NCBI GenBank assembly: GCA_022829145.1
Contig: CM040758.1
Location: 8,292,128-8,356,127 of the forward strand
Length of the DNA stretch: 64,000 nt
Direction: 5' to 3'
From: Albula goreensis
Lineage: Eukaryota > Chordata > Actinopteri > Albuliformes > Albulidae
The position numbers were made by a program, and so were the translations under genes. Below, one piece after another: positions 1-64,000 of the stretch. How positions within the stretch are numbered: the first letter of the stretch is position 1; every line of letters starts with the position of its first letter. The notes beneath the pieces were generated by a model that did no database searches, was not told the DNA's origin, and was given only the letters and a program-made list of their open reading frames with translations.

Positions 1-3000
1 ACTGGTGCAAATCCAACTCCAATTACCTGGAACAAATTGCCAGTCCAAATTGTATGGGGCGCTAAGTCGAACGTTCTCTGAGTAGATAAAGGACTGCTGC
101 TATCGAACAGCTGTTTCCCCATTTCAGTTCTTTTTTAACCCTCTCATTCCAAATGAACAGTCTCTCTACTGTGAGTTTTCCCACAACAATATTAGAGTAA
201 TCCTTCCACTTATCTCTCCCACCCCCTTGGTTCAAGTCCTTGAACTGTCCCACAAGGACTTACAGAACATCTGTACAATTTGACACTTTGGCTACTTCAC
301 AGCGCTGCTTCTGGACGGGTCTTCAACTTTCAACTTCAACTAAAAAACTCATTAATGTACCTCATATGACTACGATATAGTCTGCCAGTTGGTGGGTTCT
401 TCATCCACTCTGTAATCATTTGTCACTTGCCCATCCTTCCCAGCATTCCCATGTTTCCCAAACATTTTAAACTCCACTCGCTCCCCATTAGTGGATTGAA
501 TTACCTATTGTCACATAACCCAATATTCAGCTCACCTTTAATGTAACTGGCTGGGCAAAGCATAAAAAGCTAGTTTAATGGACTACTAAGAACAAAGGTT
601 TATGCAACAAATGACATGGAAAAACAAGAAAAATGCTATATTGTCAATAAGAAAAAAAATGAAGACCGTCTTTTGCAATAGAGATGTTAGTGATGCCAGT
701 TTCATGGCAATCCACCATAAAATATATCCGCAAATTCTGATGTACTGTAAATTTTCATAACATTTTTGAAGGCACCTATACTGTGCCTCCTTTTAAAATA
801 CACCATGTACCATTGACTCCAGTACATTATTCCCAGACTTCCTAGGACACATAACTGTGCTGCAGCCTGTGTTAAATTTTCAGATTTGACACTGCATGTA
901 TTTAAAGGGTGAACAATTACAACCTTTCATTATAAATCGTTCTGGATTGTAATGTAAGACAAATACACAGAAATTAATAGGAAAGTTCATAAGACAAAAC
1001 AAAAACATTACCAAATAACTTAAACACAACACTGTTTTGTCACAGTTGTACATTGGTGTTTTAAGTCTTTTTGAATGGTGGTGCCTCTGGAATACTAGGG
1101 CGAAAACTGCATGAGAGCAGTGTATTTAACTTACACATTCTTTCACACAATGTGCAAATGTTCAGCTTCCCTCCATGACATTATTAGCTTAGCTGTCTGC
1201 CCGTGTCCAGGGTATCCAGCATAGCTCACATTTTTACACAGCACCCATTTACACAGCTGGGTGCTTACCCAAGACTTCCAGGTTAATGACCCCAGGGTCA
1301 AAGGTGAGATTCTGGCTCACCTGATGTTTGACCCCATGTCCTTATTTCTAAACATTGTGCCTCATGGTCACCTCATGTGCTGATGTAGTATTTATTATGA
1401 TTATGATTATGATTATTATTATTATTATGCTTTTTATTTGATCATATATTGTGTATGTTATGCTGCTTTAATATGTGGCCCGGTTTGTCTTTGTTTACAT
1501 CTATGTTAGATTATGTTTATCTTTTGTGTCTGTGTTCTCCAACTGCACTAATAAGTTTACAAACAAATTAGACCAATGCCTTGGTGAAACCTGGCGTAAT
1601 TGTTGCATTGTCTTGTTTTTTGTTTTATTCCATTGGCAGGTCACCAGTTAAAATGAAAGTGCATCATGGATAACCCCGTTCTGATTGGAAGTGGGGAGGT
1701 GTGTATTTGGTGAGTGTTGATCTTTGGGGAAGCAGCGTGGCGATGCGGAATCGATTGGGGCCGTTGGCAGAGGAATGTGCCAGAGCGGGGCAGGAATGGG
1801 TGGGCGCGCCTCTGTGTTCGCAGAGGGGTGAAGTTCCTGTAACTGGAGATTGGAATGTTGTCGCTGTTACTGTGCCAAATTGGTGATTTGTTCAGCGTAG
1901 CCGTAGAGCAGACACTAGTGTACAGTGAGGCTTCTTAACAGGTGCTGAAAAACAAACCACTGCCCGATGCCCGTGCCTGAGCTTGGCCTATCCAGGCTCT
2001 CATAAACGAACAGAAATAGACCTGGAGAAGCGTCTCAGGACCAGAAAGCTGTTTTACACATCTCCCAAACACAAAGTGCTTCCTCTGCAGTAACTCATCT
2101 GCGACAGCTACAACATGCTCATCCTCATAACTGATCAAGTTAGAGTCTTGGTAGGGTCAAAATGATCACATGACAAAGCATAAATTGCTTCAAACTGACA
2201 GAGAGGGAAGAGATACCATGCACAAGCAGAGGTGACGTGATGCAAGGACGCCATAAACTACCGCAGAATGTAACTATTTTTCAAACCTGTGTTGTGGAAG
2301 GCACGCGTTTCACATGAATTTTCATATTTTGTTAAGTAAACAGCAAAATGAACTACGACACTGTGTTGTGTATGTGTGTTTAAGATGCAGTGTACTCAAA
2401 TACAAACAGATGGAAAAAGTGAATAATTATTTCAACAGAAAAGTAAACTAATCAGATTATTTTCAGCTATAACTCTTAAATCCCATATCACTCCAACGTA
2501 TGAAAAAGACTGAGTTAGTTTCATATGGATAAAAAGAAATATGACAGAGAGTTTTCCACTGTAAGCCTACTGTATGCGTTTATTCACCTGCGGTGTGAGA
2601 GGAAGGAAAGTGATTGGGTTACAGGAAGATGCAGTGAAATATTTTAGGAGCGGAGTAGGGTCATGTTTGCTGCTGTCTGGGGAGAACAGCTGCTGTACCC
2701 CAACCTGACAACCCAACCTACACACTCCAATCTGCAGAAGATCTTCTCCATGTAAATGAACAGAAATATATCATAATAAATAAGTCACATTAAGATATCT
2801 CTCTGTGAAAGCATGTTATATAGTTTCATAGGCACCATATGTCTTTGGGTGATTAGCGTGTGCTTCTGTAGCATGTGTCTCATGTCATTGCTGTGGGAAT
2901 GCCCTGCAGTAAGCTGTGTGGAGTACTTGTTTGATTGGCTGGAGTATTTTCAGGGTCCATATTGTGCGTGGTTGCACATTTGTGAATATTTAATTACCAT

Positions 3001-3477
3001 TTGTTGGGTGATAGTGATAAGGTATGAACATTTTTTAGTGTTTTATTGCTGCTATTATCTCTGGCAACAGATTTTCCCACAACCCCCAGCGAGGCGTACA
3101 GGTGTACAATGGAGGTGGGCATTGCTATGACTACATTTCTGGGTTGGATGCTAAGCAGGCCCTGACCCGTTCAAAAGTGCACTTGACTTATTCCTATCAT
3201 ATGTCAGCTGTATATTATACATCCTTCTTTGCGATGATTTCTGACATGCCGGGTGTCGTGAGAGCATGTAATACAGGCATCATGCAGCTATTACTGTGCA
3301 AATGATGGACCTGTTTCTGTAAATGCTAAAATATCTTCATTAGTGGTTTTTCATTTTTATTTCGATATCCCATCTTTTCATTGTCAGTGATTTCATATGA
3401 CCCAAAGTCTCTGATACGTACTTTTAAGTTCTCTCCCCTTGCACCCCGTCAACCTGAGGACTGAATGTATGAGTATA
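1..3477. other. No gene seen; ATT/ATG microsatellite inside
   Basis: AT-rich noncoding sequence. A trinucleotide-like run of TTATGA and ATT units lies at 1393-1430. Short open frames (for example 2813-3130) show no conserved motif or splice context. Confidence 0.6.
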
Positions 3478-3523
3478 GCTTGAACCTGGGACTCCTGACT
3501 GTGTCCGGTGGCGTGCTAACTCC
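3478..3523 (-). repeat. tRNA-like SINE scrap
   Basis: On the minus strand a GTTAGCACGCCACCGG stretch (A-box-like) is followed at tRNA-like spacing by CCCAGGTTCAAGC (B-box-like). The flanks do not form an acceptor stem, so this is more likely the head of an old SINE or a tRNA pseudogene than a tRNA gene. Confidence 0.4.
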
Positions 3524-4503
3524 AGACTCTGGGCTTTCAGCTTCAGTGAAGCTTGCAACCATTCACCCTCTAAATGTACCGTGGGTTCTTACAGATAAGA
3601 GAGAGAAACAGCCGGAACATTTTTGGTATTTGCTTAACGAATCTTTCCTCTCTCTGATTTTCACTTTGGTACCCGGCAAGCATTCAGTTTCTCCTTCAAC
3701 CGTTATGTTTATGGAAACTTGCTAAAGTCTGAACTGATGCTACATGCTGTTTACTGTGGTCGCCATGTGGGTTTAATTACTTATTATTTCATTATGAAAA
3801 AAGGTTTCATGTCACATCGCTTTGACAACCAAGCTTATCCTTGTTATGGAGCCATAAGCCCACTTCCAAATGAACTTCAAACGCACAAACATTTTCACAG
3901 CCTGTCTTCTTTTGATCACAGAAACTGATCAAAATGGAAAAGTTTAACCTAAATGCTGAGGTGAAGATATTTCATGCTTATCTCAGCTAAATAGTTGTGA
4001 TATCTAATGAAGCCAGTTGATACGTGGAGAAAGTACCCAGTGGTGTGATTCAATGCAACATGGCAGTTACAGTAGGGGGTGTAGGGGGAGATGAGCTTGC
4101 CCAATTCCTTCGCATGTGATACAGAACAGTACAAACTCGCTCCCTCTGGTTGTTCTCTCCAGCTGTCTTGCAGCAAACATTCCATCCCCAATCCCCAGTA
4201 TCAGTGTCCTCTCTCCCCCCTCATCCTGCTGTGAGCTGGGGGTGGGGGAGCTTGGGTCAGCCCTGCGGTGCTCAGGTGCAGTTTAACACACAGAAACATG
4301 TCAACACGCAGTATGCTTGATTCACTGCCTCCCTCTATTAGAGAGGCCACGGCCCCTTCCATGACCTCCGGTGCACCCAATAACCTGGTGAGGGAGAACA
4401 TTAACCCCCTGGGCGTACACTTCACACTTATCATCGTCAACTTCCTGTCCTGTCACAGGTTCATGTTTACTGACTTAACACTTCGTGCTGTCCTCCTTTC
4501 CCC
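3524..4503. other. No gene seen
   Basis: Noncoding. Overlapping open frames on both strands at 4200-4510 lack conserved content. Confidence 0.5.
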
Positions 4504-4521
4504 CCACTATTGACACAAGCA

Positions 4522-4673
4522 ATCACACACTCACACACACGTGCATATTTACACACTCTCTCATACACATACACATTCACTCACACATGCTCTGACAGAC
4601 AAACATACTTTCTCCCTCCCTCCCTCTCTCTCTCTCTCTCTCTCACACACTCACTCACTCACACACAAACAGA
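4522..4673. repeat. CA/CT compound microsatellite
   Basis: Irregular CACA and CTCA tracts followed by an uninterrupted CT run (about 4624-4644) and further CACTCA units. Translated frames here (Thr-His, Leu-Ser runs) are artefacts of the repeat. Confidence 0.9.
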
Positions 4674-5099
4674 CGCACAGATTCTCACAGGAATAGCTGG
4701 GCAGGTGTGTGTAAGTACTCGCTAATCCCCCTCGTTATCACATTAACCCTTTAAGCCCCACCCACTCCCAGGGCACTGACACAGACACCACACAGCTGTA
4801 AATCACGATTCCTGCCATGTTTACCTCCTAATGAATATTTAAGAAACAAAGCAACAGAGGTGCATGTTATGCAGTCATATCAGATATCAGTCAGCTCACA
4901 GTGTTCATATATTAATGTTTGGCAAATCCTAACCAAACCTGAAATCCTTTCCACCACTTCAGAATTAGCATGAAACGTTTCTGTACACACCCGTAAGTAA
5001 GTGGTATATTTAGGCTGAATGAGACGTCAAGTATTTAAATACTGTGAGGGAATAAGGTTGTTTGTCTGAAGTGCCAGCATGCTAAATTTCACAGGCTGG

Positions 5100-5880
5100 T
5101 AGTGCTGGACCGCGGAGGTGTGAGACCGGTGACGGATTCAGTGTCGGAAAGAGGAATGAGCAGAGTAAACTGGGGAATGCTCTGCCTCTCAGGCCCTGAA
5201 AGGCCTTCTTGTTTCATCTGCCCCATCTAAACAAGCAAAACAAATTGCTAAATTACAATCCGGCGAGGGTTTCCCGACACGTAGTCCCAGCTGCGCCAAA
5301 CCGAGCAGAAGTCCCTCATTGTGCATTCACGGCTGGTCCAGATCTCCTAGGGCCGTAACTCAGGCGTGTATGGGCGCCTGCCGAAGGCTTCAGCGAGCTC
5401 CTTCGGGGCTGTGAAAGGCCTGAAGCGGGGAGAGAGCTGTCGCACGCTGTCTGTGCCCCTCTCCCGGACAACAGTTGCCGAGCTGAAGAGATCCAGCCGG
5501 GCACAGTCAATGGCTTCCATTCAGCCCTGACTTCCTGAGAGCCGGACCAAGTGAAGGAGCGCAGCGGAGAAAGTTTTTTGGGGTGTGTGGGGGGGCAGGG
5601 TGCCGGAGAGGGTGGGTGGGTGGGTGGTTGGGGGGGCTCCTTCCTGTTTGTGTACCTCTGCCAACTTGCCTGTCACATGTCTGTAAATTCACCCTTGCCC
5701 TCCTGAAAGCAGCAGCCCCCACCTCTGTTTCTAAACAGACCCATCGACTCTTGGTCGCTGTGAACAATCACCACATCTGGCACTTGGCACCCTCCCCCCC
5801 CACTCTCCCCTTCTCCTCTCACATCCGGCACCTGCCGCACGGGTAATCTGGGTAATCTGGATGCTGGGCCAGCTGACCTC
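5100..5880. other. GC-rich, CpG-containing block with a G-rich run
   Basis: GC content is well above its surroundings, with CpGs at 5100-5560 and a G-rich stretch at 5577-5637 (repeated GGGT and G-runs) that could form a quadruplex on the plus strand. Open frames exist on both strands, but none has a recognisable product. It could be an unmethylated island or enhancer. Confidence 0.45.
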
Positions 5881-5893
5881 CTGGTAGTGACCT

Positions 5894-6200
5894 CACCGCA
5901 CAATGCACATCGCCCTACACTTAGGAGTAAGCACTGGAGTAAGAGGGGTGTGATCTTCATGTGTCTCTAATAAGACAGGGGTGTGGCCCTATGTACAACT
6001 ACTGAGAGAGTGGCAAAAGGATTTTGGCCCTGCTAGTTGACACTTTTCAAACTCATAGATTGATGAGAGAAGGAACACATGTCAAAATCAAATTAAAAGA
6101 AATATTAACCAAAGATTATGCCTATGGGATATACTTAGTTTTCATTATGAAGATCTGGTGCAGTAGTTGTAATTCGCCATTCAAGAGGCGTATAGGTATA
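5894..6200 (+). repeat. Direct repeat, left copy
   Basis: 307 bp, nearly identical to 6721-7043, starting CACCGCACAATGCAC and ending AGGCGTATAGGTATA. Differences are a few substitutions and small indels. Confidence 0.95.
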
Positions 6201-6720
6201 AAGACATAAAGACACCTATGTGTGAGGACAGGCCATTCGGTCGCCATTACATTATTTAAAGAGTATCCAAAACTGCATCAAGTCTGGACTTAGAACACAG
6301 AAAGGGTCTCTGCCTCAACTACATGACCTGGCATTCCATGTATTGATAACTCTTTCTGCGTGAAATAATACTTCCTTACATCAGTGCGGAACTTACTCTT
6401 AACTAGTTTCCATTTATGTCCCTTGTCCTACAGACTGAACTTAATTTAAAAAAATTTATCGTAGCTAACCTTGTTGAGTCCTTTATAAATTTAAACCTCT
6501 CATTAAATCACCCCTAGTCTCCTCTTGCTGAGTCTAAATAGGTTAAGTAACTTTAGTCTTGCCTCATATCTTCACTTTTTCAAGAGCCTGTGCCTAATAA
6601 GGCTCTGAGATCACTCTCTCCCTCCATTCCTCTCCCTGCATATTTGGAGAAAAAACGTACAGTGTGCGAGGAAAAACCAACATAAGTTAGTGCAGCTTTG
6701 TGTTCGGTTTTAGGGCATTC
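6201..6720. repeat. Interspersed-repeat-like segment between the direct repeats
   Basis: 520 bp containing GGACAGGCCATTCGGTC, a GCGTGAAATAATACTTCC stretch and TAGTTTCCATTTATGTCC. These phrases recur in a fish interspersed repeat I recognise but cannot name (SINE or LINE tail). No coding capacity. Confidence 0.5.
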
Positions 6721-7043
6721 CACCGCACAATGCACATCGACCCCACACTTAGGAGTAAGCACTGGAGTAAGAGGGGTGTGATCTTCATGTGTCTCTAATA
6801 AGACAGGGGTGTGGCCCTATGTACAACTACTGAGAGAGGTGGCAAAAGGATTTTAAGGCCCTGAAATTCCTAATAGTGGTGACACTTTTCAAACTCATAG
6901 ATTGATGAGAGAGAAGGAACACATGTCAAAATCAAATTAAAGAAATAGTAACCAAAGATTATGCCTAAGGGATATACTTAGTTTTCATTATGAAGATCTG
7001 GTGCAGTAGTTGTAATTCGCCATTCAAGAGGCGTATAGGTATA
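6721..7043 (+). repeat. Direct repeat, right copy
   Basis: 323 bp, matching 5894-6200 over its full length, with a small extra segment near 6855-6880. Repeat, middle segment, repeat suggests a local duplication or an element with long direct ends. Confidence 0.95.
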
Positions 7044-9990
7044 ATAAGAGCTGAAAGCTATAATCATTAAGCTTATACATTTTCACCTTTACTGTAAGTG
7101 AAACTATTAAGATGAATAAATTAATATTTCACACCACTATGTGAACCCTCCCCTGTCTCAGGGCCAAGACGGCATGTCTGGTCAATTGTCAGCATTCATT
7201 GCATCGTTGATGATTGACAGTCTGTATATGAAAAGAATCCAGAGTCTATACGTCACTATGGCAACTCCGGCTGAACTTCTGTAATGAGGACATAAACCCG
7301 ACTAGACTATAGTCTGTTGGTGAGCTGACATGCGGCAGATTGTGCAGTGAGTTTTGACATTTACAAGTAGGTGTCAAATTTTCAGGGGTTCACATTCTTG
7401 AGTATTCTCAAAAAGACGGTCGTCTCAAACCTAATATGTAATTAAGCAAACACACTTTAGATAATGACCTGTCAAATATTAAGCCTTGGAAAAGTCAAGA
7501 TAATAAATTACAGAAATGAGCCAACATTCCTGTCTTCACAAGAAAACAAGACATTCAGAGTAGACATCTGATCAATGTCTGTTTTTGAATTTAAATAATT
7601 AGATCCAAATGTTTGATATCTTCACTTTATATTCTTCAATTCATGTTTTATAAGTCAACACAATGCATTCACCAAACTGTTTGTAAACACATACATTTAT
7701 CTTTAGGTTTAGGATAAATGTTGTTTGATTCCAGGCCTAGGACAGTATATTGTAAACTTCAGAGTCGCTCAAGCATTAGACAGTTATGAATACATCCAGA
7801 AACCAAGTAAAACAAAGGACAATATTCTCTGAAATAAACAAATGAATTTGTGCATGTATGAGAAACTTGCTATGTTTTCTAGCATGAACTCCATACTGTC
7901 CAATCACATCATATCCAGGTTAATCTTCCTCTTGTAAATTTGCAAGAAATGCAATAAAATATAATTACGCTGTCTATACAGTTAATCTCTACCATAACAA
8001 ATGTTGTAAGCATGTACTACAAAGAGGCATCTCTTTTGAAACCCTCAATGAACAAGTTTGTAAGAGGATCTGTAAGAGGAATGGAAGGAGCAACAGATTA
8101 GGTTTTGCTCAGCTCACACTGAGGAGTACCCGAGTATCTCAGTGCTGTAAAGACGCTTTGGACCCAATCACAATGTGGTCCAAAGCATCTTTATAAGGAG
8201 TGCTTGTTTACTTGGTTCTGAAAGGACTAACTGCAAATAGTGGGGGCGGAGATTTTTTCAAACTGGTAATGGCTAAACTTTTAAACGGGTTAACATATTG
8301 TCTGTTTCTTTTGTGATGTGGAAAGAAGACATTATCCCTTATCCATAGACATACACCCTGCCAATTACATCACAGCAAAGTCATAAGCATTATTACAACA
8401 TTGTTATTTCAAGACCAGTAATTTATTTCACCTGACAATTTTCAGGAAAGACATGAGCTATTGAGGCAGATTGCTGTGGAAACACTTTTACAGTGGCCCA
8501 ATATAGTGTGGGACTGAACCAACACTGGTTTGCACAACTGTTTTGAAAATTAAGATAATAATTGTGACAGGTTTAGTCAGAAAGATGCAATTTTCCCTAG
8601 CTTTTCATGGACATTGGAACATTTCAACAATTTATATTGCAATTTTAATCATAAAGTCCTTTAGAGACTTGATGACACTATAATATGAGACTACACAGGA
8701 GACTGAAGTGGACACAGCTAAGACAAAGACAAGACAAAGGCCTGAAATCAGCCTGTGTCTCAAAATTTAATATTTTGGCCTGGCCGGCTCACTCTACAGC
8801 AGATTGTAGTCAGAACCGATATCCAGAGCATGGCTTGTAACCCTAGCCAGTTATCAGTTAAACTGCTATTGTTCTGTATGATGTCCCTCAGGGAACAGTA
8901 TTTGGTCCATTGACTTTCTGTATCTACATGCCCCCCTTTGCCAAAGTTCTATATGCATGGCTAAGCAGTCATTTATAATAACAGAGTTAGGGTCCTGAGG
9001 TTTTGGATCCTATGCACTGAAGCTCTTAAAGCAAGTGAGACAGCAGCAATGGGGCAGAGCCCAGTGAGGTGCTGTGCTGAGCTGGGCTGATGAGCGATAG
9101 GGCAGTGGAAAGTGGGAATGGGGTGGGGCTCTCCATCTGCTGTGCTGTGGGGCCGAGAGAGCAGGCTGCAGGTGGACCAGGATCTGGGCTCCTCTAAGAC
9201 AACCTTTGACCCCTTCCTGCAGAACCCCACAGCCTTTAGCAATACCACAGAGAAAAATAAGAAAGTCCAAACTGACGCCATCTGTTCCCTCACTTTCAGA
9301 AATGAAGACTGTGTCCATTCCTTAACACCAGATACACAAACAGATTATAATAATGTGAATTTGATGCATTTTGGCAATTGCCCACTAAAAGGCAGCCAAT
9401 GGTATGGCTATATTATATGAAGATAGCTTTCACAGATACAATAGACAATCTGGCTTTATTACATATAGTTCACTCAAATACAGTGGATGGTATTACATGC
9501 TGCAAGCTCACTGAAGTACAGTGGGCCATATGGCTATAATCACAGTGAGGCTGTTTGCACAGAGAAGTTGGTCTGTCTGATCACAGAGGAGCAACATGCT
9601 TCCCTTGGGCAAAATTCTGCATTAAAACGGTCTAAGTTGCCATTCCTATACAAATGATACACAGATTTATTTTGCAATCAAGTGTGCGGTCAAACTTTCA
9701 ATTGAAAGTAGAATCACAAGACTGCAGAGACAGAACATATATGTTACAATTTCTTATTTATCTTATACATATATATTTATACATATTTAGCCACCACACT
9801 TGATAAAAGCTTGGCAGCTAAAGGCAGTAATTTCAGAGAAAGTGAATACCAGTAATTTTCCATGAGAGCTGAGGCCCTTGCTTCTCGGAATAAGGCTAAA
9901 TTAAGGGGTTGGTCTTTGGGTTCTGGTAATCATAATAGTAATAAAACAAAATGGAATATTGCTTGGTAGCACTTTAGACATTCCTGGCTG
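7044..9990. other. No gene seen
   Basis: AT-rich noncoding DNA. The only marked structure is the hairpin at 8146-8195. Open frames at 8973-9420 on both strands have no conserved content. Confidence 0.5.
8146..8195. repeat. Imperfect 19-bp hairpin
   Basis: Arms 8146-8164 and 8177-8195 pair at 17 of 19 positions (one further pair is a G-U wobble in RNA) around a 12-nt loop. The core is GCTTTGGACC / GGTCCAAAGC. It is shorter than a usual microRNA precursor. Confidence 0.8.
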
Positions 9991-10440
9991 TTTTTCAGTG
10001 GGTGCCAAGGCACACAAAGAGTAGCCGTTTTCTAAAAGGGGACGGGGGTGGCACGGCCTTGGCACAGGCCCTTGTGGTGCGACCCATGCTCCGCGGATCA
10101 CGCCAGCACCTTGGCAACCGTCCACCAGAGGGGAGCAGGACAGGCCGGGCGCTGCCCTTCAAGTGGCCACGTTCGATGGGACTCCCCAACCCGCCCTCCC
10201 TGCCAAGCTGGTGGAGAGGAGGGGATTAGCACGCGGCGGCTGACGGGGAGCTGGCCACCTTCGACCAAGGTGAACGCGCGTCTCACAGGAGCCCGTCTGT
10301 TCCCCTGCCAAACACAGAGAGCTCAGGCACACTGGGAGTGCTGTTTGGAGTCTGCCGGAGACCAGGGAGGTGCAGAGAGAGCACACGAGAGGCCTGTTCA
10401 TTCCCAAAGAACCACACACATTAAACGGGCACAGTTCTGA
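9990..10440. other. GC-rich block, function unknown
   Basis: Strikingly GC-rich and CpG-containing against an AT-rich background, with open frames of 60-130 codons on both strands. None resembles a known protein, and no pair of splice sites gives a persuasive exon. Possible CpG island or enhancer. Confidence 0.4.
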
Positions 10441-13400
10441 GGATGGTTTCACTACCCTTCGCCGTACATAACTAAATACACAATTGATCCACAGTTAGTG
10501 GTCAGCAGTTACCTGATTGGTGTCTCCTGTTCGCTCATAAGCCTTTTTCTCAGAGTGCCAAATCCTCGCTTACTTACAGTGTTTAAATTCTCTCAGTGAC
10601 CACACTCAAACCACCTTATTGACTCAATTCAAATTCAGACCAGCCTCTTTACAGACCATACTCAAAGCCTCCATTCCTCTCATATTTAATTCAAGTGATA
10701 TTGCCCTTCAACAATAATTGGGTTTACAGAAAGAGCCTGTTTCCCCTTGGCTACACAAGAGATGTATGAGATGAATACACTGTGTTTGTTGAGTTGAATG
10801 AGAGGACCCTAAAAATGTTTTTACATGCAAGTGGTGAGGTGAACACACTGCTAAACCTTGCTCTATACCACAGAAATACCCTTATCGACTTGTCATTGTG
10901 AAAAAACACAGGTCTTGTTTCCCAACCACAACATAGTTACACAAATCATAATTTCTGTGTTTTTGCCATGTCAAACCCCGCCAAAAAGTAAAACATAAAC
11001 ATTAATTCAATACCAAGTACAGGAGTGGTGATAATTTTCACTGTGACAGTGTATTTGCTTTTGCTCTGCAGATTTCTTGCTGCCCTCTAGTGGATATTAG
11101 AATATTTTATAATTACTGTATTTTCAGAGAACAGTAAAAACCTAGTATATTTCTTTTGAATAATTTAAAAGCAAAATTGAGACATTTTGCCACCCAAGGT
11201 CAAGTCATATCTAAATATGGTGCAATGGACTGTATTTTTCATTTACCAAACCTTAGTATGCATTCTTTTCACATGGACTCTATATGATAGTCTGATACTA
11301 AACCCCTGTATTCTTTATGTCCCTCTCCTTAGCATTAGTAATGCTATTGGCATTGCCCTCCATCATGCAAATATATATTAGTGGTTATTATTGAGATGCA
11401 AAAAAAGTGTATGGCTTCAAAAGCAGAGAGGCAGAATGAAACAGATCAAAGAACTGACAGAAAAGAATCAAATAATCAGCGGCGATCTCTTCATGTGCAA
11501 ATCTAGGTATGTTGCAAGAACGGATGGGGCATATACATTTACAATAAATATGTGATTTAGTGTCTTTAGCAAACAAAACAAATCATGACACTTTTGGATA
11601 GTACCTAACAGCTTTAGGATCAATGTAGCCTTAGCTTCTGCTGTCACCTTGTTCCTCCTGAATAAATGTGATAAAACTAGATTTATTTAAAATGTTTTAA
11701 TGGCCTTTGATGGATTTAACTTCTTTAAAAAATATTTTCTTGCTAAATATGTAATTGTGATACTCAGATTGCAATGTTCCATTTAGGTTTTCTGAAAACC
11801 TAAATGTCCGATAAAATTGAAATGGAAATGGAAAAATCTAAAAAAATCTACTTTACTAAATCTGCTTTAAAATTTGAATCACCAGTTGAATATCCTGTTG
11901 CACTACTGCTCCTCTTTAAGTGTGTAGAGTGTTCTGCCTCTGAAAACGCATGCCTGAAAGGCCTCACATATAAAGTGTGTTTTTCATAATGATGCATGTT
12001 GTCCAATAGCTCATATCATGGAGTCACTGCATGAACTCAACATGGCATCTCCACTCCTTTTATCACCATTCCAGAAGGTTCCGCGATTCCCTCTTTCTCC
12101 CTGATTTGCATACTTAATTATATGTCCTTTCGACCTGTCTCCTTCACAAGGTTGTCCAAGTCAGGCCTGGGCCAACAGCAGATGGGCAGTCTAAGAAGGC
12201 CTTCCACAGCATAGGAATTCACCCCTGAACTCCAGGATTAGAGAGCGGGTGTGGGCATACCCAGTCCAGTACCTGCCAGACCAGAGCCTGGTGGATACCT
12301 CCACTATCCCCTCGTGTTTGCCATTAGCACGCTTAGAGAGCTGGCTGAGCAAACTGATTTATCCATACACGGTATGTTTTTGTTAGCTGGTGAGTTGTCA
12401 TGAAAATGAATGTACTAATTTGTTGTGCAATATCGTGTTTCCCCCTGATTAGTGAATTAGATTTTCTTCAATGCAGAAGAACCTATACCTTGATGGGAAA
12501 AAGCTAACCTTGCCAATTTATTTTGAATTAACCAGGTTTTGAATTAATTTATAGAGTTGGGTGAAAAATATCTGTATATGGACCGAATCTAGAATTATGT
12601 GCCACTCAAGTGCATGTTCCACGTAAAAAACACACCTCCGGAAGCCTATCATCTCAGCAGGCATCCAGACCTGCTCCGCTCCCCTTCCCTTCCAGTCATC
12701 TGGCATTTCTCACTTTTTAAAGATTGCATAAAAATACCTGCCAGACTTTTACATATCCTTTACAGTTATTCCATGAGTATTCTTAGATATAAGCCATGCA
12801 TTGGTTTTCGTTAGATTTCTACACTATTTCCATAATGCTCTGAGACCATTTTGCATAGTGAATATACATATTTGTTGGAACACATTTTTAGCCTCTTTCT
12901 AGTAAATCTCTAACACGACATGGTGTACTTATGTATTCTGATATATTTGCATTTGAAAGAGCAATGAAATCAGGCCATTTTTGACCAGGGTCAAATCTGA
13001 CCAAATGCAAAAGTTCCAGAATTAAGGTGTGGCTCAGCTCAACGTGCCCAGGCAGAAGGGGTACTCTTACATCCTACCCCTAGCAGGATGAGACAGTTTA
13101 TGTCCTGCTTCCACAGGCACCGAGTCACAGTCGGCTGGTAATATGGCTGGCTTAGGGTTGGGCCCAGTCTCTGTCCCAAAAGAGCTTCTCAGAGCCTCCT
13201 GTTTTTTTTTTTTTACTTCATGTTTGTGTTTTGGCTAAGTGAGGAGGGGGTCATATCTGGTGAGAACACAGTAGAACAGTTTCGCTACCTTGGCTAGACA
13301 GATGACAAAAAAACTTCTGAAAAAAATATATTTTTGTATTTGCAAGAACTCTGTGTTCTTTGGCATCTTTTCAAACCTCAACTGCTATGTCCGCCAATCA

Positions 13401-15940
13401 GGTCAACCCACTACTTGGCTGCGGCCAAGTCCAGCTGCCTAAACTCGCAGTTTTTAGTGCTCAAACGGAAGAGAAATGTGATCCGTTCCAATTGTTACTT
13501 GGTGTGCGTTTTACAAAAAATCATAAGAGGTATGCTTTGTGTAACAATTAAGAGCTTTTTGCGTTAGGATGTTAACATTTTTTGCAGTGTCCATTTTAGC
13601 AGTAAATAAAACCTGTAGTAAGTACCATTCTCATGTTGGTTTTCTTGGGTAATTCAATAACTGAAATACCACCCATGGTGTACTATGAATGGTGCAGCAA
13701 TTCATTCAGCAGCAATATGACTGACCAATGACAGCATTATGCAAATTGCAGTTTGAATATTTATTAAAATGTATTGCTCTGAGACTTCACAAAAACAGCA
13801 TTTTCTTCTGCTGTGTTCAAATTTCTGCCCTGAAAATGGGTTGTGTAAAAAGTGCTTATTCGTTTTGGTTAAACCAAAAAAATTTACAGTGCCACCACGG
13901 AAGGAGCCTGTTTATGAAAACGGCCAAACAAAATTTTATCTACTGTTTCACTGCAGTGACCTTTGCGGTGACAAGATTAACCCCTACTGTCCACCAGGAT
14001 GGGACTCATTGGTTAATAAGGCCAAGCTCTTACTCCAATGCATGGGAAGGAGATTCTGACCAATGTTGAGGTAAAACTGCTGCTGTGGAAAATCCAAACC
14101 AGCAGGCTTTCGCTGGAGAGAGGCCGTACAAGATGGACCAAAACGAGTCCACCGCCCCAGTCAACACCCCTACCATCACCCCTACTATCAGGTGAAATCA
14201 TGCTGGTGACATCATTTCCGTTTCAACTGTCCTGTCTGATCCACTGTATTAGTTTTATCACTGTGAGTGTGGGTCGGTTTATCTTTGTCCCCCATTGAGT
14301 AACTCACAGATTTGGTCCAATCATAGTGGACTTTCGAGCAAGTCGTTCTCTGGAAAGCAGCGGTCTGTATGCAACAGAGAAAAAAAAACTGCCCGGAAAT
14401 CCTTTTTGGCAGGCAGTAGTCAGGCAAAGGTCAGTCTTAGTATATTTTGGATGCGTATGATAATCCAGTGAGTCTCAAAAAGGCACCAATAGATTTACAA
14501 CATATTATTAAACTTAAGCCTGTGTATGTTTATTGAGCATTTTTGGAAATGTTTTGTTTTTTCAGATCCACAAAATGGGGGTTTTTTAAAAGTTCATTAT
14601 TTCTGGCCAATGACAGTGCTGTTGCCAACCACATCTGTTGGCACGGTGACTGCATGTCCTTGCCGGCAGCCCTGATGAGGGGTCTGGTTGCCAGGTTGAT
14701 GGTGATCACAGACTCGCTGGTGGCCACAGGAAGTGGTGCCAGGAGCCAAGACACGAGGGCGTTAGAGGATGTGGTGTTCGCGTTACCCTGGAAATGGCCC
14801 CACTTAACACCTGCACAACTCTTTTCAGAGTTACACATTACTGGCGAAATAACTCCACTTTCAATCATGTTTATGAAAATTCAAAAATCCCCAGTCTACA
14901 TGAACACATATTACTTGTACAAAACTCAGTAGAAAGAGGTGCACTCTAGAGTTACATATGTACAGTGTGGGCAGGAGCAGGTGAGGTCTATATTTAGACC
15001 TACAGTACCACCTGCGCTTCCCTCTTTCATTAAGTCAGGCTCACGGCTTGTGCATCTTATACATTAATCACAGACCTTAACTTTAATCCTGTTTCAAAAA
15101 AACAATTAACAAGAAAACATAGGCCTGACAAACAAAGCACATTTGGAATTTGTGGTGCACCTGAATTGCTTTGTGGGCAGCCTCCACAATATGGCATGCA
15201 ATAGCCATGCAGTTTTGCTCAAGCTATCTTGTTTCATTCACTTGGATGATGGCTGAGTTTGCAGTGATTGCCTACAGTGTTACTGTCCTCTCTCTTTGGG
15301 TAGCTGCAGTTAGACCTGGGTATCTGCACTTGTGGTGTTGGCTGACAATATGTCCTCATATATCACAAAGGAATAGAAATTGTCTTCAGTTTTTGGAAAA
15401 TTAACAGATTGACATTTTAACAATGATTATATTTTAGTTTGAGGAGCAACTCTGAATCCTCTGTCATTCACTGACCCACTTTTTGGTGGACATTTTGAAA
15501 TGAAGCCGTGCGATGGAAAGCACTGTGATACGATACAGGTCAATTACATTTACTGCAGCGGTCTTGAATAAATTTCCCAAATTTTTTCTCTTCCAGTCAC
15601 GAGCGGGATAAAGTACAGTCTGCCAAGGTAATGTGATCACCGTCGCTGTAACCATGCAGACGTCCTATTCTCCTCCCATTAGACAGAGCAGATAGACAAG
15701 CAAATCGATATCCTCTTGTTCCACTGAAAACCACAGCATGCTGTTCTCCTGCTGGTCACATAGCCTCTGGGGTTGTCCAGTTAGCGTCCAAATGCAGCGG
15801 CTGAAAACATTGAGAACAGAGCCATCTACTGATATATTAATGGCAGACTGTTTGTCACATCTGCTTAACTCTCAAGCCCATCCCACTACACAAAAGGCAT
15901 TTTGATAGGTGGAAGTCACAGCAGCTATTCTTTAACAGCC
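10441..15940. other. No gene seen
   Basis: Mostly AT-rich. It contains a 12-bp perfect hairpin (11780-11806, TTTAGGTTTT / AAAACCTAAA, 3-nt loop) and a T run (13202-13214). A GC-richer, exon-like block at 14590-14830 is open on both strands but unrecognised. Confidence 0.5.
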
Positions 15941-15941
15941 A

Positions 15942-16165
15942 AAGACAGTTAATCAGCAGAGCCCCTTCTTTGATTATGTGCAATAGCATATTAGCACATA
16001 TGCATCCCTCGCTGTGCCACCTTTGGCGGGATCATCTATCTGTTAGCCAAAGAAGTCAACGCTGTTGGTGTGTAGAGTCAAGCATTGATACTTCAGCCAA
16101 AACATGTAGCAAGTGGGTGGTGAGTGATATCACTGAGTACATTGGCATGGGGTGCTCATGTTAAA
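15942..16165 (+). repeat. Dispersed repeat, copy A
   Basis: Aligns by eye with 38157-38372: both share AGCCCCTTCT, AATTATG/GATTATG, TAGCATATTAGCA, GTTAGCAAGTGGGTG-like and ATGG(A/G)GTGCT(C/T)ATG blocks in the same order and spacing. Divergence is high (old copies). Family unknown. Confidence 0.75.
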
Positions 16166-18359
16166 CTATGTATGTTTAATATGGTATAATGTACAACAAC
16201 CTTGCTTGTGCCAAGCTGGAGGGGCTGAAAACATTTGGGTATCTAGATAATTTGGATTCAGTACCCAGAATGTTATGTGTGAGAGTAGCAAGTACCCCAG
16301 AGTAAAAAGACAGCGGTTTTCTGTGGAATGTTGGTGCAATGTGGGCCACAGGCAGTCAGACCCATCAGATGGCACTTCCTGCGGCAGAGCTCCAAACCAC
16401 CGAACTTCAGGGAAAACAAAGGAGAACAGCTCCCCCTGCTGGCTCAACAGCAGTCTGACAATACAACCCAGTATGGCTCTGCAAAAACAATCGACTTGTA
16501 TTTATCAGCAGGGATACACAGGGGATATGCAAACAATACTCGAAATGAAAAAGAACTTACTGAATGACAGTAAAAAGGAGTATAAACATATTTCATATAA
16601 TTTCACTACCAATAACAAATATGTTTCAGCTTTAAAATATGTTTTATGAACTGTGAGTTTATAGACATGAACCGTTCACCAGATTTTGAAAGAAGCGGAT
16701 AGCTGGTGGTCAAATTCCATGAGCATCAATCATAGAAACAGAGAAATTATTTGTGTCGAGGGGAACAGTGATGAAAATCATGACAGTATGAGCTATACAA
16801 GCGAAATCTGCATCAGAAAAGTGGCCACAAGTCAAAGCTCACTGAAAGGAACAGATAAGCACATAACAGAATAGTTACAACAACCACCGAGCAATGATAT
16901 AAAAAATGACCACAGATCTGAATCTACACCTCTGTGACACTAAAAGCCTTCCATTCATAAGAAGAATGAATATGCCAAAGAGCCGTTTAAATTCTGATAT
17001 ATTACATCACTTTGAGGAAGAGACAGATATGAGAAAGAGGCAGGAACTTACGGGTGATGAAATGCCGTTCCATTTATAACTGCATTGCATGCTGGGAGTC
17101 ATTTTTCAGGTCTTATCAACATAAAGGAACACCTGCTGCAAACGTGATGTTAAAACTGTCTACTTGTTTATCTCACGATGATGGATTATGTGTTTGGGGG
17201 GGGGGGGGCGTTAACCGAAATACATTTTAATAACTAAATTTTCTCTTGTGCTTTCAAAGTCTTTGTTTCATCATGATGTATATATGCTAGTACTTTACAG
17301 TCTCCATTATTTTGATGGTGTAGTATTTTATCCTGTGGTTCATTGTGATGATTTAAGTGTGGATTTAGAAAATGAACTTTATTGCTACTGACATTTTGTA
17401 ACTGTTACATTTTAGGGCTCCATGTAATATGTGCACTAGGTGAAGCTGTATACAATCACTGCGCATAGAAAGGGTTTTGTGATGATATTTATGGTTATAA
17501 TGACATATGATACAAGTATAACCAGAGTAAATGCAAACGGTCTGTGACCAAGGATCTTCAATGAAAAAAATGTCTGTCTATTGGGAGTTCGTTCAAACAA
17601 AAGTTTGGAAGAAGTATTTTCAGACAACCCCTCACTCAAATACCTCTATCTGTCCAATCTGGTTTTCTATGCAAGTATTAAATTGTCACTTACCTTATCT
17701 TCCATCATGCTCTCTGCTTCCAGCATTCATCCCACTCCCCATTTCTGCTTTCATGTCTTCTTCCCTTTCGTCTGTATTTCTCCTTCTCTTCCATTGGTCC
17801 AGTGGGGGTTCACCTCACCCAAAATAGTGAGGCATGACGCTGCCCCTTTGGACACCAAGCCCAAGATCAAATATCTGCACCATTATACAACTTGCCACAT
17901 CCAATAAACTCCATCCAAATGCATTCAATGTTGGCTTAACATTCATTCTACTGAACCAAATGTTATGGAGGACGCTGTATGCAGGGCATGGACTGTGGGA
18001 GCTATGCTATCTGATGTCAAGCAAACAAAAAGGAGACCAGTGATCCGGGAAGGATGGATGCTTACTGATGGTACAACAATGAATCACACAGCGACTACAG
18101 AGGTAAACAGTTTTAGGTTAGTGGGGCCAATTCTTGAAAATATTTCCTCTTTGCATGAATCAGTTACAGGTGTTTTTAATGCTGGGCCCTGCCGACTCTG
18201 CCGTCAGGAGACACTGGAATTGTGCAGCAGTTTGTGCCTGGTCCACTACAAGACTGCACCACGAGAACAAGTTCTCATGTGGTTGGTCTTACAGTGGACT
18301 ACGCACTTACTGAAACACAATTCCAATGTCTCCTGACAGCAGAGTCATGGGCCATTTGT
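16166..18359. other. No gene seen
   Basis: AT-rich noncoding sequence with a 13-base G run at 17196-17208. Short open frames at 17531-18336 are not supported by any conserved motif. Confidence 0.5.
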
Positions 18360-18374
18360 CTCTGTCTCTCGAGA

Positions 18375-18600
18375 CCAAGTTTATTATCGTAAAGTAAAAC
18401 TAAGACGAAATCTATCAGATGACAGTTAACATTTTCGTAAAACAATATAAAATAATTAATAAAACAAGAACGAAAAACTAAAAATAACGAAACTGATAAT
18501 ATTGTCTAAATACTAACTGAAATAAAATAAGTGCATTGTCTTACGTAAAGCTAAACTTTGCGGTGTGGAGATTAAGGGAAAAAGTCCCTAACTAAAACTA
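18375..18600. repeat. A-rich degenerate low-complexity repeat
   Basis: Irregular runs of AAAACTAA, AAATAA and GAAACT words, a type common in fish genomes. It includes a minus-strand AATAAA (18385-18380) that could end the kinase transcript. Confidence 0.55.
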
Positions 18601-19071
18601 AACTTTTAAAAAAAGGACATTTTTTAAAATAATACTGAAATAGAAGTTAATATTAAAACAAAAAACTATTATAACCTCGCCCAAGACAGTACAGTACTGT
18701 CCTGAGGCAGTTCTCTTGTGGAACAAACCATTAGCTATGGCACAATTTGAGTGCCACAAGACAATAGAGTACTTTCCCGAGCCAGTCCTGCACCAGAACT
18801 GCACCTTCATGCCAGTACCCTGCCACTGCCACGCCAAGCACCACAGGACAGTACACAAAACACTACAGCCCCTAATCTGTTTCTACTGCCCGCACCATAC
18901 CTTAGTTTGTGATGCCCAGCCCCACTATGACTGCCAGTTGACCCCAAGTGCCAGCTGGATTGACCTGGTACCTGTGTCATCAGGTACCTCCAATCCTGGT
19001 CCTACCTTCCCTTCTACTGCCTGATGCAGATGCACCTGGAGTAGGTGGGTTTGCAGCATTCCCAGAAACCC
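18601..19071. other. 3' flank of the HIPK-like gene
   Basis: Noncoding. It may include the kinase 3' UTR if the 19072 stop and a signal near 18385 are used. Confidence 0.4.
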
Positions 19072-19362
19072 TCAGGCATCTTGCTTGTGGCGCTGGCTTG
19101 TTCCAAAGCATGAGAAGAGTGACGTCACCATTCTTCTCAGGGGGCCTTTCTTCTTCTTGGGTGTCTCTTGGGTTTGACTAGGGGCAGTCTCCAGAGAGTT
19201 GCTCTCACTCTGCCTGGAGGACACCAGGCACTCTGAAGATGAACCGGCACAATAAGAGATGCCTGCACCGTCTTCACTGTTCCCAGTTCTGGGCTTGGGG
19301 TTCATGCCGTTGATGGTGCTTTGGTTCAACACATTGGCAAGTGTCAGCTCCTCTGAACTGGA
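19072..19362 (-). CDS. Alternative last exon of the HIPK-like kinase
   Basis: The acceptor CTCTCAACAG precedes 97 codons (with stop) that start SSSEELTLANV and end RHKQDA. The phase matches a donor GAG|GTGAGA at 19550 within exon 2. If that donor is not used, exon 2 reads on for eight codons (VRPELEKI) plus Ala to a stop at 19520. The exon repeats the end of exon 2: SES..L....QT.ETPKKKK...SLFSCFG here, SES..L....QTEETPEKKK...SMFTRFG there. This points to an exon or segment duplication. Confidence 0.75.
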   Translation of the reverse strand, partial: SSSEELTLANVLNQSTINGMNPKPRTGNSEDGAGISYCAGSSSECLVSSRQSESNSLETAPSQTQETPKKKKGPLRRMVTSLFSCFGTSQRHKQDA

Positions 19363-22053
19363 CTGTTGAGAGAGTGAAACTGGTTAATGGAACTTATTTG
19401 GGATGAACAGGTGAAGCATTTTGTTAAAAGTGGGAAGTGACTTTATCTGTATTCCTGTAAAATATTATTGTTACATGTGTCATGGCAAATAACTGCAATT
19501 TATTAGCAACCTGTAAAAGCTAAGCTATTTTCTCTAACTCTGGTCTCACCTCATTCTTGACATTATCCAAGCTTGCTTCATCAGTGTGTCTCATTCTCCT
19601 TTTTGTCATGCCATTTTTCACCATGGTTTCTGACAGTTCCCGGCTATCCCGAGTTTTTCTCAACTTCTTGTGACAGAACCCCCCGAAGCGAGTAAACATG
19701 GACCGCAGTGATGTTTTCAGGGAGGCCTTCTTCTTTTCGGGGGTCTCCTCTGTTTGATCAGACACAATGTCTAGAGTCCTGCTCTCACTCTCTGTGGAAG
19801 ATACCTCAGGCTCCACATTTGTGTGTTTGGAGGTACACCCTGTGTCCTCTTCCTGGTTGCTTGCCCTGTTAAGGGGGTCAGTGTGCTGTGTGTGATCAGG
19901 AACATTTCTGCAAAAGCTCATTTCACTTTGGACAGAGGACAATAGGACCTCCATGGAGCTTCTTTGCTTAGCTCTTATCGAATAGTTTGAGCTAGATGTA
20001 CTCTCTTCTACACTGCTATCGAAAACCAAAATGCTTGGCTTCTCTGGGAGCTCCTGGCTTTCAACTGAGTCTTCAGAAGGCGAATGTTGCCCATTCAAGC
20101 TGGGTGGGGCAGAGATGTGGGCGCCCTTGTATCCCTGCAATGAAAATTCATAGTACTGCTGGTAACAGCGGGACGGGCTCAAATGCTGCAAGGTGACGAA
20201 GGGGTGATGGAGTGCATGACTAGCACTGATCCTCTGCTGTCTGTCCACAGAGAACATCCTCTTCAGCAGGTCCACCATGCAAAGGCGGTCAGTGATCTCC
20301 GCCGCTCCTCCCTGCAAGTCGAGCGTTGGGTCCTCCACCAGCCCAAGCTTCTTCAGAGAGCTCGCCACTTGATGCTTCGATTTCTGGCTGCGTTTCACAG
20401 GTCCTGTCCCCTGTGCGGACACCTTGGGCCTGAGCGTCCACTGGTACTCCCCAGTGGTGTCCATAATCTTGTCAAAAAACAATGTTCCCTTCATTGCCGA
20501 CTCTATGATGCTGGATGGAGGAATTCCCGAGAACTCAAAGATGTAGTGTGCCAAGTCCAACTCACACTTTGCCGGATAGAGGACATAGCCCAAGTATTGT
20601 TCTGCCATCACGCAGCCCACAGACCATATATCTACCTTCCCACAGAAAGGGAGGCCCAGAAGAATTTCAGGAGCCCTGTAGCATCTGACAAAAAAGACAA
20701 AATGGCTGACTGAAGTGCATTGGTAAAAACACTCTAGCAGCAATTCAAAGTACTTTACATTCTAGTCAGGTTCCGTGTAAGCTAGTCATGAACATGAATG
20801 CAAGGACTAAGCTAATTGATACAAATTTTAGCCAAATCTATGCCACTTGACTTCTTTAACTGTTTTTTTAAGTACTTCAATGAATTTAAGTACATTCTAA
20901 AGGTCTTGCATCACATTAATGGACAGAAATCACCATAATAATAATAATGTTACATTTATGTTGTACTCCACAATGTTACTTTTGTAATCAAACAGTTCAA
21001 ACGTGGTTAAAGTGCAGATTTTATAAGGTTTTAAATAGGGTTATTTTTATGCAGTTTAGTTGGGAAGAAAACCACATGGCTCGGGCATTGACCAAAGTTG
21101 AAGGCAAATCTAACCAGCTGTTTACCGTTCGGTTAGCAGGCCAACGCCAGAGCTTTATCAGTTTACAATTTTGATGTATAAAAATGAATGGCTCTGCGGT
21201 GGGAGAACTCTGTGCCATTTTAGCCAGAATATTCAAAGTATAACAGGTAAGCAAGCTATGATGACCACCAGGAACCAGTTAGCTTGCTGGGCACTTACGT
21301 TGTATAGCTCCATCCTTCATGCAATGGAATACCTACATTTAGACCGAATAGCTGACTGACAAAAACATATTGGACTAAACCATGACCATAGCCAGTTAAG
21401 ACTACAAACAAGTATGCAGCAATTTCTCACCTAAACTGCCCAGCTGTTCGGAAATATGAATCTACATGCATTTAGTATAAGCGGTGTTCATATTCATAAG
21501 GTTTATATTAATTAAGAACTTACATGGTTTGGATGTAGGGCGACCACAACTTTGTAATTTCGCTCTTGGCAACTGAGCTGCCGAAGTCGATCAGCTTCAC
21601 TCGGTATGGATATCGCTGCTGGTTGACTGTCATTATGTTGACTGGCTTGATATCAGCATGAATTATTCCGACATCATCCAGTTTTTTTAGCGCTCTGAGT
21701 ATCTGTAATGTAATTGTCCGAATATCTCTGACAGCCATCGGCCTGAAATCGTTCTCATACTGTAGCTGATACAGGCTCATCTCCAGTTCTTCAAAGACCA
21801 AGAAGTATTGGGTTCGATCCTTGAAAGCTTCAAAGAAGCGCACGATGTGGCTTTCCTCCGCATTCTCTTTGGCAAGGGCAGTTAGAAAATGTCGTTCCCG
21901 CCTGAACATGTTTTCTTTGGACGGTGGCAATCTCTTTATCACCACAGTTTTAAAATCGCTCCGACGCTGGAATGCTGCGACTTGCCCGAATGTTCCACAG
22001 CCACTGAGTTTTAAAAACTTATATTGTTCTTCGCTTGAAAAGAGATTAACCAT
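19072..22053 (-). CDS. HIPK-like (DYRK/HIPK family) serine/threonine protein kinase, three exons
   Basis: Exons 22053-21524, 20684-19550 and 19362-19072; 1,956 nt, 651 residues. The start ATG (GCCATCATGG) has a good Kozak context. Kinase motifs: Gly-loop GCGTFG (18-23), Lys40, alpha-C Glu53, catalytic loop HADIKPVNIM (132-141) with Asp134, and DFG at 156-158. The activation loop has Tyr173 in SPYIQT and then CYRAPE. HAD instead of HRD, PYRVK before the DFG, and RAPEILLGLPF followed by the IWSVGCVMAE block are HIPK signatures. The usual KPEN is KPVN. The protein is about half the length of HIPK1-3 (about 1,200) and nearer HIPK4. The C-terminal tail has no homeobox-interacting region that I recognise; instead it carries two copies of a basic QTxETPxKKK module. 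It could belong to the expanded HIPK-like family of fish; I do not assign a symbol. All catalytic residues are present, so it should be active. Confidence 0.9.
20685..21523 (-). other. Intron 1 of the HIPK-like kinase
   Basis: 839-bp intron, donor CAT|GTAAGT and acceptor TTTTTTGTCAG, splitting the activation segment just before CYRAPE. No other coding signal seen inside. Confidence 0.8.
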
Positions 22054-22146
22054 GATGGCACCACTCGATCCAACAGCTTTGCAAAAAACGGTAAAACTCT
22101 TGCGGGAGAAAAATACTAAACTATCACAGATAACTGTCTGCATGTA

Positions 22147-22155
22147 TTATATATA
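22147..22155 (-). promoter_or_regulatory. TATA box of the HIPK-like kinase
   Basis: TATATATAA on the minus strand lies 94 bp upstream of the ATG at 22053. Initiation about 30 bp downstream would leave an in-frame ATG at 22143 outside the message, supporting the start at 22053. Confidence 0.6.
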
Positions 22156-23094
22156 GATAATTTTAATGTTTTGTGTGACGTAACAGTGGTTCATTAAGTC
22201 CATTGTGCAAATCAACAAACGATCAACGGACGCCATTCACATGGACTATAAAGTCAGGTGCAATGAAGGTAGACGGCAAAGTGGCCTGGCAGAACAGTTG
22301 CGAGTGGATGCTGTTTAGTGAAGAATTGACGATTACAATACAATGTATCTACTTAAAATGTCCAGTATATTATTGATTGCAATACTAATACATACTAAAA
22401 GACAAATTCTTGCAAAAGCACTGACTCAAAGAGAAATTTAGTATGCACAGCTTTTGTTATCCACCATGATTTCTCAGCATGTGGTTTATCTACACCCAGA
22501 AGGTAGGTAGTGGCAAACAAAGATAACTGCTAACAACCCCCTACTGACCCAGTAGACTAAGGATTCTGCTGGCCTCAATGGAATCTACCATGTTACCCTC
22601 ACTGGGAAAAATAACGTGATGGTTTGCATAAGCCATGCATGACTTGTCCACAAAGAGTTGATCTGACTCTTTGTACAGGTGAAGTAATGTATCATTCAAA
22701 TCCCCTGTATTTCTTTCATAATGCTCAATTCAACAGAAAATATTGAATAATATATCTTAAAGAAGTAACTTTTCAGCTTGAATGTTGAATGCATATAAAG
22801 CAGAACAAGACAAATATTTTAAAATACCATTTCAGACTTCTAGGTATTTACTTTGGTCTATAATACGAGTGTGTTCCAAATTAAATATTATATTGAAAGA
22901 TGTTTTTTGTTTTCGAAAAAATAGTATGTATTGTGAAATGTCATATTTAATTTACATATTGAAATAAATTATTGTGGAAACTGCCAGTATAAAAATATAT
23001 TTTTTCACTGTTTATTTATTACGTTTCATGCCCTTTTCTTTGGTCAGCTGCTCTAACTTTCCCATGTCGTGTCATTTGATCAACTGCGATCCAC
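22156..23094. other. Head-to-head spacer between the HIPK-like gene and spag5
   Basis: About 0.95 kb of AT-rich sequence without a gene. It lies between two divergent promoters and may carry shared regulatory sites; none is obvious apart from the elements listed separately. Confidence 0.6.
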
Positions 23095-23277
23095 ACTCCA
23101 ACTCGGTAGGTGGCAGTAATATGTCTTAAATTGTAGTTTAAAAAAACCGCCAAAAAACCTCAGAAGAAGTGCCTCGCCTTGGTGACGTCATCTGCGTTCA
23201 TACCCAATCATACATTTTCCTTCATACTTTTGAATAAAGTTGAAGCGGTTTGTTTGTGAATAGGGCAAAACTGGAAG
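23095..23277 (+). promoter_or_regulatory. spag5: spag5 promoter region and 5' noncoding exon
   Basis: The first, noncoding exon ends at 23277 with donor GTAAGT; the next exon starts at 24848 after ATAACAG, and the first ATG is at 24867. Upstream are a perfect cAMP-response palindrome TGACGTCA (23183-23190), a CCAAT motif (about 23204) and a stretch at 23103-23168 with CTCGGTAGGTGGCAGTAAT ... CCGCC ... CAGAAGAAG. That stretch resembles a short repeat I associate with many fish promoters. No TATA box is obvious. The start of transcription is not determined; the most likely area is 23190-23250. Confidence 0.6.
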
Positions 23278-24866
23278 GTAAGTACATGCTTGAAATAAGC
23301 TGACTTGACCAAGTTAAACTAAACTAAAATTATTTTGGGACTCAACCGTACATTTATAAATCGTTCCAGCGAGGTAGCAAGCTCCAAGTTAATTTTTGTT
23401 AGTGCTTAAGAAACGTTGGATAATAGAAAGTAACGTGATGTGACACTAGGAGGCATGCGGCTGACGTTAGCTAATATTAATCCAATATACCGTTTTCTCT
23501 CACTGATTAACTAACTATCAATATCCGAATTAAAAATGGCTTGCTGTTTGAATTCAAGGATACAGCATAATAACGAACTTGAGTTAACTAACGATACCTA
23601 GCCCAGGAAGGAATTCTTGTCGCCTGTTTATCTGTTGGTTATCCACTGTCAACTCAACGAGTGATAATGCTGTTTGTTGAAGTCCCTGCATTTATAATGG
23701 TCTGTTGATATTAAGTTATTTTATGTATAGTTCTAATGGTAAAACGGTTTGCCAAACCAGTAAAGTTAACTGCCAAATCAACTTGCAGAGGAATTTTTTT
23801 TTATCCCAAACATCCCGTCAAAATAACCGAAACTGTTCAATGCTTAGCTGTCTGACAACCACCCACTCTCTTTGTAGAACTCAATCACAATATTATTTGT
23901 CGTTATTCTTTGCACCTTAACTTGGGCTTTGATTTACAAAATTATGCAAGCTCAGTTTGCATGTCTATAAGGTACGCTCGAATACAGTTTACATTGGATG
24001 TAAATTAATTTTACGTTACTTGGGCCATACGAATGCCAATTTCAGAGCCAATCACTTGAATTTTCGATATGTTTTGTAAAGAAATGACGTGATTTCAATG
24101 TAACAAGGGTAAATCTTGTGGTACTGCTAGACAAAAATGTTTGGAGATACAGAGATTTACTGTATTATGCAACATATCAGTTGTACTGTAAAATGACATT
24201 TAAGAACTGATCTGATATTATTCCGATGTATCAAGTATTCATTCCCATGGTCAAAGTTTGTAACCCCCTACTATGTTTTTATTGTTGTACAAAACTGAAT
24301 GTCACAATCTGCTCACACGCTTTCTTTCTGTAAAAACGCAAGGAAATTCGTCTGCGTTTTAATGTATTGGTGAGCATTAAGCTTCAGCTGCAAAAAAAAA
24401 AAAAAACACTATCCCATCCATATTCCTCACAAACTATAAACCAGCTCCAAATCTGTGTGACACTGAATAATTGTATGTATGTATCTTGGGCCTGTAATTT
24501 GTCCCTCTCTTGCCATTGCAACAAATACTTTTATCTCAAGGACTTTATTGATGTAGATCATAGTCAGTAAACCAATACCAAAGCTAACCATTTTATCCAG
24601 GGCAACCCATGACTACATTAACTGTTTGCAGACAGTTTAGTATGTAGATGGATTCACTGGCCAGGCCTTTGGATGAAGTAAATCAGAAAGATCAATGGGT
24701 AAAAAATTACTGGGGTCCTTGACAGATTTGCAAGATAAGAGAAATAATGTAAACATTTAGAGTTTGGGCCTAATTATATTTCAGTGGGAAATTGTATCAA
24801 CTTTTTCTGTTTGTAAGAAGTCAAAGTTATTTTGTTTTTTATAACAGAGGTCCACTAAAATTCACA

Positions 24867-27800
24867 ATGGCTTCAAGAAGAGGCTTCCAAGCAGTTGGGG
24901 ATGGCACCGTAAGACCAATCTTTTTCAATTTGCAAATCTTTGCAATTTGTTTCTGTAGTCTTTGGTAGATTACTGGGACTGGCTTAATGTCATGTTTTTA
25001 ACGTGTTTGACGTCTGTAGTGATGTGAGATGTATTTGTAGTGATTTTTTTTATCTGTCATTCGTTTAGCCTGTGATGAGACCCGCAGATAGGGTTCCATT
25101 GAGAGATCTGCAGAATGAAATACTTGAACAAGTTTCCAACGGCTCTGCAACTAAAGCAAAGTCCAGTATCATCGACTTCAAAAAGAAAGGTATGTAAGCA
25201 CCCACACATTTTCATGGTCTATTGTTCATGGTCATTGTTTTGCTAAACCTGCCACTAATGGCATGCTGTTGTAATGATGCCATCCTTCTCTTCAGGGTGA
25301 CATGGCTGAGCTCCAGGCAGAGGTACTGCCACACTTCCTACCAGCTCGCAGCATGTCCACCAGCATGGCTTCTGTAACAGAAACGGGGATCACCAAGCAG
25401 ACCCTCGCAGCCATTGAAATCTCTGAGACTAAGGCGGTTTTTACAAAAGGCTGCCATGGGTTCCCCACAGCTGATGAGTTCGATGACGGGTTGCAGGCCG
25501 GCATTGGCGGTAGCACAGTGCTGGACGTTGAGAGAGCGGAGCTTGACAGTGCAGCAGTGGATTGCTTAAATGACCGCTCCATCTTTAATGTAGTTCAAGC
25601 CTCTTATGAGGACTCCACTGTTGAGCACTGCACTGATTTTGGAGTTGGGGACGTAACGTTCAAATCCTTTGTTTGTTCTGAGGCTCAGGTTGAAATCTCT
25701 GAGACCTCTTGTCTGCCAGAAGAGACTGTCCTGCCTTTGACTGGAGCTGCAGCAGATGATTGGAGATGTGGTTTATTTCAGAGCAATCACAGTGAATGCT
25801 GCGATTCCTGTTTAAACATCTCCCAGTGTTCAGATTTGAGTTGTAGTTATGAGCATAAAGACCATGCTTACTGTCTCCTGAAGAGGGATGATGCCAGTGT
25901 CCTCCATTGCACAGATGGATTCTCTGCATTATGCTTTCCCCAAGAGGACAGCACGGGTTCTTATTCAAATCTGGAAGATGACACAGCAGCACACTGTCTC
26001 ACTGTTGACCAATCACAGGGTGCAGCATCACAGAATCTTGCTTTAAACCAAACACAGCCCACAGCTGAGCAGAGTCTTGGTCCTGACCGGTCACAGGTCA
26101 TAGCAGAGCAGAGTCTTGCTGCTGACCAATCACGAGGCACAGCAGTACAGGGCCTTGCTTCTGACCAATCCCAGGACAGTGCAGTGCAGAGCTTTTCTCC
26201 TGACCAATCACTGGACACAGCAGAGAAGGGTGTTGCTCCTGAGCAGTCACAGGCCATGGTAGAGCAGAGTTTTGCTGTTGACCAATCACAAGACATAACA
26301 GAGAAGAGTCTTGCTGCTGACCAATCCCAGGACACAGCAGTGCAGGGTCTTACTTCTGACCAATGCCAGGACACAGCAGAGAAGAGTCTTGCCGCTGACC
26401 AATCTCAGGACTCAGCAGTGCAGGGTCTTGCTTCTGACCAATCCCAGGACACAGCAGAGAAGTATCTTTCAGCAGACCAATCCCAGGACACAGCAGTGCA
26501 GGGTCTTCCATCCGACCAATCCCAGGGCAAAGCAGAGAAGAGTCTTGCTGCAGACCAATCCCAGGACAAAGTAGAGAAGAGTCTTACTGCTGACAAATCC
26601 CAGGACACAGCAGCACTGAACCATTCTGCTGTCCAGCCACAAGACATGGTAAAGCAGAGTCCTGCTGCTGGCAAGTCGCAGGCAACAGCTGTGCAGAAAC
26701 TTACTGCTGACCAATCCCAGGACACAGCAGAGCACAAATCTGTTGCTGACAAATCGCTAGACACAGCAGTACAGGGTCTTGCTTCTGTCCAGTCCCAGGA
26801 CAGTGCGGTGCAGAGTCTTTCTTCTGACCAATCAAAGGACACAGCAGTGCCAGGTCTTACTGATGACCAATCACAGGACATTGCAGCACAGTATGTCCCT
26901 GCTGGCCAGAGTCTTACTGCTGAGTCCAGAATGTGTGAACCATCAAAGCATCCATTTTGCCTGCTGGTGTCTCTGACACCCCTGAACGCAGTCAGGAGGG
27001 ACACAACTCTTCCCACTGGTCTCCATTCGGTGCAGGCCTGCAAACCCCAAAAATGGCCAGCAGCACACGCCTAAGGATGCTGGCTCCTGGATGCACCCTT
27101 GAGGCTGGGAGCAGCCTTGCAAGGGCAAGAGAGAGCAGGCTGTGGATGGGGAACCTGGAGAGCCCAATGCCACCTCCGCAGCTCAACTCCACCCTTATAA
27201 ACTCCATACTAACCGCAGCTGCTGCCACGCCCTGTGCCAGAAAGACTGCTGCAGTGCTAGTGGCCCCTCCTGCTGAGGCTGTGCCGGATGTTAGGACAGG
27301 GCCATCACACGAGCAGCTGGGCCCCAAGGCACCTGCAGACCCAGCAGGGACCCAAACAGGACCCCTGCAGGCCCTCGGAGACCTGTTAGGCACTCAGTCG
27401 GGGCCCCTGCAGGAACAGTTACGCCAGATGGGGGAGCTGCTCCTGCGTGCCTCAGAGAACATGGTGCCTCTGGTGGAGCGCCCCCCGGTGGAGCACCACA
27501 GTGTCTTCGCAGCAACCAGTCCGGTGCAGATGGCCGATCATAGTGTCAACACATCAGGCATCTTTGAGCGCAAGAGGGAGCCCTCTGTGGCCGAGGCCAG
27601 CACCAGCACAGACTCCCTGCTGTGGAAGTAAGTGTTGTTTTGTTGGGCCTTCTCCGTTCAGATGGGTAACTTGTGACAAGTGGTGTAGGCTGTGCACACT
27701 GTAATTTGTGATGGGTGATGTAAAGCATGTGATTAGTGTTGGCTTGTTTATGCTGCATGCTGTGTGTGATTCATGGTCGGTAGTGTAGGTGGTGTGTTTA

Positions 27801-30800
27801 TGAGGGTGTCTCTGCTCTCTTTCTCAGCCTGGCTCCTGAGAGTCTGTCTGAGTGGCCACGGCAGGATCTGGAGCAGCGGCTCTTCTCCACTCTCATCATG
27901 GTGGAGGCTCTGTCCCAGCAGCTGGCCTCAGCCAGGGCACACGGCCAGGGTGGCGGTCCCCGGCCCTCTGATCTCAGAGACAAGGTGGTCCAGACTGACC
28001 ACACGGAGCTCAGCCAGGTAGCACACACACGCTCCGCCCAGTCAGGAAGGATACACATACAGTCTTCCACACATACAGTTAGTGTCAGTGATTGGTATCT
28101 TATGGTATTTATAAAACTTGTAGAATAATTTTTGACATCTGTCAGGGTGAATGAGGTGTGTTCATTGGCAGCTGGCTAGATTTGAGAAGTAAAATCTCCC
28201 ATTTCATTGAACTGTTTTTTTTTTTTTTTTTTTTTAACAAATAGAATGTAAAATAAGCCATAATGTTGGCCAGATATCAGACAATAATGACTTCTTCAGC
28301 CAGAATTGATTGGTTGAATGAGATGCACATTAGGTTGTATGGATATGTTATTAGGGGATCTACAGAGAGATGTATCTGAAGGCCGTGGAGAGAATCCAAG
28401 CCTTGGAGTTGGACCAGGACCATCTGAGGAGCCTTCTCCAGGAAATGCGGAACAGCAGGACTGCTATGGTAGGAGACAAATTTATATTTCATTTTATTAT
28501 ATTATCCCAAACTAAAGACCATCGAGTGTTACCTGAATCTATTTCAGACAGTCAGTCAATTTCCCAAAATATCTTATGCAACTGTGTTTATAAAGACTCT
28601 TTGGATTAGCTAGCCATGTTGGGCTCATGAATATGCAAATTAGTTTTTCTTCAGATACCCACAGTTTGGCTGTCCAGATGTCCTTGAACATCTTGCAAGC
28701 TAAAGGAAAACCAGTGCCACAATGGTGCATTACCCAGGGTCAAAGTTTTCATGAATATTCATGTGATACACCCCCACAGTCCTCTCAAACTTGGCAAGGG
28801 TTAGGTGCAAGAGCAGCAAAATGGGTATATACCATCAAAATCAAAAGATCTCAGTTGAGTTCTGCAGGAAATATTTATTGTTCAAAAAGCTATTGTACCT
28901 CAAATTTAAAAGCTCTTAAGTCTTTTGTAGTCAATCTTGAAAACCTAATGTAAGTCTTAATTTTCTGTTCAAACAGACTACTCTAACAGCAGAAACTGAA
29001 GAAGCTCTTGCCAGGGTGAATGAAATGAGTACAATAGCCAGTGAGGACCAAGAAAACATCTCAGAACAGGTAAGTTGTTGTCCATTGTGACCTAGAAAAT
29101 GTGACAACACTTCCCAGCCTGTGGCATCCCTGTGGGTGACATCTTATCATGAATGTTTATGATTATATGTTTTTTTGCCTAATGTCACTGGTTTAAAATG
29201 AAGTTAAAAAGATCAGTTCACAAACCCAGCAGGTGCCTGGCTAGAGAACGATAAGTAGCTTAACTTCTGTCATAGCCAATAGCCACAGCCGGTAGTGGTG
29301 CAGCTGGGACTCAGAATATCTAGCTATGGGACACCCAGCTGCAGCATGGCCATGAGCTTTTACCCTGTGAGCCACACAAAGGCCCCTGTTTACATTTCCG
29401 CATGCGTCTGCAGATGTGCCGGATTAAGGGCCTTTATAGGAAGTTCCGTGAAACGCTGAAGAGGATGGAGGAGAAATCCCAGCAGTGCATTCAGGAAAAA
29501 TGCAGCATGGAGCAGCAGAAGGAAGAAGCCCTGAAAACCAAGGACGCGGTAAGCTTTTGCTCTAACCTGTTTCCCAGGCGCGGGATACGCATGCCCATGA
29601 GCAAATGTCAGTAATGTGACCTTTAACCTTTGCGCAGGCCCTGTCGGTGCTGGAGGAGATGAGGACACGACACACTGCCCAAATAGCAGAGCTGGAGCGA
29701 AGTGTGGGCTCTCACATGGAGCTAATCCCTGCACTCTCAAATGCCCACAAGGAGCAGGTATCAGAGGCTGTGCTCTCTGTAGCACACTGGAGCTGGTGTA
29801 ACGCATAATCCATATCCTGGCAGTGTTCTGTGTTACTCTTTAACGTTTTAATCTTTCCTTTTCCCCAAGGTTGCTTTAAATGAAGACTACGTTGAGTCTC
29901 TTCAGGCTGCAGATGAACTCTTGAAAGACACGATATGTGATCAGTCCAAGTTGAATGAGGAGGTCAGTTGGTTAGATGTTGTATCCTTTTTTATACCAGG
30001 ACTTGTGTGTCATTTTAGAACTAAATGGAATTACAACGTAACATGGTGCTTTCACATATGGGTGAAATTTGTATAGAAGTGATGTGTGGTATGGTGCTGT
30101 TCCACTGAGCTGAGATGTCCGTTACTCTTGTACAGCTGTGCAAAGCTCAGTTCCTCCTCCAGCGGACGAGACCGGTCCTGTTGAAACTGAACGAGAGAGC
30201 CGCTGCCGCTCTCCAGGTGTGCCGCCAGCAGCAGGAGGAGACCAATCAGGTCCGCCCTTGCATCTCTACATCACTATCTGCCTCCCTCAGCTCAAAGCCT
30301 AGACTAATACTATCTACTCACTTCAAGGTCTTTGAAGCACTACATATTTAAACTTAAGAGGGAAGTTTATTTGAATGTTGCAGATGCAGGATGAACTGGA
30401 ACAGTCGAATTCTCGTCTCAAAGACGCCGAGCAGCAAATTGGGGACCTGACTCTGCAGCTCACCATCGCCAACTCAGGTAAGGGCCAGCCAGGTGCACGG
30501 TCGTTCTGGCGGTGGTGCGTGTGCAGTGTTTCTTTGAAGCATTCTGACCCCCCTGTGCTGTGCAGAGATGGGGGTGCTGAGGCAGCGGCTGGAGGAGCTG
30601 GAGGTGGAGCGCTCCCAGGCGGAGGTGAGGAGCACGGAGCTGTCCGCCACGCTGTGCTCCACACAGGCGTCCTACACCTACCTGCAGCAGGTCCACAACG
30701 CCGAAACACACAGGTGAGTGCGTCCGACACATGCAGGTTCACAGGAATCAGCATTGCTGCTTTCGTTTGGTTGTTCACCCCCATGCTGTCCTGTCCTCTC

Positions 30801-33800
30801 CAGGCTGGAGGAGCTGTTGGGGCAGTCGGCCCAGCGTGTGGAGGAGCTGGGCGTGGCCCTGGCCGAGAGGGACCAGCAGCTGGGCCAAGCACAAAGACAC
30901 CTTCAGGACCTCCAGAAACAGCTGTCTGACACCCGCGAGTTCAATGAGGTCTTTAAAACTGCTGTCACAAACCGCTACTGTGCTTTGACAATTGCCATTG
31001 CTTTCTGTGAACTATAGCCACTGTGGTGCTCCTCCATATAAATGACAGTCACATTCTTTATGATGAGCCATGTTTGATGTGTCGTATCACCACCGAGCTA
31101 CATGTGGGCAGGCTTTGATGTGCGTTTTCTTTGTGTGCCTGTGTTTCTGCAGTTCCTGCAGGCCGAGAACGAGCTGTCGCGGGAGCAGGTGGCAGAGAGT
31201 GAGGTGCTTGTGAAGTCTCACCTGCAGGGGCTGAGAGAGAGGAATCTGGAGTGTGAGGACCTGAAGCAGGCGCAGCATGAGCTCCAGTAAGAGTGTCTCT
31301 CTCTCTCTCTGTAACTTTCACTGAGGTGTGGTGTGTATGTGAAAGGCGGGGGTTCCCAGACAAGAGTCCTGGAGTAGCTCTGTACATGCCAGTACTCAAG
31401 GACTGAGTTTGAAAACCCCTGGTGTGGGGTGCTAAGAACTGACATTTGCTGTATATCTGAGTGAAGCGTGTGTTGCTGCAGCATGTGTGTGTTTGCATGC
31501 TGTGCTGTGTAGGTTTTGAGTGCTGTGTTCTCCCCAGGCTGCAGAAGGACTCTCTGCAGGAGGAGCTGCACAGCACTCAGGCCAAAGCAAGAAGCATGCT
31601 GCTTGAAATGGGAGAGCAGCTGGCCATGGCCTCCACCAACATCACCCTCCTGCACCATGAAATATACACCACTACCTCCATGCTAAAAACCTCCCTCACC
31701 TCACAGGTAGGATACCTGAGCCCCACCCATTTCTCATCACACAGGTATGGCGCTTCACTCCCCACAGTACCCTTACAACACAGGTGTGACACCTGTGCAA
31801 AACCTTCCTGAGCTAAGTTAAACGGTCTCACTAGCTTTCTAGTGGTGTACTCCATTGTTTTAATTGGTAATTAAGTGCCAAGTAACAGCAAAAACCAGCA
31901 TACACTGTGACTGTCGACAACCATGAGGGAGATAGTCTTTCACATGTGTAAATCCTGTCCATATGAAATGGGAGCCTGCAGTTGTGGCATGAAGAGTGTC
32001 TGTTGTTTATGTAGAAGCCAGACAGCTCCAGTAAGGAGAGGGGCTCCCAGCAGCCCGCCGCCCCCCCTCGCAATGCGGCCAGCTCGTTTGTGGACACCAT
32101 CATGGTGGCCGTCACAGCGGAGGACGCACAGATCTCTGAGACAGGTATGGCACAGAGACCAGCCCAGGTACACATACAGGGGCGTTATCATGGTGTCTGT
32201 GCAGCAGGCGTGCATCACAAAGGCACCCAAACTGAAATGAATGTGTAACTGCATTAAATGTGTATATTATGGTGTGTAATGTTGACATTGTTTGTCATGT
32301 GCAGAATTAGAGGATAACCAGTCTACAGCATTGGGCAGTGGAAACAGTGCTTTCACCCGTGTCCCCACCACCACCCCAAAGAAGGACGGTACGTCTGCAC
32401 CCTGTCCCCTCCCTTTCTTGCTGCCTTTGTGGGCCCAGCCAATCCCTGACAGAGAGGGCGTGGCTGATTCACAGTGTGAATGGCTCTTGTGCCCACAATG
32501 TGCGTGAAACTAATCCCTATTGGTGTGAATGCTGCTTTGCTGCCCACAGTGGAGGACCAGAGCGACGTGCTGGAGCAGTTGTCAGGCCTTGGAGAGGCCG
32601 TGTCCGAGCTTGTCCGCACCGTGGACCAGCTGCGTGAGCAGAAACAGAGCCGGTGTGACGAGCTGCAGAACACTGTGTAAGCACGGCCCACCCCATTACA
32701 ATGGAAATGTAGGGTTCTTACTTTATTTAGCATTGAACATGAATGACTGTACAGCACAGACAGCATATCTCAGTTTAGCATCACATCTTTACAGTTTAAA
32801 GGAGTTAAATAAAAGTTTCCAGTTTTCCATTAATGATTTAACATTACTATTTTTAAAGAATACTTCTTTTTAAAGAATTGTGCTTAGTTGTGTTATCTGG
32901 TGTGTGTTCCAGTGACAGCCTGCAGGGGGAGCTGCACACTCTGACTTTCAGTCACAAGTCACAGGTGGCTGACCTGAAAGAGCAGGTTGCGCATCTGCAG
33001 GTCCAGCTGGAGAGGGACGCAGCGGCTTTGCAGCACAAGGCCCAGGTGAGCAGAGATGCAGTGTGTACTCGTTACTTTTGCAGGTATTTTGATAATGTAT
33101 GTTGTGTGCGTCTTGCTGGTAGTTTCATTCATATTTAATGCTTCTGATCTTTTCAGGAGGAGAAAACCTTGAGAAAAATTTGCAGTGACATGGATGAGAC
33201 CAGAGAACTTGTCCAGCAGCAGAAAGTAGAAAATAAAGTAATGTATTCATATGAATGTCTTTCTTCCTGTAATTCTTTTTCAAAATGCTCTCAAATACCT
33301 TCTACACCCATTTGTGTAAATCTTTATCTCCCTAATCTATATAGTTTAGTATTGGGATGTGATCTGTGTGTGAACCACAGTATTCCCATCTGTTCTCTTT
33401 GTGTTGCTATGCAGGAGCTGCGCAGGGAAGTGTTCGAGCTGCGGCGGTCCCTGCAGCAGGCGCAGCTGGAGCTGCAGGTTGTAAGGGAGGAGCTGTCCAG
33501 CAGCCAGTCTGCAGAACGCATGCCAGCGCTGGAGGAGAAGATCCGGCTGCAGAAGGAGGTACTGATCGGCCATCCCCATCATATCATACTGAGTCCTATT
33601 GTACAGATAATAGCATATTTAAATGATATAGCTGCATATGAATCTCCAAGGAAAGTCGTTCCAGAACCGAGGGGTTGGCCTTGAGAAAGCCCCATCACTA
33701 AAGATGCCGTGTGGTTTTGTCCTGTCTCCCATTACACAATTGCCTACTGTCTTAACCAATCAGCTCTTGCTGCCCCTACAATGTGCTGTAGCCATTGAAT

Positions 33801-34791
33801 GTATTTCTGATGTGTGTCCTTCACTCATTGGTACACAAAATGGATTCTTTATGTGAAATCAAGTGTACTTGTTATTCGTAGATTGATAAATTGAAGCGGA
33901 GTCTGACTGAGACAGAGGACTCTCGAAGCAGACTTCTTGAAAGGGCCAAGAGACACGTGAGTGCACGGTGATGTGGGTGGGGGGGGCGGGGTTTACTTTG
34001 CGGTGGATGTCACTGGTTCTCAATACTGAATGTCTTATCCAGTGTTTGAACTTCAGCTTCTCTTTGTGTCTCTACTTTCGTGACCATGTCATGTATTATA
34101 TGCCTGTACTAAAGTGGTCCTTTTCTGTCTTGTCTGGCGTGTCCCTTACTTGGCTTGTCTTGTATGTTTGTACTGCAATTGTTATTTCCTGTGTCTGTAT
34201 TGCAGCAACTTGTACATGAAACCAATCAGAGGAAGCTTGAGAGGGAGCTGCAGGTGCTGGACCAGATGATTGAGACCGTGAGGAAGGTGAGGGGTGGGGC
34301 TTGTAAAGGATAAATGTGACAAATGAGAATACATTTCTCAGTCATGCTGGAAGTCATGCTGCAAGGTGCTAGTTTTGCTCACAGCATTTCTCAACAGTAA
34401 AGGCTATTTTCACAGGGTGGGGTAGCAGAAAATTTAAGACCTGGAAATTTTGTTCTGTTTACCTCAAAAATCTCAAGATGTTCATTTTCAGTTGAACAGG
34501 GCTACAGCTGAAAATAATGTGAAAAGAGGCCTCTAGTGGCTCCTTTAGAGCTGATGGAATCGCTGCTCAATTTTAGTGGGAAAAGGGGGCAAAAAGTCAT
34601 AATTAAACAATTGGTAAATGTAACAGGTTTAAACAGTATAGCTCAACATCAATTTGATTTTTTTTTTTTTTCTTCCCTTGTGTATGACTCATTAAAGTTT
34701 GTATGTTCTGCCTTTACAGACCCTGTCATCCATTCCACTGGTCGTGAAGGACTGCGAGGAACTCCAGAGACTGGTGACTTATCTTGGATAA
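24867..34791 (+). CDS. spag5: SPAG5/astrin, mitotic spindle and kinetochore coiled-coil protein (25 coding exons)
   Basis: Astrin binds spindle microtubules and, with SKAP, kinetochores, and controls sister-chromatid separation. Coding exons: 24867-24908, 25069-25189, 25321-26890, 26992-27627, 27828-28017, 28370-28468, 28977-29069, 29414-29548, 29638-29757, 29870-29962, 30136-30249, 30384-30477, 30566-30713, 30804-30948, 31153-31286, 31538-31706, 32015-32144, 32305-32388, 32550-32676, 32913-33045, 33157-33237, 33415-33558, 33882-33956, 34206-34286, 34720-34791. Total 4,830 nt, about 1,609 residues (human 1,193). Identification rests on PLRDLQ near the N-terminus (human PLRELT), FVDTIMVAVTAED then SAFTRV (human FLGSILTAVADEE, SAFTRV), and the end TLSSIPLVVKDCEELQRL (human TLLSIPEVVRGCKELQGL). 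Residues 284-578 are a tandem repeat and about 810-1600 are coiled coil. The extra length over human is mostly the repeat. Less certain: the start of exon 3 and the small intron at 26891-26991. Confidence 0.92.
26007..26903 (+). repeat. spag5: 23-copy 39-bp in-frame tandem repeat in spag5 (13-residue units)
   Basis: The large exon holds about 23 consecutive 13-residue units with consensus near DQSQDTAVQGLAS. Every unit is 39 nt, so copy number can change without shifting the frame. In the middle of the array two unit types alternate (AVQGLxS and AEKSLAA), suggesting amplification of a 78-bp pair. Edge copies (units 1-3, 16-19) are diverged, as expected from unequal exchange in the centre. The units are Gln/Asp/Ser-rich and predicted to be disordered. 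The array lies between the N-terminal PLRDLQ segment and the region aligning to human SPAG5, and has no counterpart I recall in human. It is also open on the minus strand, only because the unit is a multiple of three. Confidence 0.95.
26891..26991 (+). other. spag5: Proposed 101-bp intron inside the spag5 repeat exon
   Basis: The repeat frame runs to a stop at about 27072, while the frame that aligns to astrin and joins the downstream exons is different and is open only from 26939. A donor (ACA|GTATGT) at 26891 and an acceptor (CCTGAACGCAG) at 26991 remove 101 bp. They join codon CA + T and move exactly from the first frame to the second. The full CDS is then divisible by three. The alternative is a real or assembly-made frameshift at the unstable 3' edge of the array. 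Confidence 0.6.
29275..29385 (-). repeat. tRNA-derived SINE fossil in a spag5 intron
   Basis: On the minus strand TGTGGCTCACAGGGTAAAAG resembles the A-box head of fish tRNA-derived SINEs, with a degenerate B-box-like CTGAGTCCCAGC about 65 nt downstream. It sits between spag5 exons 28977-29069 and 29414-29548. Confidence 0.45.
31347..31422. repeat. Short foldback (MITE-like) element in a spag5 intron
   Basis: Ends GGGGTTCCC...GTCCTGGAGT and ACTCAAGGAC...GAAAACCCC are imperfect inverted repeats of about 28 bp around an 18-nt centre. Motifs such as GACTGAGTTTGAAAACCCC are typical of palindromic nonautonomous elements in fish. Confidence 0.6.
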
Positions 34792-34860
34792 CATGCTCAT
34801 GTATGATGTATTTAAATTTCATTACTTGTGAATTAATGGGAAATATTTTAAATATGGTTA

Positions 34861-34866
34861 AATAAA
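34861..34866 (+). terminator. spag5: spag5 polyadenylation signal AATAAA
   Basis: AATAAA lies 70 bp after the spag5 stop codon (34789-34791), in AT-rich sequence. It implies a very short 3' UTR of about 90 nt. Confidence 0.75.
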
Positions 34867-37800
34867 CATACTTTAAATGATTTAACCTTTATATCCTTAT
34901 CGTTTATTGTAATTTTCCTGATTTACAAGTTCTGTCTTATATTTGAGGGACTTGGGTTTGTTTGTAATTATATGGAATTCTGCAGCACTCCTCCATGCCC
35001 TCCTGCATTTTTGATTTTTGACATTGGTTATTGGCCTTATAATGCAATCAAAATATTTATTTTAACCATTTTTTTACCCTTTATAATAAAAATACTGCAT
35101 CTAGTGGTCTGAAACTTGGCACTAATGAATCAATGGCATTTATTAAATCTGCCATATTAGATTTTCTGTCACAAATGTGGATATTACTGAAAACATCTGA
35201 AGGAGGATTTATTTGAAACATAGATATCTATGGAATTATTCGATCAAAGATGATGACCACCACAAGCCAGAAAGTTTCCTTCTAATTTGCACATTGTACA
35301 GCCACTTTAATTAAAAATTCAGTATTTTGAAAAATCTCCTTTCTGATACAATTTGAGACTTTTGGAGTCTTAGCCAGTATAAGTTGTTAACAGAAACATG
35401 GGTGCTTGGTTTCAGTCTGTAATTTCAAATGAGTCACTTGTACAATTGTTTTGAAAAGGTATGTTTGTCATAAGTTTGTTTTATGGTTAATTAACGTCTT
35501 TGATTTCTTGAAGTATTCTGCTCTTTGGTCAGCAAAGACAGTAGTCCCACAAGCTGAAGCTTGCCCTCTTGACCAGAAGCTTGACCAGAGGTAGAAAAGG
35601 CCAGTTTCAGAAAATGAAATACTCCCATGTATTTATTCCACCCATGCACAAATTGACTATATTACCAGGCTGAAGAGTTATTCTAATTGGCATACGTTGA
35701 TCTAGTGCATGGGCCGATGCATGGTAGTACTTCACGTTGCTTTGGACATGAAGCACTATGATTCACAAGCCCTTAAAACCTGCAGAATATGAAAGATGCA
35801 ATTTGTTAATGAAAGGCATACGCTTTTATTTTATCCACCAACAAATAAGCAATTTTCCTGTGAAGCAGAACTACTGAATATCTTACCTACCACTTAGAAA
35901 TGCTGCAAAGCACTTTATTTTTTCAAAGTAAAAAATAGTCATGTGTGGATTTCCTCATTAAATTTAAATCTCCATTACTTATGTGTGTTTTAGATTTTTT
36001 CCAAAAAAATAAACTCTTGGGTTTATTTCTTCAAAAAAATTTCTCATCTGTTTGACTGGCAAATTTAGATTCTTTAAAATCTATGTGATTTTAAACAAGT
36101 GGTACCCATATTATTTTCAAAGACTAATACAATTACATTCAGACCCTCAATTTAGTCATTTCCTGTATGTTGCAATCCGTGCAAATTCAAATAGTAGTCA
36201 GGTAGTTAAAGAGCAATAAACACTTCAAATTTACAAATTCTTTTAATATGCTTTTCATACATTCAGATTCTAACATTTGAACATTGAAGTGCTCAACACT
36301 GATATTAACAGCAAATTAATTCATCACAATTTGCCAACCCCACAACCTAAGAGAAACTGTTTTGCTAAATTGATACACTTGTGTGTAAATGGTTTCAGCA
36401 TCAACAACACTTTGCAGTAAGACTATGACTAAATTCTTTCCAAAGAAATAAACAAGCCCCTACAGCAACAGGTATAGGTGCTGAGATGATTCTCAAGCGT
36501 TTGGAGTCCAGTTAAAGCGCAAATACAGTCCCTGTAACCCACCACTTACTAACATGTAGCCTGAAATATGTTCCAATATGGAGGTCTTAAAAAAAAAAGA
36601 CGTCAATAGCACTGCACGTCCACTGTTACAAGCACATTGCATTTCACAGGTGCATTTTTTAAAAATATGGCTGGTGTGAACGGCAATGTTGTGTTCATGT
36701 TTTGTGTTGGTGGGGAAAAAAATAGGAAATTTTGTGAATATTCAGGTGTTACATTGCACCACTGTGATTGGCTGGTACTCCAGTAGGTCTGTTCTGTGGC
36801 AGTTGCACTGCCATTGCTGAGCTTGTGTGCTCATAATGCAAGGTGGAGAATTCAATGCAAATTACAATGAAATTAACAATCATTACACTGAGCTGTGTAA
36901 CATAAAACTCTATTGATCAATTAATATTCATTCATTTGCATGCTATTAACGCTGGTACTTCAAAACACATTAAAATCAAGTATGCCCAGCAGAACTACAT
37001 AATAAATACAACTTCACAGGAATCAACTTGATATTTACATTGCCACTGCAACACAGTGGAAACAGTAACTGAGACCAGTAGACATAGGAATCTATAGGAC
37101 AGAGCTGAAAGCCATTTTGAGATTTTCCACACAAAATGTTTGTATGGTTTGTTTTTTGAACATATTCATTTCTGTAACCAAAAGAAAATTCAGGGGTTTA
37201 TTACACAAAAAAAGAAAAGGTTTAGGGTATTTTTTCATAATACAATTACACATTCTGTATGAACATGCATACCTTTTTGTCAGTGGTGTTTTTAGAAGGA
37301 GGTACAGCTGACATACCACAAACATAAGTCAGTGATATTTCAATTTTCAGATTCCGTAAACATTTTTAAATTATGATACAGGAAGGATTTTTGATGACAC
37401 ATGCTTCTCAACAAAGATATAGAGCAAGCTCTAGGAAAATACCCTAATAGTGTATATCGTATCAGAAGGACTGGATGGATTTAGCTATCAAGGGAGAGGA
37501 GCTAGCTCTCTTCAAATTTACGCAATGCACATAATTTAGTATTCAACTCCAATTTTCCTCTGGATAATAAACACGTACTGATTAGCGATGAAAGACAGGA
37601 TTTAGTGCTACCAGAACTGAGATGTTTTGGTAGTTTTGCTCAGAACCTCCTCAATCCCCCCTGCCAACCAGTTATTCCCAGTTAGGATTTTGGCAGGAAA
37701 ATTGAAAAGTGTAAAATTTAAGACTAAATTTTACTGAAAAAGTGAGCATCACACAAAAACCCTTCTATTTCAAGTCCATTCAAGAAAAGAACCCTTTTAA

Positions 37801-38156
37801 TAATTTATTACATTTATAGGAAGAGTATCATGACACAACAAATGTGACTAACCTACAACCTGAATGATTACTTTCACTGGGCAATATGATTATTTAGAGC
37901 ATGCAGTCTCTATTCTTCCTATTAACTAGGATATACCTTTGAAATACAAATCTCTTATTCCACCGTAAACCAGAACCGTTTGCATTAACTTTTGGGTCTT
38001 TCAAACATTGTTCCATTGCATACAGACAAACAACACGTACCGTAGAGCCATTTACGTACATATCAACGACAGGTCCTTTTATAAACAACCTGGTCAAGGC
38101 TGCTGTACAAAACTTACTCTATTTAGTGCAAATCACGGTGACTTGTCTCTCACAGT

Positions 38157-38372
38157 GAGAGATGGTTATTTACCATAGCCCCTTCTGTAATTATGTTCCG
38201 TAGCATATTAGCATCCCACACCGTGCAAAACCTCTGGCCAGATCCATCAGTCAAAAAAATCGATGCTATTATGTGAAGCCAAGTATTTATATTGGATATA
38301 AAAATGTGTTAGCAAGTGGGTGCTGTATGCTATCAATGAACAGATTAGTATGGAGTGCTTATGCCAACTGCA
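38157..38372 (+). repeat. Dispersed repeat, copy B
   Basis: Second, diverged copy of the 15942-16165 repeat, in the same orientation, in the spag5-letm1 spacer. Confidence 0.75.
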
Positions 38373-39347
38373 AAATTTTACTGCGTACAAAAAACATGAA
38401 AAATCAGGTGTTACTTTTCAAGTCCAATAGCTGCAGAGAAAGTGAAATCTCTCCACAATTTAAGCAGAGGCTGAATTGCAATCAACCAATTTAGTTATTA
38501 CATTGTATTAATGGTTCCTAATGTGAATTGGTCAGACTAATCAGACAAACTTAATTGTACTCATTATTGCTGCTCAAGTTCTACTTTTAAAGTGCAGATT
38601 GACTGAATTAAAGGCATTAACTTAAGCCTGACATTTGGCTTATCTATTCCTTACATATTACTATTTACAATCTTAAAGAGAGACACCATACAACAGTGTG
38701 TAACAGGTCTATTCATTAAGGATCACAGGGATTCAGGAAGGGTAGGAGGGCAATTTTACCTCATGTGCCAAGACGTGGGGCAAATACATTGGTAGTGAAC
38801 TAAATTTTATTTGGTGGCTGCACTGAGAGAGTGATAAGTGAGGATTAGCAGACTCCAAAATAAAATGGCTCCCATTTTCTGGGAAATGATGGAAGTTGAC
38901 TAATAAAACTCAAAGTGCCAATTTCTGCTGCAGATTATAGGTGCTTCCCAATACTCAAAAAAAAAAAAAATATATATATTTTCTCCACTACCACCTTCTA
39001 TCTTCAGTCTGTCCAATTCTAGAGGCCTGCGAGCTGCAGTTCAACCAGCAGCCTAAAAACACAGCTCTTAAGAGGTTAATGGATTTTAACACAAAACGTT
39101 GAGGGTTAAAATGGGAAAAAAAGAACAGGGGAATCATGTTAAAAAAAGGAATCCCTGCTGATCAAAACAAGGGAAAATAAAGGCAAAATGGCTTCTTGCA
39201 ATTTGTGGAGAATGTCCAAAGGTTATGGAATATTAGTGTCACACAATAATTCCAAACTAAAAATATGGATGCAGAAAAGGAATGGTCCTTTTGAACCTAT
39301 TTTCTTTACAATGAATACGTTTTAAATACAGTATACAATGCTGTACA

Positions 39348-39354
<7 letters not shown>

Positions 39355-39380
<26 letters not shown>
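39355..39380. repeat. CA microsatellite
   Basis: Uninterrupted CA dinucleotide run of about 13 units preceded by CTCTCT. Confidence 0.9.
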
Positions 39381-40012
39381 AAAACATATAATAGTCACCA
39401 CAACTGTGCAGTCAATGGAGGCAAACCCTCAACTTCCACTGGTTGAGAGCCCAAGGTCATTTTCTCTCTCAGCTGTAGCTCAATGCACTATACATGCAAT
39501 ACACCCTACACAAGCAGGAGAGTACTGCTGCACACTGCTGACAAAACAGCAGCCATCTCATCTAGCCTTCCTGAGTACATTTCAAGGCAATCTCAGGTAA
39601 ATGTGCTTTAACGTCTCCACCTAAGGAACTTAATTATAATCATTACAAAAACTCAATAACTTTTTGCTAAATGTGCATTTAAAATCTAACAAGCTATGCA
39701 TTATGTATAAATAAAACCAAATGTGGAAGACGTGAAGTAAGCAAGTAAACATTACATTTTGCATTTTATACATAGCAAGCGTTACACAGAATTGAGCTGG
39801 AGCTGGCTGCGCTGGGGGAGAAAAGTGACTAAACATCACAGCAAAAACAGAGTTGTGATGCTGGCAATAAGCCATAATAGATGGGTGTGTATGTGAACTG
39901 GGAGTGAGTGTGTAACACATCAAGGGGGGAGAAAGAAAAATGTGAATGGTGAGATTGTGTGATACTGAGATAAATAAAAAAGGTACAAAGTGATTAAATG
40001 ATCAACCAAACT

Positions 40013-40018
40013 TTTATT
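40013..40018 (-). terminator. letm1: Candidate distal letm1 polyadenylation signal
   Basis: AATAAA on the minus strand followed within 10 nt by GTTTGGTTG. It is facing, and about 5.1 kb from, the spag5 polyadenylation signal, consistent with tail-to-tail genes. Confidence 0.4.
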
Positions 40019-43000
40019 GAATGAAACAGAATGCTGTTTGATGCCTGATGTATGTGTGGGCATCGTACATGGAGTTCATATGATGTTCAGATTGATATGG
40101 AGTAGTTTAGAATATGGACATTGAATGACAGCTCCTCAACCTCCAAAGAGTGTATTACCATTTCTATATTATTCTGGTCTACTTTTCACTTATTTTTACT
40201 CTGTCAGTTAAAATAAATACATGGTATTAAATGTTACATTTTCTGTGACAATGCCATCACTCTCAGTGCCAAAGATTTTGAGTTTCCAGCAATGTGTTCA
40301 CACCACCGTTTCAGCCACGCCCCTTCCTTGGCCATGCCCCTCCATCGGTCTGCAGTTTGCCTGCTTAGCTGTGCGCTTTTTTTTTTTTTTTTCTCCTTTT
40401 TCTTTGTTACAACTTCCAAAATAAAAACTTTAGCTGTGCGCTTTCTTTCCATACAACTTTTGGTATAAAAATCACAATATGACAATTTTGTAGGCAGAGG
40501 CTTAAATTAAGTTCAATTAAACAGATTAAATAAAAATTTACACAACAGGAAATCTTGGTGCAAGTGTACAACTGTCAGATTTACATATTGAATAGACTCT
40601 TTCCCGCTGCAACGGTTGATAAAATCCTCATTGCTTGTCATCCCATGCCAACTCCTGTGGTTCTGTTCACACAAGCTGCCTGCGTTCTCCCATGCAAAAC
40701 TACAGGAAAGGAAGATGGTTGTGTGAACAAAGATATGTACAGAAGCCTGGCTCCCTCTGAGCTCAAGTACTGTACCAGGGAAGCCATGCAGTTTCCCTGT
40801 TTGTACCTTGCAGTAAATCACAGTGCTACCCTCGTTCTTCTCAAAAATAATACAGAAGCTTTTTGTTTGCATTTTACAGTGAAAAAAAATGAGCCTGTTT
40901 GACACGTTAAGCAAAACTACATCTTAATAAATAAGTAAAATCAATACCAATACTAAAAAACGCTAGGCTACAAATCATAACCACACCTTGAGAGAACTGA
41001 GTCTACCCAAGGCATACCTCTTCCCTCTATTGCATAAAATACTGGTGCCACTTTTTAAAACCATAGATCCAGTGCAATGTCACTTCCTGTTCTGAGACTG
41101 ACATGGGTCACGAAGGGAGAGGGGAATTCTAAAAAGCTTCCCTTCCAAGACTCTTGACATTACATTCATACCAGAGTCAGAACAGACTTTAGACAAGTGG
41201 AACATAAGCTGATATAGTGCAATTATACATAGGCAACGTCCTATTAAAATTTTTTCTCACCTATTCAGGTGGCTGTGAAACAGCGATTACAGCAATAAGA
41301 TTAAGGCCTAATGACAAAGCTGATCAACAGACACTATAGATATACAGATACAACACTGAAGCATGTCGTGAGCTACTGATTAATAGGCTACTGAAGCGTG
41401 CTCACCTGGAGATACAAAGATTCAAGCAACGAAGCAGGCACCTGAATACAGACATCAGGCCTATACAGAGCTGTGCGTTTGCGATACATACACTGTTGCG
41501 TGTTTAAGGTAAGATCTGTGTGCCACAAAAAAAGGTGCGGTAGATAACACCTCGGACCAAACAAAACCCTCTCCTGTCTATTGACCATGCGTGGAACCAC
41601 CATTTAGGGTACGGCCACATAATTCCTCTTCTGCTCTTATGAAAACACAAAAGCTCCATATTCACGAGAACACGTCAGCTAAGCATCACCATAACCACCG
41701 ATTCCACTCCCGTCAATCCTATAATACATTCCAGGGGTCAATATCAAAAGACTTACAGTACACTCATAACAGACTCAGCATTTTACAGAAGATGACAACA
41801 AAACCTTGGGCCATATTCATAACTATTCCACTTTTCATCCATTTCAAAACAGCATTAAGAAAGTTTGGGGAAAATTCTCCAAAATTATTAGGAAACTTAA
41901 TTTTAAGGCAGATTACTATGCCTAACACTAACACTGAATTTGCACTTGAAATGTACATGGTTTGGACATCTGCACAGCTTTCTAGGGTTTAAAATTTCAA
42001 TAGAACATGTGAGATAGGAACACACTAGAAATGGAGATGGTTGGGAAATTCAAAATGTGAAAAAACTTTTTAAAGTAATGTTGAATACTGCAGAATGAAC
42101 CTGAATATGTACCACATTCATCAAAATAAAAGGTACTTGGTGAGTGAATTTGTTACAAGGCAACTGAAAATAAGTTTTGGTTTCAAATTGATCAAACATT
42201 TTGTTAACAAGAATAAGGATCAAGAATGGAGTTCAAAGTTATTCTATACAATACCTAGAAAGAAGGCTACAAATTATCCAAATTGTGCAAGTAAAAAGTT
42301 ACTTGTTTACTTGCAAGTACATTTTTTTGGGTGAATGATTTAGGTGTGCTGTTCACTTTGAAGTCAATTTATTTGGCAGTTTTTTAGCTCTCTGTGCTGT
42401 CATATATTGTACACAAAATACACAATGTGTGTGAGTCAGTGAATGTTAATTACTCTCTCGGTTGTTCCTGACGTGTGTACATAAACTATTTGTTTCTCAA
42501 TTGTTAGTTAGTAGCCTGCTAACCTAAGTAGCAATTGTCATTGTGTCATTCAGAACTGTGCCTTACTATCACACATCAGTGTGTCTGTGCTCTCCAACTG
42601 CAGAAAAAGAAAGGACAGACACATGTGAGTATCTGCTATATGGTTAAAGAATTTGAATCCTTCAATTTAATTACTGTTAAAGCACTGTTGCCTCATGTTC
42701 AGTGCTTCTCATTTTGTAGCTATGAAGTTTTAAAGAAATATTCTAAGAGTAAACACGATCTCACAATGTCATTGTTTTATCCTCAGCTACACATCTCCTT
42801 TATATTGACGCACTATCATCGGTTCTATAGGGTCAGATTTTGATTTGAATAATGGGCAGAAAAACACTGATGATGAATGCAACACATTCTCAAATGTGGC
42901 AATGCTTAAATTGAGTGGTTAAGCTAGTAACAAAAAAGTGGGGAAAACTAAATAATGTAAATCATGAATTAGAGTACTGTAAAGAAATGGAATAAAGACA

Positions 43001-44262
43001 CAACTGCATGCAAACATACTATGAATTTGAAAAAGCGTTAGAAATAATTATGAATATAGCCCTTCATGTTAACTTCTTGGTTTATTTTGCTCCTGTCCTA
43101 GCTCGATCCTAAAAGCAGCTTTTCGACAAGATTTCCCTGGTTTAGGTCAATTCTTTAGAATACTCTTAGAGCTTTCCTGAAAACAGCACCAGCTTAAACA
43201 GAAATCATACTCTGTGCAGAATTCAAGTATTCAAGTGATTATTCAAGGGGGATTTTTTAAAAATATAATTGTAAGAAAAAAATATTTTTTGGTACTCTAA
43301 AGTATTATATTTCCTGGTTCTGCTCAACAAGGCCTCATCAAACAAAGTGGTCAACAACGCAAACCAAAGTACACAAGAGTCATCTCCCATTTAATTTCAA
43401 CCAAATTTCAGTCAAGTACAAGGAACCATAACCCTCAGGCCCCTGGGTTCCTTTATATTTTTAAAAATAAATACTACCTTTGTCCTTTGGTATATCCAAG
43501 ATGAATGACCGCTACCCCTCTATATAAATATATGTGTATATAAAAAGGGGTGTCATTTTTATTCTTCAAGTATTCACCTCTTTCCTTTTTGATCCCATTC
43601 AAACTTTTTTTTTCCCAAAAAACTATCATTTCATTTGGTTATCTAAACCACAAGATCTGATGTTCCGTGTTAGACCATAATTAACATTCAAGATGATCAC
43701 CGATTTTATGTTTTACATTGCAGTAACCAAAATACATCAACAAAAAAAAAAATCTAAATTTAAATAAGTCCTGCGATTCTGGAATGACAGTAGTGAAACT
43801 GAATAGGTAAAGTAAGAAAAAAAAAAGCTGATTTTTTAAAGCCGATCAAGTTAATGAAAAACAGCTAATTTCATTAGCTCAAAATTTGCTTTCAATTTCA
43901 GTAACATTGTTATTTTTCCCAGTAAGGTTAAAATAGAACACCTTACCAGTTTCTTCATTTATATGCAGCCAAACAGAAGCAGCTCTTGTAGTGGAACCAA
44001 AATTATTCACAATTTGCTCAATTACATGTTTATACTCACACAAACGCACACACCTAATTGATTATGAGGTGAAACTATTTTTTTTTTTTTTTTTATGAGA
44101 ACTACAGAAGAGCCTTTTTCTCTAGAAACCATAACTTCTGTGAATTCAAATCTACTCTCTGATTGCCTCTTTCCTTTGCCAGAAGCTTCCAGAAGGAGTA
44201 GCTGGTAGCAGTGCGTCTTGGCTTTGGTTAGGCGGGGCTTGGGCGGGACTGGAGGACGGGGC
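40013..44262 (-). other. letm1: Probable long letm1 3' UTR
   Basis: From the stop at 44263-44265 leftward no coding is seen. Minus-strand AATAAA occurs at 43563-43558, 43086-43081 and 40018-40013. The last reads CAATAAAAGTTTGGTTG, with a GT-rich downstream part, and looks the most genuine, implying a 3' UTR of up to about 4.2 kb. The exact end is inferred, not shown. Confidence 0.4.
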
Positions 44263-62515
<18,253 letters not shown>

Positions 62516-62754
62516 TATGATTTCTGAATTTTCAAGGTATGTTTACCTAGCTAGGTAATGCAACTAGCTAGCTGAATACAGTAAATACTCCTGGAAGCCA
62601 GTTTTTTAATGTATGGCTATAGACAGTTAGCAATCCAATGAGTCACCAAATGAAGTTCTCGCCCCATGTCCTCTCTGTCAGCGGTGATGTTGTGCGCTGC
62701 GCTGCTATCCCTTCCGCCTTCCTCTCTGGACTGATTTCAAACAGGACAGAGAGC

Positions 62755-62760
62755 TTTATA
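62755..62760 (-). promoter_or_regulatory. letm1: Candidate letm1 TATA box
   Basis: TATAAA on the minus strand lies 240 bp upstream of the letm1 ATG (62515), in a locally GC-richer stretch with CpGs (62640-62830). Initiation near 62730 would give a 5' UTR of about 215 nt. Confidence 0.5.
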
Positions 62761-63198
62761 AGCGGCTGCGTCACTGCATTTTGAGCAACGATAAGACCAG
62801 CTATGACGCGTGTTGACCTGCAATTGCGGGGTCCTCAATCAATCTGAGAAGCTGTTATGAAATAAAATTATGCACTAAAGATTATGCGAGAGGTTAAAAG
62901 AGGTTAATTTGGATTAAACCTGTACATACAAGCGGATTGCAGAGATACATCTTTAAGACGCCGCAACGGACTAATTTAAACCAATCTGGAACGAGTGTAC
63001 TGCAAGCGCTGACAAAAGCAACGAATGGTGGTGAGCTTTGAGCAGTCGGGCCACAGACATCCTTCTTCTGAAAATAGTGCTCGGTGGTGATGTTGTGGAA
63101 ACTGAAAGGTGGTGGTGCGGACACGCCAGGTTTTTGTCCTCAAATGCACTCAGGGTAGCGCGATGTAGACCCGCCTCTTAAGGAGATACGATGATCTA

Positions 63199-63237
63199 AT
63201 TGGCCAATGGTTATGATTCCTGGGTGGAGGCTATTGG
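63199..63237. promoter_or_regulatory. Paired CCAAT/NF-Y-type sites
   Basis: The palindrome ATTGGCCAAT at 63199-63208 holds CCAAT on both strands, and a further ATTGG lies at 63233-63237. They are about 440-480 bp upstream of the letm1 TATA box and could serve letm1 or an unseen gene to the right. Confidence 0.4.
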
Positions 63238-63754
63238 TCTTTCTTTCTGCAGTCTTCTGATGCGACTATCCAGGTCATTCTTAAATTTCCGCACATTTCA
63301 GAAATAATCGTTACTAATTGCCAGATAATTTAAAATAACATACAGCCCAAGCAGTCCTAATAAGCTCTCATCCCCAAAAAGACATGCAATTATTTCTTTA
63401 CACCAAGCCATCACTCGTTAAAAATCAAATGCATTTAATTTTTTTTTTAATGCAACTACATAAATGCTAGCGTTAAAATAGTTTGGCCAGCGAATATGAT
63501 TGCGCAAATGACTACAATAAATTCAGAAAAACGTTATCACGAGATATAGTTACCAAAGACAGTAACATCAAACCAAAAAGAAGGGAGTCCCTCCCCTACA
63601 AACAGAATAAGTATGAGCCACCATTATTATGGAAATTCCAGTGCTGGGAAGGGTCAGTACTATCGAATTGCTATGAATTAAATTGATTAAATTCTAAGTG
63701 CTATGACTGCTGTACAGTCAGGAGGATGAGGAAAACTGTAAGGTAAAGGGGTAG

Positions 63755-63797
63755 TCCATTCTAAACTATTTTACTTTTTAAAATAGTTTAGAATGGA
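63755..63797. repeat. Perfect 19-bp-arm hairpin
   Basis: TCCATTCTAAACTATTTTA (63755-63773) and its exact reverse complement (63779-63797) are separated by 5 nt. Strong palindromes of this size are either transposon relics or transcribed hairpins. Confidence 0.9.
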
Positions 63798-64000
63798 TGC
63801 ACAGGGTAAAATTTACATAGTTGGTTTAATCTACACAATTCCCTGCTTGTGTCCAGAGGCCAATGTGGGTGGGATGACCCAGTGTTTGGTGTGAATCACA
63901 TCACAATACAACTCCATTGTTGTAATGGTCTTCTGCAAAAAACAATGAAACCCAGCGTGCCTACCCCCACCACACCCTCAGCCTCAACCATCTCCACAGG

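Follow-up and report, generated by a model that had tools for sequence, protein, structure and literature searches.

The closest described systems are the Astrin-SKAP (kinastrin) complex, the MELT arrays of KNL1/Spc105, the SQ/TQ cluster domain (SCD) and, as a general class, the coding minisatellites. For human astrin, passages of one report give residues 1–324 as predicted to be unstructured and as removable with assembly of the complex kept, and loss of residues 1–464 as compromising the interaction with the Ndc80 complex (PMC5602300). Excerpts of two other reports call the N-terminal part of astrin globular or a 'head' by rotary shadowing (PMC7803464, PMC4843017). The MELT repeats of KNL1/Spc105 grow by duplication and then diverge, according to a passage of PMC7292645 that cites Tromer et al. 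2015. An SCD is defined, in an excerpt of PMC10942620, as at least three SQ/TQ within 50–100 residues.

The locus described here lies in a window of 64,000 nucleotides, the whole stretch of DNA that was analysed, in a gene that is assigned to astrin/SPAG5; 23 units of 39 bp stand head to tail in its third exon (Table 1). Tandem units, a length that is a multiple of three and an open frame are found in 23 of 23 units; the array is a genuine coding minisatellite, whose units have drifted further apart and stand in a less regular order than the original prediction supposed, and it looks like a new example, in fish astrin, of an already known kind, the ordinary coding repeat. With the Astrin-SKAP system it shares a tail that is collinear with human astrin, the array falling in the N-terminal part, but the fish protein is about 449 residues longer than the human one, and 299 of these are the array. 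Serial repeats in a kinetochore protein are common to this locus and KNL1/Spc105; however, the protein and the unit are different, and whereas the binding of Bub3-Bub1 by MELT is proven, the role of the array is putative. The 18 SQ/TQ in the 299 residues of the array agree with the SCD count rule as excerpted from PMC10942620, although the clustering could be no more than a by-product of the repetition. The tandem 39-bp unit with its length in multiples of three, the block duplications and the more uniform centre are those of the coding minisatellites in general, yet the astrin array is strongly diverged and gives no sign of current instability.

Table 1. Coordinates of the gene, the repeat array and its parts within the window, with the basis of each call.
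Feature	Position	Strand	Basis or remark
Gene assigned to astrin/SPAG5, 24 coding exons, ATG to TAA	24867–34791	+	exons chosen by eye, GT-AG junctions
Exon 3, encoding the array together with most of the N-terminal arm; one frame break inside	25321–27627	+	
Partial, diverged unit DTAAHCLTV at the upstream edge	25980–26006	+	TRF period-156 row starts at 25980; matched by eye
Array of 23 full 39-bp units in exon 3	26007–26903	+	TRF and unit-by-unit reading
Units 4–5, two-unit block resembling units 20–21 (34 and 33 of 39 bases identical)	26124–26201	+	
Units 8–14, perfect EK/VQ alternation	26280–26552	+	unit alignment, local tests, shuffles
Units 20–21, partner block of units 4–5 (lag 16)	26748–26825	+	
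Shortened unit remnant (21 nt shorter) downstream of the array	26904–26923	+	by eye
Frame-break zone	26930–27074	+	array frame closes at TAA 27072–27074; astrin goes on in the frame opening at 26939

The product of the 24-exon chain is a long coiled-coil protein, in which the start of exon 5 at 28370 (ag followed by ATG) keeps the frame. By blastp, the translated tail matched human SPAG5, whose reference sequence was entered by hand, with E 3.5e-41 and 27% identity, collinear over human residues 322–1193; on this match the naming of the gene as astrin in the original prediction holds, and the gene can be taken with high confidence to be astrin/SPAG5. Exon-level tblastn was weaker: two hits follow the human order (E 8e-5 and 0.068), one does not (E 0.12), and another is a match of low complexity on the array (E 0.008). 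An N-terminal block MR..PLR stands at the matching place (fish 18–28, human 19–29), with an E of 0.31 that is not significant alone. Pfam searches of three protein pieces and exon 14 returned nothing above the cut-off (two weak matches below it, from the three pieces), and no astrin model was noticed. The array shares its reading frame with the coding sequence upstream of it. If the frame break described below is passed over, the protein has about 1,642 residues, compared with 1,193 in human, and consists of a head of 283, the array of 299, 22 residues from the array to the frame switch and a tail of 1,038; the array had been held to explain most of the excess length, and with the break passed over it does supply about two thirds of it. 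No such period was found in residues 1–464 of the hand-entered human astrin, where the best lag identity is 10%, compared with 53% in the array.

Exon 3 has to start at 25321 because the best-looking, nearer acceptor, ttctcttcag (ending at 25295, exon start 25296), brings an in-frame stop into the reading, as judged by eye; the acceptor in use, which ends at 25320, is by eye of a less usual kind, with no close pyrimidine tract. On the minus strand of the window, protein kinase exons lie at 19523–22146 (Pfam Pkinase, E 2.5e-11 and 7.5e-23), presumably of a HIPK-like kinase, and exons of a LETM1-like gene lie at 50414–51380 (Pfam LETM1_RBD, E 2.4e-21 at 50414–50797), with a second piece at E 4.5e-5, just under the cut-off; TRF also places a 21-bp tandem repeat of four copies at 51248–51331, within the LETM1-like exon region.

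The 23-copy, 13-residue (39 bp) array was recovered at exactly the coordinates first proposed for it, with 23 of 23 units open, zero indels between units and a single open frame; the consensus unit is DQSQDTAEQSLAA. TRF describes it with a period of 39, 21.1 copies and a score of 705, and also with a period of 156, equal to four units, at a slightly higher score of 776. Further copies, sought on both strands of the window as sequences that agree with a single central-type unit at 25 or more of its 39 bases, were not found, and no RNA family reached the gathering threshold. Scans for relatives gave two pattern matches in viral contigs and 12 in genome contigs, of which none was confirmed, as is to be expected of a fish gene. 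Among the literature matches listed, no title concerns a tandem repeat in astrin/SPAG5.

The 23 units share a mean pairwise identity of 71% in DNA and 48% in protein. The central copies had been described as more alike than those at the edges, and this is the case: the mean pairwise identity is 82% for units 8–15 and 67% for the outer units (1–7 with 16–23), and none of 5000 shuffles of unit order produced an eight-unit block as uniform. Similarity between units declines with distance along the array (p = 0.009). The proposed alternation of two unit types, EK and VQ, stands for a part of the array only. Residue 8 across the 23 units reads SEEVVEEEVEVEVEEAKVEVVVA, in which E and V alternate strictly in units 8–14 (7 of 23); outside these units the order is irregular, with more block duplications at lags 4, 6 and 16. 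Array-wide alternation was rejected, since the test of even minus odd lag was not significant (p = 0.24), and the test of lag 2 minus lag 1 over the whole array was not significant either (p = 0.06). The longest alternating run of E and V at residue 8 gave p = 0.04, and the best local windows of 6, 7 and 8 units gave marginal values of p = 0.027, 0.044 and 0.106. In the protein, the array matches itself best when shifted by 26 residues, or two units (lag 26, 53% identity). Two-unit blocks, called at a threshold of 0.84 that was picked after inspection of the matrix, are repeated at lag 2 four times, compared with 0.07 expected, and at a same lag over all lags seven times, compared with 1.0 expected (0 of 5000 shuffles in each case); the lag-16 pair of units 4–5 and 20–21 is counted within this excess. 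The lag-26 self-match and the excess of two-unit blocks at lag 2 speak for the alternation; the excess of repeated blocks supports a history of block duplication, which therefore shaped the array.

Block duplications and a more uniform centre would also be seen in an active hypermutable minisatellite, in which copy number varies between individuals by ongoing unequal exchange; this reading is rather unlikely, given that no two units are identical, that the closest pairs (units 9–11 and 9–13, 92%) still differ at 3 of 39 bases, that mean identity is at the level given above and that the longest exact in-register repeat within the array is only 33 bp. The divergence since block duplication argues against rapid turnover at the present day, and the unequal exchange of the original prediction is thus not borne out as an 'ongoing' process.

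In the frame of the array, zero stops are observed, compared with a mean of 7.2 in a drift simulation in which units evolve independently from the consensus and in which one of 5000 runs was stop-free; the units share ancestry, so the simulation overstates the expected number of stops. A frame free of stops points to translation now or formerly, and the array very probably is, or was, translated. The amino-acid constraint on the array overall is weak. The dN/dS between units, a check that had been named with the original prediction, is 0.71 (codon-column bootstrap 0.40–1.26), with control values of 1.04 and 0.91 when the frame is shifted and of 0.92 when the reverse strand is read, all pN/pS and dN/dS figures for the array being guides only; diversity hardly differs between the codon positions (0.27, 0.28 and 0.27), and 104 residues are changed, compared with 108.8 in simulation (P = 0.19). 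Within the unit, the core codons Q2, S3 and Q4 have pN of 0.12–0.13 and pS of 0.64–0.96, and look more constrained; codon 1 (D1) departs from this pattern, with pN 0.16 and pS 0.01. Low pN together with high pS at Q2-S3-Q4 gives a hint of selection on a motif rather than of a pure spacer.

The low pN and high pS of these core codons also speak for an alternative in which the array would be a multisite phospho-acceptor, a mitotic or damage signal being graded by the number of repeats, as with the MELT repeats of KNL1. The D-Q-S-Q core of most units possibly offers both an SQ site of the ATM/ATR type and a Plk1-type site, whose acidic residue stands at −2: [DEN]x[ST] is present at positions 1–3 in 19 of 23 units and also at positions 8–10 in 7 of 23, and SQ/TQ at positions 3–4 in 17 of 23. 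According to an excerpt of PMC7803464, Plk1 phosphorylates four N-terminal sites of human astrin, broadly of the form [E/N/D(Q)]x(S/T), and its docking needs the STP at 110–112. The array holds 28 [DEN]x[ST], whereas shuffling of its composition gives 10.3 and reached 28 in 0 of 5000 cases; motif counts are inflated by repeats, however, and prove little by themselves, since any sequence with a period can exceed its shuffles. SQ/TQ are only mildly above the shuffles (18 versus 11.0, P = 0.011). Acceptor-like sites with an acidic residue at −2 number 28 in the array and 17 in the head, as sequence matches only. The array-wide dN/dS, indistinguishable from 1, and the number of changed residues, close to simulation, also count against this alternative, as does the lack of an S-[S/T]-P docking motif in the astrin pieces that were scanned, the head (283 residues), the array (299), the 22 residues after the array and the tail (1,038). 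A phospho-acceptor role of the array is therefore considered unlikely. The more specific proposal, in which the D-Q-S-Q array would form a lineage-specific multivalent phospho-acceptor arm with an output set by motif number, with two acidic-directed sites in an EK unit and one in a VQ unit, is considered distinctly improbable.

The regular Q of the units recalls another ligand of astrin. Human astrin carries an LC8-binding TQT loop at residues 465–482, as given in a passage of PMC5602300, and the array could be imagined as a string of binding motifs for LC8 (DYNLL1). According to a passage of PMC6607443, charge next to the anchor Q is highly unfavourable, and 16 of the 23 units have D as residue 5, directly after S-Q. 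This D speaks against LC8 binding by the array, a TQT-like anchor free of charge at +1 was not found, and the LC8 array was rejected as extremely improbable. Outside the array, a VQT in exon 4 (KVVQTDHTE, 27982–28008) lies by eye at about the expected place of the human TQT loop, and is the better counterpart of it.

A frame break follows the array, which was not mentioned in the original prediction. The frame of the array runs 56 codons beyond it in exon 3 before the TAA, and the different frame that begins at 26939 stays open as far as the gene extends, through 1,049 codons spread over 22 exon parts; in the sequence as given, the array and the coiled coil are not encoded in one chain. The best-scoring frame switch is at about 26966–26977, between runs of TTTT (26955) and CCCC (26979). 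It may be supposed that the array, or its end, is absent from the full-length protein, either by an intron, for example the GT-AG pair 26854–27035 (182 nt), which restores the frame, or by a truncated allele that ends after the array, as the literal reading with its stop at 27072–27074 would have it. Of 116 control windows of exon 3, 57 hold a splice pair at least as good as 26854–27035: upstream of the array the count is 16 of 36, within it 41 of 52 and after the break 0 of 28, the last of which favours an intron; a looser control without bounds gave 48 of 86 windows, and 22 of the 23 introns of the gene itself outscore the pair, in an in-sample comparison. A 182-nt intron would moreover leave 21 full units translated.

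The coding score of 26854–27035 with one frame switch is 10.6 bits, low among exon windows (median 21.3, n = 41) but above 77 of 77 intron windows. With each intron left out in turn, 26904–27035, from which the array part is left out, scored above 148 of 148 intron windows, 26930–27074 above 135 of 135 and the short 26930–27035 above 172 of 182, the score being noisy in 60-base windows, where the third frame is sometimes the highest. The splice scores thus do not settle the matter (57/116 versus 0/28) and the coding scores, though noisy, are contrary to an intron, which was set aside as the explanation of the break; the 1,049 open codons downstream show that the gene is no old pseudogene. Absence of the array or its end from the full-length protein keeps some weight as a minority reading and is judged improbable on the whole. 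A one-base indel near 26970, be it a sequence error or a real allele, is favoured over an intron by the coding scores, not decisively, and of these a one-base sequence error is the favoured account.

The explanation preferred here, with moderate confidence, is that a coding minisatellite grew here by block duplication and then diverged, and that it is translated as an acidic, probably disordered and flexible spacer in the N-terminal arm of astrin. A minisatellite in the large N-terminal exon would have expanded by duplication of blocks of one to several units, and the units would have diverged after this expansion; translation would give about 300 acidic, low-complexity, probably disordered residues, which would lengthen the arm ahead of the coiled coil. 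As a flexible spacer, the array would tolerate most substitutions, with its frame kept open and its sequence loosely conserved. The array is rich in Q, S and A and acidic, with 46 D+E and 17 K+R, and a single-sequence AlphaFold model gave a mean pLDDT of 39.7 and zero secondary structure, as weak evidence for disorder; on this composition and this lack of predicted structure the array is taken to extend the N-terminal arm as a flexible segment, and the disorder suggested in the original prediction is plausible. A folded or coiled repeat was rejected, as no structure was predicted, and a PDB sequence search returned only three antibody chains (E 0.12–0.93). The globular or 'head' descriptions of the N-terminal part, in the excerpts cited at the outset, count against this explanation; so does the separation of the array and the coiled coil in the sequence as it stands, and their presence in one protein is inferred, since it requires a frame break that is due to a one-base sequence error or is bypassed in another way.

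An altered arm could matter to astrin function, in view of the Ndc80 effect and the N-terminal Plk1 sites reported for human astrin in the passages cited above. The locus offers an evident repeat in the coding sequence of a spindle protein, together with a warning on the frame of the gene model. If the phospho-acceptor arm were true, astrin would be a second kinetochore protein, besides KNL1, in which the count of tandem motifs determines the output. If the arrays of other fish differ in length, astrin would join KNL1 among the kinetochore proteins that evolve by gain and loss of repeats.
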